Shown: positions 1 to 64,000 of the stretch, piece by piece
How the letters are laid out: every line of letters begins with the position of its first letter
Position numbering within the stretch: position 1 is the first letter of the stretch
NCBI RefSeq assembly: GCF_004364775.1
Contig: NZ_SOAL01000007.1
Span: forward strand, 124,001 to 188,000
Length of the DNA stretch: 64,000 nucleotides
Direction: 5' to 3'
Source: Comamonas sp. JUb58
Lineage (GTDB): Bacteria > Pseudomonadota > Gammaproteobacteria > Burkholderiales > Burkholderiaceae_C
Made by a program: the position numbers and the translations under genes
Notes under the pieces: model-generated
The model's input: only the letters and a program-made list of their open reading frames with translations
The model's database searches: none
Told to the model about the DNA's origin: nothing

Positions 1-1
1 G

Positions 2-517
<516 letters not shown>

Positions 518-533
518 GCCCTGGAGAACACAC

Positions 534-1430
534 ATGTCTATCTATATCAATAAAGACACCAAAGTCATTACCCAAGGCATCACGGGCAAGACCGGCCAGT
601 TCCACACTGAAAAGTGCCAGGAATACGCGAACGGCAAGAACTGCTTCGTCGCTGGCGTGAACCCCAAGAAGGCTGGCGAAAAGATTTTCGACATCCCAAT
701 CTACGGTTCGGTCAAGGACGCTGCCAAGGACACCGGTGCTACCGTGTCCGTGATCTATGTGCCACCTGCAGGCGCTGCTGCTGCCATCTGGGAAGCGGTG
801 GAAGCCGATCTGGACCTGGCCATCTGCATCACTGAAGGCATCCCAGTGCGCGACATGCTGGAAGTGCGCAACAAGATGAAGGCCAAGGAAGCGGCTGGCG
901 GCAAGAAGACCTTGCTGCTGGGCCCTAACTGCCCCGGTCTGATCACCCCCGGTGAAATCAAGATCGGCATCATGCCCGGTCACATCCACAAGCCAGGCCG
1001 TATCGGCGTGGTGAGCCGTTCCGGCACCCTGACCTATGAAGCTGTGGCACAGCTGACCGAACTGGGCATTGGCCAGTCTTCGGCTGTCGGTATCGGTGGT
1101 GACCCCATCAACGGTCTGAAGCACATCGACGTGATGAAGGCGTTCAACGACGACCCGAACACCGACGCTGTGATCATGATCGGCGAAATCGGCGGTCCAG
1201 ACGAAGCGGAAGCCGCTCTCTGGTGCAAGGCCAACATGAAGAAGCCTGTGGTGGGCTTCATCGCTGGTGTGACTGCCCCTCCCGGCAAGCGCATGGGCCA
1301 CGCTGGCGCGCTGATCTCCGGCGGCGCCGACACGGCAGATGCCAAGCTGGCCATCATGGAAGAGTGCGGTTTCACCATCACCCGCAACCCATCCGAAATG
1401 GGCCGCCTGCTGCAAGGCCTGCTGAAGTAA
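534..1430 (+). CDS. sucD: Succinyl-CoA synthetase alpha subunit
   Basis: SucD (298 residues, usual size) carries the CoA-binding Rossmann domain at the N-terminus and the active-site histidine that is phosphorylated during catalysis. Visible family motifs are the N-terminal [17 protein letters not shown], the CoA-site region [14 protein letters not shown], and the segment [11 protein letters not shown], which holds the catalytic histidine (GHAGA). It acts in the cytoplasm as a heterodimer or heterotetramer with SucC, encoded just upstream. The ATG follows a GGAGA ribosome binding site. An intrinsic terminator 60 bases after the stop closes the operon. Confidence 0.98.
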
Positions 1431-1490
1431 GCAAAATTACGCATGCCAGGGGCTGCCTGCCCCGCTAAACTGCGTACTCCATAAAAAGAA

Positions 1491-1520
1491 GACGCCAGAT
1501 CGTTCAGGTCTGGCGTCTTT
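1491..1520 (+). terminator. Intrinsic terminator of sucCD
   Basis: A perfect 9-bp stem (GACGCCAGA at 1491-1499 with TCTGGCGTC at 1509-1517) and a 9-base loop are followed by a short T run. It separates sucD from the next gene, so the TerC gene probably has its own promoter in the short gap. Confidence 0.85.
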
Positions 1521-1541
1521 ATTCATAAAACGGAGCGCAAT

Positions 1542-2225
1542 ATGGATTACGTCAATCATCCCGACTTCTGGATCGGGCTGGTCAAGATCATCTGGATCAA
1601 CATCATTCTCTCGGGCGACAACGCCGTTGTCATTGCGCTTGCAGCGCGCTCCCTGCCCCCTGAACAACAAAGAAAAGCCATCATGTTCGGCTCCGGCGCC
1701 GCCGTGGTGCTGCGTATCTTGCTGACCGTGGTTGCGGCCAAGCTGCTGGAGCTGTCCTTCCTGCAGATCGTCGGCGGTTGCCTGCTGCTGTGGATCGGCC
1801 TGCAATTGCTCACCAGCCACGACGAAGAAGAAGGCGCTGGCAAGGGCACCGGCACGATGATGGCCGCCATCCGCACCATCCTGATCGCCGACCTGGTGAT
1901 GAGCCTGGATAACGTGATTGCCGTGGCGGCTGCTGCCGGCGGCAATATGCTGCTGCTGATCCTGGGCCTGGCGATTTCGATCCCGCTGGTGGTCTTTGGC
2001 TCCACCTTGATGATCAAGCTGATGGAACGCTTCCCGGTCATCGTGATCCTGGGCGCCGGCCTCATCGGCTGGGTCGGTGGCGAGACCATCATGAACGACA
2101 AGCTGCTGCACGGCTTTGTCGCAGCCAACCCTTCCTTGCACTACCTGGCAGCCGCTGCGGGCGCCGCCCTGGTGGTGGGCCTGGGGCTGTGGCTGCAAAA
2201 GCGCAATACAGCGCCTGCGCACTGA
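1542..2225 (+). CDS. TerC family integral membrane protein (YjbE-like)
   Basis: This is a 227-residue, multi-pass membrane protein of the TerC family. Members of the family export Mn2+ or help load metals onto exported proteins; the substrate here is inferred. The sequence has the two family-typical acidic transmembrane motifs, ILSGDNAVVIALAAR near residues 22-36 and DLVMSLDNVIAVAAAAGG near residues 116-133, whose aspartates and asparagines are thought to bind the metal. It stands alone between two terminators with only a 21-base leader after the sucCD terminator, so there is no room for a manganese riboswitch, unlike the second TerC gene of this window (23682-24425). Confidence 0.88.
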   Translation: MDYVNHPDFWIGLVKIIWINIILSGDNAVVIALAARSLPPEQQRKAIMFGSGAAVVLRILLTVVAAKLLELSFLQIVGGCLLLWIGLQLLTSHDEEEGAGKGTGTMMAAIRTILIADLVMSLDNVIAVAAAAGGNMLLLILGLAISIPLVVFGSTLMIKLMERFPVIVILGAGLIGWVGGETIMNDKLLHGFVAANPSLHYLAAAAGAALVVGLGLWLQKRNTAPAH

Positions 2226-2250
2226 CCGGCTGACTCCCTTATCCAAGCAT

Positions 2251-2272
2251 AAAGCGCCTTCGGGCGCTTTTT
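2251..2272 (+). terminator. Intrinsic terminator of the TerC gene
   Basis: An 8-bp stem (AAAGCGCC at 2251-2258, GGCGCTTT at 2263-2270) with a TTCG tetraloop and a T run lies 26 bases after the TerC stop. Confidence 0.85.
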
Positions 2273-2469
2273 GCATTTCTGCGCTGGACTGTATCGATTC
2301 ACTAGGCCAAAAGATGGAAAAAATGCCTTGTCGCTGTTATTGCATTGATAAGAGTCAGTAATGGTCAGAAATCAAGGGTAAACCCGTAACCAAAATACGG
2401 GAGGACCCAACACATCGTGATCCTTTGTTAACAGCGCATCCAAAGCATCATTTGTTTAGCCTATGTGCC

Positions 2470-2475
2470 TATAAT
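2470..2475 (+). promoter_or_regulatory. Candidate -10 box of the FHA gene
   Basis: A consensus TATAAT lies 18 bases before the FHA start codon. No good -35 hexamer is seen at 16-18 bp spacing, so this is a tentative sigma70 promoter. The rest of 2273-2493 holds nothing recognisable. Confidence 0.3.
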
Positions 2476-2493
2476 CGTGTCGAGGTTATCAAT

Positions 2494-3174
2494 ATGCCAA
2501 GATTCATAGTTTCGTTAGATGGGGTGGTGATCCAGGACTACGTGCTGACCGAGTCCAGGGCCACCCTGGGGCGCCGTTCCACCAATGACATCGTGCTGAC
2601 CGATATGGCGGTCAGCGGCGAGCATGTGGCGTTCAGCTATGAGAAGAAGATCGGCATCGTCGTCGTTGAAGACCTGGGCAGCACCAATGGCACCAAGGTC
2701 AACGGCCTCAAGGTGCGCCGCCAGGTGCTGCAAAGCGGCGACCTGCTGGACATCGGCAAATGCCGCATTCGCTTTCTGATGAACTCGCTGGTGCCCGAGA
2801 GCCACTACATGCATGCCAGCGAAGCCGGCAGCCTAACGGCCAAGCCCGCGCATGCGGACCACAGCGAAGAAAGCCATACGCTGCCTGCAGACTTCCCTTC
2901 AATTGAAGATCAGCCCTACACCCCCAGCGCCTACCTGCGCGCCGTCAGCGGTGCGAGCGAAGACATCATCCTGTCCAAAGTCGTCACTACTGTGGGCCGC
3001 CCTGGTATCGCCGTGGCTGCGTTGACCAAGCGCGGCAAGGGCTATGTCGCCACCAAGGTCGATGGTTCGGCTGATGTAGTGCTCAACGGCCAGGCGCTGA
3101 ATGGCGTGGCGTTGTCGATGCACAAGGGGGATCGGATTGAGCTGGCGGGGATGGCTTATGAGTTTTGGGGGTAG
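2494..3174 (+). CDS. FHA domain protein
   Basis: This 226-residue soluble protein begins with a canonical forkhead-associated domain, a phosphothreonine-binding module. Visible hallmarks are LGRRSTNDIVL (residues 25-35), the S41-G-E-H44 motif and LGSTNGTKVNG from residue 61, which together form the phosphopeptide pocket. A second region (about residues 145-226) repeats the pattern in degenerate form, with VVTTVGRP, VVLNGQALNG and HKGDRIELAG, but lacks the S-x-x-H motif. It therefore looks like a second FHA fold that has lost phospho-binding. The start was set at the ATG with a GAGG site upstream rather than an earlier in-frame codon. No kinase or phosphatase gene is adjacent, so its partner is unknown. 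A terminator closes the transcript. Confidence 0.85.
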   Translation: MPRFIVSLDGVVIQDYVLTESRATLGRRSTNDIVLTDMAVSGEHVAFSYEKKIGIVVVEDLGSTNGTKVNGLKVRRQVLQSGDLLDIGKCRIRFLMNSLVPESHYMHASEAGSLTAKPAHADHSEESHTLPADFPSIEDQPYTPSAYLRAVSGASEDIILSKVVTTVGRPGIAVAALTKRGKGYVATKVDGSADVVLNGQALNGVALSMHKGDRIELAGMAYEFWG

Positions 3175-3214
3175 GCACCCAGCACTGCGCCATGCATGCA
3201 CGGACCAGACGCAG

Positions 3215-3237
3215 CGGCACCTTCGGGTGCTGTTTTT
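3215..3237 (+). terminator. Intrinsic terminator of the FHA gene
   Basis: GCACC and GGTGC flank a TTCG tetraloop, extended by G-U and C-G pairs, and are followed by TTTTT. It isolates the FHA gene from pilA. Confidence 0.75.
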
Positions 3238-3279
3238 GTTTCATTGACCCCATCGACGGGGTCTGTAGGTGGCTGAAGG

Positions 3280-3362
3280 TGACAAAAATGGCAAGATCAC
3301 AAGTTTGCTGACATTTATGAACGTCTTCAACAATAAGTTAACAAAACACCGCATTTTTGTCA
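3280..3362 (+). promoter_or_regulatory. Candidate activator region of pilA (three TGACA/TGTCA half-sites)
   Basis: Three copies of TGACA or its complement (3280-3284, 3309-3313, 3358-3362) lie upstream of the sigma54-type promoter. PilR sites of other bacteria contain TGTC-type cores, so these are candidate PilR contacts. The pentamer is short and could occur by chance. Confidence 0.3.
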
Positions 3363-3393
3363 GCGCAGGCCGCGCCCTGCAGGCGCCCAGAAG

Positions 3394-3410
3394 TTGGCAC
3401 AGCACTTGCT
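3394..3410 (+). promoter_or_regulatory. Sigma54 (RpoN) promoter of pilA
   Basis: TTGGCACAGCACTTGCT has the invariant GG and GC dinucleotides separated by exactly 10 bases, as in the -24/-12 consensus TGGCAC-N5-TTGC. Transcription would start near 3421, giving a leader of about 58 bases before the pilin ATG. Sigma54-dependent pilin genes are normally activated by the PilS/PilR two-component system, which is not encoded in this window. Confidence 0.85.
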
Positions 3411-3478
3411 GTTTACACCACACGCCAAGTCAGTTCGACAAGGCTACCTAATCACTGGTTACATAGAGAGGATTCAAC

Positions 3479-3925
3479 ATGCTGCGTACTATGCAAAAGG
3501 GTTTCACCCTGATCGAACTGATGATCGTTGTGGCGATTATCGGTATTTTGGCTGCTATCGCTCTGCCTGCTTACCAAGACTACACGGCTCGTTCGCAGAT
3601 GTCTGAAGCCATGACTTTGGCTAGCGGTCAAAAGGGTGCAGTGTCCGAATACTGGGCTAACAATGGTGCTTTCCCGGCTAGTAATGCAGCAGCTGGTATT
3701 GCTAATGCGACCGATATTAAGGGAAAGTATGTGAATAAGGTCGAGCTGGGTAACGCAACCGGAATTATTGAGGCGACAATGCAGTCTACTGGCGTCGCCT
3801 CTGGCATCGCTGGCAAGACTTTGCGTCTGAGCCCTATTACCAATGCCGGGTCTATGGATTGGAAGTGCAAGATGGGCGCCACCCCCGCCGCAGGTAAATA
3901 TTACCCTACTGCTTGCCGTAACTAA
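3479..3925 (+). CDS. pilA: Type IV major pilin
   Basis: This is a type IVa prepilin of 148 residues, the subunit of retractile pili used for twitching, adhesion and DNA uptake. The leader is 8 residues and ends in KG; cleavage between G8 and F9 by PilD would give a mature N-terminus [20 protein letters not shown] with the essential Glu5. That hydrophobic helix embeds the subunit in the membrane before assembly. Two C-terminal cysteines (in WKCKMG and TACRN) form the expected disulfide-bonded D-region. The ATG follows AGAGAGGA at good spacing. A sigma54 promoter precedes it and a strong terminator follows, so pilA is monocistronic. The next gene encodes a candidate pilin-modifying enzyme. Confidence 0.95.
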
Positions 3926-3960
3926 TATCTAATAAGCCTGCTGTAGCAGTCTAAATTCTT

Positions 3961-3989
3961 TGCCCGCTTTAAGCGGGCAATTTTATTTT
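3961..3989 (+). terminator. Intrinsic terminator of pilA
   Basis: TGCCCGCTT and AAGCGGGCA form a near-perfect hairpin followed by TTTTATTTT. It lies 35 bases after the pilin stop and would also limit read-through into the GT-C gene. Confidence 0.88.
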
Positions 3990-4036
3990 GTATAAGAATT
4001 AATGCGGTTCGTGTTTGCAAAAGGAGTGCCGCACAC

Positions 4037-5968
4037 GTGTATTTGAAAAAAAACTTACTTAGTGCATTGCTTATTTTGGTATTGCTACTGTGCTTGGTCG
4101 TCTATTGGCCTGGCCTAGCCGGAGGTTTTCTTTTTGATGATGATCCTAATCTTTCCCCTCTGGGTGCACAGGGTGGAATTATAGATTGGGGTAGCTTTCG
4201 CAGCTTTGTGTTCAATGGTTTTTCAGGGCCGCTGGGGCGGCCCATTGCTTTAGGTAGTTTTGTCTTGGACGGCCAGAATTGGCCCACAGCAGCCAGGCCT
4301 TTTAAGCTAACGAATCTGTGGATCCATATCTTGACAGGTGTTGCTCTTGGATGGGCAACACTTAATCTGCTTCGTGTATGGGGTGTTGAAGAAGGAAAAT
4401 CTCGATGGGGCGCGCTGCTGAATATGGCCATGTGGCTGCTGCATCCCTATATGGTATCGACTACATTGTACGTGGTGCAGCGTATGGCGCAACTGGCGGC
4501 CATGTTTATGTTCGCTGGCTTGGCAGGCTATTTGCATGGGCGAATAGTGCTAGCGCAAGGCAGGGTGAAGACAGGCTATCTCTGGATGTCAGGGTCTTTA
4601 ATCCTTGGTACGCTCTTGGCCGCATTCAGTAAAGAAAATGGGTTGCTTTTACCGCTGTTGGTAGTCACCGTTGAATTTTGTCAACCAAGACTGGATAGTT
4701 CCCTAGCCTTCAAAAGAGTCAGTTTAATATGGCAAGTTTGTTTTCTCTGGTTGCCGTCTCTCGCCGTGTGTGGCGCTCTGCTTCGAGAAATAAATTTTGA
4801 TCCTAATGCATGGCCTACTCGTTTGTTTAATCAACAACAGCGTCTTTTGACAGAGCCGCGCATTATTTGGGAATACCTCTACCATCTCTATGTTCCGCGG
4901 ATTGAAGGGCGCGGTCTGTTTCAGGATGGTTATGTAATTTCCACCGGCTGGTTGCACCCAGCTAGCACTTGGGTCAGTGTGGTGGCACTGCTCGTGGTGA
5001 TTACGGGTGCCATTTGGGTTAGGCACAAGCGGCCATGCGGGCCTTACATTGCTTTGGCTGTATTATTTTTCTTTGCTGCACATTTGATGGAGTCCAGCGT
5101 TATAGGGCTGGAGCTTTATTTTGAACACAGAAATTATGTTGCAGCAGCATTTTTGTTCCTACCGCTGGCTATGGCGTTGTTATGGTTGGTACAAACCAAA
5201 AGTCGTGCTGCAGGAGGCGCGGCCATCGCAATGGTGCTTGTCTTACTGACCGGCATGACGTGGGAACGTGCGAAATTGTGGAGCAACACAGAGGCTCTGC
5301 AAGATTACTGGGCGGTTGCCACTCCCAATTCACCACGTGCACAGCATCACTTGGCGATGCGTCTGCTCCAGCGCGGTGAGGTGTCTGAGGCTGTCGCGTT
5401 TCTCGATAAGAGCATGGCCCAATTGCCAAATAGTTCCTTGTTGTCGATCCAATGGTTGCTTACACGGGTGCAAACTGGCTTGGCAACCGAGGCTGACTTT
5501 AAGCGTATCCGACAGCTACTGCCTCGGCAGAGCTTTGACGCACAGGCTGTACTGGGGATGCGTGTAATGGCGGAATATCTCAGTGACTCGGGTAGCATGG
5601 TTTACAAGGAGAATGCCTTGGCAGTGTTGGACGATATGGGTTCCATGCCACGCTATCAGCATGTGTCCGTGTTTCAGCGTTTGCTGCCCTACTTGCGGGG
5701 CATGCTGCTGCTGGGGCTGGGAAAGATCGACGAGGCTACCGAGCAGTTCGAGCTGGCCATACAGCTCTATGGCGATACTGAAGCTGCGCTGTCCATGATG
5801 TCTGCCGTGGCAAATGCGGGGTACCCGCAGCACGGCCTGCGGCTGTTGCAGTCAGCCAAAGAGGTCTATCAGCGCCAGACGGGTCAAGTGCTGAAGCGAC
5901 CACGAGCCGTCTATGATATGGAGTTCCAGCGGCTAGAAGCCATGCTGCGTGAAGACATCGGTGCCTAG
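4037..5968 (+). CDS. GT-C-type membrane glycosyltransferase-like protein with C-terminal TPR region
   Basis: This 643-residue polytopic membrane protein has about ten hydrophobic segments in residues 1-410, then a soluble helical region (about 415-640) with TPR-like character. The first loop carries F33-D34-D35-D36, like the acidic catalytic motif of GT-C glycosyltransferases, and a loop near residue 361 carries YFEHRNY, shared with TMTC-like and bacterial TPR-containing GT-C proteins. Such enzymes move a sugar from a polyprenyl-phosphate donor to protein on the outer membrane face. Its place directly after pilA suggests pilin as acceptor, which is inference. The start is a GTG with AAGGAG 10 bases upstream. 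The next gene could make its lipid-linked sugar. It could instead be a general glycan ligase. Confidence 0.65.
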   Translation: MYLKKNLLSALLILVLLLCLVVYWPGLAGGFLFDDDPNLSPLGAQGGIIDWGSFRSFVFNGFSGPLGRPIALGSFVLDGQNWPTAARPFKLTNLWIHILTGVALGWATLNLLRVWGVEEGKSRWGALLNMAMWLLHPYMVSTTLYVVQRMAQLAAMFMFAGLAGYLHGRIVLAQGRVKTGYLWMSGSLILGTLLAAFSKENGLLLPLLVVTVEFCQPRLDSSLAFKRVSLIWQVCFLWLPSLAVCGALLREINFDPNAWPTRLFNQQQRLLTEPRIIWEYLYHLYVPRIEGRGLFQDGYVISTGWLHPASTWVSVVALLVVITGAIWVRHKRPCGPYIALAVLFFFAAHLMESSVIGLELYFEHRNYVAAAFLFLPLAMALLWLVQTKSRAAGGAAIAMVLVLLTGMTWERAKLWSNTEALQDYWAVATPNSPRAQHHLAMRLLQRGEVSEAVAFLDKSMAQLPNSSLLSIQWLLTRVQTGLATEADFKRIRQLLPRQSFDAQAVLGMRVMAEYLSDSGSMVYKENALAVLDDMGSMPRYQHVSVFQRLLPYLRGMLLLGLGKIDEATEQFELAIQLYGDTEAALSMMSAVANAGYPQHGLRLLQSAKEVYQRQTGQVLKRPRAVYDMEFQRLEAMLREDIGA

Positions 5969-6003
5969 AAACAGGACCATGTTAAGGGAGGAGTTAGAAA
6001 TCA

Positions 6004-6858
6004 ATGAACTTATCTATCGTATTACCGGCAAAAAATGAGTCTGCGGCTATTGGAAATACGGTCAGAGGGATCGTCAATCTCTACCCGGAAGCTGAAGTCA
6101 TTGTGGTCAATGATGGCTCTACAGATAGTACTGCAGAGGTAGCAATGGCTGCTGGAGCAAAGGTGGTGCAGCACATATACAGCAAAGGCAATGGAGCCTC
6201 TATCAAGACTGGCGCGCGCGCTGCTACTGGTCAAATAATTGTCTTTCTGGATGCAGATGGGCAGCACAACCCAGCCGATATTGAATATCTTCTGCAAAAA
6301 ATTGGAGAAGGCTACGATATGGTTGTGGGTGCCCGGCAGAAAGGCTCGCAAGCTAGTTTGGGGCGAGGGATTGCAAATAGTGCCTACAACCGTCTCGCTA
6401 GTTGGATGACCGGACACAAAGTCGCAGATCTTACGTCAGGATTCAGAGCTGTGAAGGCTGAGAAATTCCGTGAGTTTCTGTACTTGCTGCCAAATGGATT
6501 TTCTTACCCTACTACAAGCACCATGGCATTTTTTCGGGCGGGCTATTCGGTTGCCTATGTTCCGATTCATGCCGCCAAGCGAATAGGAAAAAGCCATATC
6601 AATGTATTGCGCGACGGGGCAAGATTTTTTCTGATTATTTTTAAAATAGGAACTTTGTTTTCTCCATTAAAAATATTTGCGCCTGTGGCTTTAGCTATGT
6701 TCGTGCTCGCGTCGACATGGTACGGGTGGACATGGTGGAGCTATGGTCGTTTCACTAATATGAGTGCATTGCTATACACAGGAAGTGTAATGGTGTTTTT
6801 GATGGGGCTGATCTCAGAGCAGATTACAGCACTCATGTACAAAGGTATGGATAAGTAG
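6004..6858 (+). CDS. GT2 glycosyltransferase, polyprenyl-phosphate sugar synthase type
   Basis: This 284-residue protein has an N-terminal GT-A domain of the DPM1/DPG-synthase type: IVLPAKNE, VVNDGSTDST, and the metal-binding FLDADGQHNP. The C-terminal third has two hydrophobic segments (about 222-243 and 250-275). Enzymes of this design transfer a sugar from a nucleotide donor to undecaprenyl or dolichyl phosphate on the cytoplasmic side. That product is the donor used by GT-C enzymes, so this gene and the one 35 bases upstream form a logical pair. The epimerase-like gene starts 9 bases downstream, so the three are probably one transcript. The sugar cannot be read from sequence. Confidence 0.82.
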   Translation: MNLSIVLPAKNESAAIGNTVRGIVNLYPEAEVIVVNDGSTDSTAEVAMAAGAKVVQHIYSKGNGASIKTGARAATGQIIVFLDADGQHNPADIEYLLQKIGEGYDMVVGARQKGSQASLGRGIANSAYNRLASWMTGHKVADLTSGFRAVKAEKFREFLYLLPNGFSYPTTSTMAFFRAGYSVAYVPIHAAKRIGKSHINVLRDGARFFLIIFKIGTLFSPLKIFAPVALAMFVLASTWYGWTWWSYGRFTNMSALLYTGSVMVFLMGLISEQITALMYKGMDK

Positions 6859-6867
6859 GGCTACGGT

Positions 6868-7965
6868 ATGCAGGTAGAAGCTCGTATTTTGGTGACGGTG
6901 GGTACCAAGGCTCAATTCATTAAAATGGCCCCAGTGCTCAAAGCCTTTGATCAAGCAGGAGTAGTCTATGATTTGGTTTACACAGGGCAGCACAGTGAGA
7001 CCTTTAGTTTGCTGGAGCGTACATTCGGTGTCCGAACACCTGATCAAGTCCTAGTCCCTAATATCGAAGTTACGACCAAACAAGGAATGCTGAGCTGGAG
7101 CATAAAGTTTTGGCGTGCTGTATGGTCATCTATCTCTGCCGGTCTTTGGAGAAAATACCAATATGGGCTGGTGCACGGCGATACTATTTCCGCAATTTAC
7201 TGCGCGATTGCCATGCGTCTATCGGGTATGTCGGTTGTTCATATTGAAGCAGGGCTGCGTTCAAAAAGCTTATTTGATCCCTTCCCAGAAGAAATCATCC
7301 GGCGATTGATCTCGAAAATTGCATCGGTTCATTTTGCACCGGACAATCTGTCGGTTGCGAACATGAAGAATGCTCGAGGAGACGTTATTCACACCCATGG
7401 AAACACCATGAGGGATGCCCTCAGAATGGCATTGGGGGAAAAGGCAGATGGAGACATTGAATGTGGGCAGGGGAAGTATGCTTTGGTTTCCATGCATCGA
7501 AATGAAAATCTATCCAATGCAAAAGCCTTTGATTCCCTTATGAAGATGGTGATTGAAACTGCGCAGACCAGTCAAGTTAAATTTGTACTGCACCCGGCTA
7601 CTCGCTCACGCTTGGAGAAATCGAAATGGTTGCCTCTGTTGAAGAAAAATCTAAATATCGAATTGCTTCAACGTATGGATTATCCAGATTTCGTTGAGCT
7701 GATAATGGGTTGCAGCTTCTTGATGACAGATGGAGGTAGCAATCAAGAGGAAGCAGCAATGCTCGGTGTGCCTACTATAATTTTACGAAAAAATACGGAG
7801 CGTATGGATGGGATTGGTGATAATGTAGTTCTTTCTGATTTGAGTTCAGAAGCGGTGGGGGAATTTGTTCAAAAGCATTGCGGGAAAAAATGGACAATAC
7901 GAGCTATTGAGAAAAGTTCACCTTCCATCGTGATTTCCCAGTGGTTGGCCAAACGCGTTAACTAA
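6868..7965 (+). CDS. UDP-N-acetylglucosamine 2-epimerase-like protein (non-hydrolysing, WecB fold)
   Basis: The 365 residues follow the WecB plan. Catalytic positions are kept: D105 in VHGDT, E127 in HIEAGLR, E141 in FPEE and H210 in SMHRNEN; the spacing of the three acidic residues equals that of E. coli WecB. The UDP-binding region reads DGGSNQEEAAMLGVPT and later TERMDG instead of the usual SGGLQEE and TERPEG, and the N-terminal TRPE signature is replaced by TKAQ. It is thus a divergent member, perhaps acting on another UDP-sugar such as UDP-GlcNAcA derivatives from WbpA. It is the last gene of the plus-strand group and converges, 9 bases away, on the glycosyltransferase at 7975-9132. Confidence 0.75.
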   Translation: MQVEARILVTVGTKAQFIKMAPVLKAFDQAGVVYDLVYTGQHSETFSLLERTFGVRTPDQVLVPNIEVTTKQGMLSWSIKFWRAVWSSISAGLWRKYQYGLVHGDTISAIYCAIAMRLSGMSVVHIEAGLRSKSLFDPFPEEIIRRLISKIASVHFAPDNLSVANMKNARGDVIHTHGNTMRDALRMALGEKADGDIECGQGKYALVSMHRNENLSNAKAFDSLMKMVIETAQTSQVKFVLHPATRSRLEKSKWLPLLKKNLNIELLQRMDYPDFVELIMGCSFLMTDGGSNQEEAAMLGVPTIILRKNTERMDGIGDNVVLSDLSSEAVGEFVQKHCGKKWTIRAIEKSSPSIVISQWLAKRVN

Positions 7966-7974
7966 AGCCATAAG

Positions 7975-9132
7975 TTACGGTGTTGATGAAATTGCTCTGA
8001 TTTTTGGCTCTATCCGTTTTATCAGAGCTTCCCAGTCATCAATCTGTATGGTTGTCAAATGTTTATTTTTTCCATAAAAATCCAATCTCCGAGAAATTGC
8101 CAAATCTAGCGATTTCGCATCTCCAGCAGGAAATAAAGCTTCTGGTACTTCGGAAAAAAGACTAGCCATTTCGCCTACATCAGAAACTACTACATCCAGA
8201 TTACAGGCCAGCATCTCATAGGCCTTTTGTGGAAAACAATAGCGACCGAATGGTGTATCTGGAATAGAGATAATGCCAATATCGAGCGCTCGAAATAAAT
8301 CGGGAACTTTTACATGATCTAGCATGCCTAGATAATGAACCCGCGCTCCCGATGGGGGGGGGAGGGATGGGTTGAAAGGACCAGCTAAGACAAGATGCAA
8401 TTGTGGGTAGCGAATGCTAAGCGTTTGCCATGCAGCATAAAGTGGTTCTATGCCTTTATCCGAAGTTAAACCCCCTGCGGTACCAATTAACTTGGCATCT
8501 AGAGGCAGCCCTAGCATCGAACGCGCATGTTCTTTCTGGCCTGGATGAAACAGCTGCAAGTTGACACTGCTTGGCATGGAAACAACAGCACCGCGAGCTG
8601 CATAATCAGTTAAAACTTTTTCCCGTAAAGGCTCGCTTGTTGTGATTACCAGATTTGCCTTTTGCGTGGTCCTACGTAAGGCTCGCACGAAACCGGGAAT
8701 CTTCGCTTGACCAAACCCTTCAAAGTTGTCGTACAGATCAATAACATAAGGGACCTGAAGACGTCTTGCGAGCCAGCCAGTCATGGCCACATGCGGTATA
8801 TCAGAGGCGCCTATAATGACATCAGGTCTATATGTCTGCAGCTCTCGCAATAGCCTACTGGGGTAAGCAAGCATTGCTAGCGTGGCCGCAATATTCCGTC
8901 CTATAGGGTAGGAGGACCATGACAATCTACCAGGCGCCGCATCATGTTGCCATACATGGTCAACTGTATGGTCTGTAGAGGAGGTAGATACAGCATGATA
9001 GTCAAGACAAAAAGCTTGTACCTCATGCCCGATCTTTGCAAGCTGATATGGAATCTCGTAGAGGCGCGCATAACGGTCGAGAATGACGTCTTTGCTCATA
9101 TAGCGTCGTTTACATAAAAAGACGATTCTCAT
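7975..9132 (-). CDS. GT4-type (GT-B fold) glycosyltransferase
   Basis: This is a 385-residue glycosyltransferase with the two-domain GT-B layout. The N-terminal domain starts MRIVFLCKRRY and contains VDLYDNFEGFGQAK-like donor-cleft sequence; the C-terminal domain has GTAGGLTSDKG and an E-x7-E-like segment around FGRYCFPQKAYEMLACN. It would add one sugar to a lipid-linked glycan in the cytoplasm. The chosen ATG gives the usual N-terminal beta strand; an earlier TTG at 9168 is possible, and neither has a clear ribosome binding site. It is the last gene of the minus-strand glycan cluster. Donor and linkage cannot be predicted. Confidence 0.78.
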   Translation of the reverse strand: MRIVFLCKRRYMSKDVILDRYARLYEIPYQLAKIGHEVQAFCLDYHAVSTSSTDHTVDHVWQHDAAPGRLSWSSYPIGRNIAATLAMLAYPSRLLRELQTYRPDVIIGASDIPHVAMTGWLARRLQVPYVIDLYDNFEGFGQAKIPGFVRALRRTTQKANLVITTSEPLREKVLTDYAARGAVVSMPSSVNLQLFHPGQKEHARSMLGLPLDAKLIGTAGGLTSDKGIEPLYAAWQTLSIRYPQLHLVLAGPFNPSLPPPSGARVHYLGMLDHVKVPDLFRALDIGIISIPDTPFGRYCFPQKAYEMLACNLDVVVSDVGEMASLFSEVPEALFPAGDAKSLDLAISRRLDFYGKNKHLTTIQIDDWEALIKRIEPKIRAISSTP

Positions 9133-9176
9133 TTTTACTAATGAAATTGATGTCAGTCTGAGCGCCAAATTCGACG

Positions 9177-10292
9177 TTAGGTGCGACGGATTGTGCTAAG
9201 TGAGTCCAAAATCTTTTGAGCAGAGGCAAGTGCTGCACCTATTACCTGATCCATGTTGTAGTAGCGATACTCAGCGAGCCGACCGACAAAAGTTACTTTG
9301 GACTCCTTCTCCGCCAGTTCGCAATAGCGCTTGAAAAGCGCTTCGTTGGTATCGCTAGGAATGGGGTAGTAGGGATCACCTTCGGCTTCGGGATACTCCC
9401 GCACAATAGACGTTCCCGTGTGCTCTTGTCCCGTCAAGTGCTTGAACTCCGTGATGCGCGTGTAGGCATGGTCATTCGGGTAATTGACTGTGCCCGCCTG
9501 TTGGAACTGCTGTACATCAGCCAAGTGCTGGTGTTCAAAGCGTAAAGAACGGTAGGGCAATGGGCCATAGCAGTGCTTGAAGTAAGCATCAATAGGGCCG
9601 GTATAGACAATGTGATCGTATCGACCCAAGTCTGTCAGTTCCGAAAAATCAATACCTAACTGAACATTGATGTTGGGATGGTCGAGCATTCGCTCAAACA
9701 TCTTTGTATAGCCGTGCAAGGGCATGGCCTGGAAGGTGTCCGTGAAATAACGGTCATCCGTATTGGTGCGCACAGGAATGCGCGCCGCTACCCCTGCTTT
9801 GAGTTGAGATGGATCTAGACCCCATTGCTTACGTGTGTAGTGAAGGAAGAACTTTTCGTACAGATCACGTCCGACGCTGTTTAGTACAACATCTTCACTA
9901 GTGCAGATTGGGTGTCGAGGCTCCCTCACGCTTTCGAAAAAAGCCGACGCACCAGTCTCGTCTAAGTCCAGCCCGTACAACTGGTTGAGCGTATCTCGGT
10001 TGATTGGAAAAGGGTAGTGTCGTCCTGCTACCACGCCCAGAACGCGATGTTCATATGAACGCCATTCCGTAAAGCGAGAGAGGAATTGGCACACCTTGTC
10101 GCTGTTAGTATGAAAAATATGTGGGCCATAACGGTGAATGAGAACGCCGTTAGCATCGACCTCGTCATAAGCATTGCCTGCAATATGAGGGCGTTTATCG
10201 ATCAGATGAACCATGTGTCCGGCATCGGCCAGCCCGCGCGCAATGGTGCTGCCGGCGAAGCCGGCGCCGGTGATGAGAGATATCTTGTTCAT
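9177..10292 (-). CDS. glf: UDP-galactopyranose mutase
   Basis: Glf (371 residues) is the flavoenzyme that converts UDP-galactopyranose to UDP-galactofuranose, the only donor for Galf in bacterial glycans. The N-terminal FAD-binding motif is slightly altered to GAGFAGSTIA, followed by HLIDKRPHIAGNAYDE and the conserved RYGPHIFHTN. Later motifs include EYPEAEGDPYYPIP and the C-terminal GRLAEYRYYNMDQ. Its ATG overlaps the stop of the upstream glycosyltransferase by 4 bases, which couples it to a protein that looks like a galactofuranosyltransferase. galE at the head of the same cluster could supply UDP-galactose. Together they indicate a Galf-containing surface glycan. Confidence 0.95.
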   Translation of the reverse strand: MNKISLITGAGFAGSTIARGLADAGHMVHLIDKRPHIAGNAYDEVDANGVLIHRYGPHIFHTNSDKVCQFLSRFTEWRSYEHRVLGVVAGRHYPFPINRDTLNQLYGLDLDETGASAFFESVREPRHPICTSEDVVLNSVGRDLYEKFFLHYTRKQWGLDPSQLKAGVAARIPVRTNTDDRYFTDTFQAMPLHGYTKMFERMLDHPNINVQLGIDFSELTDLGRYDHIVYTGPIDAYFKHCYGPLPYRSLRFEHQHLADVQQFQQAGTVNYPNDHAYTRITEFKHLTGQEHTGTSIVREYPEAEGDPYYPIPSDTNEALFKRYCELAEKESKVTFVGRLAEYRYYNMDQVIGAALASAQKILDSLSTIRRT

Positions 10293-11209
10293 CTAATTCT
10301 CCAAAAATCGTGACGTTTGCCTTTAATACCACTTATTCCATCAATAAAGCCTGCAATAAATGCATGGACTTGTGCTAACTTGCGAGGCTCTTTTAGAAGC
10401 ACCGCAATCAAGCGAATGAATGATCCTGGAATAGTTTGAGTGAAGAGCTTCATGCCGTAATAGGTGCGTGCAATTAACAAGCGATTGCGAGTGTCGTAAT
10501 ATCGCTTCCAAGGTGGAAGTGACAAAAATACTATCTCATGCCCTAATATTTTGAAAATAGTTGGATATGATTTGGGGTGTTCAATTCGGCTTTTTCCGGA
10601 AATGAAAATCGCTGCACCAGCATTTTGAGCGCGAATGCAATATTCGACATCGTCGGCTGCAATAAAAAAACCAGCATCTGGTAAGCCAATGCGGTTCACT
10701 AAGTCACGGTGAATCAGAAAACCTAAAAATGGAAGAGATCGCACTTTGGCATATGTTGGCACCTCATCAGCTCTGCTGATCTGCCCTAGTGGCGGGTCAA
10801 GCAAGTCTGTCAGCCATGACGTATCACTGCTATTTACAGCTAGTGATCCATAAATATTGTGCGGGTTATCTACCGTGCACATTAACTCTTCCAATGCATT
10901 CGGATGTGGTTTGGCATCATCATCCATCATCCAGATCCATTCGGATCCATTGTTGATGGCATGTTTGAGCCCTGCAGCGAAGCCGCCTGCGCCACCGGTA
11001 TTTTCACCCAGCGCGAGCAACTCTCCATTGGGAAGGTTTGCTGGCAGCCATTTTCTCACCCATTCCAGAGTGCCATCAGTAGAGAAGTTATCAACGACAA
11101 TCACGTGATTAATGGGGCATGTTTGCTCTGTTAGTGCTAATAGACACTTTTCTAAAAGTTTTTGACGATTGTAGCTAACAACAACAGTAGTGATTTTCAA
11201 TGCGGGCAT
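10289..11209 (-). CDS. GT2 glycosyltransferase, probable galactofuranosyltransferase
   Basis: This 306-residue protein has one GT2 domain: TTVVVSYNR, VVDNFSTDGT, the glycine-rich NTGGAGGFAAGL and the extended acidic motif WMMDDDAKPHP. The NTGGAGGFAAG and MDDDA strings are typical of GlfT/rhamnosyltransferase-like GT2 enzymes, and the 4-base overlap with glf makes Galf the best guess for the donor. The ATG at 11209 was chosen; a TTG at 11221, overlapping the previous stop by 4 bases, would add four residues. The C-terminus has amphipathic, basic stretches suited to membrane attachment. Donor specificity is inference. Confidence 0.78.
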   Translation of the reverse strand: MPALKITTVVVSYNRQKLLEKCLLALTEQTCPINHVIVVDNFSTDGTLEWVRKWLPANLPNGELLALGENTGGAGGFAAGLKHAINNGSEWIWMMDDDAKPHPNALEELMCTVDNPHNIYGSLAVNSSDTSWLTDLLDPPLGQISRADEVPTYAKVRSLPFLGFLIHRDLVNRIGLPDAGFFIAADDVEYCIRAQNAGAAIFISGKSRIEHPKSYPTIFKILGHEIVFLSLPPWKRYYDTRNRLLIARTYYGMKLFTQTIPGSFIRLIAVLLKEPRKLAQVHAFIAGFIDGISGIKGKRHDFWRIR

Positions 11210-11217
11210 GGCATTTT

Positions 11218-12147
11218 TCAATAATATTTGGGGCGGATTAGTTTTTTTAACTTGTAGCCAAATAAGTATTTGAGAGCTGGAATTCTAGCAGGGTGCGCTT
11301 TGTGAGTGATATGGCCGTAACGCAAAACGAAAAAAAACATAGATAGAGAGAAATAGCTATTCAGCCAAGTTTTCCATATTTTTAACGCATTGATTGTAAA
11401 ATCTTGATGCTTCCCTGGTATTGCCGCTAGCGCGGTAAACGTATTTTTATCTTTGACAATACCCTCTGCTTTAGCGCCATGGGTGTTTTTTCTAAATCGA
11501 AATGTTGCTGAAGATTGGTGCTGCCTCCAATCAACCAAAATCTCATCTATATAGTTAATGCCATTCCGATTTGCTGCGAGAAATGCGATTAACCAATCAA
11601 TGTAAGATGCGGTACTAAGATTTTCAGTGATCTGAAGCAGATTGCTCCGGAAAATCATGGCGTGACCAGAGATCGAAGTGCAGAATATCAAATTTCTAGG
11701 ATCTTTGCCTGAAACCATTTTCGATACTGTGTCAGAGTACTTTTTTCCTAAAGGGGTATTGGTATCGTCGATAAACCTGTTGTTGCAATAAGCCAGATCG
11801 GCATCACCAATGGATTCTACAAGGCGCCGAGTTTTGTTTGAATGCCATATATCATCTTGATCGCTAGGCGAGATGAAGTCACCTTTGCACTGCATGAAGA
11901 CGCGGATGAAGTTTCCAACATAACCACGATTGACATCGCGGACTAGTAGGCGGATACGACTGTCTTTTGCAGCATAGGCTTGCAGAATACCCCATGTGCC
12001 GTCAGTAGAGCAATCATCAGATATCACAATTTCCAGATTTTGATAATCCTGTGCCAGCAATGAATCCATCTGCTGTTCTAGAAACCTTTCTCCATTATAA
12101 GTTGCTAATGCGATGGAGATGAGCGGGTGTTTTAGTATATCAATCAT
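11218..12147 (-). CDS. GT2 glycosyltransferase
   Basis: This 309-residue GT-A protein begins with ISIALATYNGERFLEQQMDS and has VISDDCSTDGT and the metal-binding-type motif SPSDQDDIW. That pattern is common in rhamnosyl- and N-acetylhexosaminyl-transferases of O-antigen loci. The ATG overlaps the stop of the upstream glycosyltransferase by 4 bases (ATGA), which argues against a longer form starting 60 bases earlier. The C-terminal part (FFFVLRYGHITHKAHPARIP) is basic and may touch the membrane. The DNA is AT-rich relative to the housekeeping genes. The donor sugar is unknown. Confidence 0.8.
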   Translation of the reverse strand: MIDILKHPLISIALATYNGERFLEQQMDSLLAQDYQNLEIVISDDCSTDGTWGILQAYAAKDSRIRLLVRDVNRGYVGNFIRVFMQCKGDFISPSDQDDIWHSNKTRRLVESIGDADLAYCNNRFIDDTNTPLGKKYSDTVSKMVSGKDPRNLIFCTSISGHAMIFRSNLLQITENLSTASYIDWLIAFLAANRNGINYIDEILVDWRQHQSSATFRFRKNTHGAKAEGIVKDKNTFTALAAIPGKHQDFTINALKIWKTWLNSYFSLSMFFFVLRYGHITHKAHPARIPALKYLFGYKLKKLIRPKYY

Positions 12148-13118
12148 GTTTTTCGATCGGGTTGCTGGTGCTTGCGCAATAGTTTTCGATGCGGAAACAT
12201 CATCCATTCGATAAGCAACGGGGGCATGCTTTTTAGAGGAAATCGCTTGAAGCTACTGTCGGGTGGGATACTGTCGGGGGATATGGCAAGTATTTGCTTT
12301 ATTATTTTGTGCCAATAAATAGGTGCCTGTGGGAATTGAGTGTGTGCCATTTCCCAAAGTCTGTCTGTGAATGCTTTATTTATTTTCGGGGTAAGTTGTT
12401 CTGCTGTTTTAATATTGTTATATGCATGGAGCAATACTTCGGTTAATTTTTGATTAATGAGTAGGTAGTCTTGGCTTGTCGAGAGGCGTGGAGCATTGTG
12501 GTGAACCCACGCCCCTACAGGATGCTTGAAATGATGAACTCGAAGCTTGGCGCCCAAGCAAAATGGATTCAGTGCAAACTCCAAGTCATCACCTATTATT
12601 AAATTAGGATTCCAAGGGAATTTAACCCTTTTTTCTCGAAGCCACAAGAATGAATGCGATAGACTGAAAATATTAGGGTCAAGAATAGATTCAACGAAGT
12701 CAGATGAGTCTTTTGGGGCTTGCTGACGAAAAATCTGGTTGGATTCCGTCACCCAATTTATGCAGCCTTGGGAAACATCTGTACTATAGAGGTCTGCTTC
12801 CAGCAATTGATCGAGGGCTGCAGGCAAAAGATAGTCGTCATCATCCAAAAATCTGAGGTATTTTCCGCATGCACGGTGCATACCTGCATTGCGAGCAGTG
12901 CAGGCATTTGCTGTTTCAATAGGATGCCATGACACTCTTGGTTGCTTACGAAAAAATTCGGCCGCCTGTTTCCACTTCTCATCATATCCATTGGGGACGA
13001 TGATGACTTCCACATCTTCGGATGGTGCCGATGCCAATGCCGATTGGACTGACCGAGTAAGCAGGTGTGCTCGGTTGTGGGTAGGAATTACTACCGATAG
13101 CAATGGGGTTGAGCTCAT
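12144..13118 (-). CDS. GT2 glycosyltransferase
   Basis: This 324-residue protein has a family 2 GT-A domain: LSVVIPTHNRAHLLTRSVQS, VIIVPNG, the ARNAGM loop and the acidic motif RFLDDDDYLLP. Beyond about residue 220 the sequence is not clearly conserved and may bind the acceptor. It is the second gene after the FkbM methyltransferase (6-base gap) and overlaps the next glycosyltransferase by 4 bases. With the enzymes at 11218 and 10289 it forms a run of three GT2 genes, suggesting sequential addition of sugars to one glycan. The substrate is not predictable. Confidence 0.8.
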   Translation of the reverse strand: MSSTPLLSVVIPTHNRAHLLTRSVQSALASAPSEDVEVIIVPNGYDEKWKQAAEFFRKQPRVSWHPIETANACTARNAGMHRACGKYLRFLDDDDYLLPAALDQLLEADLYSTDVSQGCINWVTESNQIFRQQAPKDSSDFVESILDPNIFSLSHSFLWLREKRVKFPWNPNLIIGDDLEFALNPFCLGAKLRVHHFKHPVGAWVHHNAPRLSTSQDYLLINQKLTEVLLHAYNNIKTAEQLTPKINKAFTDRLWEMAHTQFPQAPIYWHKIIKQILAISPDSIPPDSSFKRFPLKSMPPLLIEWMMFPHRKLLRKHQQPDRKT

Positions 13119-13124
13119 GGTTTA

Positions 13125-13862
13125 TTAAAAATATTGAAGCGGTGCCATATCTTTTTTGCGGTAAATCACCGTATGCACCAATTTTGAGAAAGGTAAATAA
13201 CCTACTTGCTCTAGGTAAATGGCGATTTCACTGTTGCTTAGCGAATAATATGTTTCCCCAAGCTGTTCAATTAGAATATGGTCAGGGCGATATTTGGTCC
13301 AATCATTTGATTGAAGCACTTTTAGATCCATGCCCTCGACATCTATGCTCATAAAGTCGATGTGCTGTTTATCGGGGCAGTGCGTATCCAATATTGCCTT
13401 TAGCGTATCGGCGCGTACTTTGACGGTTTTGATAAATCCAGAATTGTCAGATATATCTTTTTTGCGACGTTGGGCCGTATCTGGGTCAGCGCTGTTCAAG
13501 CCTGGTTCGCCAAAAATGTGAAATTCAAGTGTCTCGCGTTTATTGGAGACGCACATTTCCAAATTTATGTCGCGAGGTCGAACGGCATTGAAAAGTCTCA
13601 TAACGCCAGGCTGCGCATCAATGTTGATTCCATTCCATCCCCGTTTGTAGAAGAAGAATGTGTTCGAAAATCGAGATGGATGATGGGCGCCTATATCAAT
13701 ATAGAAGCCTTTCATCTTTCCTGCCTCGATATTAATAATACGTTCCAATATTACGTCTTCGCCTTCTTGTGCGTAAATTGCATTTCTATATCGATTTATC
13801 TTATGAAGGATGTAGCGTATGGCAATAACGGTGCCCTCGGGGAGATACTTGGTTATTTTCAT
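13125..13862 (-). CDS. FkbM family SAM-dependent methyltransferase
   Basis: The 245 residues contain the FkbM methyltransferase domain. The SAM-binding motif I is FYIDIGAHHPSRFSNT, then NIDAQPGVM, and the C-terminal half has DFMSIDVEGMDLKVLQSNDW and PDHILIEQ. FkbM proteins O-methylate hydroxyl groups of polyketides or sugars; in a glycosyltransferase cluster the natural target is a sugar of the glycan. The gene lies between the flippase and the GT2 genes on the same strand. Its DNA is AT-rich, in line with a transferred cluster. Confidence 0.85.
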   Translation of the reverse strand: MKITKYLPEGTVIAIRYILHKINRYRNAIYAQEGEDVILERIINIEAGKMKGFYIDIGAHHPSRFSNTFFFYKRGWNGINIDAQPGVMRLFNAVRPRDINLEMCVSNKRETLEFHIFGEPGLNSADPDTAQRRKKDISDNSGFIKTVKVRADTLKAILDTHCPDKQHIDFMSIDVEGMDLKVLQSNDWTKYRPDHILIEQLGETYYSLSNSEIAIYLEQVGYLPFSKLVHTVIYRKKDMAPLQYF

Positions 13863-13896
13863 GGTATTTGATGATTTTTTTTATTCCATCAATTAA

Positions 13897-15633
13897 TTAG
13901 AATTTGGGATTCCTGGACCCGGTTTCATTTATTATTCTAAATATTCCAGTACATGCGCGTAGCGAAGTTTCTCTGTGTGCAATCACTATTATTGTTCTGC
14001 TGCTTGAAAGAGTGCGCACAGTTTCATTTACCGCCTCTTCTGTTTTCGAATCCAATGCACTGGTCGCCTCGTCCATCAGTAATACGGGCGGATCACGATA
14101 CAGCGCACGCGCAATGCCGATGCGCTGGCGTTGTCCTCCAGACAGGCGGATGCCGCGATCACCCACCAGCGTAGAGTACCCTTGGGGTAATTCATCCACC
14201 ACAAAGTCATGGATCTGTGCGGAGCGGGCAGCTCGCTTGACTGCCTGCATGTCGATGTCATCTGGTGGTACGCCAAATGCAATATTGGCGGCTACGCTCG
14301 TATCGCTTAAGTAGATGTTTTGCGGCACATAGCCAATGGCACGCTGCCAGGAATGCACGTTGCTGACGTCTATCCGCTGACCATCCACACTCAGCATGCC
14401 CGCTTGCGGTTGAAGCAGACCCAGTAAAATATCCATGAGTGTGCTTTTACCGCTGCCGCTGGCTCCGGCAATGCCTAGGCTAGTATTGGCCGGAATTTTT
14501 AGATCAAAGTCATACAAAACGGGTTTTTGGGGAGTCGATGGGTAAGCGTAAAAGATACCGCTCAGGCGTATTTCGTGCTGCGGACGCAGCATTTCGCTGC
14601 TTTGCTGTGTGGGCTCGTCGGTCAGCTTTATGTCGTTGTGAATGATGTCCAGCGTAGCGTTGGAGTATTGCAGCTTGGCAAACCCCCGATACATGATTTG
14701 CGCTGCGGGTAATAGCCGATATGCAGCAAAGCCATACATTCCAAGTGCGGGCAAAACATGAGCCACGTCGTTGCTCTGCTGAAGTAGGATCAGTGCGATG
14801 ATAATCAGCCCCGTATAGCCGGCGGCTTCCACGATGTAGAGCGGGGAAGCAGTAATGGTTTCAACCGACGCCATGTGGCGCGAAAATTCTCGCGAATGGC
14901 GTGAGTAAGTGCTCAGCCAGGCATCTGCAGTATGGGTGACCTTCACATCTTTTATGCTGGCCAGCGCCTCTGAACAACTTTTGTAGCGTCCCACATCTGC
15001 CTCCTGCCGTGCGTTCCCGGTTCGTCGAAGTCGGCCGCGCACCAGCAGATAGATAGTCCCATACAGCAACCCCACAGCTACAACAATGCCGGCGGCCATC
15101 CACGGGTCATAAGCCACGATCAGCGCGACCATCGCGAGCATGACAGTGCCATGTGCGATTAACTGTGCCAGAGGCTGCAGCAGGCTGAATGTGAGTTGGT
15201 CTGCCTCGGACAAGACGTTTTTGGACAGCTCGGCAGGATTCCGCATCAAAAAGAACTCGTATGGCTGGTGCAGGTAGCGCGACAGCAACCGCGCGCTAAG
15301 CGAGTGACGGAGCATGTAGATGAAGCGGTTGATAGTATGCAGCGTGACTGCCTTGAACAGTGACGATGCGATAACCAGCGCCATGGAAGTAAAGCCCAAG
15401 GCGATGATGAATGCGTTTGTGCTGGTAAAGCTAAAGTGCTGGTAGATTTTGCTTAGCCAGGCGTTCTCGTGAATTACGTCTGTGCGGGCCAGGACCGTTA
15501 AGAACGGCATGATTGAGATCACCCCTACCGTCTCAGCCAGGGCCATTAGTATGACAAGCATGAGCATCAGCACGGTTCTTCTCTGCTCACCTGGTGTGAA
15601 CAGTGTCCAGATTTTCTGCAGTGTGTTATGCAC
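13897..15633 (-). CDS. ABC transporter, fused permease and ATPase (PglK/MsbA-like glycolipid flippase)
   Basis: This half-transporter of 578 residues has six predicted membrane helices in about residues 15-310 and an ATPase domain after about 350. The Walker A is GASGSGKST (390-398); LSGGQRQRIGIARAL, the Walker B VLLMDEATSALD and the H-loop IAHR are all present, so it should be active as a homodimer. Length and layout match PglK/WlaB, which flips lipid-linked oligosaccharides across the inner membrane. Its place among glycosyltransferase genes supports that. The start is a GTG preceded by a GAAGAGG site, 14 bases after wbpA. An alternative is a lipid A exporter, but msbA is not usually inside such a locus. 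Confidence 0.82.
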   Translation of the reverse strand: MHNTLQKIWTLFTPGEQRRTVLMLMLVILMALAETVGVISIMPFLTVLARTDVIHENAWLSKIYQHFSFTSTNAFIIALGFTSMALVIASSLFKAVTLHTINRFIYMLRHSLSARLLSRYLHQPYEFFLMRNPAELSKNVLSEADQLTFSLLQPLAQLIAHGTVMLAMVALIVAYDPWMAAGIVVAVGLLYGTIYLLVRGRLRRTGNARQEADVGRYKSCSEALASIKDVKVTHTADAWLSTYSRHSREFSRHMASVETITASPLYIVEAAGYTGLIIIALILLQQSNDVAHVLPALGMYGFAAYRLLPAAQIMYRGFAKLQYSNATLDIIHNDIKLTDEPTQQSSEMLRPQHEIRLSGIFYAYPSTPQKPVLYDFDLKIPANTSLGIAGASGSGKSTLMDILLGLLQPQAGMLSVDGQRIDVSNVHSWQRAIGYVPQNIYLSDTSVAANIAFGVPPDDIDMQAVKRAARSAQIHDFVVDELPQGYSTLVGDRGIRLSGGQRQRIGIARALYRDPPVLLMDEATSALDSKTEEAVNETVRTLSSSRTIIVIAHRETSLRACTGIFRIINETGSRNPKF

Positions 15634-15647
15634 GGCCGTTTACCTCT

Positions 15648-16973
15648 TCAACCCCGTAGGACATTGGGTCCAGACAGTCGTCCACGCGTGTCGACAACCA
15701 GCTTTGCGTGCTCTAGCACTAGCGCGTAGTTGAAATTGTCGTGATCGGTCGCCAGTACTAGGCAATCGTAGCTGGCGATGTTGCCTGCATCGAGCGCAAC
15801 GGATTGCAAATCGAAGTGATAGTCACGCTTTCGCGGAAAAACTGGAACATGCGGGTCGCTGTAATCTATTTGCGCGCCTTTGGTCCGCAGCAAATCCAGA
15901 ATCTCTACCGCAGGGGATTCACGCGTGTCGTCTATGTTCTTTTTGTACGCAAGGCCAAGTACCAGAATGCGGCTGCCATTAATCGCCTTTCCACATTCAT
16001 TTAGAGCATCAGCAACTTTGCCCACCACCCACTGCGGCATGTAGTGATTGATCTCACCGGCAAGCTCAATAAACCGTGTATTGACTCCGTACTCTCTGGC
16101 CTTCCAGGTCAGGTAGAACGGATCGATAGGGATGCAATGGCCGCCTAAGCCTGGACCTGGCTTGTAGGGCACAAAACCGAAGGGCTTGGTGGCGGCCGCA
16201 TCGATCACTTCGTGGATATTGATGCCCATCTTGTCAGCCACAATCTTCATCTCGTTGACCAGGCCAATGTTCACACTGCGATGGATGTTCTCGAGCAACT
16301 TGGTCATTTCTGCTGCCTTGGTGCTGCTGACCGGGACCATGGTCTGAATGGCCAGCTCATACAAGGCCTGACCCAGTTGCAGGCAGGACGCAGTCATGCC
16401 GCCAATGACCTTGGGTATGTCTTTGGTGCCATAGTGGGGGTTGCCGGGGTCTTCGCGCTCTGGGGAAAACACCAGGGCGCAGTTGTGGCCGGGGACCAAG
16501 CCTTGGGTTTGCAAGCGGGGTGCAAGTATCTCTTCTGTGGTTCCTGGCCAGGTGGTGCTCTCCAGGCTCATCAACTGGCCTTCCTGCATATAAGGAAGCG
16601 CCGCTTCTACCGTATTGACGATAAAGCTCAAGTCAGGCTCACGCTGGGCGTTGAGCGGCGTGGGGACGCAGATGATCAACGCGTCGAGTTCCTGGGTTCG
16701 GCTGAAATCGGCCGTGGCCTCAAAGCCCTGTGACTGGGCAGCCTGCACCAGCGCTGGTGTCAAGCGCTCAATGTAGCTTTGGCCCTGGTTGAGCAATTGC
16801 ACTTTGTTCAGATCAATGTCAAAGCCGATCACTTTGATGCCTACTTCGGCAAAGCGCAGGGCCAGCGGCAGCCCGACATAGCCAAGGCCAAAAATACCAA
16901 CAGTGGCCCGGCCTGAGGCAATGCGCTGCCCCAGCCGGGTCAATGGGTTGGTGTTGTTGTCGATAGTGGTCAT
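15648..16973 (-). CDS. wbpA: UDP-N-acetyl-D-glucosamine 6-dehydrogenase
   Basis: WbpA (441 residues) oxidises UDP-GlcNAc to UDP-GlcNAc-uronic acid with two NAD+, giving an acidic sugar for surface glycans. The NAD-binding motif [10 protein letters not shown] starts at residue 29, the central region reads [13 protein letters not shown] and [15 protein letters not shown], and the catalytic cysteine is C280 in GGHCIPIDP. The string [20 protein letters not shown] and the C-terminal [10 protein letters not shown] match the WbpA/TviB branch more closely than WecC or UDP-glucose dehydrogenase. It is co-directional with galE (33-base gap) and the flippase gene. The epimerase-like gene at 6868-7965 could act on its product. 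Confidence 0.9.
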
Positions 16974-17006
16974 GGTGAGAACGCGAAAAATTACGGTGAG
17001 CAGCGG

Positions 17007-18038
17007 CTATGCATCGTAGCCCTGGGGGTTATGGGTTTGCCAGTGCCAGCTGTCTTGGCACATTTGCGCAAGACTGCGTGTTGCTTGCCAATTCAGGAGC
17101 TGGTTGGCAAGTGTGGCGTCAGCGCACAGCATTGGCACATCGCCGGGGCGGCGGGCAACAACTTGGAACGGAATGGGGCGACCGCAGGCAGCGCTGAAGG
17201 TATTGATCACATCCAGCACTGAGGCACCTTGGCCGGTGCCAAGGTTCAAGGTGAGCAGCGTGCCCTGCGGTTGTTTGCCCAAATATTCAAGGGCAGCGCC
17301 GTGCCCCTCTGCCAGGTCCATGACATGGATATAGTCGCGTACGCCAGTGCCATCCGGGGTGGCGTAGTCGTTGCCATAGACCGAGACTTTCTCGCGCATG
17401 CCCAAGGCGACCTGGCTGATGTAGGGGACGAGGTTGTTGGGGATGCCACGCGGATTCTCGCCAATCCGTCCGCTTTGATGTGCACCAACAGGGTTGAAAT
17501 AGCGCAAGCACGCTATGCGCCAATGGGGTTGCGCCAGATGCAGATCTGCCAGGCAGCGTTCAACCATCCATTTGCTGGTGGCATAGGGGCTGAGCGTGAA
17601 GCCGCAAGGCGCGGTCTCGCGCAATGGAAGATCCTCGGAGGAAGGGTTTCCATAGACGGTGGCCGTGGATGAAAAAATCAGGGTGCTGACCGAGGCGCGT
17701 TCCATGGCCTGTATAACGGACAGCGAGCCGGCGACGTTGTTGTCGTAGTAGCGGGTAGGCTCTGCGACCGATTCGCCAACCGCCTTGAGGCCTGCGAAAT
17801 GGATCACGGCATCAATGGCCTGGCCGCGTTGGAAAACCTGGTCGAGCAGTGCTGCGTCGCGAACATCGCCTTGCTCAACAATTAGGCTGCGTCCGCTGAG
17901 CACCTGCACCCGGTTCAGCGCCTCGGGCGAGCTGTTGCAGAAGTTGTCGATGACGGTGACATCCATTCCGCTTTGCAGCAGATGCAAACATGTATGCGAG
18001 CCAATGTAGCCCGCTCCTCCAGTCACAAGCACATGCAT
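17007..18038 (-). CDS. galE: UDP-glucose 4-epimerase
   Basis: GalE (343 residues) interconverts UDP-glucose and UDP-galactose, and in many bacteria the N-acetyl forms. It is a short-chain dehydrogenase-type protein with TGGAGYIGSH (6-15) for NAD+, VIHFAGLKAVGES, and the catalytic Y152-x3-K156 in PYATSKWMVE. The C-terminal part has RRPGDVPMLCADA. It is the first gene of the minus-strand glycan group and would feed UDP-galactose to glf. The ATG has AGAGGG 6 bases upstream. The GC content rises from here outward, so galE may be the older, conserved edge of the locus. Confidence 0.95.
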   Translation of the reverse strand: MHVLVTGGAGYIGSHTCLHLLQSGMDVTVIDNFCNSSPEALNRVQVLSGRSLIVEQGDVRDAALLDQVFQRGQAIDAVIHFAGLKAVGESVAEPTRYYDNNVAGSLSVIQAMERASVSTLIFSSTATVYGNPSSEDLPLRETAPCGFTLSPYATSKWMVERCLADLHLAQPHWRIACLRYFNPVGAHQSGRIGENPRGIPNNLVPYISQVALGMREKVSVYGNDYATPDGTGVRDYIHVMDLAEGHGAALEYLGKQPQGTLLTLNLGTGQGASVLDVINTFSAACGRPIPFQVVARRPGDVPMLCADATLANQLLNWQATRSLAQMCQDSWHWQTHNPQGYDA

Positions 18039-18142
18039 GAGGTGCCCTCTCTTTGTTCATTCTTATCGACCGCACATTTTCAGGATGTACGGCGTATTTT
18101 TTGAAAATGAGAATAAGATATGAAGCATAGCCTGAATTGCTG

Positions 18143-18158
18143 CATATCTAAAGATATG
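18143..18158. repeat. Small AT-rich inverted repeat upstream of galE
   Basis: CATATCT and AGATATG are separated by two bases in the 140-base gap between galE and the next gene. It could be an operator or chance; nothing else is recognised in the gap. Confidence 0.25.
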
Positions 18159-18178
18159 AAATGTTAATTATTTCCGGG

Positions 18179-19489
18179 CTAGCTTTTTATTTTCTCAGTC
18201 AGTGTGTGTAAAAATAAAAAAGCCAAAATGAAAATCAATGCAAGAATGGGTGTGTTATATCTGGCGATAGGGAACCCTACGCTGTGAATACCGATGAAGT
18301 AGATGAATACAGATGCCAAGAGTACGCTTGTGGCATTGATGGCATTGGATTGCTTGAAGAATTTGAGCAATAAATAAAGGCTAGCCAAGATAGCCAATAC
18401 CACCCATATCCAGTGCGTATGCCGCATCAAGACATAACTGAAGATAAAGAATTTAGAGCTGAGGTAGGGGCTCTGCAAAGCAGGGTAGGTGAAGAAGCCT
18501 TGGTCCGCAGAGGCATCCGACCAAGACAAGAACTCAACAGGTTTTCCCAGTAAGTACCACTGCAGGTACTGTGCGGGTTGATCCACAACACGCTCCCAAA
18601 TGCCAGACAAGGCACTGCTGACTGATGATGAGAGTTCCTGGATCTTGGGGTCGAACCGGTAGGGATAGCCCAAAGTCGCGGGATCAGCGTTGTACATCAT
18701 GCCGGGGTAATGGCCATGAACCAGCGTATTGATGGTGAGTGTCGGGTCTGAGGTGATGCCCAGGGTGATGAGATTTCTTAGCATCCAGAGGGCACTGGGC
18801 AAGATGAAAGCGCATGCGATGGCTGCATAGTGCTGCCACTGCAGTTGTCGCCTAGAAGCCAGCGCCACATACAGCAAGAGCACCGGTAGAAAGTACTGCG
18901 TAGTAGGTCTGACCAAGGTGGCGATGCCAAACAAGAAACCGGCAACAATCAAGGTGCTGCTGTTGCGGTCTTCACTTTTATAGCGGGTGCAAACGTAGAC
19001 GGCGAGTAATAAGAGAAAGCCGAAAAGGCTTTCAGACAATATATAGGTTTCTACGTTAACCAGCTGGGGTGATATGGCTGTCAGAAAGGTGGGTGCAAGC
19101 GGCCAGGCCCCTGGAAGGATTTTGCGTGCAATGCCAAACACCAATAGCAGAGAAAATATCCCTAAAGCTGCCTGAGCCAGGCTTATCTGAAGAATTCCTT
19201 TGAGCGAGGGGGATTTTTCAACAAAGGCCAGAAGAAATAGCGGGTAGCCTGGTGAGCGCACAGCATCGGCAGAAGGCCGGTATTCCGGATTGTTGGATCG
19301 TGTCCAGAACTCATGGGAATACACACCATTGAAGCGCAGGTTGTATGCGTAGCTGTAGTACTGACCTGCGTCGGCCCGCAAGGGGGCCTCTGCCAAGGTG
19401 TTAGTCGCCGTATGGATTCTGAGAAATGCGCCAAGCAGCACGATCAGCACCAGGCAAAAGTTAACAGCCGACTTTCTGTTTTGCAGCAT
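18179..19489 (-). CDS. GT39/ArnT-like membrane glycosyltransferase
   Basis: This 436-residue protein has roughly ten membrane segments. The first periplasmic loop contains LRADAGQYYSYAYNL and later SPGYPLFLL, the pattern of GT-C enzymes of the dolichyl-phosphate-mannose/ArnT type, where the acidic residue in the first loop is catalytic. Such enzymes use a polyprenyl-phosphate sugar, so the DPM-type gene at 6004-6858 is a possible donor source. The start was placed at the ATG just before the first hydrophobic segment (NFCLVLIVLLGAF); a GTG 45 bases earlier is possible. It may decorate LPS, a glycan or a protein. It lies outside the tightly packed cluster, 140 bases from galE. Confidence 0.65.
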   Translation of the reverse strand: MLQNRKSAVNFCLVLIVLLGAFLRIHTATNTLAEAPLRADAGQYYSYAYNLRFNGVYSHEFWTRSNNPEYRPSADAVRSPGYPLFLLAFVEKSPSLKGILQISLAQAALGIFSLLLVFGIARKILPGAWPLAPTFLTAISPQLVNVETYILSESLFGFLLLLAVYVCTRYKSEDRNSSTLIVAGFLFGIATLVRPTTQYFLPVLLLYVALASRRQLQWQHYAAIACAFILPSALWMLRNLITLGITSDPTLTINTLVHGHYPGMMYNADPATLGYPYRFDPKIQELSSSVSSALSGIWERVVDQPAQYLQWYLLGKPVEFLSWSDASADQGFFTYPALQSPYLSSKFFIFSYVLMRHTHWIWVVLAILASLYLLLKFFKQSNAINATSVLLASVFIYFIGIHSVGFPIARYNTPILALIFILAFLFLHTLTEKIKS

Positions 19490-19588
19490 TCGAAATTCAG
19501 TGGTGGAAGGGGTGGGGTGTCCAGGCACTTGCACCGTGCTGGTTGTGGAAGCGATCGCCGGTGAGCAGTGATGATGAGGTGTCAGCCG

Positions 19589-20062
19589 TTACGCAATATA
19601 TGTGCCCGACTTGCCCCCTTGCTTCTCCAGCAACCGAACACCACCGATGACCATCGCTTTGTCCACCGCCTTGCACATGTCATAAATCGTCAGCAGCGCG
19701 ATCTGTGTGGCGGTGAGCGCTTCCATCTCGACGCCGGTCGGGCCTACGGTCTCGGTGCGGGTGTGGCAGCGGATGGCTTGCTGCGCCGCAACTATCTCGA
19801 ACTCCACTGACACTTTCGTCAGCGCAATCGGGTGGCACAGCGGTATCAGCTCACTGGTCTTCTTTGCCGCCATGATGCCGGCTATGCGTGCAATACCCAG
19901 TACATCGCCTTTTTTGGCCGTGCCCGCGGCAATGATGTCCAAGGTGGCCGCCTGCATGGTGATGAAGCCCTCCGCGATAGCGATGCGATGGGTGTTAGGC
20001 TTGGCGCCTACATCGACCATATGGGCCTGGCCCTGGGCGTCGAAATGGGTGAGTTCAGTCAT
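19589..20062 (-). CDS. moaC: Cyclic pyranopterin monophosphate synthase
   Basis: MoaC (157 residues, usual length) works with MoaA in the first step of molybdenum cofactor synthesis, rearranging the GTP-derived intermediate into cyclic pyranopterin monophosphate. Conserved strings are [41 protein letters not shown] and YDMCKAVDK, the last containing active-site aspartate and lysine. The start is the ATG with GGAAAG upstream rather than a TTG 18 bases earlier. It stands alone, diverging from the M48 protease gene. Confidence 0.96.
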
Positions 20063-20226
20063 GGTGCTTTCCGTGTTCAATACGTCACAAGCGGCAATAC
20101 AGGATGCAACTTGTGCAGTGGTGCTTCATCATACGTGTTGGGGTGAAGGCTTGATGGCAGGGAGTCCGCTCTGTCCTTCCTCTGGCTTGATTCAGATTCA
20201 GCATCTGCTGCCGCACGGAATTTTGA

Positions 20227-21960
20227 ATGAATACATGGTTTTTTAAACGCACAGCATGTGCATTGCTGGCCGCCCAAATGGCGGCAGTGGCCACCCTGGC
20301 GCCCCTGCAGGCGCGGGCCGACACCAGCTTGCCAGCGATGGGCGAAGGCGCCGAGATGACCACCAGCGAAGAGCGGCGCCTGGGCGATGACATTGCGCGC
20401 GAGATCTACCGCGATCCGCAGTTTCTGGATGACGCGATTCTGTATGAGTACGTCAACGGCATCTGGCAGGAGCTGATGCTGGCAGCGCGCCAGCGCGGCA
20501 CCTTGACGTCAGAACTGCAGGAACGTTTTGCCTGGCAGGTGATGCTGATCCAGGATGCCACCGTGAATGCCTTTGCGCTGCCTGGCGGTTTTATGGGGGT
20601 GCAGACCGGTCTGGTGGGCGTGGTCGGTAGCCGCGACGAGCTGGCCTCGGTGTTGGCCCACGAGATGAGCCACATCACCCAACGCCATATTGCACGCATG
20701 TTGGCCCGCCAGTCGCGCATGACGCCAGTGATGATTGCCGGCATGATTTTGGGCGCGTTGGCTGCGAGCAAGAACCCGGCTGCGGCACAGGCGCTGATGG
20801 TGGGCAGTTCGGCTGCGGCCATCCAGTCGCAACTGAACTTCTCACGCGATATGGAGCGCGAGGCAGACCGTACCGGCATGAGCCTGATGCCACCAGCCGG
20901 CTACTCGCAAGCGGGTTTTGTCAGCATGTTCGAGAAACTGCAGCAAGCCAACCGCATGAATGACAACGGCAGTTGGCCTTACTTGCGCACCCACCCGCTG
21001 ACCACCGAGCGCATTGCCGACATGCAGTCGCGCTTGCCCGCCGGTGCTGCACGCAAACCGCAGGACACGGGCATGGTGGCGCAGATGATGTCGGCCCGGG
21101 CGCGCCTGCTGTCCAAACCTGAGCCCCAGGTGCTGCACCAGTGGGTGCAGCTGACCACAGCGGCCGATTTTGCCAACCGCTCATTGGACCAGCAGGCAGG
21201 TGTCTGGTATCTGGCAGCCATGTCCCACAACCAGCTGGGGCGCCATGCTGAAGCGCTGGCGGCGTTGGACCAGTTGGATGCCACCGTGCAGGCCCACCCC
21301 GATGCGATGCGCCAGGCGCAACTGCTGCGTGCCGATGTCGCACTGCGGAACCGCCAGCCGCAGGATGCGTTGGCGGCGCTGGCCAAGATCCAACCCCTCA
21401 AGCCTCCTGCCAGCAAGACCGGCAGCACTTCGGTGACGGTCAGCAATGCGATGACTGGCCTGGTCAACGAGGCAGTGATTACCCAGGGCTCGGACAAGTC
21501 GCTGAGCATCCAGGACAGCAGCCGCGATGTGCTGCTGCCGGAGGTCAAGGCCGTGGTGGGCGACGATGCAGGCCAGAGCAGCGATCGGCCCGACCTGGTG
21601 CTGGCTGCACAGGCCTTGGCGCAGCTGCCTGCCACGGGTTTGACGGCCTATGACGGGGTCCTGCGCCAGACCAGCAGCCGCCTGCAGACCCTGGTGGTGC
21701 AGTGGCCCAAGGATGCGGGGGCTTGGCTTGCGCTGTCGTGGGTGCTGCGCCAGCAGAACCAGCCGCTGCGCTCCATCCGCGCGGAGGCCGAGAGCCGGGC
21801 TGCGCAGTATGACTATGCGGCAGCGGTAGACCGCCTGCGCGCCGGGCAGGACATGGCACGCAACAGCCCAAACCGCAATGACTACTACGAGGCCTCGATC
21901 ATCGACACCCGCTTGCGCGAGATGCAATCACTTGCCAAGGAGCAGGCGGCCCGTAAGTGA
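20227..21960 (+). CDS. M48 family metalloprotease with TPR region (BepA-like)
   Basis: This 577-residue protein has a Sec signal peptide (about 1-31, ending QARA), a zinc protease domain and a long helical C-terminal part. The active site H145-E-M-S-H149 binds zinc with a third ligand in the EREAD motif (E212), as in BepA/YfgC. BepA is a periplasmic chaperone-protease that checks outer-membrane protein and LptD assembly, and its TPR domain contacts the BAM complex. At 577 residues it is longer than E. coli BepA; the extra length is a variable segment between about 390 and 480. The last 33 bases overlap the convergent YvlD-like gene. Confidence 0.88.
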   Translation: MNTWFFKRTACALLAAQMAAVATLAPLQARADTSLPAMGEGAEMTTSEERRLGDDIAREIYRDPQFLDDAILYEYVNGIWQELMLAARQRGTLTSELQERFAWQVMLIQDATVNAFALPGGFMGVQTGLVGVVGSRDELASVLAHEMSHITQRHIARMLARQSRMTPVMIAGMILGALAASKNPAAAQALMVGSSAAAIQSQLNFSRDMEREADRTGMSLMPPAGYSQAGFVSMFEKLQQANRMNDNGSWPYLRTHPLTTERIADMQSRLPAGAARKPQDTGMVAQMMSARARLLSKPEPQVLHQWVQLTTAADFANRSLDQQAGVWYLAAMSHNQLGRHAEALAALDQLDATVQAHPDAMRQAQLLRADVALRNRQPQDALAALAKIQPLKPPASKTGSTSVTVSNAMTGLVNEAVITQGSDKSLSIQDSSRDVLLPEVKAVVGDDAGQSSDRPDLVLAAQALAQLPATGLTAYDGVLRQTSSRLQTLVVQWPKDAGAWLALSWVLRQQNQPLRSIRAEAESRAAQYDYAAAVDRLRAGQDMARNSPNRNDYYEASIIDTRLREMQSLAKEQAARK

Positions 21961-22284
21961 CTCGATGACCAGGCTGATGACCGAGTAGAGAACCGAGCCG
22001 ATCAGCGCAGCCCAGAAGCCATGCACCACAAAGCCGCTGCCTGCGATGCCGGAGGCGGCCCAGAACATCAGCGCGTTGATGACAAAGATGAACAGGCCCA
22101 AGGTCAGGATGGTGACGGGCAGGGTCAGCACAATCAGCACCGGTCGCACGATGGCATTGCACAGCCCTATCAGCAGCGCTGCAATCAGCGCCGCGCCAAA
22201 GCTGCGGATTTCCACACCACTGTAGAGGTAGGCGACACAGAGCAGGGCGACTGCGGAGAGCAGCCATTTGAGCAGGATCTTCAT
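21928..22284 (-). CDS. Small YvlD/phage-holin-like membrane protein
   Basis: This 118-residue protein consists of four hydrophobic helices (about 5-22, 28-48, 55-78, 88-110) with the family pattern GLCNAIVRPVLIVLTLPVTI. It matches the 4-TM mycobacterial phage holin / YvlD family, whose role is unknown; despite the name these are chromosomal proteins, not lysis genes. No phage genes are near. Its 3' end overlaps that of the M48 gene by 33 bases in convergent orientation, and it diverges from the TfpX-like gene 80 bases away. Confidence 0.85.
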   Translation of the reverse strand: MKILLKWLLSAVALLCVAYLYSGVEIRSFGAALIAALLIGLCNAIVRPVLIVLTLPVTILTLGLFIFVINALMFWAASGIAGSGFVVHGFWAALIGSVLYSVISLVIESLTGRLLLGK

Positions 22285-22364
22285 GCGGACATAGCTTACT
22301 GCATAATTTCGCGCAGGTCATGTGCAGAAGACAGACGCGCAGGATCCATAAAAAGGGTGAAGGA

Positions 22365-23123
22365 ATGAGGGAAAAATTCAAAGCGGCCGGAATTCATTTT
22401 TTGGTGGGACTGGTGCTTCTCAGTGCCGTGTTCTGCCTGATCTACTTTGTCTGGTACCCGGCGCCTTTCTACCAGTTGTCCGGTGGCCAGGATCTGATGG
22501 AGTTGATTTTTGGCGTGGACCTGATTCTGGGCCCGCTGCTGACCTGGGTGGTCTTCAACAAGAAAAAGCCGCTGCGCACCAACCTCTTGGATGTTGCCGT
22601 GATTGCCTGTGTGCAACTGGCAGCGCTGGGCTATGGCGTCTACACTGTGCTGCAGGCGCGGCCGGTCTTTGTGGGGTTTGAGTACTACCGCTTTCGCGTG
22701 GTGCATGCCAATGAGCCCGATCCGCAGGAAGTGCGCAAAGCCAGTGCAGTGATTCCCCATGGTTTGCCATTGTGGGGACCGAAGATGCTGGGGCTGCGCA
22801 AGCCGGCAAACAATGAGGAGCAAACCAATTCCACCATGCTGGCATTGGGTGGCATTTCCGAAGCTGCGCAGGCGAATCTATGGGTGCCATATGACACAGT
22901 AAAACCCGAGGTGCTTGCGCAGGCGCATTCGGTGCAGCGCCTGATCGATCGCTTCCCAAAGCAGGCTGACAAGATCCGGCAACTGCTGGCCGACCACCAG
23001 CTGGCATTGGACAACGCAGTCTATGTGCCGCTCATTGTCAAGGATGCATTCTGGACCGTGGTGCTGGACAAGCACCAGTTGGACAAGCCTTATTACCTCG
23101 ACATCGACTCGTTCGAGAACTGA
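22365..23123 (+). CDS. TfpX/TfpZ family type IV pilin accessory protein
   Basis: This 252-residue protein has three or four N-terminal hydrophobic segments (about 10-30, 47-65, 75-95) and a soluble C-terminal domain. Its start, KFKAAGIHFLVGLVLLS, and FGVDLILGPLLTWVVFN match the TfpX/TfpZ family, whose members are needed for assembly or stability of particular type IV pilins, often encoded beside them. Here it lies about 18 kb from pilA, beyond the glycan cluster. The start is the ATG preceded by AGGGTGAAGGA. A hairpin terminator follows at once. The mechanism is not known for the family. Confidence 0.82.
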   Translation: MREKFKAAGIHFLVGLVLLSAVFCLIYFVWYPAPFYQLSGGQDLMELIFGVDLILGPLLTWVVFNKKKPLRTNLLDVAVIACVQLAALGYGVYTVLQARPVFVGFEYYRFRVVHANEPDPQEVRKASAVIPHGLPLWGPKMLGLRKPANNEEQTNSTMLALGGISEAAQANLWVPYDTVKPEVLAQAHSVQRLIDRFPKQADKIRQLLADHQLALDNAVYVPLIVKDAFWTVVLDKHQLDKPYYLDIDSFEN

Positions 23124-23127
23124 AACA

Positions 23128-23151
23128 ACAAAGCGCCCGAAGGCGCTTTGT
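23128..23151. terminator. Hairpin terminator between convergent genes
   Basis: ACAAAGCGCC and GGCGCTTTGT form a 10-bp stem with a CGAA loop just after the TfpX-like stop. T-rich sequence follows on both strands, so it can end transcripts from either side. Confidence 0.75.
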
Positions 23152-23173
23152 GTTGGGTGATGGGACTGATGGC

Positions 23174-23614
23174 TTACGCGCCGTCGAGCACCAAGCTGAA
23201 GCAGATACCCAGAATGCCCAGCAGCGAGCCTGCCAGCTTGGCAGGGCGTGGCACAAAGTCGGCCGATGGCGGCTCGGAGATGGCCTTGGGGCGGCGCCAG
23301 TCCAGCACTTCGGCCTCGGGGTACTCAGAATGCAGCTGGGCGGTCATTTGCTGAACGCTGACTTCCGAGATATGGGTCGAGACGCGGGCGCGCTGCAGCT
23401 GGGTGCTTTGCGGGATCAGGCCCTCAAACAGGTTTTTGGCCCACTTGTTGCGCCACTTTTCGAGGGTGCTGCGATTGCCCCAGCGGCTGGCCCTGCGGGT
23501 GATCTTGGGGGCGCAAGCCACCAGCACCCAGTGCTCGTCGTTGATGGTTGCGCACTCGTTCAAGCGCTGCAGGGCAAAGGCGGCATCATCTACAAAGACT
23601 ATTTTTACGTTCAT
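23174..23614 (-). CDS. Hypothetical protein with C-terminal membrane segment
   Basis: This is a 146-residue protein of unknown function. It starts MNVKIVFVDDAAFALQRL, which looks like the first strand and helix of a small alpha/beta (Rossmann- or USP-like) fold. A hydrophobic segment at the very C-terminus (AKLAGSLLGILGICFSLVL) would anchor it to the inner membrane with the body in the cytoplasm. It is rich in Arg, Trp and Lys in the middle. It lies downstream of the riboswitch-controlled TerC gene on the same strand, 67 bases apart, so it may belong to the same manganese-responsive transcript. A hairpin in that gap may reduce read-through. Confidence 0.6.
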   Translation of the reverse strand: MNVKIVFVDDAAFALQRLNECATINDEHWVLVACAPKITRRASRWGNRSTLEKWRNKWAKNLFEGLIPQSTQLQRARVSTHISEVSVQQMTAQLHSEYPEAEVLDWRRPKAISEPPSADFVPRPAKLAGSLLGILGICFSLVLDGA

Positions 23615-23632
23615 CCAAGTGGCCTAAGTGGG

Positions 23633-23655
23633 GCTGGCAGCGTGGGGCTGCCAGC
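23633..23655. repeat. Perfect 9-bp inverted repeat between TerC and hypothetical gene
   Basis: GCTGGCAGC and GCTGCCAGC are separated by 5 bases. No T run follows on the minus strand, so it is not a standard terminator; it may be an mRNA-stabilising or attenuating hairpin. Confidence 0.45.
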
Positions 23656-23681
23656 GGTGGTGGTAGAGGGCGGGTATGGGC

Positions 23682-24425
23682 TTAGTGTACGTTGGCCGCT
23701 GGGAGTTCCTTGGCTTTTTTGCTGGCCAGCCATTTGCCCAGCGCCAGCACGATCAGTGCGCCAGCGGCAGCGGCTGCGTAATGCAGGGTCTTGCTCTGGT
23801 CGATCTTGAACATCCAGGTCCACTTGTCGGGGTTGGCAAACACGGGGTCAGAGACCAGCATGCCGCCTGCAATCCAGCCCAGCAGCATGCCGCCGGCGGT
23901 GATGACCATCGGGAAGCGCTCCATCAGCTTGATGACCAGCTGGCTGCCCCAGACGATGATCGGGATCGAGATCAGCAGGCCCAGGATGATGAGCAGCATG
24001 TGGTGCTCGTCACCGGCGTTCTGCGCGGCGCCAGCAATGGCGATCACGTTGTCCACGCTCATCACCAGGTCGGCAACGATGATGGTCTTGATAGCAGCAA
24101 ACAGGCGGTCGCTGCCTTGGATGTTGCCGTGGTCTTCGTCTTCCGGCACCAGCAGCTTGACGCCGATCCAGAACAGCAAGATGGCGCCGACAAACTTCAG
24201 GAAGGGCAGAGCCAGCAGGAACATCGCGAACGCGATCAGGATGACACGCAAGATGATCGCGCCAGCGGTACCAAAGATGATGCCTTTGCGGCGCAGGTCA
24301 GGGGGCAGCTTGCGGCAAGCCAGGGCAATCACCACCGCGTTGTCCCCGCCGAGCAGGATGTCGATGATGATGATTTGGCCCAGTGCAATCCAGAAGGGCG
24401 CGTGCGTCAGAAAATCCAAGTCCAT
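23682..24425 (-). CDS. TerC family membrane protein under manganese riboswitch
   Basis: This 247-residue TerC-type protein begins MDLDFLTHAPFWIALGQ and has the two metal-site motifs, LLGGDNAVVIALACRKLPP near residue 25 and ADLVMSVDNVIAIAGAAQNA near residue 125. About seven membrane helices are seen. TerC proteins behind yybP-ykoY riboswitches (such as Alx and YkoY) export Mn2+ or support metalation of exported enzymes, so detoxifying manganese efflux is the best guess. The ATG at 24425 has AGGTG upstream; an earlier start at 24467 would place non-conserved residues at the front. It is clearly paralogous to the TerC gene at 1542-2225. Confidence 0.88.
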   Translation of the reverse strand: MDLDFLTHAPFWIALGQIIIIDILLGGDNAVVIALACRKLPPDLRRKGIIFGTAGAIILRVILIAFAMFLLALPFLKFVGAILLFWIGVKLLVPEDEDHGNIQGSDRLFAAIKTIIVADLVMSVDNVIAIAGAAQNAGDEHHMLLIILGLLISIPIIVWGSQLVIKLMERFPMVITAGGMLLGWIAGGMLVSDPVFANPDKWTWMFKIDQSKTLHYAAAAAGALIVLALGKWLASKKAKELPAANVH

Positions 24426-24544
24426 GTAGGCACCTAATTTTGAAAAGGCGGCCCATGCACCATGCACAGACCAGCCGGTAGGGTGTCGTTACAAGTCAGG
24501 GAGGCGACGTTGTTCGGTGTTGGCGCTTTAAAACGGCCAACAGC

Positions 24545-24718
24545 CGGGGCAGTAGCTTCGAAAGACCTGTGGTGCGGCACCATGGTTTTCAAAGGTCTTG
24601 CTCAGATCATGTGGGCCATGAACCTAACGCGCCGGAAGCCGTGAGGCTTCGTACTGACGACGCATTACATGTCTCTGCGCTTGCCGCTGGCAAGGCATCA
24701 ACGGGAGCTACTCCCCTT
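24545..24718 (-). promoter_or_regulatory. yybP-ykoY manganese riboswitch
   Basis: Read on the minus strand, the leader starts AAGGGGAGTAGC (24718-24707) and closes with GCTACTGCCCCGG (24557-24545). Both are the hallmark strands of the yybP-ykoY aptamer. Between them are two helices: GAAGCC/GGCTTC near 24640 and AAGACCT/AGGTCTT at about 24559-24598. Aptamers of this class bind Mn2+ and control exporters, and the gene about 120 bases downstream is a TerC homologue. A CGGC/GCCG hairpin with TTTT follows the closing strand and could be part of the expression platform. I did not fold it computationally. Confidence 0.88.
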
Positions 24719-24814
24719 CGTCAGCGCGTATTGGAACACAAACAAAGCGCTGTTGAGTGACAAAGACCGGGCCGGGGCACAGAGTATTCCCGCATGTTTG
24801 TGTTTGCCCACACC

Positions 24815-24823
24815 TGTGGATAA
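24815..24823. promoter_or_regulatory. Consensus DnaA box
   Basis: TGTGGATAA is an exact match (reverse complement) to the DnaA box TTATCCACA. A weaker relative, TGTGAACAA, lies 5 bases further on. It sits 72 bases before the DUF3717-DUF1289 gene. A single 9-mer can occur by chance. Confidence 0.35.
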
Positions 24824-24894
24824 CAAGCTGTGAACAAGTCATGAGTAAGGGCGCTTGGAGTTTGTGCGGTCGCAGGGCTATCATCCCCGCAGCT

Positions 24895-25323
24895 ATGGAA
24901 TCCATCCACCTGACCGACCTGGAAGCGGCCATCAACCACTGGCGCCAGCGCGCGCCCAGTGGCCCGGGCGCGTCGTTGTCGCCCCAGGTTGCAGCGTTGG
25001 CCGAGGTCTATGCGCAGCTGGTCTACCAGCGCCGGGATGCGGTGGCGGCCCGCGACATGGGGGATGTGGCCATGCAGGCCTGGCTCGCCTGGTGGGAGAC
25101 CACACCGGATACGCCCTGCATCGCCATCTGCTCCACCAGCCAGGGCGATGAAGTCTGCAAGGGCTGCGGCCGCAGTTTTGACGAGGTGCAGCACTGGCTG
25201 GCCTACAGCCCCATGCAAAAGCGGGCGGTGTGGCGGCGCATCAGCCTGCAGGGCACGGCCTGGCGCTTCAACCGCTATGCGGAACGGGCGCGTTCCGCGG
25301 GCGGCATCACTTCCAGCGAATAG
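24895..25323 (+). CDS. DUF3717-DUF1289 fusion protein
   Basis: This 142-residue protein joins two small domains of unknown function. The N-terminal part (HLTDLEAAINHWRQ to about residue 55) matches DUF3717. The C-terminal part matches DUF1289, with a four-cysteine pattern, C-I-A-I-C then C-K-G-C-G-R, typical of a small zinc or iron-sulfur knuckle. The following WLAYSPMQKRAVWRRI is the family signature. DUF1289 proteins are often found alone; the fusion is common in Comamonadaceae. The start was placed at MESIHL because upstream in-frame sequence is not conserved in type. Its last 17 bases overlap the convergent yaeQ gene. Confidence 0.8.
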   Translation: MESIHLTDLEAAINHWRQRAPSGPGASLSPQVAALAEVYAQLVYQRRDAVAARDMGDVAMQAWLAWWETTPDTPCIAICSTSQGDEVCKGCGRSFDEVQHWLAYSPMQKRAVWRRISLQGTAWRFNRYAERARSAGGITSSE

Positions 25324-25867
25324 GTTCTACAAAGACGGTGCCCTTGTCGCTGGACAAGGTCAGCTGGCCTTCCTGGATGGTGGCCTGCAGTTGCATGCTG
25401 CGCTCGGCCAGATCGGCCAGCGATTGCGACACCTCGGTTGGCAGGCGAAACACTTCCAGCTTTTCCTGGCGCGCGAGCTTGCCTTCCAGGCCCTTCCACC
25501 AGATCTCGGCCGCATGGTTGAAGCAGTAGACCAGCATGTGGTCCGACTTGTTGCAGGCCTTGGTGATCGGCTTTTCTTCGGGCTGGCCCACTTCGATCCA
25601 GACGCGCTTGGCACCGGTGAAGTCGGTCAGGTGCACATCGGGGTTGTCCGGGTCGGACAGGCCGGCGCCAAAGCCCAGCGTGCCGTCGCCATTGCACAGG
25701 TCCTGCAGCTGGTGGGCGTTCAGCGCCAGCGCCACCAGGCGCACCATCATGCGCTCGTCGGTTTCGCTGGGGTGGCGCGCCAGGGTCAGGTTGTGGTCGG
25801 CGTAGTAGTTGTGGTCGATATCGGCAATCGAGAGATTGGCCTTGTAGATCGTGGATTTGATAGCCAT
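25307..25867 (-). CDS. yaeQ: YaeQ family protein
   Basis: YaeQ (186 residues) is a conserved cytoplasmic protein with a PD-(D/E)XK nuclease-like fold. E. coli YaeQ was once reported as an RfaH-bypass factor, a claim later disputed, so no role is established. Family signatures here are the N-terminal MAIKSTIYKANLSIADIDHNYY, HPSETDERMMVRLVALAL, and WIEVGQPEEKPITKACNKS, the last with a Glu and Lys that look like a nuclease-type active site. It lies downstream of purB on the same strand behind a terminator, and its 3' end overlaps the convergent DUF1289 gene by 17 bases. Confidence 0.92.
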   Translation of the reverse strand: MAIKSTIYKANLSIADIDHNYYADHNLTLARHPSETDERMMVRLVALALNAHQLQDLCNGDGTLGFGAGLSDPDNPDVHLTDFTGAKRVWIEVGQPEEKPITKACNKSDHMLVYCFNHAAEIWWKGLEGKLARQEKLEVFRLPTEVSQSLADLAERSMQLQATIQEGQLTLSSDKGTVFVEPIRWK

Positions 25868-25951
25868 GGGGCAGGGTCTGGTGACGAAGCCTGGGCTTCG
25901 GGGGTGAATCCGGCGCGTCCGGCAGTCGCTGTGCGGTCTGCCGGACGCTGA

Positions 25952-25988
25952 GAGGAAAAAGACAAGAGGCCAGGGAACGCCTGGCCTC
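25952..25988 (-). terminator. Intrinsic terminator of purB
   Basis: GAGGCCAGG and CCTGGCCTC form a perfect 9-bp stem with a 5-base loop. On the minus strand it is followed by TTGTCTTTTT. It lies just after the purB stop and before yaeQ. Confidence 0.87.
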
Positions 25989-26004
25989 GGGGGGTCTAAG
26001 GGGC

Positions 26005-27390
<1,386 letters not shown>

Positions 27391-27542
27391 CTATTGTAGG
27401 AGCGGGCCGTTTGCCGCATCGGTAGTCTGGCATTGCCTATTTACAATCAAGGGGCTGCAAATGCCCCGCAAGGCCCGCCTGCCCACCGATGGCGCAAGGG
27501 CCCTGCAGGCCGAATAGACGCCACCTGCCTGAGCCTGAAGCT

Positions 27543-28166
27543 ATGAAATTGCTAGGAAGCCTGACCAGTCCCTATGTGCGCAAGGTGCGCGTGGTGCTGG
27601 CCGAGAAAAAACTCGATTACCGCCTGGAGACCATGGATGTCTGGGGCGACCGGGCCACGATTGCCGCGGTCAACCCGCTGGGCAAGGTGCCCTGTCTGGT
27701 GCTGGACGATGGCTCCGTGCTGGTCGATTCACGGGTAATCGTCGAGTACCTGGATACCTTGTCGCCAGTGGGGCGGCTGATACCGAACCTCGGCCGTGAG
27801 CGTGCCGAAGTGCGCAGCTGGGAAGCGCTGGCCGATGGCGTGCTGGATGCCGCCGTGCTGGCGCGCATGGAGCATGCCTTTGCGGGCCGCACCCCTGAGC
27901 AGCGCAGCCCCGCCTGGGTGGAGCGCCAGCTGGGCAAGGTCTGGGCGGGCCTGGAGGCCATGAGCAACGGCCTGGGCCAGAAAACCTACTTTGCCGGCAG
28001 CGGCGTGCACATCAGCCTGGCCGATATCGCCGTGGGCTGCGCGCTGGCCTGGCTGCGCTTCCGCTTTCCGGAACTGGACTGGGCTGAGCGCTATCCCAAC
28101 CTGGCGCAGCTGCTGGAGCGGCTGGAAGCCCGCCCCAGCTTTGCGGCGACACCACCCCAGCTTTGA
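27543..28166 (+). CDS. Glutathione S-transferase family protein
   Basis: This 207-residue cytosolic protein has an N-terminal thioredoxin-like domain (SLTSPYVRKVRVVLAEKK, with the likely active serine at residue 7) and the glutathione-binding GKVPCLVLDDGSVLVDSRVI around residues 43-62, including cis-Pro before Cys. An all-helical C-terminal domain follows, with the ISLADIAVGCALAWLRFR cap motif. It resembles YibF-type bacterial GSTs; the substrate is unknown. A weak TTTACAAT -10-like element lies about 95 bases upstream. The stop codon overlaps the first base of a long palindrome. Confidence 0.9.
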   Translation: MKLLGSLTSPYVRKVRVVLAEKKLDYRLETMDVWGDRATIAAVNPLGKVPCLVLDDGSVLVDSRVIVEYLDTLSPVGRLIPNLGRERAEVRSWEALADGVLDAAVLARMEHAFAGRTPEQRSPAWVERQLGKVWAGLEAMSNGLGQKTYFAGSGVHISLADIAVGCALAWLRFRFPELDWAERYPNLAQLLERLEARPSFAATPPQL

Positions 28167-28216
28167 GAACCTGTTCCAAGTCTCGTCGCGCCGCGACACT
28201 GTCTTGAACAGGTTCT
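28166..28216. repeat. Long imperfect palindrome after the GST gene
   Basis: AGAACCTGTTCCAAG (28166-28180) pairs with CTTGAACAGGTTCT (28203-28216) apart from one bulged C. Inside lies a second stem, GTCGCG and CGCGAC. The whole can fold into one long hairpin starting at the GST stop. No T run follows. The form is that of a REP-like extragenic palindrome; no second copy was noticed in the window. Confidence 0.6.
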
Positions 28217-28225
28217 GAGGCGCAC

Positions 28226-28256
28226 AAAAAAAAGGCCCAGTCGTCTGGACTGGGCC
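28226..28256 (-). terminator. Strong intrinsic terminator, minus strand
   Basis: On the minus strand GGCCCAGTC and GACTGGGCC form a 9-bp stem with a 5-base loop, followed by eight Ts. There is no such run on the plus strand, so it serves transcripts coming from the glnE side, such as the sRNA candidate just upstream. Confidence 0.85.
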
Positions 28257-28263
28257 TGGGTAT

Positions 28264-28366
28264 AAAAAAAGTTGCGAAGCGTCCCGAAGTGAATGATAGA
28301 GAGGGAGGGAGGAGAAGCACTTCAGGTTTGCAGTCATGCCGAATTGGGCCTGAAAGACTTCGCAAC
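28264..28366 (-). ncRNA. Candidate structured sRNA with C-rich, anti-Shine-Dalgarno-like loop
   Basis: Read on the minus strand, GTTGCGAAG (28366-28358) pairs with CTTCGCAAC (28279-28271), and TTTTTTT follows (28270-28264), so the element ends like an intrinsic terminator. Inside are two hairpins: TTCAGG/CCTGAA, and AAGTG/CACTT. The second presents a pyrimidine loop containing CTCCTCCCTCCCTC, complementary to Shine-Dalgarno sequences. A promoter-like pair abuts the 5' end (28367-28396). No protein-coding frame is credible here. This is inferred from base pairing by eye; expression is not shown, and I cannot match it to a named family. Confidence 0.5.
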
Positions 28367-28396
28367 ATTAAAAAGGGTACGTAAAAACTGCGTCTA
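28367..28396 (-). promoter_or_regulatory. Candidate promoter of the sRNA
   Basis: On the minus strand TAGACG (28396-28391, 4 of 6 to the -35 consensus) is followed after 18 bases by TTTAAT (28372-28367, 5 of 6 to -10). Transcription would start within the first bases of the outer stem. Another possible start is TTATTT-N18-TATGGT about 75 bases upstream. From 28397 to the glnE stop nothing else is recognised. Confidence 0.35.
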
Positions 28397-28638
28397 TCGC
28401 CTTTACATGGTTCACAGAGTAGAGGGGCGGTTTTAAGTTTCCGCCAGTCACCATAAATGTATTGTAAACAAATAAATAATTTGTTTCATTCCGTTATCAT
28501 TCGTCGAATTAATCGACTTGCATGGCTCGATAGTACATCGTTTTGAATGCTCTTGCACGTAAGTGAATGCTAGCGACCGGTGGAGGCGCAGTATAAACCC
28601 TTATGAATTCCCGAGTTCCATCGGTCTTTCTGCAGGAC

Positions 28639-31374
28639 TTATGCAGTCTGTAACACCGTTTTCCACAGCGCCCGCACCGTGTGTTGCTCTTCCAGCAAGG
28701 CGGTCTCGGGCACCTGGGTGGGCGCCTCGTTCAGCCTGGCCAAATGTTGCACACGGCGCAAAGCGCGGTAGGCATTCGCCGTCGCCTCGCCCATGCCCTC
28801 GGGCAGCAAACCTGCACTTTCGGCACGACGCAACAAGGTGATGTTGCCCAGGTTGGGACGCAATTGGGGATTGCAAGCCGAGTGCAGCAAGATCAGGTAC
28901 TGCACGGCAAATTCCACATCCATCATGCCGCCCACGCTGTGCTTGACATCGAACAAGCCGGCCGGCACTGCATGGGCGCTGCGCACGCGCTCGCGCATGG
29001 TGGCGATCTCGCTGCGCAGCGCTGCGGCGTCGCGCGGGGCGGTGATCACCGCTTCGCGCACCGCGTCAAAACGCGCTGCGAGCTCGGCGCTGCCCATCAC
29101 AAAGCGGGCACGCGTCATTGCCTGGTGCTCCCAGGTCCAGGCGGTGTTGCTGCCGCGCTGCTGCTGGTAGTTGGCGTAGGACTCAAAGCTGGTGACCAGC
29201 AGGCCGGAGTTGCCGTTGGGGCGCAGCGCGGTGTCGATCTCGAACAGGTCGCCTTCGCCGGTCTTGACCGTGAGCCAGCTGATGAGCTTGCGCACAAAGG
29301 CGGAATAGACCTCGGGCGCGCGTTCGTCGTCGTCATCGAACACAAAGACGATGTCCAGATCGCTGCCGTAGCCCAGCTCTTTGCCGCCAAGCTTGCCGTA
29401 GCCGATGATGCCGAACTGCGGCTCCTCGCGGTGGGCGCTCTTGAGCCGGCCCCAGCACCAGCGCGTGGTCACGCGCAGCACGGCATCGGCCAGTGCCGAC
29501 AGGTCGTCGGCCACTTGCTCGACGGTGATCTGCTGCTCGATGTCGCGCGCCAGGGTGCGGAAGGTTTCGGCATGTTGTGCGCGGCGCAGCAGGTTCAGCA
29601 GGTTCTCGTCATCGTCTTCGGCGGTGGATTGCAGCGCGGCACGGCGCCGCTCCAAGTCGGCCTCAAACTCCTGCGGGTTGAAGCGCTCGTGCATCAGCGC
29701 ATCGCTGGCCAGCTCGTCGATCACGCCCGGATGCTGCAGCATGTAGCGGGCCGGCCATTTGGCCGCACCCAGCATGTGCATCAGCTTTTCATGCACAGCC
29801 GGGCGCTCCTGCAGCATCGCCAGATAGCTTTCGCGGCGCAGCAGCGATTCCATCCAGTCGGCCAAGCGCACGGCGGCGATCTCACTGACCTGGCCCTGGC
29901 TCAGCCACTGGGCGGTGCGCTGCAGCAGCAAGACCAGACGCCCCCGGCCGGCATCGCTCAGGTAGCTGTAGCGGGGATTGCGCTGCCACTGCAGCACGCG
30001 CTCGCGCACCGCCTCGGGCAGCCTGGGCAGCACGGTCTCCAGCTCGGGCGCGCTGGCAGCGGCCCCCTTGGCGCCGCCGCATTGGCCGCTTTTGCAGGCC
30101 TCGTTGCCGCCCAGCAGCTTGTCAAACTCCTGCGCGACCAGCTCGCGGTGCGCATCGAGCTGGTGCAGAAAGCGGCACTCGTCGTCATAGCCCAGGGTCT
30201 GCGCCATCCACAGCAGGTCGTCATCGCGCGTGGGCAGCACATGGGTTTGCTGGTCGTCCAGGTACTGGATGCGGTGCTCCACCTTGCGCAAAAAGATATA
30301 GGCGTCGGCCAGTGCCTGCGCGGTCTCGGGCGCCATCAGGTTGGCGCGCTCCAGGCGGGGCAGGGCCTCCAGAGTGGCGCGGCAGCGCAGCTCGGGGAAC
30401 TGGCCGCCCCGCACCACCTGCAGCAGCTGCACGATGAACTCGATCTCGCGGATGCCGCCGCGCGAGAGCTTGACGTCATTCGCGCGCCCGGGGTGGCCCG
30501 CGCTGCGCTTGGCCGCATGCTCGCGGATCTGGCGGTGCAGGCTGCGCAGCGAATCAAAGACCGCGTAGTCCAGATAGCGGCGGAACACAAAGGGCAGCAC
30601 TGCGCCACGCAGCGCCTGCACATTGGGCGTGCGGATATCGGCCAGCGGCGCCACGATGCGGCTCTTGAGCCAGGCAAAGCGCTCCCACTCGCGGCCATGG
30701 GTCTGCAGATAGTCCTCCAGCGCAGCCACCGAGATGGCGGCCGGACCGGAGTTGCCATTGGGCCGCAGCATCAGGTCCACGCGGAACACAAAGCCGTGCT
30801 CAGTGGTCTCGCCAATCAGCTGGTAGATCAGCTTGATCGCGCGGATGAAGTATTCATGGTTGCTGAGCTTGCCCCGGCCATCGGGCTGGCCCAGGGTCTC
30901 GCCCTCTTGCTCGTAGATATAGATCAGGTCGATGTCGCTGGAGACATTGAGCTCGCGTGCACCCAGTTTGCCCATGCCGATCACCCACAGCTGCACCGGG
31001 TTGCCATCGGCATCGCGCGGCGCGCCATGGCGGCTGTCCAGCTCGGCCCGCGCAGCGGTGCAGGCGGCATCCAGGGTCAGCTCGGCCAGCTCGGTCACCC
31101 CCCGGGTAATGGTCTGCAGATCCGCCTGCTCGTCGCAATCGAGGTGCACCAGGCGCTCCATCACCAGCTGGCGAAGGATGCGCAGTGCAGCGCCCAGCGC
31201 ATAGCCTTGGGCCTGCAGCGCCGCCAGGGTGGGGGCCATGGTGGCATGGGTAGGAGGGCCGCTGGGCAGCAGATCCAGCAAACCCTCGTAGCGGCGGTGC
31301 AGGCGCTGGACAAAGCGCGAATGCTCAGACAGAGGCAGGCTGGCCTGCGGGGGCGTGATATCCGTGTGTGCCAT
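28639..31374 (-). CDS. glnE: Bifunctional glutamine synthetase adenylyltransferase/deadenylase
   Basis: GlnE (911 residues, family size) attaches and removes AMP on a tyrosine of glutamine synthetase in response to PII state and glutamine. It has two nucleotidyltransferase domains. The N-terminal one (deadenylylase) has IGMGKLGARELNVSSDIDLIY-type sequence with the GxxxxELxxSSDxDL pattern near residue 140. The C-terminal one (adenylylase) has GKLGGKELGYGSDLDIVFV near residue 670, with the metal-binding DLD. Both acidic pairs are intact, so both activities are expected. Upstream and divergent is yhdP; downstream is the sRNA candidate. The long open frames antisense to it are GC-driven shadows. 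Confidence 0.96.
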   Translation of the reverse strand: MAHTDITPPQASLPLSEHSRFVQRLHRRYEGLLDLLPSGPPTHATMAPTLAALQAQGYALGAALRILRQLVMERLVHLDCDEQADLQTITRGVTELAELTLDAACTAARAELDSRHGAPRDADGNPVQLWVIGMGKLGARELNVSSDIDLIYIYEQEGETLGQPDGRGKLSNHEYFIRAIKLIYQLIGETTEHGFVFRVDLMLRPNGNSGPAAISVAALEDYLQTHGREWERFAWLKSRIVAPLADIRTPNVQALRGAVLPFVFRRYLDYAVFDSLRSLHRQIREHAAKRSAGHPGRANDVKLSRGGIREIEFIVQLLQVVRGGQFPELRCRATLEALPRLERANLMAPETAQALADAYIFLRKVEHRIQYLDDQQTHVLPTRDDDLLWMAQTLGYDDECRFLHQLDAHRELVAQEFDKLLGGNEACKSGQCGGAKGAAASAPELETVLPRLPEAVRERVLQWQRNPRYSYLSDAGRGRLVLLLQRTAQWLSQGQVSEIAAVRLADWMESLLRRESYLAMLQERPAVHEKLMHMLGAAKWPARYMLQHPGVIDELASDALMHERFNPQEFEADLERRRAALQSTAEDDDENLLNLLRRAQHAETFRTLARDIEQQITVEQVADDLSALADAVLRVTTRWCWGRLKSAHREEPQFGIIGYGKLGGKELGYGSDLDIVFVFDDDDERAPEVYSAFVRKLISWLTVKTGEGDLFEIDTALRPNGNSGLLVTSFESYANYQQQRGSNTAWTWEHQAMTRARFVMGSAELAARFDAVREAVITAPRDAAALRSEIATMRERVRSAHAVPAGLFDVKHSVGGMMDVEFAVQYLILLHSACNPQLRPNLGNITLLRRAESAGLLPEGMGEATANAYRALRRVQHLARLNEAPTQVPETALLEEQHTVRALWKTVLQTA

Positions 31375-31495
31375 AGCGCTTTATCGACAATGTCCTGCGG
31401 CAGACCTGTTCAAATGCTCACATATGCAACGCGAGCGAGGGACTTGCCGCGGGTCATAATTTCGCTTTCCCCTTACTGATTGGACTCGATTGACT

Positions 31496-34400
31496 GTGCG
31501 CGCGCCCCGATTGCTCAAGCTCGCTGCCAAGCTGGTGCAATGGTCGCTGGGCTTATTGCTGGGCTTGGTGCTGCTGATGGCCATGGCCGTGGCGGCGCTG
31601 CATTGGTGGATTGTGCCCCGTATCAATGACTTTCGCCCGCAAGTGGAATCTAGGCTATCGGCGGCGCTCGGCGTGCCGGTGCGCATCGACCGCTTACAGG
31701 CCGATGGCAACAACGGCCTGGTGCCTGCGATTGCGGTGCAGGGCCTGCGCATCGAGCAGCCGGATGGCTCCCCTGGGTTTACCCTCGATACGATCAAGGT
31801 CGCGTTGTCGGTGCCGTCGCTCTTGCGACTGCGGGCCGAGCAAATCGTCATCGATGCACCGCAACTGACAGTGCAGCGCGCCGCCGATGGCAGCGTGCGC
31901 GTGGCCGGTGTGCTGGTGGAGACATCGCAGAACCAGGACAGCGGCAGTGCTGCTGACTGGCTGTTCCGCCAGCGCGAAGTGCTGCTGCAAGGCGGCAGCA
32001 TCATCTGGGATGACCAGCTGCGCGGCCTGCCGCCCGTCACCTTCAGCGATGTGCATCTGCTGCTGCGCAACCCCGGCCTGCGCCATGAATGGCAACTGCG
32101 CGTGCGCCCACCCGAAGACTGGGGCGATGCACTGGAGCTGCGCGGCCGCATGCACCAGCCGCTGTGGGCGCTGCACGATGGCAGCTGGAAGCACTGGAGC
32201 GGCCAGGTCTACCTGGAGGCGCTCCAGCTCAATGCCGCAGCGATGGCACCCTACCTGCCGCCCGCGATGGGCCTGCAGCAAGGCCAGGGCTCGGCACGCC
32301 TTTGGCTGGATGTGACGCGGGGCAAACTGACGAACGGCACGGCCGATGTGGCCTTGCGCGATGTGGGCGTGCGCCGCCAAGCTGCGGCGGCCAGCGATGA
32401 CAAAACCGCGCAGGGCACGGTGCTGCTGCTGCGCTCGGTGCAGGGCCGCATCGGCGGCGCGGCCGATGACAGCGGCTTTCGGGTGCTGACGGAGAACCTG
32501 GCGGTGGAGTCGGCCAATGGCGAGCACTGGCCCGGCGGCAGCGCCCGCATCAACCATGTCTATGCCCAGGGCAAGCAGCCCAGCGAGACCGAGGCCAGCG
32601 CCCAGTCGCTCGATATCGCCTCCCTGGCCCAGCTGGCGCGGCTGCTGCCCATCCCCGCCAACGCCCGCCAGTGGCTGCAGAGCAACCGGCCTGCGGGCCT
32701 GATCCGCAGTGCATCGGCCCATTGGCGCGGTGATATGGACACCTTGCAGGACTGGCAGGTCAAGGCCGATGTGGGACAGCTGGCCTTTGGCATGCCGGCT
32801 GTGGCGCCCAAGGCCAATGCAGCGCGCGACAGCCATGGTGGCCTGGTGCTGGCTGCCGGGCAGCCGCATGTCGGCCTGCGTGGGCTGGATCTGGCCATCG
32901 ATGCGCGGGCCGGTGGCGGCCAGGCCAAGCTGAGCTTTGCCGATGGCGCGCTCTACCTGCCGTCGGTGTTTGAAGAACCGCAGATCCCCATCACCTCGGC
33001 CAGCACCCAGCTGCAGTGGACGGTGCAGGGCGATCGCATCCAGATGCAGTCCGAGCGGCTGGAGTTTGCCAATGCCCATGCGGCCGGCCATGCACGCTGG
33101 TCCTGGCAGACGGCCGACCCGCAGAAGACCGCATCGCAATCGCGCTTCCCCGGCATCCTGCAGCTCAAGGGTGTGCTTGACCGTGCCGATGGCACCCAGG
33201 TGCACCGCTATCTGCCGCTGCACATTCCGCCCGATGCGCGCCACTATGTGCGCGATGCCATTCTGGCCGGCCAGGCCAGCAATGTGCAGTTCGAAATCGA
33301 TGGCGATCTGTGGGAAGTGCCTTTCCCCGATTCGCGCCATGGCCTGTTCCGCATTGTCGCGCCGGTGCGCGATGTGCGCTATGCCTATGTGCCCAACTCG
33401 CACCTGCACCCCGGCGAAAAGCCCTGGCCCGAGCTCAACCGCCTCTCGGGCGAGCTGGTGTTCGAAGGCAATGGCATGCAGGTCAACAAGGCCAAGGGCA
33501 TTCTGGATGGCAACACGCGCATCGTGGTGGACCAGACCAGCGCCCAGATTCCCGACTTCCATGACACGCGCGTGCTCGTCAATGCGCAGGCCAACGGGCC
33601 GCTGGCCGATATGCTGGCCACCGTGCGCGGCAGTGCGATCAATGCGCTGTCCCAGGAGGCATTGACGCAGACCCAGGCCGATGGTGATGCCCAGTTGCAG
33701 CTCAAGCTGGATCTGCCGGTGCATGACATGGCCCAGTCCAAGGTCGATGGCAAGGTCGTGCTGCCGGGCAACCGCATCCAGTTCCATGATGACTCGCCGG
33801 TGGTGGAGAAGGTCACCGGCGCCGTGCAGTTCTCCGAGCATGGTTTTGCGCTGCAGGATGTGCAGGGCCAGGCGCTGGGCGGCGCGGTCAAGTTCTCGGG
33901 CGGCATGGACGTCAGCGGGCTGCCCGCTGGCGCGGACCATGGGCCCCGGCTCAAGGTGCGGGCCAATGGCGTGGCCACGGCCGATGGCCTGCTGCGCGCC
34001 AAGGAGCTGGGCCCGGTGGTGCAGCTGGCGCAACTGGCCCAAGGCCAGGCCGCCTACCAGCTGGACATCAGCATGGGCCAGGGCGTGCCGCTGGTGGAGG
34101 TGCGCAGCGATCTGGCCGGCATGGCGCTGGCGCTGCCGCCGCCGCTGAAGAAGGCAGCTGACGAGGTCTGGCCGACCCACTTTGCCAGCACCGTGCCTGA
34201 GGGCCCCCGCGCCGCGCTGGTGCGGCAGAACATGCAGCTTGATGTGGGCGGCCGCCTGCAGCTGCGCTATGTGCGCGACATCAGCAACGATGACAAGGTA
34301 GCCGACAAGGTGGTCAGCGGCGTGCTGCGCCTGGGCGCTGGCGCGCTGACCTTGCCGGCCAAGGGGGTGATTGCCGAGGTGCAACTGCCCCAGGTCGATG

Positions 34401-35647
34401 TGCAGGAATGGCAGGCGCTGGCCCAGCGCCTCAAGGCCATGGCACCAGCGCGTGCACCCGTGGCAGAAGGTGCTGCAGCTGCGGCGCCCGCCGAGGACGA
34501 CCCCTATGCCGCCTTTTTGCCGGACCACTGGGACATCCGCCTGGACACGGTGCAGGTGCGTGGCATGGATATCCACGACCTGCACCTGAGCGGTTCGCGC
34601 ACGGGGCCGCGCTGGCGCAGCCAGGTCAGCTCCAGCCTGCTCGACGGCCAGCTGGAGTACGAGCAAGAGGCCAAGGGCCCGGGCACCATCCGCGCGCGGC
34701 TGAGCCAGCTGCGTGTGGGCCAGGAGGGCTCCGACAGCAAGGCAGCCGCCAGCCAGGATGACGCACTGGGCCAGGAGCCCGGGCAGTTGCCGGCACTGGA
34801 TGTGGTGGTGGAGGATTTGCGCTGGCGCAAGCACTCGGTGGGCCGGCTGGAGGTACAGGCCGTCAACCAGCGCGAGGCAGACAAATCCTGGTGGCAACTG
34901 AAGAACATGGTGCTCTCGAACGATGCCGCCAGCCTGCAGGCCAGCGGCGACTGGGGCGCCAAGCGCAGCAGCAGCGGCGGGCGCCGCACCGAGCTGGAGA
35001 TGCGCCTGGACCTGAAAGACACTGGCGCCTTGCTGGGCCGCCTGGGCATGGCCGGCGTGGTGCGCCAGGGCAAGGGCTCGGTGCAGGGCAGCATCGGCTG
35101 GACGGGCAGCCCCGTGAGCCCCGACTACACCAGCATGGATGGCAAGCTGCACATCGATGTCGGCCAGGGCCAGTTCCTGAAGGTGGAGCCCGGTGCGGCC
35201 AAGCTGCTCGGAGTGCTCAACCTGCAGGCCCTGCCGCGCCGTCTGACCCTGGACTTCAAGGACGTGTTCAGCGCCGGCTTTGGCTTTGACTTTGTGCGCG
35301 GCGATGTGGGGGTCAGCGATGGCGTGGCCTCGACCACCAATATGCAGATGAAGGGCGTGACCGCCGCCGTGCTGCTCGAAGGCAGTGCCAATCTGCGTGA
35401 TGAAACCCAGCACCTGCATGTGGTCGTCATCCCCGAGCTGAACACCACTACCATGGCCTTGGTGACCACCGCCATCAACCCGGTGATCGGCATAGGCACC
35501 TTCCTGGCGCAGGCCTTGTTCAAGGGCCCGCTGACCAATGCGGTGACCCAGGAGTTCGAGGTCAGCGGCTCCTGGTCCGAGCCCGAGGTCAAGCGCCTCA
35601 ACCGCCGGCAAGAGGCCGAGCCCAGCGTCGTCGGCACCCCGCATTGA
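31496..35647 (+). CDS. yhdP: YhdP family AsmA-like envelope protein
   Basis: This 1383-residue protein has one N-terminal membrane anchor (LLGLVLLMAMAVAALHWWIV) and a very long periplasmic part rich in beta-strand repeats. YhdP and its AsmA-like relatives form a bridge that moves phospholipids from the inner to the outer membrane. Recognised parts are the N-terminal DUF3971-type region and the C-terminal AsmA-like block with IDVGQGQFLKVEPGAAKLLG and LNLQALPRRLTLDFKDVF, which is the family signature. It is somewhat longer than the E. coli protein (about 1266). The start is uncertain: a GTG at 31496 was chosen; a TTG at 31490 is also in frame and neither has a good ribosome binding site. A nitrilase gene follows after about 100 bases. 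Confidence 0.9.
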   Translation: MRAPRLLKLAAKLVQWSLGLLLGLVLLMAMAVAALHWWIVPRINDFRPQVESRLSAALGVPVRIDRLQADGNNGLVPAIAVQGLRIEQPDGSPGFTLDTIKVALSVPSLLRLRAEQIVIDAPQLTVQRAADGSVRVAGVLVETSQNQDSGSAADWLFRQREVLLQGGSIIWDDQLRGLPPVTFSDVHLLLRNPGLRHEWQLRVRPPEDWGDALELRGRMHQPLWALHDGSWKHWSGQVYLEALQLNAAAMAPYLPPAMGLQQGQGSARLWLDVTRGKLTNGTADVALRDVGVRRQAAAASDDKTAQGTVLLLRSVQGRIGGAADDSGFRVLTENLAVESANGEHWPGGSARINHVYAQGKQPSETEASAQSLDIASLAQLARLLPIPANARQWLQSNRPAGLIRSASAHWRGDMDTLQDWQVKADVGQLAFGMPAVAPKANAARDSHGGLVLAAGQPHVGLRGLDLAIDARAGGGQAKLSFADGALYLPSVFEEPQIPITSASTQLQWTVQGDRIQMQSERLEFANAHAAGHARWSWQTADPQKTASQSRFPGILQLKGVLDRADGTQVHRYLPLHIPPDARHYVRDAILAGQASNVQFEIDGDLWEVPFPDSRHGLFRIVAPVRDVRYAYVPNSHLHPGEKPWPELNRLSGELVFEGNGMQVNKAKGILDGNTRIVVDQTSAQIPDFHDTRVLVNAQANGPLADMLATVRGSAINALSQEALTQTQADGDAQLQLKLDLPVHDMAQSKVDGKVVLPGNRIQFHDDSPVVEKVTGAVQFSEHGFALQDVQGQALGGAVKFSGGMDVSGLPAGADHGPRLKVRANGVATADGLLRAKELGPVVQLAQLAQGQAAYQLDISMGQGVPLVEVRSDLAGMALALPPPLKKAADEVWPTHFASTVPEGPRAALVRQNMQLDVGGRLQLRYVRDISNDDKVADKVVSGVLRLGAGALTLPAKGVIAEVQLPQVDVQEWQALAQRLKAMAPARAPVAEGAAAAAPAEDDPYAAFLPDHWDIRLDTVQVRGMDIHDLHLSGSRTGPRWRSQVSSSLLDGQLEYEQEAKGPGTIRARLSQLRVGQEGSDSKAAASQDDALGQEPGQLPALDVVVEDLRWRKHSVGRLEVQAVNQREADKSWWQLKNMVLSNDAASLQASGDWGAKRSSSGGRRTELEMRLDLKDTGALLGRLGMAGVVRQGKGSVQGSIGWTGSPVSPDYTSMDGKLHIDVGQGQFLKVEPGAAKLLGVLNLQALPRRLTLDFKDVFSAGFGFDFVRGDVGVSDGVASTTNMQMKGVTAAVLLEGSANLRDETQHLHVVVIPELNTTTMALVTTAINPVIGIGTFLAQALFKGPLTNAVTQEFEVSGSWSEPEVKRLNRRQEAEPSVVGTPH

Positions 35648-35751
35648 GCGCCCTGGTGCCGCTGCGCTGAGTCACCTTCGATATCCGCGAGTGTCCCTCC
35701 TCGCCAGTGGTTGCGGATAATAGCTGCCAGTTTCTCTTGCAGGATGCATCG

Positions 35752-36567
35752 ATGAAAGTAGCCGCACTCCAAATGGTGACCAGCACAGACTGGGAGCACA
35801 ACCGCGCACAGGCCTGGCAACTGCTGCAGCAGGCGGCGGCCGCTGGTGCGGAACTGGCGGTGCTGCCCGAGTACTTCTGCCTGATGGGCCAGCGCGATAC
35901 CGACAAGCTGGCGCTGGCCGAGCCGTTTGGCGAAGGCCCCATGCAGCAGTTTCTGGCCGACAGCGCCCGCAGCCTGGGCCTGTGGATCGTGGGCGGCACC
36001 CTGCCGCTGCAGGGGCCCGATGCAGAACATGTCTACAACAGCAGCTGCGTCTACAACCCGCAGGGCGACTGCGTGCTGCGCTACGACAAGATGCATTTGT
36101 TTTGCTATGCCAACGAGCGCGAGTCCTATGACGAGCACCGGGTCATCGCGCCCGGCAACACGCCAGCGCAGTTTGACCTGCCCAGCCAAGACGGCCAGAG
36201 CTGGCGCATTGGTCTGAGCATCTGCTACGACCTGCGCTTTCCCGAGCTCTACCGCCTGCATGCACAGGCCGGCGCGCATCTGATGCTGGTGCCCAGCGCC
36301 TTTACCTACACGACGGGCCAGGCGCATTGGGAGCTGCTGCTGCGCGCGCGGGCCGTGGAAAACCTGGCCTATGTGCTGGCCGCAGCCCAAGGCGGCCAGC
36401 ATGAAAACGGCCGCCGCACCTGGGGCCACAGCATGGCCATCAACCCCTGGGGCGAGGTGATGGCGCTGCAGGCCAGCGAGCCCGGCGTGGTGCTGGCCGA
36501 TCTGGACTGGGCGCAGATGCAGCGCTGGCGCCAGCAACTGCCGGCCTTGCTGCACCGCGTATGCTGA
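35752..36567 (+). CDS. Carbon-nitrogen hydrolase (Nit-type amidase)
   Basis: This 271-residue cytoplasmic protein belongs to the nitrilase superfamily. The catalytic triad is E40 (LPEYF), K113 (YDKMHLF) and C158 (SICYDLRFPELYR). That last string and the size put it in the Nit1/Nit2 branch, known for deaminated-glutathione amidase and omega-amidase activity, which repair or recycle side products of transaminases. The ATG has AGGA upstream; earlier in-frame codons are not conserved in type. Its end overlaps the start of the sensor kinase gene by 7 bases, so they are probably co-transcribed, though a functional link is not evident. Confidence 0.92.
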   Translation: MKVAALQMVTSTDWEHNRAQAWQLLQQAAAAGAELAVLPEYFCLMGQRDTDKLALAEPFGEGPMQQFLADSARSLGLWIVGGTLPLQGPDAEHVYNSSCVYNPQGDCVLRYDKMHLFCYANERESYDEHRVIAPGNTPAQFDLPSQDGQSWRIGLSICYDLRFPELYRLHAQAGAHLMLVPSAFTYTTGQAHWELLLRARAVENLAYVLAAAQGGQHENGRRTWGHSMAINPWGEVMALQASEPGVVLADLDWAQMQRWRQQLPALLHRVC

Positions 36568-38597
36568 TGGCGCATTGGGCGCAGACCCTGGCGCAGCGCT
36601 GGCACCAAAGCTGGCGGCGCTGGTCGCTGTGGTCGGCGCTGGTGCTGCTGGTGGCGGGCACCCTGGTCACCCAGGTCTGGCTGGCCGGGCGCTACGAGAT
36701 CTCCGAAGTGCAGCAGCGCCTGGACCGCGAGGCCCAAGATGCCGTCAGCGACATCCGCAGCCGCTTCGCCGACAACGTCAACCGCCTGCGCAGCATGCCG
36801 CGCTACGACAGCGATGTCATGGCCTGGCAGTCGACGGCGGCGACCATCTTGCGCAACCAGCGCGACCTGGCCCATATCGAGTGGCGCAACCCACAACTGC
36901 AGATCGAGGCCAGCGAAGAATCGCCCTACCTGAACCTGCAGTGGTCGGCCATCGACCGCACCGGTATGAACACCGAGAGCCATACCGCCTGCCTGCGCGC
37001 CCGCAACACCGGCGCGGCCTCGTATGCGGGCAGCTATTTCCTGTCGCAGGGCAATGGCACGGGGTTGGAGCTGCTGGAGCTGTGTGTGCCTGTGCTCACC
37101 GGCGACCATCTACACGGCTTTGCCGTGGCCACCTACATCCTGCAGAACGTGCTGTCGGACCTGGTCAGCGAGAGCCTGCGCCGCAACCATGAGCTGTCCT
37201 TCACGGAGACCGATGGCACGCGTCTGGCGATTGTCAGCACGCCCCGGCGCGGCACGCGGGTGTTCACCTCCAACCAGCTGCTCGATCTGCCCGGCGTGGC
37301 GCTGATGCTGCGGGTGGACAGCTGGCATGCGGCGCCCAATGTCTTCCCCAATGTGCTCACGGCCCTGGTCACCGGCATGTCGATCGCGCTGATCACCGTG
37401 CTGGTGGTGCTGGTGCGCGACAACCGCCGCCGCCTGAAGGCCGAGCGCGATCTGGGTGATGCGCTGGCCTTTCGCAAGGCGATGGAGGACTCGCTGGTGA
37501 CGGGGCTGCGCGCGCGTGACCTGCATGGCAAGGTCACCTATGTGAACCCGGCGTTTTGCGAGATGGTGGGCTTTTCAGCCGAAGAGATTCTGGACCCGAG
37601 CAAGGCCACGCCTTACTGGCCGCCGGAGATGGCACCCGAATACGCGCGCCGCCAGCAGATCCGCCTGTCGGGCCATCTGCCGCCGCCGCGCGAAGGCTAT
37701 GAGTCCACCTTCATGCACAAGGAAGGCCGGCGCTTTCCAGTGCTGATTTTCGAGGCACCGCTGATCAATGCCGCTGGCATGCACACCGGCTGGATGAGTG
37801 CCTTTGTCGACATGAGCGAGCAGCGCCGGGTCGAGGAGCTCTCGCGCGCCTCGCAGGAGCGGCTGCAGGCCACCGCACGCCTGGCAACGGTGGGCGAGAT
37901 GGCCTCGCTGCTGAGCCATGAGCTCAACCAGCCGCTGGCCGCCATCTCCAGCTATGCGACGGGCATCATGAACCTGCTGCCCGATGGCGCCTCGCCCGAC
38001 GAGGTGCAGGAGCACCTGCCCGATGTGCGCATGGCCGTGCAGCGCATGGCCTTCCAGGCCGAGCGCGCTGGCAAGGTCATCAAGAGCGTGCATGGCTTTG
38101 TGCGCCGGCGCGACCAGTCGCGCGAGTTTGTGCAGGCCTCTGAGCTGATGGACGCGGTATTGCCCTTGGTGCGGCTGCAGGCGCGTAAACTCTATGTCGA
38201 TGTGGCCACCGAGCTGGCGCCCGGCTTGCCGGCCGTCTTCTGTGACCGGACCATGGTCGAGCAGGTGCTGCTCAACCTCAGCCGCAACGGCATGCAGGCC
38301 ATGGACTATGGCGGCACGCACCCCCGGGTGCTGCAGATGCTGGTGCGGCTGGCGCCCAGTGACGATGGCCGGGCCTGGGTGGAGTTTGTCGTGGCCGATG
38401 TGGGCGAGGGCATCACCGAGGAGGTGGCCGCGCGCCTGTACCAGCCGTTCTTCACCACCAAGGATGAGGGCATGGGCCTGGGCCTGAGCCTGTGCCGCAC
38501 GGTGGTGGAGCAGCATGGCAGCCATTTGCGCTACCTGCCCAACCAGCCACGCGGAACCATCTTCAGTTTTACCCTGCCAACCTGGCGCAACGATTGA
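36561..38597 (+). CDS. PAS-domain sensor histidine kinase
   Basis: This 678-residue kinase has two membrane helices (about 23-42 and 265-290) around a periplasmic sensor region, then a PAS domain (about 305-420) and a kinase core. The phospho-acceptor is H453 in LLSHELNQPLAAI; the ATPase has VLLNLSRNGMQAM (N box), VADVGEGI (G1) and FFTTKDEGMGLGLSLCRTV (F and G2). The H-box HELNQPL and the paired FixJ-type regulator are typical of the FixL/DctB/TtrS kind, which sense dicarboxylates, oxygen or other small molecules. The signal here is unknown. An ATG two codons later is also possible. The regulator gene starts 10 bases after its stop. Confidence 0.92.
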   Translation: MLMAHWAQTLAQRWHQSWRRWSLWSALVLLVAGTLVTQVWLAGRYEISEVQQRLDREAQDAVSDIRSRFADNVNRLRSMPRYDSDVMAWQSTAATILRNQRDLAHIEWRNPQLQIEASEESPYLNLQWSAIDRTGMNTESHTACLRARNTGAASYAGSYFLSQGNGTGLELLELCVPVLTGDHLHGFAVATYILQNVLSDLVSESLRRNHELSFTETDGTRLAIVSTPRRGTRVFTSNQLLDLPGVALMLRVDSWHAAPNVFPNVLTALVTGMSIALITVLVVLVRDNRRRLKAERDLGDALAFRKAMEDSLVTGLRARDLHGKVTYVNPAFCEMVGFSAEEILDPSKATPYWPPEMAPEYARRQQIRLSGHLPPPREGYESTFMHKEGRRFPVLIFEAPLINAAGMHTGWMSAFVDMSEQRRVEELSRASQERLQATARLATVGEMASLLSHELNQPLAAISSYATGIMNLLPDGASPDEVQEHLPDVRMAVQRMAFQAERAGKVIKSVHGFVRRRDQSREFVQASELMDAVLPLVRLQARKLYVDVATELAPGLPAVFCDRTMVEQVLLNLSRNGMQAMDYGGTHPRVLQMLVRLAPSDDGRAWVEFVVADVGEGITEEVAARLYQPFFTTKDEGMGLGLSLCRTVVEQHGSHLRYLPNQPRGTIFSFTLPTWRND

Positions 38598-38607
38598 AAG
38601 TTCAGAG

Positions 38608-39237
38608 ATGCAGCCGCTAGTGAATGCGACCGTGTATATCGTCGATGATGATGCCGAGGTGCGGGATGCCCTGGCCTGGATGCTGCGCTCGCGCCGCTTG
38701 CTGAGCGAGAGCTTTGCCTCGGCCGAGGCCTTTGAAGCCATGCTGCGCAGCCGCCCGCCGCAGGTGGACCCGGCCTGTGCGCTCTTGGATGTGCGCATGC
38801 CCGGCATGAGCGGGCTGGCGTTGTTTGACCGCTTGGTCGAGATGGATGTGATCGCCGCCTTGCCGGTGATCTTCCTGACCGGCCATGCCGATGTGCCCAC
38901 CGCCGTGGCCACGGTCAAGCGCGGGGCCTTTGATTTTTGCGAAAAGCCGTTTTCCGACAATGTGCTGGTTGACCGCATTGAGCATGCGCTGCAGGCATCG
39001 AGCGCCTATCTGGAAACCCTGCGCTCGCAGCAAGGCGTGCGCGAGCGCGTGGCCGAACTGACGGACCGCGAGCAAGCCGTCATGCGCCTGGTGATCGATG
39101 GCCTGCCCAACAAGCTGATTGCCGATGAGCTGACCATCAGCGTGCGCACGGTCGAGGTGCACCGCGCCCGGGTGTTCGACAAGATGCAGGTCAAATCGGC
39201 CGTTGAGCTGGCCAACCTGCTGCGCGATCTTTCCTGA
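38608..39237 (+). CDS. FixJ/NarL-type response regulator
   Basis: This 209-residue protein has a receiver domain (acidic pocket D13-D15, phospho-acceptor D61 in LLDVRMPGMSG, switch T91, K113 in CEKPF) and a C-terminal LuxR-type helix-turn-helix (LTDREQAVMRLVIDGLPNKLIADELTISVRTVEVHR). It is the natural partner of the kinase encoded 10 bases upstream. FixJ-type regulators activate a few target promoters after phosphorylation. No target is obvious next door, since the next gene is convergent. The start is the ATG directly before the first beta strand (NATVYIVDDD). Confidence 0.94.
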   Translation: MQPLVNATVYIVDDDAEVRDALAWMLRSRRLLSESFASAEAFEAMLRSRPPQVDPACALLDVRMPGMSGLALFDRLVEMDVIAALPVIFLTGHADVPTAVATVKRGAFDFCEKPFSDNVLVDRIEHALQASSAYLETLRSQQGVRERVAELTDREQAVMRLVIDGLPNKLIADELTISVRTVEVHRARVFDKMQVKSAVELANLLRDLS

Positions 39238-39261
39238 GGCTGCCGCCCAGCGCAGGCCCAC

Positions 39262-39296
39262 AAAAAAGGACGCCAGTCCTTGAACTGGCGCCCTTT
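39262..39296. terminator. Bidirectional hairpin terminator between regulator and OmpA-like genes
   Basis: CGCCAGT and ACTGGCG form the core stem, extended by AAAGG/CCTTT. On the minus strand it is followed by six Ts, so it ends the OmpA-like transcript; on the plus strand the T run is shorter. Confidence 0.8.
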
Positions 39297-39318
39297 ATGC
39301 ATTTCGCCAAGGCAGGTG

Positions 39319-39969
39319 TTAGCGACCTTGCTGTACTTCACCCACATAGATCTCGACGCGGCGGTTGTGCGCGCGGCCGGCGGGCGTGTCATTGCTGGCA
39401 ACCGGCTGGCGCGAGCCCATGCCCTGTACCTGGATGCGCGCGCCGTTCACGCCGCGTTGCGTCAGGTAGTTGCGTGCGCTTTCGGCACGGGCCAGCGACA
39501 GCGGATCGTTGATGCCGTCGTTGCCGGTGCTGTCGGTGTGACCGATGATGCGCACCTGGGCATTGGGGTTGTTGCGCAGGCCTTCGGCAAAGCGGTCCAG
39601 GATGGGCGCGAAGTTGCCCTGGATGTCCGAGCGGTTGGTCTGGAACGAGATGTCGCTGGGGATATCGAGCTTGAGCTGGTTGTCCGGCGTCTGCGTCACC
39701 ACCACACCGGTGCCCTGGGTGGCCTGCTCCATCTCCTGCTTTTGCTTTTGCATGTGCTGCGACCAGATATAGGTGCCCAGCGCGCCGATGCCCGCACCGA
39801 TCACCGCGCCCGAACCTGCATGGCCGCCGGCAATCGCGCCCACGGCAGCACCGCCCAGTGCGCCCACACCTGCGCCGGTGGCGGTTTGGCGCTGGGTGTC
39901 GGACATGTTGGCGCAACCGCTCAGGATGGCCAGACTGGCAACGGCAGAGACTAGAATTTGTTTACGCAT
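39319..39969 (-). CDS. OmpA-family outer membrane lipoprotein
   Basis: This 216-residue protein has a lipoprotein signal peptide ending in ILSGC (cysteine 18), a glycine-zipper region (GAGVGALGGAAVGAIAGGHAG, about residues 31-51) and a C-terminal OmpA peptidoglycan-binding domain. The last has GHTDSTGNDGINDPLSLARA and NRRVEIYV, with the Asp and Arg that bind diaminopimelate. It resembles YiaD-like and PAL-like proteins that tie the outer membrane to peptidoglycan. The ATG has a very good AGAGGAG site at 8 bases, which rules out the longer frame. It is monocistronic with its own terminator. Confidence 0.93.
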   Translation of the reverse strand: MRKQILVSAVASLAILSGCANMSDTQRQTATGAGVGALGGAAVGAIAGGHAGSGAVIGAGIGALGTYIWSQHMQKQKQEMEQATQGTGVVVTQTPDNQLKLDIPSDISFQTNRSDIQGNFAPILDRFAEGLRNNPNAQVRIIGHTDSTGNDGINDPLSLARAESARNYLTQRGVNGARIQVQGMGSRQPVASNDTPAGRAHNRRVEIYVGEVQQGR

Positions 39970-40120
39970 GCTTGAACTCCTCTGATGCAAGGGCCGCCGC
40001 TGAAATGGGGCAGGCCGTAGATGCAAATTGTGGGCAGTAGAACTGCCAAATGCCAGAGACAAAGTTCAAAAATGGTAAAAATGACGGCAATGAGCGGCCA
40101 TGTCCTACGATTTGCGCAAG

Positions 40121-40249
40121 CTAGTCGCGAGGGGGCTGCTCATCTTTGCTTACGATTTCCCCTTTTTTGCGACCGGCAAACATCGTCCACCAGACGATCG
40201 CCACCAGTATGACCAACGCCAATAGCGCTTCCAGCAATATCAGTCCCAT
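40121..40249 (-). CDS. 42-residue single-pass membrane protein
   Basis: This small ORF encodes one hydrophobic helix (LILLEALLALVILVAIVWW) followed by a basic, hydrophilic tail (FAGRKKGEIVSKDEQ). Its ATG has TAAGGAG at 9 bases, one of the best ribosome binding sites in the region, which is why I call it real. A basic tail after the helix predicts a cytoplasmic C-terminus. Its first 41 bases lie antisense to the predicted start of mltA. Similar short membrane proteins beginning MG-x-LLEAL appear to me to be conserved near mltA in relatives, but I cannot check this. The function is unknown. Confidence 0.6.
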   Translation of the reverse strand: MGLILLEALLALVILVAIVWWTMFAGRKKGEIVSKDEQPPRD

Positions 40250-41423
40250 CGGTATCCGCTCCTTACGTACGCTGTCGATGGCTGCGATTGTAGGAATTCT
40301 GGCCGCCTGCTCCAGCCAAGTCCCTTTGGACCAGCCGTCTTCGCCGACCACCCGCCCGCCGGTATCGGGCAGCATCGAGGTGCTGCCACCCGATGCCAAT
40401 GAGCCGCTGCCCCCGGCGATCCAGCAGGCCAAGAGCCGCTGGATACCGGTGCACTGGTCGTCGGTGCCCGGGCTGGAGCAGGACAACCTGGCCGATGCCT
40501 GGAACGCCTGGATCAAGAGCTGCAGCCGCCCGCCCGCGCCCTTTGCGCAGTTCTGCTCCGAGGTGCGGCGCATGAGCCTGGCATCGACCGAAGAGCAGCG
40601 CGCCTGGATGGTGTCGCGCTTTCAGCCCTACCGCGTTGAATCGCTCGACGGCAATCCTGATGGCATGCTGACCAGCTATTTCGAGCCCATGCTCGATGGC
40701 ACGCGCCAGCCCGGCAATGGCTATTCGATCCCGCTGTACCGCTCGCCGGCCTCGCTGGGATCGCGCAAGCCCTGGTTCAGCCGCCAGCAGATCGAGACCC
40801 TGCCGCAGGTGCAGGCCGAGCTGCAGGACAAGGTGATTGCCTGGGTCAACGACCCGGTGGATGCGATGGTGCTGCACATCCAGGGCTCGGGCCGCGTGCG
40901 CATCCAGGAGGCCGATGGCTCGGTGCGCCTGATCCGTGTGGCCTATGCCGCCACCAATGACCACCCCTACAAGAGCATTGGCAAGTGGCTGCTGGACCAG
41001 GGACTGGTGCGCGATGCCACCTGGCCGGGCATCAAGGCCTGGATTGCTGCCAACCCGACCCGGGTCAACGAGCTGCTCTGGAGCAACCCGCGCTATGTCT
41101 TCTTCAAGGAAGAGCCGCTGTCGCCACTGGATGCCGAGTTTGGCCCCAATGGCGCCCAGGGCGTGCCGCTGACGCCTGGCCGCTCGATTGCGGTGGACCG
41201 GGGCAGCATTCCCTACGGCACCCCCGTCTGGCTGTCGTCCACCGGCCCCACCGTGCAGCTCAACCGCCTGGTGATGGCGCAGGACACGGGCAGCGCCATC
41301 CTGGGTGCCGTGCGCGCCGACTACTTTGCCGGTTGGGGCCATGAGGCGGGCGATTTTGCCGGCAGGGTCAAGCAGCCGCTGCGGCTGTGGGTGCTGTGGC
41401 CTCGGGGCGTGGCCAAGCGCTGA
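40209..41423 (+). CDS. mltA: Membrane-bound lytic murein transglycosylase A
   Basis: MltA (404 residues as drawn) cleaves peptidoglycan glycan strands with formation of 1,6-anhydro ends, from the inner face of the outer membrane. A lipoprotein signal with IVGILAAC ends at the lipidated cysteine. Family motifs are LTSYFEPMLDGTR, LHIQGSGRVRIQEADGSVRL, RGSIPYGTPVWLSS and AQDTGSAILGAVRADYFAGWG, the last with the catalytic Asp of the 3D domain. The start is uncertain: ATG 40209 gives a long n-region, while ATG 40278 leaves only eight hydrophobic residues. Neither has a clear ribosome binding site, and the first overlaps the small gene on the other strand. Confidence 0.92.
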   Translation: MTNANSASSNISPIGIRSLRTLSMAAIVGILAACSSQVPLDQPSSPTTRPPVSGSIEVLPPDANEPLPPAIQQAKSRWIPVHWSSVPGLEQDNLADAWNAWIKSCSRPPAPFAQFCSEVRRMSLASTEEQRAWMVSRFQPYRVESLDGNPDGMLTSYFEPMLDGTRQPGNGYSIPLYRSPASLGSRKPWFSRQQIETLPQVQAELQDKVIAWVNDPVDAMVLHIQGSGRVRIQEADGSVRLIRVAYAATNDHPYKSIGKWLLDQGLVRDATWPGIKAWIAANPTRVNELLWSNPRYVFFKEEPLSPLDAEFGPNGAQGVPLTPGRSIAVDRGSIPYGTPVWLSSTGPTVQLNRLVMAQDTGSAILGAVRADYFAGWGHEAGDFAGRVKQPLRLWVLWPRGVAKR

Positions 41424-41445
41424 TTGCAGCGCATGATTTCCAGCC

Positions 41446-41470
41446 AGGCCAGCCGCGAGGCTGGCCTTTT
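41446..41470 (+). terminator. Intrinsic terminator of mltA
   Basis: GGCCAGCC and GGCTGGCC form an 8-bp stem with a 4-base loop, followed by TTTT, 23 bases after the mltA stop. Confidence 0.78.
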
Positions 41471-41509
41471 GCATGGTGGCTACGAACTGCCTTGAACGCT
41501 TAAGGGTGC

Positions 41510-42007
41510 TTAACGCGAAGGTGTGCCCTTGGGGTTGGCCGTCATCGGCAGCGGCAGGGCGCTGCTGGATTTGACCTCGCCCAGCGAGAAGGTGGTGTGC
41601 ACATCCTTCACATTGGGCAGGCGCAGCAGCACATTGCGGATAAAGCTGGAGAAGCTCTCCAGGTCCTTGGCCACCACCTGCAGCTCAAACGTGCCCGCGC
41701 CGCTGATGTAGTGGCAGGAGGTCACCTCGGGCAGCAAGCGGATCGATTCCTCCATGCGCAAGGTGATGTCGGCCGTGTTCTGCGCGGCATCGACACGCAC
41801 AAAGGCCAGCACGCCCAGGCCGAGCTTGTGGCGGTCCAGGGTCGCGTGGTAGCCGGTGATGTAGCCGGCCTCTTCGAGCGCACGCACCCGGCGCCAGCAG
41901 GGCGCGGCCGACAGGCCCACGCGCTGGGCCAGCTCGGCATTCGTCAAACGGGCGTTTTTTTGCAGCTCGTAGAGGATGGCCCAGTCGAATTTGTCAATTT
42001 GGTTCAT
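41510..42007 (-). CDS. Lrp/AsnC family transcriptional regulator
   Basis: This 165-residue regulator has an N-terminal winged helix (FDWAILYELQKNARLTNAELAQRVGLSAAPCWRRVRALEEAGYI) and a C-terminal RAM/AsnC ligand domain (about 70-145) that usually binds amino acids and forms octamers. It diverges from the indolepyruvate oxidoreductase gene, with a 213-base gap before the first start codon on the other strand. The natural guess is that it senses an aromatic or branched amino acid and controls that gene and itself. The ligand is inference. Confidence 0.92.
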   Translation of the reverse strand: MNQIDKFDWAILYELQKNARLTNAELAQRVGLSAAPCWRRVRALEEAGYITGYHATLDRHKLGLGVLAFVRVDAAQNTADITLRMEESIRLLPEVTSCHYISGAGTFELQVVAKDLESFSSFIRNVLLRLPNVKDVHTTFSLGEVKSSSALPLPMTANPKGTPSR

Positions 42008-42220
42008 TTATCGCCATTATTGAGCAAGATTCTTTCAAATACTAGGTAAACCCCGGCAAGGAAAAGAATACTTTATTCTCGCTGCCCGTCATACACTGCA
42101 GCGATGAAAGCCAGGGTGTTTTGCCGTGGCTGCTGGACTTGGTTCCAGATTCTTATAACGCCCCACAATCCCGGACCTGCCACAAGCGGCCACCGGGTGC
42201 TCTCCTTAGGAGACAAGACG

Positions 42221-42376
42221 ATGAATGCCTCATTCCCCGAGTCCGTCCGCAAAGCGCTAGAGACGGTAACGCTGGATGACAACCTGCAATGCAGGTTGCA
42301 ACACAAGTATGCAGCGGGCGGCGCAGCCGCACGTGGCGTATTTGGCGACGAGCATGTTGGCCAAGGAGGTGTGTGA
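42221..42376 (+). CDS. Short ORF echoing the N-terminus of the downstream oxidoreductase
   Basis: This 51-codon ORF begins MNASFPESVRKALETVTLDD, the same as the first 20 residues of the next gene except F for L at residue 5. After that the sequence is unrelated (NLQCRLQHKYAAGG and on). Of the 20 shared codons, 11 differ only synonymously, so this is not a recent copy. A TTAGGAGA site precedes its ATG. Its stop overlaps the ATG of the big gene (TGATG), allowing coupled translation. It is either the remnant of a lost paralogue or a leader peptide. A perfect inverted repeat sits exactly where the similarity ends. Confidence 0.55.
   Translation: MNASFPESVRKALETVTLDDNLQCRLQHKYAAGGAAARGVFGDEHVGQGGV
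42280..42298. repeat. Inverted repeat at the break of the duplicated segment
   Basis: CAACCTGC and GCAGGTTG flank AAT, directly after the last codon shared with the downstream gene. It may be the scar of a deletion or part of an attenuating hairpin. Confidence 0.5.
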
Positions 42377-45300
42377 TGAACGCTTCACTGCCTGAGTCGG
42401 TTCGCAAAGCGCTGGAAACCGTCACGCTCGACGACAAATACGCACTGGCGCATGGCCGTGCCTTCATGAGCGGGGTGCAAGCCCTTGTTCGCCTGCCCAT
42501 GCTGCAGCGCCAGCGCGATGCCTTGCAGGGCCTCAACACCGCAGGCTTTATCAGCGGCTACCGCGGCTCGCCACTGGGCGGCTACGACCAGGCGCTGTGG
42601 GCGGCCAAGAAGCACCTCAAGGAAAACAACATCGAGTTCCAGCCCGGCGTCAACGAAGAGCTGGGCGCCACGGCGGTCTGGGGCACGCAGCAACTCGACC
42701 TGTACCCGCAGAGCAAGAAGTTCGACGGTGTCTTCGGCATCTGGTACGGCAAGGGCCCGGGCGTGGACCGCAGCGTGGACGTGTTCAAGCATGCCAACAT
42801 GGCGGGCACGGCCAAGCACGGCGGCGTGATCGCGCTGGCCGGCGATGACCACATCAGCAAGTCCTCAACGGCGGCGCACCAGAGCGACCACATCTTCAAG
42901 GCCGTGGGTTCGCCGGTGTTCTTCCCCTCCAGCGTGCAGGACATCCTGGACATGGGCCTGCATGCTTTTGCGCTGAGCCGTTTCTCCGGCGTCTGGTCGG
43001 GCATGAAGACGATCCAGGCGATCGTGGAGTCCTCGGCCAGCGTCTCGGTGGACCCGGACCGGGTCAACATCATCACTCCCGATGACTTTGTGATGCCGCC
43101 CGGCGGCCTGCACATCCGCTGGCCCGATGCGCCGCTGGAGCAGGAAGCGCGCCTGATGGACTACAAGTGGTATGCGGCACTGGCCTATATCCGCGCCAAC
43201 AAGCTCAACTACAACGTCATCTCCACCGCCAATGACCGCTTTGGCATCATCGCCAGCGGCAAGGCCTTCAATGACACGCGCCAGGCGCTGATCGACCTGG
43301 GCCTGGACGACGACACCTGCCGCCAGCTGGGCATCCGCCTGCACAAGGTCAACGTGGTCTGGCCGCTGGAGGCCTCCATCACCCGCGACTTTGCCATGGG
43401 CCTGCAGGAGATTCTGGTGGTCGAGGAAAAGCGCCAGATGATCGAGTACCAGCTCAAGGAAGAGCTGTACAACTGGCGCTCGGATGTGCGCCCCCATGTG
43501 CTGGGCAAGTTCGACGAGACCGATGGCGACCATTCCGGCGGTGAGTGGTCGGTGCCCAACCCCAGCGACCACTGGTTGCTGCGCCCCAAGGCCGACCTGA
43601 CCCCGGCGCTGATTGCGCAGGCGCTGGCCAAACGCCTGAAGAAGCTGGGCGTGCCCGACGACATCGTGCGCCGCATGGATGCGCGCCTGCAGGTGATTGC
43701 TGCGCGTGAGCAGGGTTTGAAGGACAGCAAGCAGGAGTCGGTGGACCGTCTGCCCTGGTTCTGCAGCGGTTGCCCGCACAACACCAGCACCCGCGTGCCT
43801 GAAGGCAGCCGCGCCGTGGCCGGTATTGGCTGCCACTACATGGTCAACTGGATGCCGGACCGCAACACCAGCACCTTCACGCAGATGGGCGGCGAAGGCG
43901 TGACCTGGGTCGGCCAGGCGCCGTTCACCACCGACCAGCATATCTTCTCGAACCTGGGCGATGGCACCTACTTCCACAGTGGCCTGCTGGCCATCCGCCA
44001 GAGCATTGCCTCGGGTGTGAACATCACCTACAAGGTGCTCTACAACGATGCGGTAGCGATGACTGGTGGCCAGCGCGTGGGCGAGCGCCCCGAGGGCCAC
44101 TCGGTGCTGCAGATCATGACCAGTCTCCTGTCCGAAGGGGTCAAGAAGCTGGTCATCGTGACCGATGAGCCGGAAAAATACCAGGGCGTGCAACTGGGCG
44201 CCGGTGTCACCGTGCACCACCGCGATGAGCTCGACCGCATCCAGCGCGAGTTCCGCGAGATCAAGGGCACAACGGCCATCATCTATGACCAGACCTGCGC
44301 GACCGAAAAGCGTCGCCGCCGCAAACGCGGCACGCTGGCCACGCCGGCCAAGACCGTCATCATCAACGAGGCGGTCTGCGAAGGCTGCGGCGACTGCTCG
44401 GTGCAGTCCAACTGCCTGTCGGTGGAGCCGGTGGAGACCGATTTTGGCCGCAAGCGCAAGATCAACCAAAGCACCTGCAACAAGGACTTCTCCTGCGTCA
44501 AGGGCTTCTGCCCGAGCTTTGTCACCATTGAAGGCGGCCAGCTCAAGAAAGCCAAGAAGGAGAAAAAGGGCGACATGGCGAAGCTGCCGGCCTTGCCCGA
44601 TCCCGTCCTGCCCGTGGCCACCCAGGCCTGGGGCATCGTGGTGGCGGGTGTGGGCGGCACGGGTGTGATCACCATCGGCTCCTTGCTGGGCATGGCGGCC
44701 CACCTGGAGGGCAAGGGTGTGGTCACGCAGGATGCGGCTGGCCTGGCACAAAAGGGCGGCTCGACCTGGAGCCATATCCAGATCGCCAACTCGCCCAACG
44801 CCATCTACACCACCAAGGTGGACACGGCCAAGGCCGACCTGGTCATCGGCTGCGACCCCATCGTCGCGGCCAACAAGACCACCTTGGCAGCCATGCAGCA
44901 GGGCCGCACCTTTGTGGCGCTCAACACCCATGGCGCGCCCACGGCGGCCTTTGTGCACAACCCGAACTGGCAGTTCCCCGAGGCGGGCTGCGAATCGGCG
45001 ATCCTGGCGGCCGTGGGCCAAGAGGGCGTGGGCATGTTCGATGCCGAGCACATTGCCACCCAGGCGCTGGGCGACAGCATCTACACCAACCCGCTGATCC
45101 TGGGCTATGCCTGGCAAAAGGGCCGGGTGCCGCTGTCCCATGCCGCGCTGATGCGGGCGATGGAGCTGAACGGCGTGCAGGTGGACAACAACAAGGCCGC
45201 GTTTGAGTGGGGCCGCCAGTGCGCTGCCCACCTGCCACAGGTGCAGGCCATGTTTGCCGCCCAGCAGGTGATCCAGCTGGTGAAGAAACCTTCCTTGCAG

Positions 45301-45975
45301 GAGCTGGTGGCCAAGCGCGTGGCTTTCCTGACCGACTACCAGGACAGCGCCTACGCAGCCGACTACCAGGCCTTTGTGGACAAGGTGCATGCGGCCGAGG
45401 CCAAGCTGGGCAGCAGCACGCGCCTGTCGCAAGCGGTGGCACGCTATCTGTTCAAACTGATGGCCTACAAGGACGAGTACGAGGTGGCGCGCCTGCACAC
45501 CACGGCCGAGTTCATCGAGAAGATTGCCAGCATGTTTGAGGGCGACTACAAGATCGTGCACCACCTGGCGCCACCCACCACGGCCAAGCGCAATGACAAG
45601 GGTGAGCTGGTCAAGAAGGCCTATGGCGGCTGGATGCGCAAGGCCTTTGGCGTGATGGCGGGGCTCAAGGGCCTGCGCGGCGGTGCGCTTGATATCTTTG
45701 GCCGCACCGAAGAGCGCCGCACCGAGCGCGCGCTGATCCAGGAGTACCGCGCTTGCATCGAGGAGCTGCTGCAGGGCCTGAGCGCCGAGCGCCTGGCGCT
45801 GGCCGTCGAAATCGCCAGCATCCCCGAAGACATCCGCGGCTACGGCCATGTCAAGGAACGCCACCTGGCCGCTGCCCGTACCAAATGGCAGCAGCTGATG
45901 GCACGCTGGCATGCCCCTGCGGATGCGGGTGGTGCGGCATCGGTTGCGCCGCAGCCGGAACCGGCCCAGGTCTAA
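42376..45975 (+). CDS. Indolepyruvate ferredoxin oxidoreductase family protein (fused IorA-IorB)
   Basis: This single 1199-residue chain fuses the parts of a 2-oxoacid:ferredoxin oxidoreductase. The first half is IorA-like, with the thiamine-diphosphate motif GDGTYFHSG from residue 528 and YNDAVAMTGGQ as its distal part. A cysteine cluster follows (C668, C671, C674, C680 and more up to about 720) that can hold iron-sulfur centres. The IorB-like gamma domain starts near residue 753 (VVAGVGGTGVITIGSLLGMAA). It would oxidatively decarboxylate aryl- or branched-chain 2-oxoacids to acyl-CoA and reduce ferredoxin. The ATG has AAGGAGGT 5 bases upstream. The divergent Lrp-type regulator fits amino-acid breakdown. 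A terminator follows. Confidence 0.92.
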   Translation: MNASLPESVRKALETVTLDDKYALAHGRAFMSGVQALVRLPMLQRQRDALQGLNTAGFISGYRGSPLGGYDQALWAAKKHLKENNIEFQPGVNEELGATAVWGTQQLDLYPQSKKFDGVFGIWYGKGPGVDRSVDVFKHANMAGTAKHGGVIALAGDDHISKSSTAAHQSDHIFKAVGSPVFFPSSVQDILDMGLHAFALSRFSGVWSGMKTIQAIVESSASVSVDPDRVNIITPDDFVMPPGGLHIRWPDAPLEQEARLMDYKWYAALAYIRANKLNYNVISTANDRFGIIASGKAFNDTRQALIDLGLDDDTCRQLGIRLHKVNVVWPLEASITRDFAMGLQEILVVEEKRQMIEYQLKEELYNWRSDVRPHVLGKFDETDGDHSGGEWSVPNPSDHWLLRPKADLTPALIAQALAKRLKKLGVPDDIVRRMDARLQVIAAREQGLKDSKQESVDRLPWFCSGCPHNTSTRVPEGSRAVAGIGCHYMVNWMPDRNTSTFTQMGGEGVTWVGQAPFTTDQHIFSNLGDGTYFHSGLLAIRQSIASGVNITYKVLYNDAVAMTGGQRVGERPEGHSVLQIMTSLLSEGVKKLVIVTDEPEKYQGVQLGAGVTVHHRDELDRIQREFREIKGTTAIIYDQTCATEKRRRRKRGTLATPAKTVIINEAVCEGCGDCSVQSNCLSVEPVETDFGRKRKINQSTCNKDFSCVKGFCPSFVTIEGGQLKKAKKEKKGDMAKLPALPDPVLPVATQAWGIVVAGVGGTGVITIGSLLGMAAHLEGKGVVTQDAAGLAQKGGSTWSHIQIANSPNAIYTTKVDTAKADLVIGCDPIVAANKTTLAAMQQGRTFVALNTHGAPTAAFVHNPNWQFPEAGCESAILAAVGQEGVGMFDAEHIATQALGDSIYTNPLILGYAWQKGRVPLSHAALMRAMELNGVQVDNNKAAFEWGRQCAAHLPQVQAMFAAQQVIQLVKKPSLQELVAKRVAFLTDYQDSAYAADYQAFVDKVHAAEAKLGSSTRLSQAVARYLFKLMAYKDEYEVARLHTTAEFIEKIASMFEGDYKIVHHLAPPTTAKRNDKGELVKKAYGGWMRKAFGVMAGLKGLRGGALDIFGRTEERRTERALIQEYRACIEELLQGLSAERLALAVEIASIPEDIRGYGHVKERHLAAARTKWQQLMARWHAPADAGGAASVAPQPEPAQV

Positions 45976-46018
45976 CGCCTAAAGCCCAGCAAAGTGGTCT
46001 GCGAAGGCCGTCCAATCC

Positions 46019-46052
46019 AAGCCGCCTGTGCAAGATGCTAGGCGGCTTTTTT
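46019..46052 (+). terminator. Intrinsic terminator of the oxidoreductase gene
   Basis: AAGCCGCCT and AGGCGGCTT form a 9-bp stem with a 12-base loop, followed by six Ts. Confidence 0.87.
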
Positions 46053-46076
46053 GTCAGCGCGGCTGGCTGGATGGCG

Positions 46077-46090
46077 TGACAAATTTGTCA
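46077..46090. promoter_or_regulatory. Perfect 14-bp palindrome, candidate operator
   Basis: TGACAAATTTGTCA is an exact palindrome in the 366-base gap before yajC. It has the form of a dimeric repressor site. Apart from it and the terminator, nothing firm is seen between 45976 and 46342; a TACAAT at 46273 lacks a -35 partner. Confidence 0.4.
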
Positions 46091-46342
46091 TATCACGCAG
46101 CTTTCGCAGGGCGGTCTCAGCACTTTTGCGCGCAATTACCATCTAAGCAGCGGTATTAGCCATAGTGGCTTCTACCAATGCGCTGGCATGAAAGCTGCTT
46201 AATTCCATGAAAACAACCGGAAAAACCAGAGGCATCCAAGGTATTGCCTGGGTGTTCGCAGAGGGGCACGCATACAATGCTTCTCTTTGGGCCTTGGTTT
46301 TGGTCAACCAGGCAAGGCCTGCATCCACGTTGGGAGCTTCAT

Positions 46343-46675
46343 TTGTTTATCTCTTCTGCTTTTGCCCAGACCGCACCGGCTGCTGCTGCCTCCGGCGGCA
46401 TGACCTCCACCCTCACCAGCATGCTGCCTTTGGTGCTGATGTTTGTGGTGCTGTATTTCCTGATGATCCGTCCTCAGATGAAGCGCCAAAAGGAAGCCCG
46501 TGCCATGATCGACGCGCTGGTGAAGGGCGACGAAGTGGCAACCAATGGTGGCCTGGTGGGCCGCGTGGTGGGTCTGGACGAACAGTTCCTGCAAGTAGAG
46601 TTGGCCCAAGGCGTCGTCGTGCAACTGCAGCGTGGTGCTGTGGTGCAGGTGCTGCCCAAGGGTACGCTGAAGTAA
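46343..46675 (+). CDS. yajC: Preprotein translocase accessory subunit YajC
   Basis: YajC (110 residues, the usual size) is a one-span inner-membrane protein of the SecDF-YajC complex. The N-terminus reads FISSAFAQTAPAAAAS, then the membrane helix LPLVLMFVVLYFLMI and the basic, conserved RPQMKRQKEARAMIDAL, then GDEVATNGGLVGRV. The start is a TTG, supported by GGGAG 6 bases upstream and by the match to YajC N-termini that begin FISSAFAQ. secD and secF follow on the same strand. Unlike many proteobacteria, tgt and queA are not found just upstream. Confidence 0.92.
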   Translation: MFISSAFAQTAPAAAASGGMTSTLTSMLPLVLMFVVLYFLMIRPQMKRQKEARAMIDALVKGDEVATNGGLVGRVVGLDEQFLQVELAQGVVVQLQRGAVVQVLPKGTLK

Positions 46676-46745
46676 TCCATCGTTGAAACAGCAATTGGCG
46701 CAGCATGGCTGCGCCTTCTATTTTGCGTAAGGTAAGAGCGCGATC

Positions 46746-48638
46746 ATGAACCGTTATCCGGTCTGGAAGTACGCGATCATTGTGATCGCGCTTCTGGTAG
46801 GGGTTGTATACACCCTGCCCAACTTTTTTGGTGAGGCGCCTGCTGTCCAGGTGGCCTCGGTCAAGGCGACTGTCACGGTGGATTCTGCGTTGCAGCAGCG
46901 TGTGGAATCGGTGCTGGCCGATGCCGACGTCAAGCCGCTGAGCATCGCGCTGGAAAACGGCTCGATCCGCGCCCGCTTCGACAAGGAAGACGAACAGCTC
47001 AAGGCCAAGGGCGTGCTTGAGCGCGCACTGATCCCTGACAGCAACGACCCCTCCTATGTGGTGGCGCTGAACCTGATCTCCCGCTCGCCCGCCTGGCTCA
47101 CCGCCCTGCATGCCAAGCCCATGTACCTGGGTCTGGACTTGCGCGGTGGCGTGCACTTCACGTTGCAGGTGGACATGCAGGCAGCGCTGACCAAGCGCAC
47201 CGAAGCGCTGACCAGCGATGTGCGTCTGGCACTGCGCGACAAGAAGATTCGCCATGGCGGTGTGAACCGCGAAGGCCAGTCGCTGGAAGTGCGCCTGCAA
47301 GACGAGGCCACGGCCACGACGGTGCGTAACCTGATTGTGGACACCATGCCTGACCTGCAGGCCAACGTGGTCAGCACCGGCGGCGCCTATGTGGTGCGTG
47401 CCAACATCAAGCCTGAATCGCTGCGCAGCGTGCAAGAGCAAGCGCTCAAGCAGAACATCACCACCTTGCACAACCGTATCAATGAGCTGGGCGTTGCCGA
47501 GCCGGTGATCCAGCAGCAAGGCTCCGACCGCATCGTGGTGCAGCTGCCCGGTGTGCAGGATCCCGCACAGGCCAAGGACATCCTGGGCCGTACCGCGACC
47601 CTGGAAGTGCGCATGGTCGACGATAGCTCGGACGCGCGTGCCGCCGAAATGGGCGCTGGCCCCGTGCCTTTTGGCTCTGAAAAGTACAGCGACCCGCATG
47701 GCCAGTCCATCGTCGTGAAAAAGCAGGTCATCCTGACCGGCGAGAACTTGAACGATGCCCAACCCGGCTTTGACAGCCAGACCCATGAGGCCACCGTCAA
47801 CCTGACCCTGGACGGCAAGGGCGCGAATATTTTCAAGGACGTGACGCGCGAGAACATTGGCAAGCGCATGGCCATCCTGCTGTTTGAAAAGGGCAAGGGC
47901 CAGGTCGTGACCGCACCGGTGATCCGCTCCGAAATCGGTGGCGGCCGCGTGCAGATCTCGGGCAGCATGACGACCAAGGAAGCCAGCGATACCTCGCTGC
48001 TGCTGCGCGCCGGCTCGCTGGCTGCGCCGATGGAGATCATCGAGGAATACACGATCGGCCCGAGCATGGGTAAAGAGAACGTGGAAGCCGGTATCAAGAG
48101 CATCGTGGGTGGTTTCATCGCGATCGCCGTCTTCATGTGCATCTACTACATGATCTTTGGCGTGGTCTCGACCATTGCGCTGGGCGTGAACGTCTTGCTG
48201 CTGCTGGCCATTCTGTCGATGCTGCAGGCCACCCTGACCCTGCCGGGCATTGCCGCTATGGCGCTGGCCATCGGTGTGGCCATTGACTCGAACGTGCTGA
48301 TCAATGAACGGGTGCGCGAGGAATTGCGCGCCGGTGCGTCGCCGCAGGCGGCTATCCATGCCGGTTATGAACATGCCTGGCACACCATTCTGGACTCCAA
48401 CGTCACTACCCTGATCGTGGGCCTGGCGCTGCTGGCCTTTGGCTCCGGCCCGGTGCGCGGCTTTGCCGTGGTGCACTGCATCGGCATTCTGACCAGCATG
48501 TTCTCGGCCGTGTTCTTCTCGCGTGGCCTGGTCAACCTCTGGTATGGCCGCCGCAAGAAGCTCAAGAGCGTGTCGATCGGCCAGGTCTGGAAGCCCGAGG
48601 GCGAAGACGTGCGCTCCGTGGCATCTGCTAAACGTTAA
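46746..48638 (+). CDS. secD: Protein translocase subunit SecD
   Basis: SecD (630 residues) forms with SecF the proton-driven motor that pulls proteins through SecYEG from the periplasmic side. It has one N-terminal membrane helix, a large periplasmic part with YLGLDLRGGVHFTLQVD and NELGVAEPVIQQQGSDRIVVQLPG, and five C-terminal helices. The conserved MLQATLTLPGIAAMALAIGVAIDSNVLI region carries the Asp used for proton flow. Length and motifs are standard. It lies 70 bases after yajC and 11 bases before secF. Confidence 0.97.
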   Translation: MNRYPVWKYAIIVIALLVGVVYTLPNFFGEAPAVQVASVKATVTVDSALQQRVESVLADADVKPLSIALENGSIRARFDKEDEQLKAKGVLERALIPDSNDPSYVVALNLISRSPAWLTALHAKPMYLGLDLRGGVHFTLQVDMQAALTKRTEALTSDVRLALRDKKIRHGGVNREGQSLEVRLQDEATATTVRNLIVDTMPDLQANVVSTGGAYVVRANIKPESLRSVQEQALKQNITTLHNRINELGVAEPVIQQQGSDRIVVQLPGVQDPAQAKDILGRTATLEVRMVDDSSDARAAEMGAGPVPFGSEKYSDPHGQSIVVKKQVILTGENLNDAQPGFDSQTHEATVNLTLDGKGANIFKDVTRENIGKRMAILLFEKGKGQVVTAPVIRSEIGGGRVQISGSMTTKEASDTSLLLRAGSLAAPMEIIEEYTIGPSMGKENVEAGIKSIVGGFIAIAVFMCIYYMIFGVVSTIALGVNVLLLLAILSMLQATLTLPGIAAMALAIGVAIDSNVLINERVREELRAGASPQAAIHAGYEHAWHTILDSNVTTLIVGLALLAFGSGPVRGFAVVHCIGILTSMFSAVFFSRGLVNLWYGRRKKLKSVSIGQVWKPEGEDVRSVASAKR

Positions 48639-48649
48639 GGAGGAAGACC

Positions 48650-49600
48650 ATGGAATTCTTCCGTATCAAAAAAGACATCCCTTTCATGAAATACGCGTTG
48701 GTGCTCAACGCGATTTCGGTCATCACTTTCGTGCTGGCGGTGTTCTTCCTGACCACCCGTGGCCTGCACCTGTCGGTGGAATTCACCGGCGGTACCGTCA
48801 TGCAGGTGGCCTACGAGCAGCCCGCTGACGTGGGGAAGATCCGCGAACAGGTCGCCTCGCTTGGTTACCAGGACATCCTGGTGCAGAACGTGGGCAGCGC
48901 CGACCGCGTGATGATTCGCCTGCCTATCGAAAAAGGCGTGACCACGGCCCAGCAGGGCGAGAAGGTCATGGGCGTGCTCAAGGCAGCCGACCCGGGGGTG
49001 ACCTTGCTGCGCAGCGAGTTCGTCGGCCCCTCGGTGGGTGAGGAACTGGTGCACGGCGGCCTGATGGCGCTGGGCGCCGTGGTGCTGGGCATCGTGATCT
49101 ACCTGGCGATGCGCTTTGAGTGGAAGTTCGGTGTGGCTGCGGCCGTCGCCAACTTGCATGACGTGGTGATCATCCTGGGCTTCTTCGCCTTCTTCCAGTG
49201 GGAGTTCTCGCTGGCCGTGCTCGCCGGTGTGTTGGCGGTGCTGGGGTACTCGGTCAATGAATCGGTGGTGATTTTTGACCGGATCCGCGAGGCATTCCGC
49301 AAGTTCCGCAAGCTCAGCACGCCTGAAGTGATTGACCACGCCATCACCTCGACGATGAGCCGTACCATCATCACCCACGCGTCGACCGAAGCGATGGTGC
49401 TGTCGATGTTTCTTTTTGGCGGTGCCAGCTTGCATTACTTTGCGTTGGCGCTGACCATTGGTATTCTTTTTGGTATCTACTCCTCGGTGTTCGTGGCTGC
49501 GGCCATCGCCATGTGGCTGGGTGTCAAGCGAGAAGACTTGGTCAAGGTCAGCCAAAAGGACCTCGACCCGAACGACCCCAATGCCGGGGCTACGGTATAA
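48650..49600 (+). CDS. secF: Protein translocase subunit SecF
   Basis: SecF (316 residues) completes the SecDF motor. After the first helix it has GLHLSVEFTGGTVMQV, then the periplasmic P4 domain and five helices with LGYSVNESVVIFDRIRE, the SecF signature with the functional Asp. An AAGGAGG site sits 6 bases before the ATG, stronger than that of secD, which may help balance the subunits. It ends 29 bases before the DUF1631 gene, with no terminator between, so the latter may be in the same transcript. Confidence 0.97.
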   Translation: MEFFRIKKDIPFMKYALVLNAISVITFVLAVFFLTTRGLHLSVEFTGGTVMQVAYEQPADVGKIREQVASLGYQDILVQNVGSADRVMIRLPIEKGVTTAQQGEKVMGVLKAADPGVTLLRSEFVGPSVGEELVHGGLMALGAVVLGIVIYLAMRFEWKFGVAAAVANLHDVVIILGFFAFFQWEFSLAVLAGVLAVLGYSVNESVVIFDRIREAFRKFRKLSTPEVIDHAITSTMSRTIITHASTEAMVLSMFLFGGASLHYFALALTIGILFGIYSSVFVAAAIAMWLGVKREDLVKVSQKDLDPNDPNAGATV

Positions 49601-49629
49601 AGCAAGACCGATAAAGGGATGGGATTTCT

Positions 49630-52008
49630 GTGGCTGTTGCACCTTCGCACCATCGCACCTGGCAAAAAAAGCTCGCCCGTGAAGCGCGGCTGAGATTTGT
49701 CGGTGGCTTGTGCGTGGGTCTGCCTGGGGTGGCGGCGCGCCTGCGTGCTGAGCTGCTCCAGATCATGGCGCGGCCCAGCACCGATCCCGCCCGCTCGCAT
49801 GTGGCGCTGTCCGCCGCCATTGCCGAGTTTGACAGCCGCCAGCAAGCCTGGCTGGACAGCGCCAACAAGCTGCTGCGCCAAAGCCTGCTGGCAGGCGAGC
49901 CGGCTCCCGAGCCGATAGCCGCACCTCCCACCATCACCAGCTTTGAGCTGGTCAGCAACGAAGCCATCGAAGGCCGCATCATCGCATCGCGCCTGGCTGC
50001 CTTGCTGCTGGAACTGGTAGCGCTGGAGCTGGACAGCGTGCGCCGCGTGACCCAATTCCTGGAAGACCAGGAGCTGGGCCCCGCCGATGCGCTGCGCCCC
50101 GAGACCTGGTGCCTGCGCCTGATCGAGGCCTGGGAAGCCGCCGGCCTCAGCCGCAAGACCCTGGACCTGCTCTGGACGCCGATGCTCGAAGCGCTGGCGC
50201 CCCTGGGCATCAGCGGCTACACCGCCGTGGGGCGCTTCTATGACGAACAAGGCGCAGCGACTGAAGACGAGCTGCGCAGCTACCGCATCAAACGCACTGA
50301 AAGCGAACGCCATGCGCCGGCCGCTGCAGCTGTGGCTGCTGCCGCCGCGCATCCGATGGGTGGCATGGCCGCTGCCCAAGCCGCAGCTGCTGCGGCTGGC
50401 GCCGCCTCGGGAGCTGCCAGCATGCCCTCGGGCTTGATGCCGGCCGGCGGTGCAGCCCCCGGCTTGCTGGCCATGGGCGCCGCCCGCCAGAAGAACCAGG
50501 GCGTGCTGGCGCAGCTGCGTGGCTTTTTGCAGAACGTGGCCGGTGGCCGCTCTAATGGCGGTCCGACATCGGTGCGTGCCTCCCTCGGCGAGGCCGGTGG
50601 CTATGTGATCTCGCCAGCGCTGCAGCATGCGCTGGTGTCGCCGCCTACGGCGATCCAGTCGGCCTGGTTCCATACCGCGCCGGCCGATGACGATTATGAC
50701 GCCGTCCAGGTGGTGGCGCCGGTGGCGCTGGCGGTGCGCCAGCAGTCCTCGGCACTCAAGAGCGTGGCCTCGTCCGACGAGGAAAAGGCGATCATCGAGA
50801 TCATCGCCTTGATGTTCCAGAGCATCCTGAACGAAGACCGCATCCCGGCCGGTATCCGCATCTGGTTTGCGCGCCTGCAGGTGCCGGTGCTGCGCGTGGC
50901 GCTGGCCGAGCCCGCCTTCTTCAACGACACGGAACACCCGGCACGCCAGCTGATCGACCGCATGGGTGCCTGCGTGCTGGGCTTTGAGGCCGCTGCACTC
51001 AATGGCACCACCTTGGAAGCCGAGGTCAAGCGGGTGGTGCAGGTCATCGAGCAGTACCCGGACACCGGCAGCCGCGTGTTCCAGCTGGTGCTCAAGGAAT
51101 TCCAGAAATTCCTCGAAAAGAACCTGACTGGCCAGACCGCCACCGCGCGCGAGCTGGTCAGCCTGGCCCAGCAGATCGAGCAAAAGGAAACGCTGGCCAT
51201 CCAGTACACCATCCAGCTGCGCGACATGCTGCTGGAGATGCCGGTGGACAGCGATGTGCGGGAGTTCCTGTTCAAGCAGTGGTCCGATGTGCTGGCGATG
51301 TCGGCCATCCGCTTTGGCGCCGAGCACGAGAACACGCAAAAATTCAAGAAGGCTGCGCTGGACCTGGTCTGGTCGGCATCTGCCAAGCCCAGCAAGGAAG
51401 AGCGCGCCCGGGTGATCCGCCAGCTGCCGCTTTTGCAAACCGTGCTGCGCCAGGGCCTGACCTTATCCAATATGGTGGGCGAGCGCCAGGACGAGATGAT
51501 CAAAAGCCTGATGGACATCGTGGCCGAGGCCTTCCTGGCCAAGACCAATGAGATCCCGCAGGAGCGCATCATTGCGCTGGCAGAGCGCCTGGCCCACCTC
51601 GAAGACGCGCTCGACGAGGTCGTAACCGAGGAATACCCGCTCAGCGCCGAGAGCATCGAGCTGATGCTGGGCATCGATACCAGCAGCATCCAGGTGATTG
51701 CCGACGATGGTGCGCTGGTGCAGCCCGAGGTGCTGGAGTGGGCGAAGAACCTGTCGCTGGGCAACTGGTTCCTGCTGGACCACAATGCCAGCCTGCTGCA
51801 GGTGCAGTATGTCTGGCACAGCCAGCACAAGCAGCTGCAGCTGTTTGCGGCGCTGAGCGGCTCCTGCTTCCTCTTCCAGATGCGGCGCATGGGGCACTAC
51901 CTGCAAGCCGGCCTGCTGCTGCCGCGCGATGCCGAAGGCATCACCGCCCGCGCCGCGCGCGATGCGCTGGCCAAGATCGAGGCCAACCCCGAGCGGCTGC
52001 TGCAGTAA
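49630..52008 (+). CDS. DUF1631 family protein
   Basis: This 792-residue, largely helical protein belongs to DUF1631 (some databases carry an old, doubtful thymidine phosphorylase label). There is no signal peptide or membrane helix. The N-terminal part (1-220) and the C-terminal part (about 330-792) are conserved in type; between them is an Ala/Gly/Pro-rich low-complexity linker (about 228-290, with AAAVAAAAAHPMGGM). Near the C-terminus NWFLLDHNASLLQVQYVW resembles a PilZ-like beta segment, seen in many DUF1631 proteins, so c-di-GMP binding is possible but unproven. The start is a GTG with GGGATGGGA upstream. It follows secF by 29 bases and converges on dprA. Confidence 0.85.
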   Translation: MAVAPSHHRTWQKKLAREARLRFVGGLCVGLPGVAARLRAELLQIMARPSTDPARSHVALSAAIAEFDSRQQAWLDSANKLLRQSLLAGEPAPEPIAAPPTITSFELVSNEAIEGRIIASRLAALLLELVALELDSVRRVTQFLEDQELGPADALRPETWCLRLIEAWEAAGLSRKTLDLLWTPMLEALAPLGISGYTAVGRFYDEQGAATEDELRSYRIKRTESERHAPAAAAVAAAAAHPMGGMAAAQAAAAAAGAASGAASMPSGLMPAGGAAPGLLAMGAARQKNQGVLAQLRGFLQNVAGGRSNGGPTSVRASLGEAGGYVISPALQHALVSPPTAIQSAWFHTAPADDDYDAVQVVAPVALAVRQQSSALKSVASSDEEKAIIEIIALMFQSILNEDRIPAGIRIWFARLQVPVLRVALAEPAFFNDTEHPARQLIDRMGACVLGFEAAALNGTTLEAEVKRVVQVIEQYPDTGSRVFQLVLKEFQKFLEKNLTGQTATARELVSLAQQIEQKETLAIQYTIQLRDMLLEMPVDSDVREFLFKQWSDVLAMSAIRFGAEHENTQKFKKAALDLVWSASAKPSKEERARVIRQLPLLQTVLRQGLTLSNMVGERQDEMIKSLMDIVAEAFLAKTNEIPQERIIALAERLAHLEDALDEVVTEEYPLSAESIELMLGIDTSSIQVIADDGALVQPEVLEWAKNLSLGNWFLLDHNASLLQVQYVWHSQHKQLQLFAALSGSCFLFQMRRMGHYLQAGLLLPRDAEGITARAARDALAKIEANPERLLQ

Positions 52009-52020
52009 TCGGCTGCGGGC

Positions 52021-53205
52021 CTAGCCTGCCGCCAGGCGCTGAAACAAGCCGCCCGGGAGGCGCGCCACCTGACCTTTGAGCTCCAGCTCTAGCAGTTGAA
52101 TCTGCAGACTGGCGATATCGATGCCGGTGCGGCTGCACAGGCTGTCCAGATCCACCGGGTCAAAACCAAGCGCCTGCAGCAAGCCCGGGTCTTCTGTGCT
52201 GGCACCGCTCGCCGCTGCGCCACGCGAATCCTTGGGCTTGGATGCTGTGGATGTGGATGTGGGTGTGGGGGTGGTAGCCATACCCAACGCCGGCAGCTCT
52301 TCCAGAATATCTTCCACCGACTCCACCAGCTTGGCGCCTTGTCGGATCAGCGCATGGCAGCCCTTGCTTTGCGGCGCATGGATCGAGCCGGGAATCGCGA
52401 AGACCTCGCGCCCCTGTTCGCTGGCCAGCCGGGCGGTGACCAGGGAGCCCGAAGCAGTAGCAGCCTCGACCACCAAGGTGCCGCTGGCCAGACCGGCAAT
52501 CAGGCGGTTGCGTTTAGGAAAGTTCTGCGCCAGCGGCGGGGTGCCCAGGTGGTACTCGCTGACGATCCAGCCCTGCTCGGCAATCTGCCCGGCCAGCTGG
52601 TGGTTGGCGCGGGGGTAGACCCGGTCGATGCCGGTGCCGATCACGGCAATCGTGGCGGGCTCTTGGCCGGTGACGGCCTCCAGCGCGCCGGCATGGGCAG
52701 CTGCATCAATGCCCAACGCCATGCCCGAGACAACGGTGACGCCCTGGCGCACCAGGGTCTGGGCAAATGCCCGGGCATTGAGGGCGCCCTGGGGCGTGGG
52801 GTTGCGGCTGCCGACCATCGCCAGTGCCTTGCGCGGCCAGACCAGGCCTTGCGCGCCAAACCAGCGGCTGTGGCCGGTGATGTAGAGCAGCACCGGCGGA
52901 TCAGCGGTTTCAAGCAGGGATGGGGGGTAGTCGGCATCACCCAGGGTGAGCACATGCCGTTGCAAGGGCGCGGGGGCGGTGGTCAGCCAGGTCCAGGTTG
53001 CTGTCTGCAGCGCTTGCAGCTCGGGGCTGGGGGCGTGCAGCGCCTGGGCCTGCGCGGGGGTGATGCAGGTCTCCAACGCGGCGCTGCTCTGGGCCAGCAC
53101 CTCCGCCGGCAAGCCAAAGCGCGCCAGCAAGCGCCGGATGGCGGTATTGCCCAGGCCGGGCGTGGCGCTCAAGCGTAACCAGTCGTGCAACTCTTGTTCA
53201 GTCAT
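52021..53205 (-). CDS. dprA: DNA processing protein DprA
   Basis: DprA/Smf (394 residues) binds incoming single-stranded DNA during natural transformation and loads RecA. It has an N-terminal helical domain, a Rossmann-like core (MVGSRNPTPQG, VVSGMALGIDAAAHAGAL, TIAVIGTGIDRVYPRANHQL, FPKRNRLIAGL, EVFAIPGSIHAPQSKGCH) and a C-terminal winged-helix domain of the DprA_WH type (LCSRTGIDIASLQIQLLELE). A variable Thr/Ser-rich linker lies at about 310-335. With type IV pili present, a complete transformation route is conceivable, but dprA is also common in non-competent species. It follows the LysM gene by 30 bases on the same strand. Confidence 0.95.
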   Translation of the reverse strand: MTEQELHDWLRLSATPGLGNTAIRRLLARFGLPAEVLAQSSAALETCITPAQAQALHAPSPELQALQTATWTWLTTAPAPLQRHVLTLGDADYPPSLLETADPPVLLYITGHSRWFGAQGLVWPRKALAMVGSRNPTPQGALNARAFAQTLVRQGVTVVSGMALGIDAAAHAGALEAVTGQEPATIAVIGTGIDRVYPRANHQLAGQIAEQGWIVSEYHLGTPPLAQNFPKRNRLIAGLASGTLVVEAATASGSLVTARLASEQGREVFAIPGSIHAPQSKGCHALIRQGAKLVESVEDILEELPALGMATTPTPTSTSTASKPKDSRGAAASGASTEDPGLLQALGFDPVDLDSLCSRTGIDIASLQIQLLELELKGQVARLPGGLFQRLAAG

Positions 53206-53235
53206 GGGCAAGAGCCGCTTTCCCGGTCAAGCCTG

Positions 53236-54459
53236 TCAGGGGCGGTAGTCGGGCGAGATCAGGGAGTCACCCACCTTCACGCCTTCCTTAGCTTCCAGAA
53301 TCAGTGCGTAGGACACCTTGTCGAAGCTGCGGAAGACCATGGCCAGGCCATTGGCCTCATTGGGCAGCTTGATGACGGTCTGGTCGCTGTCGGTCTTGTC
53401 CTTGATGCGCGCGCCGCGTGTCATCAGGCGGAAGACATGGCCGAGCTCTACGCCGTCGGCCTGGCCGCGGTTGATGGCGATCACGTTGTTGCGCGATGCA
53501 TAGGCCACGCTGTTGCTGCCATAGATGGACACGACACTGCCTTGCAGGTGCTCATCGGGCGCATGCGGCACATAGCTGGTGACGTTGACGCGTGGCATCG
53601 GCAGCAGCTTGTCACCAATGCGGATTTCTTCCTTCACCGAGGTAATGTCCAGCGATGCCGGCACCGGATCGGTGTGGGCATTGCCCTTGACGTCGAGCGT
53701 TGTCTCTTGGCGCTCGCCAGCCATCAGCTGCACCTTGCCCAGGTACTGGGCTTCGTAGCCCAGCACGGCATTGGTCTCGGGGTCGACCATGGGCACCGCA
53801 TTGCGGAACACGCGGTAGTACTGGCGCTCCTGGCCCATTTCCAGCGACTGGTCGGCCGAACGGCCATAAACGCGGTCGCCAGGCGACAGCAGCGCGCGCT
53901 CCTGCGCGGCACCAACCAGACGCGGGGCCTTTTCGCTCTCGCCAGCGCCCAGCACTTCGGGCTCGACCAGGAAGGCCTCGATCAAACGCTGGTTGACGGC
54001 GGGCAGGGCGGTGCCGGACAGGCTTTCGCTGCGCACGCGCGGCGAGATGCGGATGACTTCGTCCTCCCCCGAGCGCGAGGTAACCAGGCGCGCCATGCCA
54101 TTGCGGCGCTCCAGGTACAGGGTCTGGCCGGGGTAGATCAGGTGGGGGTTGGCGATGGACTGCAGGTTCATGCCCCACAGTGCGGGCCAGCGCCAGGGCT
54201 GCTGCAGGTAGACGCGGGAGATGTCCCAGAGCGTGTCACCGCGCTTGACGACATAGGTATCGGGTGCATTGGCGACCAGGTCGGCCTCGGGGATGCCCTG
54301 CGCCGCCACTTGCTGGGCGGTGCTGCGCTGCTGCGCGGTGACCGGCAACTGCGCTGCCGGGGTGGCGGCCCAGGCACTCATGCCTGCGCAGGCCATGCAG
54401 GCGACTGCAACGGCGCTGCTGCGCAGCTGGTGGAACAGGGGCGTGGTGGATGCTCGCAT
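53236..54459 (-). CDS. Secreted LysM-domain protein
   Basis: This 407-residue protein has a signal peptide (about 1-31, ending SAWA) and a single LysM domain (YVVKRGDTLWDISRVYLQQP to about residue 115, with NPHLIYPGQTLYL) that binds peptidoglycan. The remaining 290 residues have no named domain that I recognise but include a repeated beta-rich pattern and GDKLLPMPR. It would work in the periplasm. The ATG has AGAGGGAGT upstream. This gene before dprA, divergent from def-fmt, is a frequent arrangement in betaproteobacteria; the functional link is unknown. Confidence 0.87.
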   Translation of the reverse strand: MRASTTPLFHQLRSSAVAVACMACAGMSAWAATPAAQLPVTAQQRSTAQQVAAQGIPEADLVANAPDTYVVKRGDTLWDISRVYLQQPWRWPALWGMNLQSIANPHLIYPGQTLYLERRNGMARLVTSRSGEDEVIRISPRVRSESLSGTALPAVNQRLIEAFLVEPEVLGAGESEKAPRLVGAAQERALLSPGDRVYGRSADQSLEMGQERQYYRVFRNAVPMVDPETNAVLGYEAQYLGKVQLMAGERQETTLDVKGNAHTDPVPASLDITSVKEEIRIGDKLLPMPRVNVTSYVPHAPDEHLQGSVVSIYGSNSVAYASRNNVIAINRGQADGVELGHVFRLMTRGARIKDKTDSDQTVIKLPNEANGLAMVFRSFDKVSYALILEAKEGVKVGDSLISPDYRP

Positions 54460-54547
54460 GGCCGGGTGACTCCCTCTCAGTCGCTGTCAGGCCATAGTGG
54501 GCCTGCTGTCAATGTTTGTAATTGCCTCTGATTCTCGGGCCAAGCCC

Positions 54548-54559
54548 TTGATCGATCAA
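54548..54559. repeat. 12-bp palindrome between the LysM gene and def
   Basis: TTGATCGATCAA is an exact palindrome in the 171-base divergent gap. It may be a regulator site or chance. A TTGACA hexamer on the minus strand (54512-54507) has no convincing -10 partner. Confidence 0.25.
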
Positions 54560-54630
54560 TGATTATTGCAAGCCATCTGGGCATTGAAGCGCAAAAGTGG
54601 CGAAAATAACGACATTCAAGAGCGAAAACT

Positions 54631-55152
54631 ATGTCTATCCTCCCGATTCTCTGCTACCCCGATCCCCGTCTGCACAAGGTCGCCAAGCCCGTGGCCGTGG
54701 TCGATGACCGCATCCGTACCCTGGTCCAGGACATGCTGGCCACCATGTACGACGCCAGCGGTATCGGCCTGGCAGCCACGCAGATCGACGTGCATGAGCG
54801 CGTGGTGGTGATCGACGTCTCCGAAGAGCGCAACGAGCCCATGACCATCATCAACCCGGAAATCCTCTGGGCCAGCGATGAAAAGCAGGTGGGTGACGAA
54901 GGCTGCCTGTCCGTGCCCGGCATTTATGACGGTGTCGAGCGTTCGGTGGCGGTCAAGATCAAGGCACTCGACGAGAACGGCAACAGCCGCGAGATCGACG
55001 CCGAAGGCCTGCTGGCCATCTGCATCCAGCATGAAATGGACCACCTGCTGGGCAAGGTGTTTGTCGAATACCTGTCGCCACTCAAGCGCAACCGCATCAA
55101 GTCCAAGCTGGTCAAGCAGCAAAAGCGCGAACTGGCCGACGCCAAGGGCTGA
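54631..55152 (+). CDS. def: Peptide deformylase
   Basis: Def (173 residues) removes the formyl group from nascent proteins. The three family motifs are complete: GIGLAATQ (44-51), EGCLSVPG with C92, and QHEMDHL with H134, E135 and H138. The cysteine and histidines bind the metal, and the glutamate is catalytic. The start is the ATG before [13 protein letters not shown]. It heads a transcript with a lipoprotein gene and fmt, the enzyme that adds the same formyl group to initiator tRNA. Confidence 0.98.
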
Positions 55153-55153
55153 T

Positions 55154-55678
55154 ATGGGCACGACGCGATCTTCACGGAGCTGGCTGCCTGGCCGCGCGTG
55201 GGGCGCGATGGCGCTGTTCGTACTGTGCACAGCCCTGGCTGGCTGTGCCTATCCCACCCAGTTCAAGCCCGGCACCCCGCAGCAGGAGGTGCTGAGCAAG
55301 CTGGGCCCTGCCAATACCGTCAAAAAGCTTGACGATGGAGGTGAGCGCTGGCTTTACACCACCCAGCCGATGGGGCGCGAGGCCTACCAGCTGCGCTTTG
55401 CTGCCGATGGCCAGCTGCAGACGACCACCCAGGTGCTGAGTGCCGAGAACTTTGGTGCCATCCCGCTGGGCCAGTTCAGGCAGCAGCAGCTGTTGCAGGA
55501 TTTTGGCCCGCCGATGGAAATCACCTCGGTCTGGAGCTTCAAGGGACAGGTCTGGACCTACCGATTCTGGGACAATGGCATCAAGCGATTCGCGCATGTG
55601 CATATCGATCCGCAAGGTGTGGTGCAAAAGCTGATGTTCATCGATGAACCTTTGCCCGAGCCCCGCCAGCGAGACTGA
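55154..55678 (+). CDS. Small outer-membrane lipoprotein, BamE/SmpA-like
   Basis: This 174-residue protein has a lipoprotein signal with a long basic n-region (TTRSSRSWLPGR) and the lipobox LAGC (cysteine 31). The mature part starts AYPTQFKPGTPQQEVLSKLGPA, where the G-x-x-x-x-E-V-x-x-x-L-G-x-P-like pattern is that of the SmpA/BamE fold, and is followed by WLYTTQPMGRE and a second, weaker copy near WTYRFWDNGIK. A role in outer-membrane assembly is possible but unproven. The ATG is one base after the def stop, so translation is probably coupled. fmt begins 51 bases downstream. Confidence 0.75.
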   Translation: MGTTRSSRSWLPGRAWGAMALFVLCTALAGCAYPTQFKPGTPQQEVLSKLGPANTVKKLDDGGERWLYTTQPMGREAYQLRFAADGQLQTTTQVLSAENFGAIPLGQFRQQQLLQDFGPPMEITSVWSFKGQVWTYRFWDNGIKRFAHVHIDPQGVVQKLMFIDEPLPEPRQRD

Positions 55679-55729
55679 TGTCCCCGCTGCGCGCCCCTGA
55701 TCGCAGCTTGCCCCCTATCCTCAAAAGAC

Positions 55730-56713
55730 ATGAAAGTAGTTTTTGCCGGCACGCCGGAATTTGCCCGTGTGGCCCTGGAGCAGTTGCTGGCCGCCGGTCA
55801 CGAAGTGCCGCTGGTACTGACCCAGCCCGACCGGCCCGCCGGCCGTGGCATGAAGCTGCAAGCCTCCCCCGTCAAACAATGCGCGCTGGCGCACGGCATT
55901 GCCGTCAGCCAGCCGCTCAGCCTGCGCCTGGATGGCAAATACCCCGAAGACGCCGCCGCAGCACGTGAAGCGCTACTGGCCGCCCAACCGGATGTGATGG
56001 TGGTAGCGGCCTATGGCCTGATCCTGCCGCAATGGGTGCTGGATTTGCCCGCCAAGGGCTGCCTCAACATCCACGCCAGCCTGCTGCCACGCTGGCGCGG
56101 TGCGGCCCCCATCCACCGTGCCATCGAAGCGGGCGATGCCCAGACCGGCGTCACCATCATGCAGATGGATGCGGGCCTGGATACCGGCGACATGTGCCTG
56201 GTGGAAGCGCTGGACATTGCCGCCCAGGACACCACCGCTAGCCTGCACGACAAGCTGGCACCGCTGGGCGGCCGCATGCTGGTGCAGGCGCTGGCCTTGA
56301 GCGCCGAGGGCCGCTTGCAGCGCGAGCCGCAACCGGCAGAAGGCATCACCTACGCGCACAAGATCGAAAAGGCCGAAAGCGCCATCGACTGGGCGCTGAG
56401 CGCCGAGCAGATTGACCGCCGCGTGCGCGCCTTCAACCCCTTCCCGGCTGCGTCGACCCGCGTCGGTGATGAAGTGGTCAAGATTTGGGCAGCGCAGCCC
56501 GAGCGGCATTCGCCCGCCGATGCCGTCCCCGGCCAGGTGCTGGCGGCCGATGGCCAGGGCATTGTGGTGGCCTGCGGCGAAGCTGCCTTGCGCATCAGCG
56601 AGCTGCAGCGGCCCGGTGGCAAGCGCTTGAAGGCGGCAGATTTTCTGCGCGGCCATGCGCTGCAACCCGGCCAGGTGTTGGGTGACGACAGGCTCCCCGT
56701 GGCGGCTCCATGA
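55730..56713 (+). CDS. fmt: Methionyl-tRNA formyltransferase
   Basis: Fmt (327 residues) formylates Met-tRNA for initiation with 10-formyltetrahydrofolate. The catalytic Rossmann domain has [17 protein letters not shown] at the start, QPDRPAGRG, and the signature [25 protein letters not shown] with the catalytic Asn and His; the GLDTGDMC segment follows. The C-terminal OB-like domain (about 210-327, with [12 protein letters not shown]) binds tRNA. It overlaps azlC by 4 bases. Confidence 0.97.
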
Positions 56714-57534
56714 GCCTGCACCACCGGCGCCGCGCCATCGATCACCCCAGTTTCCGTGCCGGCGTGGTCGACATGTCCGGCACGGCCGTGGGCATTGCGG
56801 CCTGGGCGCTGGTGACCGGCGTGGCCATGGTCAAAGCGGGTATTTCCGCCCCCATGGCCATCTTCATGTCGCTGGTGGTCTATGCCGGCAGCGCCCAACT
56901 GGCCGTGCTGCCGCTGATGGCCATGGGCTCGCCGATGTGGGTGGTCTGGTTCACCGCCGCCTGCGTGAACCTGCGCTTTGTCATTCTGTCGAGCATGTGG
57001 CGCAGCTATTTTGCGCACCTGCCGCTCTGGCACCGGCTCTGCATTGGCTATTTCAGCGGTGATGTGATCTTTGTCGCCTTCATGCGCCGCTACACCGCGC
57101 CGGTGGCCAAGCCCCAGCAGGTCTACTACTTCTGGGGTGCCTCGTCGCTCAACTTCATCACCTGGCAGGGCTTTTCGATTGCCGGCATCTTGCTGGCCAA
57201 TGTGGTGCCGCTGGAGTGGGGCCTGGGCTTTGCCGGCGTGCTGGCGCTGCTGGGCGTGCTGTACTCGATGCTGATCGACCGCGCCACCAAGGTGGCGGCG
57301 CTGGTGGCGGCGACGGCGGCGATTGCGGCCTATGGCATTCCGCTCAAGCTCAATATCCTGGTGGCGATTGCCTGCGCAGTGACCATCGGCCTCCTGGTCG
57401 AGGCGGTGGACCAGCGCGGCCGCAAGCCCAAGATCGTGGTCGTAGCCAAGAACAAACCCCTGCCATCGCCCGGGCCCGAGCAGCCCGACGATGGCACCAC
57501 GGCCGTGCCCGTGCGTGAGGAGCATGTGCGATGA
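56710..57534 (+). CDS. azlC: AzlC family branched-chain amino acid exporter, large subunit
   Basis: This 274-residue membrane protein has about six to eight helices and the AzlC features [20 protein letters not shown] and [17 protein letters not shown]. AzlC pairs with the small AzlD protein to export branched-chain amino acids (or, in relatives, methionine), as in BrnFE. The ATG overlaps the fmt stop by 4 bases and its own stop overlaps azlD by 4, so the pair is translationally linked. The last 35 residues are hydrophilic and Pro-rich. The link with fmt is probably only positional. Confidence 0.88.
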
Positions 57535-57875
57535 GCCAGGACGACTGGGATCTGCTCTACCAGCTGACAGCCATTGTGGGCCTGACCATCATCACCGTGG
57601 TCACCCGTGCGTTCTTCATGATTCCGAAGAACGAGCTGCCCTTGCCCGACTGGCTCAAGCGTGGCCTCAAATACGCCCCGCTGGCCGCCTTGATGGCCGT
57701 CATTGCGCCCGAGCTCCTGATGGTCAAGGGCGAGCTGACCAAGACCCTGCTCGATGCCCGCATTCCGGCAGTGATCTGCGCGACCATTTATTACTTCAAG
57801 AAGCGCGGCATCCTGGGCACGATTGTGGTCGGCATGGCGGTCTACCTGCCTTTGCATATCGGCCTGGGTTGGTAA
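57531..57875 (+). CDS. azlD: AzlD family amino acid exporter, small subunit
   Basis: This 114-residue protein has four hydrophobic helices and the AzlD features [21 protein letters not shown] and [19 protein letters not shown]. It forms the exporter with AzlC, encoded just upstream with a 4-base ATGA overlap. It is the last gene of the def-fmt-azlCD run; pgk downstream has a separate promoter. Confidence 0.88.
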
Positions 57876-57907
57876 ACCTTCAGAGAGACGCCGGCGCGAC
57901 CGCCCGC

Positions 57908-57936
57908 TTGGGAGAGGCTGGACAGGCCTCTACAAT
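57908..57936 (+). promoter_or_regulatory. Sigma70 promoter of pgk
   Basis: TTGGGA (57908-57913) and TACAAT (57931-57936) are separated by exactly 17 bases; four of six and five of six positions match consensus. Transcription would start about 60 bases before the pgk ATG. Confidence 0.6.
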
Positions 57937-58002
57937 GGCGGCCATGCGCAGGCCCCTGCATGGCGCGCGCCCCGGTTTCTAGACTCTTTGGTATCCATTC
58001 CC

Positions 58003-59196
58003 ATGAACATCCTTCGTTTCTCCGACCTGTGTGCCCAAGGCAAGGTGCAAGGCCAACGCGTTTTTATCCGCTCCGATCTGAATGTGCCGCTCAACGACGC
58101 GGGCGAAATCACCGAAGACACGCGCGTGCGTGCCTCGGTGCCGGCCATCGAGATGGCCCTGAAGGCCGGCGCTGCCGTGATGGTGACCAGCCACCTGGGC
58201 CGCCCCGCCGAGGGCGCCTTCAAGCCCGAGGACTCGCTCGCCCCCGTCGCCCAGCGCCTGGGCCAGCTGCTGGGCCGCGAAGTGCCACTGGTCGCTGACT
58301 GGGTCGATGGCGTCAACGTGGCACCCGGCCAGGTCGTGATGCTGGAGAACTGCCGCACCAATGTTGGCGAGAAGAAAAACCTGCCCGCGCTGGCACAAAA
58401 GCTGGCCCAGCTCTGCGACATCTATGTGAACGACGCCTTTGGCACGGCCCACCGCGCCGAAGGCACGACCTATGGCATCGCCGAGTACGCCAAGATCGCC
58501 TGCGCCGGCCCGCTGCTGTCGGCCGAGATCGATGCCATCACCAAGGCCCTGGCAGCGCCGGCGCGTCCGCTGGTGGCCATCGTTGCAGGCTCCAAGGTGT
58601 CGACCAAGCTGACCATTCTGCAGTCGCTGTCCAGCAAGGTAGACCAGCTGATCGTTGGCGGCGGTATTGCCAACACCTTCATGCTGGCTGCAGGCCTGAA
58701 CATCGGCAAGTCGCTGGCCGAGGCCGACCTGGTGGGCGATGCCAAGGCGGTGATCGATGCCATGGCCGCACGCGGCGCCAATGTGCCTATTCCTACCGAT
58801 GTCGTCGTCGCCAAGACCTTTGCGGCCGATGCTGTGGCCACCATCAAGCCGGCCACCGAGGTGGCCGATGATGACCTGATCCTGGATATCGGCCCAGAGA
58901 CGGCCGCGCGCCTGGCCGAGCAGCTCAAGAAGGCTGGCACCATCGTCTGGAATGGCCCGGTGGGCGTGTTCGAGTTTGATGCCTTTGCCCACGGCACCGA
59001 AACCCTGGCCAAGGCCATTGCCCAGTCGCCCGCCTTCAGCATTGCCGGCGGTGGCGACACCTTGGCGGCCATTGCCAAGTACGGCATCGAAGACAAGATT
59101 GGTTATATCTCCACTGGCGGCGGTGCTTTCTTGGAGGTATTGGAAGGCAAGACCTTGCCAGCCTTCGAGATTCTGCAAAAACGCGCGGCGGGCTGA
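58003..59196 (+). CDS. pgk: Phosphoglycerate kinase
   Basis: Pgk (397 residues) makes ATP from 1,3-bisphosphoglycerate in glycolysis and works in reverse in gluconeogenesis. N-terminal substrate-domain motifs are [25 protein letters not shown] and [14 protein letters not shown]; the C-terminal nucleotide domain has [26 protein letters not shown] and GGGDTLAAI. The start is the ATG before NILRFSDL; it has no clear ribosome binding site. An inverted repeat follows the stop. Confidence 0.97.
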
Positions 59197-59221
59197 TTTA
59201 TTTCAGCCGACAAGGGCTGGT

Positions 59222-59273
59222 TCCAAAGTGTGAGCAAAAACAACAAAATGCGCGGCTCTGCTCGCACTTTGGA
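59222..59273 (+). terminator. Long inverted repeat after pgk, probable terminator
   Basis: TCCAAAGTGTGAGCA (59222-59236) pairs over 15 bases, one of them a G-U wobble, with TGCTCGCACTTTGGA (59259-59273). The loop is 22 bases. Only a weak T run (TCGTTTC) follows, so it may end or stabilise the pgk message. Confidence 0.5.
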
Positions 59274-59369
59274 TCGTTTCACTTGTCTTGATACCACCAC
59301 ATCTACAACAATGGATGCAAGCCTGGGCGGGTGTTGGCCCGTCGGCTATCTAATTCCGAGGAGGGAAAC

Positions 59370-60008
59370 ATGGCTTTGAAAAAGACCATCGGAGCGGCGG
59401 CGCTGGCAGGCGCCGTCCTCGCGTTGACGGGTTGCGCGGTAGAGGCGCCCGTTCCATACGGCGCCAACTATGCGCAACCAACCCAGATGAAGGTGCGCGC
59501 TGCGGGCCACTGGGACCTGATGGCCAGCGACGTGGTGGCAGACACCCTGGCGACGCTGGAGCGCAATGGTCTCAACGCCAAGACGCCTTTGTATGTGGCC
59601 CTGCCACAGAACGCCAGTGCCTTTGACAGCGTGTTCCACGACCTCGTCGTGACCAAGCTGGTGCAGCACGGCGCATCGGTCTACAACACCCCCGGCCAGC
59701 AGCTTGAAGTGAGCTACGACGCCAAGATCGTGCACCACAACCTGCAGCAAGCAGGCAACTGGGCCTATGAAGGCGACAACGGCCAGGTCATCGCTGGCGT
59801 GAGCCCGACCATCGGCACCGACTACCAGGCCGCCACCATCGCGGGCGCCCCGGCTTACTCCGAAGTGCTGCTGACCACCACGGTGCTGCGCCAGGGTCAG
59901 TACGTCGCGCGCAAGTCCAATGTTTACTATGTTGACAACGCCACCGTCGGCCAGTTCGCCAAGACCGAAGCCTACCGCGCCGTCAACATGAAGGTGGTGA
60001 ACAAATGA
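59370..60008 (+). CDS. Lipoprotein of unknown function, paired with FlgO-like protein
   Basis: This 212-residue protein has a lipoprotein signal with lipobox LTGC (cysteine 22). The mature part contains AGHWDLMASDVVADTLATLERNG and a beta-rich C-terminal part (YSEVLLTTTVLRQGQYVARKSNVYYV); I do not recognise a named domain. The ATG has GAGGAGGGA upstream, a very strong site. Its stop overlaps the next lipoprotein gene by 4 bases. In vibrios FlgO and FlgP are paired lipoproteins needed for flagellar rotor stability, and this pair recalls that layout, but no flagellar genes are near. Confidence 0.72.
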   Translation: MALKKTIGAAALAGAVLALTGCAVEAPVPYGANYAQPTQMKVRAAGHWDLMASDVVADTLATLERNGLNAKTPLYVALPQNASAFDSVFHDLVVTKLVQHGASVYNTPGQQLEVSYDAKIVHHNLQQAGNWAYEGDNGQVIAGVSPTIGTDYQAATIAGAPAYSEVLLTTTVLRQGQYVARKSNVYYVDNATVGQFAKTEAYRAVNMKVVNK

Positions 60009-60583
60009 TGCTGCGTTTGACCACCCTTGCCGCTGTGGCCTCGGCCGCTGTGCTGGCTGGTTGCGCCAGCTGGACCGAGCCTGCCCAGCCCGTGAGCACC
60101 GTGCGCAGCGAGCCCACCTACCAGGCCGCTGACGCCAGCGTCTTCCTGGCCAACAGCCAGGATGCGATCAACAAGCTGACCGCCTCGGTCGCTCCCCAAT
60201 CGACCGGTACCGGCCCCGTGCTGGTGGCCACCGTGGTCAATGTGAACAACATGGGCGCCTCGTCGCCTCTGGGCCGCACCCTGTCCGAGATCTATGCCAA
60301 CCAGATGGCCGCCCGTGGCTTCCACGTCAAGGAAGTCAAGCTGCGCACCGATCTGTATGTGCGCGAAGGCACCGGCGAGCTGCTGCTGTCCCGCGAAATG
60401 CGCGACATCGCCCGCAGCCAGAACGCCTCCATGGTGCTGGTCGGCACCTTCTCGCCTGCTGCCAACTTCACCTACGTCAGCCTCAAGCTGGTGCGGACCG
60501 AAGACAGCCGCATCCTGTCGGGCTATGACTATGCCTTGCCCAACGACCGCGATGTGACCCGTCTGCTGAACGCGCCTCGCTGA
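60005..60583 (+). CDS. FlgO-domain outer-membrane lipoprotein
   Basis: This 192-residue protein has a lipoprotein signal (LAGC, cysteine 20) and a FlgO-type domain: VATVVNVNNMGASSPLGRTLSE, QMAARGFHVKEVKLR, LLLSREMRDIARSQNASMVLVGT and VSLKLVRTEDSRILSGYDY. FlgO domains occur in flagellar and in many non-flagellar lipoproteins and resemble the TolB N-terminal fold. The start ATGATG overlaps the stop of the preceding lipoprotein gene, so both are translated together, and a terminator follows. Confidence 0.82.
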   Translation: MMLRLTTLAAVASAAVLAGCASWTEPAQPVSTVRSEPTYQAADASVFLANSQDAINKLTASVAPQSTGTGPVLVATVVNVNNMGASSPLGRTLSEIYANQMAARGFHVKEVKLRTDLYVREGTGELLLSREMRDIARSQNASMVLVGTFSPAANFTYVSLKLVRTEDSRILSGYDYALPNDRDVTRLLNAPR

Positions 60584-60616
60584 TCAAGCACCGGGCCCCG
60601 CCCGGTTGGAACACAG

Positions 60617-60647
60617 AACGCACTCCCCTTGGGCAGTGCGTTTTTTT
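60617..60647 (+). terminator. Intrinsic terminator of the lipoprotein pair
   Basis: AACGCACT and AGTGCGTT form an 8-bp stem, possibly extended by CCC/GGG inside, followed by seven Ts. In the rest of 60648-60935 I see nothing recognisable. Confidence 0.87.
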
Positions 60648-60935
60648 ATGGCCTAATCGGCCAGCGTTGACAGCCTCCACAGCGGGCTGGCAGAATCCAG
60701 CCTCCCTCCTGGCGCGACATTCGATCCGGTTGGCCTGCGTGTTTCCCAGACCCGCTGCCGGCTTCAGGTTTTCCAGTCCCGATCTGCGCGCCTCCGTGCT
60801 TCTTGCACACATCCCCGCCAACCGCGCGTTGGCACAGCTTTGATGGATCAGGTACCGAGCCTTGCTGTTCGGCGCCACGGCATCCGTCTGTCTTTTTCCT
60901 ATCCCTTTCTCACTCTCTCACGTCTGGAGCTTCGA

Positions 60936-61454
60936 ATGATGATTCGTCTGTCCAAGTCCGCCATGGTGTTGGCCATGGCTTTCTTCGCCACCTTGGTGGC
61001 TTTTGGCAATATCACCGACTACGCCACCAACTTTGCCTTTGTGCACCATGTGTTCCTGATGGACACCACCTTTCCCGGCAACGGCATCATGTACCGCGCC
61101 ATTGAAGCGGAATGGGTCCACCACCTGGGCTATGCCGGCATCATTGCGCTGGAGGCGCTGACGGCTGTGCTGTGCTGGATCGGCGGCAGCAAGCTCTTGC
61201 GGGCTCGCCATGCCGATGCCGCCGGCTTTCGCGCTGCCAAAAAATGGGCGATTGCGGGTCTGACCCTGGGCTTTCTCACCTGGCAGGTGGGCTTTATGTC
61301 GGTGGGCGGTGAGTGGTTTGGCATGTGGATGTCCAAAGCGTGGAATGGCGTGCCCGATGCCTTCCGCTTCTTCATCACCTTGCTGCTGGTGCTGGTCTAC
61401 CTGACGATGGACAACGACAGCCTGGCAGCGCCCGCGCAAGCTGCGAACCGCTGA
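60936..61454 (+). CDS. DUF2165 family small membrane protein
   Basis: This 172-residue protein has four hydrophobic helices (about 9-27, 62-82, 100-120, 140-160) and the DUF2165 features VAFGNITDYATNFAFVHHVF and FMSVGGEWFGMWMSK. The role of the family is unknown. The start ATGATG has TGGAGC 8 bases before it; the longer open frame upstream is not hydrophobic in the right way. It converges on the EamA transporter gene, 31 bases away, with no clear terminator. Confidence 0.85.
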   Translation: MMIRLSKSAMVLAMAFFATLVAFGNITDYATNFAFVHHVFLMDTTFPGNGIMYRAIEAEWVHHLGYAGIIALEALTAVLCWIGGSKLLRARHADAAGFRAAKKWAIAGLTLGFLTWQVGFMSVGGEWFGMWMSKAWNGVPDAFRFFITLLLVLVYLTMDNDSLAAPAQAANR

Positions 61455-61485
61455 TAGCAGCAACCCAGGACCGCCTCGTGCAGGC

Positions 61486-62370
61486 TCAGCCGCGTGCCCG
61501 GCTGGGCCAGAGCACCGAGGCGATGGCCAGCACCATCAAGGCCACCGCCGTCCAGTCCTGCCAGTGCAGGATCTCACCCAGCCACCAGGCGCCGCTGAAG
61601 ACGCCCAGCACGGGGATCAGCATCACACTCAAGGTGGAGGCCAGCGGCGGCAGGGTGCGCACCAGAAAGAACCAGGCCACCTGGGCAAAGCCGATCACCA
61701 GCACGGCATTGAACAGGATGGTGCCCCAGGCGACCGGATCGGGCGCATGCCAGCGCGGGCGCTCCAGCAGCGTGGCCAGCAGGCACAGGCAGAGGGTGGT
61801 CATCACCGTCATCCAGAAGGCCAGGGTCAAGGTGGCGGCCGGGATGCGCGTGCGGCGCAGCAGCTGGGTGCCCAGCGCCCAGCTGGCGGCGGCCAGCAGC
61901 ATCATCGCCACGCCGGTGGGTTTGCCGCCGAGCTTGTCCATCTCGTTCCACAGCAAGAGCAAGACGCCGCCTGCGGCAGCGGCCACGCCCAGCCAGGCGC
62001 GTGCTGGCAGCCGGTCGCTGAAGAACAGTGCCCCCAGAGCTGCTGAAAAAATAGGCATGGTATAGCCCAGGATGGCCGCGCGGCCGCTGGGCAGCAGCGG
62101 AATCGCCACGATGATCAGCGTGTGCCACATCACCATGTTGAAAAAGCCCAGCACCAGCAGCGGGCCCCAGTAGCGGCGCTCCAGCCGGAAGGGCACCTTC
62201 AGCACCACCAGGCCCAGCGCCAGCAAGGGCAGGCCGATCAGCATCGACAGCGCGCGAAAGCTCAGCGGCGGAAAGTGCTGCACCCCCGTCTTCATCACCG
62301 GCCAGTTCAGCCCCCAGACCAGGGTCAGCAGGCACAGGATCACCAGTTGTTGTCGTGTCAGGCTAGGCAT
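61486..62370 (-). CDS. EamA/DMT family transporter
   Basis: This 294-residue protein has ten membrane helices made of two EamA repeats. It starts [27 protein letters not shown], with the EamA-typical WG-x-N-W pattern, and has [17 protein letters not shown] at the end of the first repeat and [19 protein letters not shown] at the end of the second. DMT proteins export amino acids, nucleobases or other metabolites; the substrate cannot be told. The ATG at 62370 was chosen over a TTG seven codons earlier. It diverges from pyrF, 83 bases away. Confidence 0.9.
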
Positions 62371-62440
62371 GGGTTGCGATTGTGCCCGCAATCCCCGTGC
62401 GACGCAGTCAGCCGTGCGCAGCCTTGGCAGTGCTAGCTTT

Positions 62441-62446
62441 TACAAT
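62441..62446 (+). promoter_or_regulatory. Candidate -10 box of pyrF, suggesting a leaderless message
   Basis: TACAAT ends 7 bases before the pyrF ATG, the normal distance between a -10 box and a transcription start. No good -35 hexamer is present at standard spacing, so the call is tentative. Confidence 0.4.
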
Positions 62447-62453
62447 AGCGCCC

Positions 62454-63275
62454 ATGCCTTTCATCGACCAGCTGCGCGCCGCAGCCACCCAAAACAACTC
62501 CATGCTGTGCGTGGGCCTGGATCCGGAACCCAGCCGTTTTCCCGCCACGATGCGCGGCGATGCCAGCAAGATCTATGATTTTTGCGCGGCCATCGTCGAT
62601 GCCACCCATGACCTGGTCAACAGCTTCAAGCCTCAAATCGCCTATTTCGCGGCGCACCGCGCTGAGGACCAGCTGGAAAAGCTGATGGCCCATATGCGCC
62701 GCGTGGCCCCCCAGGTACCGGTGATTCTCGACGCCAAGCGCGGCGACATCGGCTCGACCGCCGAGCAGTACGCCAAGGAGGCCTTTGAGCGCTATGGTGC
62801 CGATGCGGTGACCTTGTCGCCCTTCATGGGCTTTGACTCCATCACGCCCTATCTGCAGTACGAAGGCAAGGGCGCCTTCCTGCTGTGCCGCACCTCCAAC
62901 CCCGGTGGTGACGACCTGCAGGCCCAGACCCTGGCCGATGTGCCCGGCCAGCCGCAAATGTTCGAGCATGTGGCGCGCCTGGCCCAAGGCCCCTGGAACA
63001 CCAATGGCCAACTGGGTCTGGTCGTCGGCGCTACCCGCCCGCAAGAGATCGAGCGCGTGCGCGCCGTGGCGCCGCACCTGCCGCTGTTGATTCCCGGCGT
63101 CGGTGCGCAGGGCGGTGATGCGGTTGCCACCGTCAAGGCAGCCCGCATCGGCGGCGGCCCGATCATCATCAACTCCTCGCGCGCCATTCTGTATGCGAGC
63201 AGCGGCGAGGACTTTGCCAGCGCGGCGCGTGCCGCTGCGATCAAGACCCGCGATCTGCTGAACGCGGTGGACTGA
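62454..63275 (+). CDS. pyrF: Orotidine 5'-phosphate decarboxylase (type 2)
   Basis: PyrF (273 residues) decarboxylates OMP to UMP in the last step of pyrimidine synthesis. Its length and the strings [24 protein letters not shown] and the catalytic D93-x-K95-x2-D98 in [13 protein letters not shown] mark the longer bacterial type 2 enzyme. The C-terminal phosphate site has GVGAQGG and SRAILYAS. The ATG has no ribosome binding site but follows a -10-like TACAAT by 7 bases. A terminator closes the gene. Confidence 0.97.
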
Positions 63276-63297
63276 ACTGCCTCCGCACCAAGGACGA

Positions 63298-63339
63298 CAG
63301 GGTCCGCGCTGCATGCTGGCACGGACCCTGCTTCTTTTT
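63298..63339 (+). terminator. Intrinsic terminator of pyrF
   Basis: CAGGGTCCG and CGGACCCTG form a perfect 9-bp stem with a 15-base loop, followed by CTTCTTTTT. Confidence 0.85.
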
Positions 63340-63430
63340 CCGGGATGCTGCGCAGGGCCTCTGGGGTCGATACACAATGCGCCCTGCAGCTTTTCCTCTG
63401 ACGACGCCTCCACCGCCATAAGGATTCCCG

Positions 63431-64000
63431 ATGCCTCCTATGCTTTTCTCTCGCCCCCGCCGGGCGGCAACCCTCGGTCTGCTGGCATGGGCAGCCAGCA
63501 TGGCGGCAGGCGCGCAAGCGGCTGCGGACTACCCGAACAAGCCCATCACCCTGGTGATTGCCTACCCACCCGGCGGCAGCACTGATGCGGTGGGCCGCAT
63601 GGTGGGCACCGAGCTGGCGCAGCGGCTCAAGCAACCAGTGGTGATTGAGAACCTCGGTGGTGCCGGTGGCGCCATCGGCGCGCAGAAGGTGGCCCGGGCG
63701 CCGGCCGACGGCTACACCCTGCTGCTGGCGGCCAACAACGAGGTGGCGATTGCGCCGCTGATCAACAAGGCCATCAAGTACCGCGTGTTCGAGGATTTCA
63801 CGCCGATCAGCCTGGTGGCGACGCAGCCCATGGTGCTGGTGGCCTCGCAGGCCAGCGGCGTCAAGAACACGCAGGAGTTCCTCAGCCTGCTGCGGCAGAA
63901 CCCCGGCAAGTACAGCTACGGCAGCTCGGGCGTGGGCACGGCCCTGCACATTGCTGGCGAGATGGTGCAGCAGGCGGGCGATGTGACGATGACCCATGTG
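63431..64000 (+). CDS. Bug family solute-binding protein, 5' part
   Basis: The frame from 63431 stays open to the end of the window (190 codons), so the gene is cut off. It encodes a periplasmic receptor of the Bug/TctC family. The signal peptide ends around AQAAA, and the mature part starts DYPNKPITLVIAYPPGGSTD, followed by VVIENLGGAGGAIGAQKVARA, the two classic Bug motifs that contact carboxylate ligands. Bug proteins bind organic acids, amino acids or aromatic acids, some with TctAB membrane proteins and many as orphans; they are very numerous in Comamonadaceae and Bordetella. TAAGGA lies 6 bases before the ATG. The ligand is unknown. Confidence 0.92.
   Translation, partial: MPPMLFSRPRRAATLGLLAWAASMAAGAQAAADYPNKPITLVIAYPPGGSTDAVGRMVGTELAQRLKQPVVIENLGGAGGAIGAQKVARAPADGYTLLLAANNEVAIAPLINKAIKYRVFEDFTPISLVATQPMVLVASQASGVKNTQEFLSLLRQNPGKYSYGSSGVGTALHIAGEMVQQAGDVTMTHV

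Follow-up and report, generated by a model that had tools for sequence, protein, structure and literature searches.

A structured candidate small RNA with a conserved anti-Shine-Dalgarno loop and an ECF-like promoter motif, widespread in Comamonadaceae and near kin

Among the sigmaE-dependent small RNAs (sRNAs) of Enterobacteria, MicA, RybB and MicL have their seeds at the 5' end. Other described RNAs expose stretches complementary to ribosome binding sites in or between hairpins. The part of PMC5688073 that concerns them describes four homologs of double-hairpin design, whose CU-rich regions are predicted to cover ribosome sites; over-expression of ncS27 attenuated growth, and its silencing had the opposite effect. 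The corresponding Rfam family, RF02278 (ncS03, ncS05, ncS27, ncS62 and bdhR1, with the related S17 of Bordetella), is betaproteobacterial, with unpaired CU-rich stretches and several members per genome. In the same part of PMC5688073 the double-hairpin RNAs are likened to NmsR of Neisseria, which consists of two tandem homologues, each with two CU-rich stretches complementary to the RBS. The alpha-r14 or cuckoo RNAs (RF02344; SmelA075, NfeR1) have three or more hairpins with anti-Shine-Dalgarno loops, each with CCUCCUCCC (as described in the sections of PMC3927594 and PMC10746234 on alpha-r14), and stem sequences that vary freely.

The locus investigated here lies in a window of 64,000 nucleotides from Comamonas sp. 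JUb58 (contig NZ_SOAL01000007.1), where the glnE and GST genes converge. The original prediction placed on the minus strand a 9-bp closing stem, followed by seven Ts and enclosing two hairpins. The stem is present and has 10 bp, GTTGCGAAGT (28357-28366) pairing with GCTTCGCAAC (28271-28280), the tenth pair being U-G, and the T7 run at 28264-28270 follows it as a first terminator. The second of the enclosed hairpins is as described, with a 9-bp stem formed by CCTGAAGTG (28318-28326) and CACTTCGGG (28283-28291). Its C/U-rich loop CTTCTCCTCCCTCCCTCTCTATCATT (28292-28317), complementary to Shine-Dalgarno sequences, includes CTCCTCCCTCCCTC and holds CTTCTCCTCCCTCCCTCTCT. The first arm (28327-28356) folds weakly, as a 3+3 bp hairpin in the minimum free energy (MFE) structure of the window, and neither its sequence nor its length is conserved. 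Up to the T run the element has 96 nt, arranged as a closing stem around a junction. The second terminator was also correctly foreseen (28226-28257), with a stem at 28233-28257 ending in T8 (28226-28233). On the 5' side, a conserved UUU at 28370-28372, a possible RNase E or Hfq site, precedes the closing stem. Further upstream lies a putative leader (28373-28408, predicted start around 28408), which folds as a hairpin in the window and differs in length between genera. The fold of the element has an MFE of -30.1 kcal/mol versus a mean of -17.64 kcal/mol in shuffled sequences (z of -4.40; equalled by none of 200), and the longer predicted transcript (28226-28408) has a z of -4.86, with 0 of 200 shuffles as stable. 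The stretch from the GST stop codon to the second terminator contains a long inverted repeat, GAACCTGTTC ... GAACAGGTT (28167-28215), which by exact pattern search occurs once in this genome.

The window gives no Rfam match at threshold, and neither do four loci that hold the RNA or one of its siblings, nor one chance locus. At lax thresholds, the best matches within 28150-28640 are suhB/mmgR (21.1 of 41 bits), the larger part of it overlying the second terminator, and RF02278, the Betaproteobacteria toxic sRNA (20.6 bits, E of 0.085, against a gathering score of 50), which we rejected together with RF02344 (13.6 versus 58.8 bits). RF02278 also differs in design, with 64 positions in two hairpins and short transcripts (58-67 nt for three of four genes in B. 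cenocepacia), whereas the present RNA has a 10-bp closing stem around a junction and 96 nt before the T run. A separate RF02278 gene exists in the same genome (G000:C15:61739-61799, 50.3 bits for a cut-off of 50). The anti-Shine-Dalgarno loop and the freely varying stems are shared with the cuckoo RNAs, but a single CCTCC-bearing tract per RNA is found here in 99 of the 100 loci described below; exact CCTCCTCCC occurs in 45 of them and is absent from the window. NmsR shares the complementarity to ribosome binding sites and is set apart by its published description only. With MicA, RybB and MicL the likeness is the ECF sigmaE-type promoter before the sRNA gene, while the putative seed is an internal loop instead of the 5' end and there is no Rfam match at gathering.

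The 421-base intergenic region was used as a DNA query against 61 genomes, namely that of the window and 60 relatives, of which 38 gave matches at E <= 1. The element with TCTCCTCCCTCCCTCTCT is present in 30 of 30 Comamonas loci, one per genome and the window's own counted; these represent 30 of the 37 Comamonas genomes, the other seven having weak, short or no DNA matches. After dropping identical rows, 27 of these loci formed the genus alignment, in which 99.8% of the 513 stem cells are paired and 16, belonging to 4 pairs, are changed on both sides. The pairing percentage, the number of both-side cells and the covariation score were each reached by none of 500 shuffles. Two weaker measures were reached more often, the number of pairs changed on both sides by 16 and the number of pair types by 192 of 500.

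A second alignment gathered 100 loci (96 distinct) across the family: the window, 29 from Comamonas and 70 others, mostly best matches or (38 of them) from 40 stretches hand-picked across the score range. Since all were selected as matches to a covariance model of the element (R1) and the alignment was fitted to its structure, the 98.2% of cells paired in the distinct rows (0 of 500 shuffles) must be read with that selection. Two loci scanned separately (L113 and L114) match the model as well. Changes on both sides affect 17 of the 19 pairs, in 135 cells (0 of 500 shuffles). When the partner is slid by 1-3 columns, pairing falls to 34-49%, the best slid version giving 49.3%. The closing stem appears in the MFE structure of all 100 loci, and in 93 of them 80% or more of the longest C/U tract is unpaired; the tract measures 13-31 nt. 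CTCCTCC is kept in 98 loci. A terminator-like structure, by the criterion of this analysis, follows in 49 of the 100. A conserved structure with compensatory changes, one of the marks by which an sRNA gene is recognized, is therefore present. The original prediction of a structured sRNA with compensatory changes and a preserved anti-Shine-Dalgarno loop is borne out by this covariation and by CCTCC, kept in 100 of 100 loci; the covariance search it proposed has found both features in the homologues. A coding reading of the element was discarded, since in the 86 loci counted the distance between stem and loop is spread over the three frames (45, 21 and 20 loci).

With a threshold of E <= 0.01, the covariance model matches 141 of 200 genomes of the family, from 102 of 141 genera; the remaining 59 gave no match under filters that are stricter and may lose weak matches. 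The same kind of filters applied to a sample of the whole order left 11 of 399 genomes with matches, all 11 in the window's family. Among the non-matching genomes of the order that are listed (20 of 388), one belongs to the family and 19 to other families. A pattern scan of named genomes recovered at least 118 stretches, and the model confirms 76 of the 80 listed. Among the matches listed, confirmed genera include Comamonas, Delftia, Acidovorax, Paracidovorax, Ramlibacter, Curvibacter, Polaromonas, Xenophilus, Pseudorhodoferax, Simplicispira, Caenimonas and Methylibium, and some confirmed records are titled only Burkholderiales, Gammaproteobacteria or Proteobacteria bacterium, with one titled Pantoea. 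In four off-family pattern matches, titled Microvirga, Bacteroidetes, Acidobacteria and Peribacteria, the model finds nothing, and the two that were inspected look like chance. In the NCBI taxonomy, Comamonas, Ramlibacter and Polaromonas belong to Comamonadaceae and Methylibium to Sphaerotilaceae, so that the family here is that of the search tool, wider than the Comamonadaceae of NCBI. To judge from these sequence searches, the RNA is far more widespread than the single window, being found in Comamonadaceae and near kin.

Upstream of the element, the original prediction proposed a promoter abutting the 5' end, with TTTAAT and TAGACG at 18-base spacing. The letters are there (5 of 6 and 4 of 6 of the consensus), but their conservation as a promoter is not supported. 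TAGACG is already altered in a 93%-identical relative (L008), and in the supposed -10 box the second base is T in 94 of 100 loci and A in none. Transcription starting 6-7 bases after TTTAAT would, moreover, begin within the closing stem. A weak sigma-70-like match (no fewer than 3 of 6 and 4 of 6 letters) is found at this place in 12 of 100 loci versus 1.5% in shuffles, and some species may have a weak second promoter there.

A different motif is conserved farther upstream. In the window, a -35-like box GAAACTT (28435-28441, minus strand) of an ECF (RpoE/AlgU-like) promoter is followed 16 bases on by a -10-like TCTGT (28414-28418). The commonest form of the first box in the family is GGAACTT, and in Comamonas the motif has the form GGAACTT-N16-TCTGA with close variants. 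In 87 of 100 loci, GGAAC is found between 30 and 135 nt ahead of the stem. The spacing is narrowly fixed, as GGAACnn-N-TC is found in 42 loci with a spacer of 16 and in 41 with 17, the other 20 spacers tested giving 0-15. Together, GGAACnn-N16/17-TC is present in 83 of 100 loci versus 1.2% of shuffled upstreams, a comparison that ignores relatedness, while that of spacings uses the same sequences. In these 83 loci, TC stands 22 to 112 nt before the stem (median of 50). The stricter GGAACTT with spacers of 15-17 is found in 53 loci. The 17 loci that lack the motif as defined include the window and its near relatives, where the form GAAACTT-N16-TCTGT is off-consensus at -35. We take GGAACnn-N16/17-TC to be the RpoE/AlgU-type promoter form, and a conserved ECF-like motif upstream of the RNA is well supported by these sequence comparisons. 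With the T runs downstream, the locus shows, at the sequence level only, its own promoter and an intrinsic terminator, as expected for an sRNA gene.

Two tests gave no backing to RpoE itself as the sigma factor. Near rpoE, the motif was found at 1 of 25 loci, which is the shuffle level (two of the loci are incomplete, with an estimated start); a looser GAAC-N17-19-TC occurs at 10 of 23 rpoE loci versus 27% in shuffles. In 1.6 Mb of a Comamonas genome (G001) there was no enrichment of the strict motif, with 6 sites versus 3, 8, 8 and 30 for the controls, and the pattern GGAACTTN16-17TCYAT has no match in the genome of the window. The regulon of the ECF-like motif may be narrow. Within the 1.6 Mb, the only strict GGAACTT-N16/17-TC site properly placed before a predicted gene (L291:11747-11786) precedes that of a 331-aa protein with a Tat-like signal, presumably resembling MsrP/YedY.

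Other upstream sequences were observed. A sigma-70-like ATGAAA-N17-TACAAT at 28461-28489 (minus strand) recurs in close relatives, but sites of this kind are not enriched over shuffles across the family (29 versus 35 of 100). An A/T-rich near-palindrome, AAACAAATTATTTATTTGTTT (28466-28486), overlaps this site and is common to close relatives only. Of the 100 loci, 14 (e.g., L072 and L080) have direct repeats TTAC-N6-TTAC some 25-37 nt ahead of the -35 box, versus 0.27% in shuffles, and [GT]TTACA occurs upstream of the promoter in 43 of 100 loci versus 4.5 in shuffles. Both boxes resemble what we take to be a response-regulator site (CpxR/OmpR-like).

The surroundings bear on the other origin proposed for the RNA, a product of the glnE 3'-UTR cut from that message, perhaps by RNase E at the UUU, with no promoter of its own. 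In its favor, glnE precedes the element on the same strand in 24 of the 30 Comamonas loci, that of the window included. Of the 30, 29 have purB and 27 the GST gene (in L023 it is partial and farther away). Of the six Comamonas loci without glnE, one (L025) ends 128 nt upstream and was left out of the judgment; among the 29 with enough upstream sequence, 5 show no glnE over about 1.4 kb. In a wider set of 74 loci, which includes the window's own and one duplicate place and has flanks of about 0.8-1.5 kb, glnE is nearby in only 4 (the window among them) and not found in the other 70, and GST or purB in 31. The neighbors change while the RNA persists, which means that it keeps its identity independently of the neighborhood; judging from these arrangements, the RNA gene is not tied to glnE.

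The bases at -6, -5 and -4 before the closing stem are T in 83, 94 and 91 of 100 loci, a strongly conserved UUU at the 5' boundary. RNWUU, presumably the fuller form of the uridine signature of RNase E, is found in 46 of 100 loci only. The relevant part of PMC5222698 reports that RNase E cuts with a uridine two nucleotides downstream. A cut of this type at the conserved UUU would agree with that signature, leave an RNA of about 100 nt and fit a 3'-UTR product. Against such a product stand the missing glnE and the spacing-constrained promoter motif kept upstream of the element; the changing neighbors of the Comamonas and wider sets weaken it and led us to reject it as the main reading, and we hold it to be unlikely.

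The genome of the window has two siblings of the RNA with nearly the same loop, at G000:C12:197322-197397 (L363) and G000:C11:127569-127641 (L367). By eye, both show sigma-70-like upstream sequences. Similar siblings occur in seven other Comamonas genomes, chosen by a short loop match to the intergenic DNA query. Their layout has the C/U hairpin first, a small arm second, an outer GCCG/CGGC stem and then a T-rich tail. Among 8 aligned, the stem of the C/U hairpin varies on both sides and the 4-bp outer stem is invariant. The full junction is the MFE structure in only 3 of the 9 folded (L243, L244 and L246), so that the swapped order of the two arms is read from the alignment rather than demonstrated. 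Among 150 genomes of the family, a covariance model of the siblings (R2) matched 4, belonging to three genera.

We consider a stand-alone, stress-induced, trans-acting sRNA gene, with an ECF-like promoter and a loop that occludes Shine-Dalgarno sites, to be the best explanation of the locus, with a probability of about 0.72. A stress sensed through an ECF sigma factor, perhaps of the envelope, would turn on the promoter at 28414-28441, and transcription would run leftward into a primary transcript of about 145 nt, ending at the first terminator, or 183 nt, at the second. Cleavage at the conserved UUU might then shorten it to about 100 nt. A three-way junction, held by the closing stem, would present one long unpaired C/U loop, which would pair with GGAGG-type Shine-Dalgarno sites, perhaps with the help of Hfq, and block the translation of a set of mRNAs. 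The siblings, which occur in Comamonas and in two further genera of the family, would act in the same way under other promoters.

A ranking of 1371 ORF starts by duplex energy (1.6 Mb, or 42% of G001) showed no clear target class, and its top mixes doubtful ORFs with unrelated functions. This lack of a specific class, together with a C/U tract of a length beyond the usual seed, could suit a ribosome decoy or protein sponge, in which the loop would copy the anti-Shine-Dalgarno tail of 16S rRNA and titrate a protein or ribosomal factor. Such loops are, in the parts of PMC5688073, PMC3927594 and PMC10746234 that treat them, reported or predicted to act on the ribosome sites of mRNAs, and a decoy seems very unlikely to us. 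Least credible is that the element only ends transcription, as a tandem terminator or decay barrier in the space between the two convergent genes glnE and GST. Its two stems with T runs do stand back to back, but such a role needs neither the conserved C/U loop nor an upstream promoter motif, nor does it call for other stems in the genome to bear almost the same loop, and it would not explain why the element persists while its neighbors change.

Extending the stand-alone sRNA reading, we tentatively suggest, at somewhat under even odds, a stress sRNA system specific to Comamonadaceae, driven by an ECF factor, with a single loop kept family-wide on drifting stems and with the Comamonas siblings, their arms exchanged and their promoters different, allowing several signals to converge on this one sequence that blocks ribosome sites.

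The open-licence literature searched holds little on sRNAs of Comamonadaceae, and the present RNA was not found described in it, subscription journals being mostly outside its scope. A transcriptome paper on C. testosteroni reports hundreds of predicted sRNAs in the part that deals with them (PMC10637631), and the present RNA may be among these. The finding raises the questions of why anti-Shine-Dalgarno loops recur in several unrelated proteobacterial RNAs and how such an RNA escapes silencing everything. With its defined loop and promoter motif, and found in about 70% of the family genomes sampled, this candidate sRNA would offer a handle on post-transcriptional control in these bacteria.
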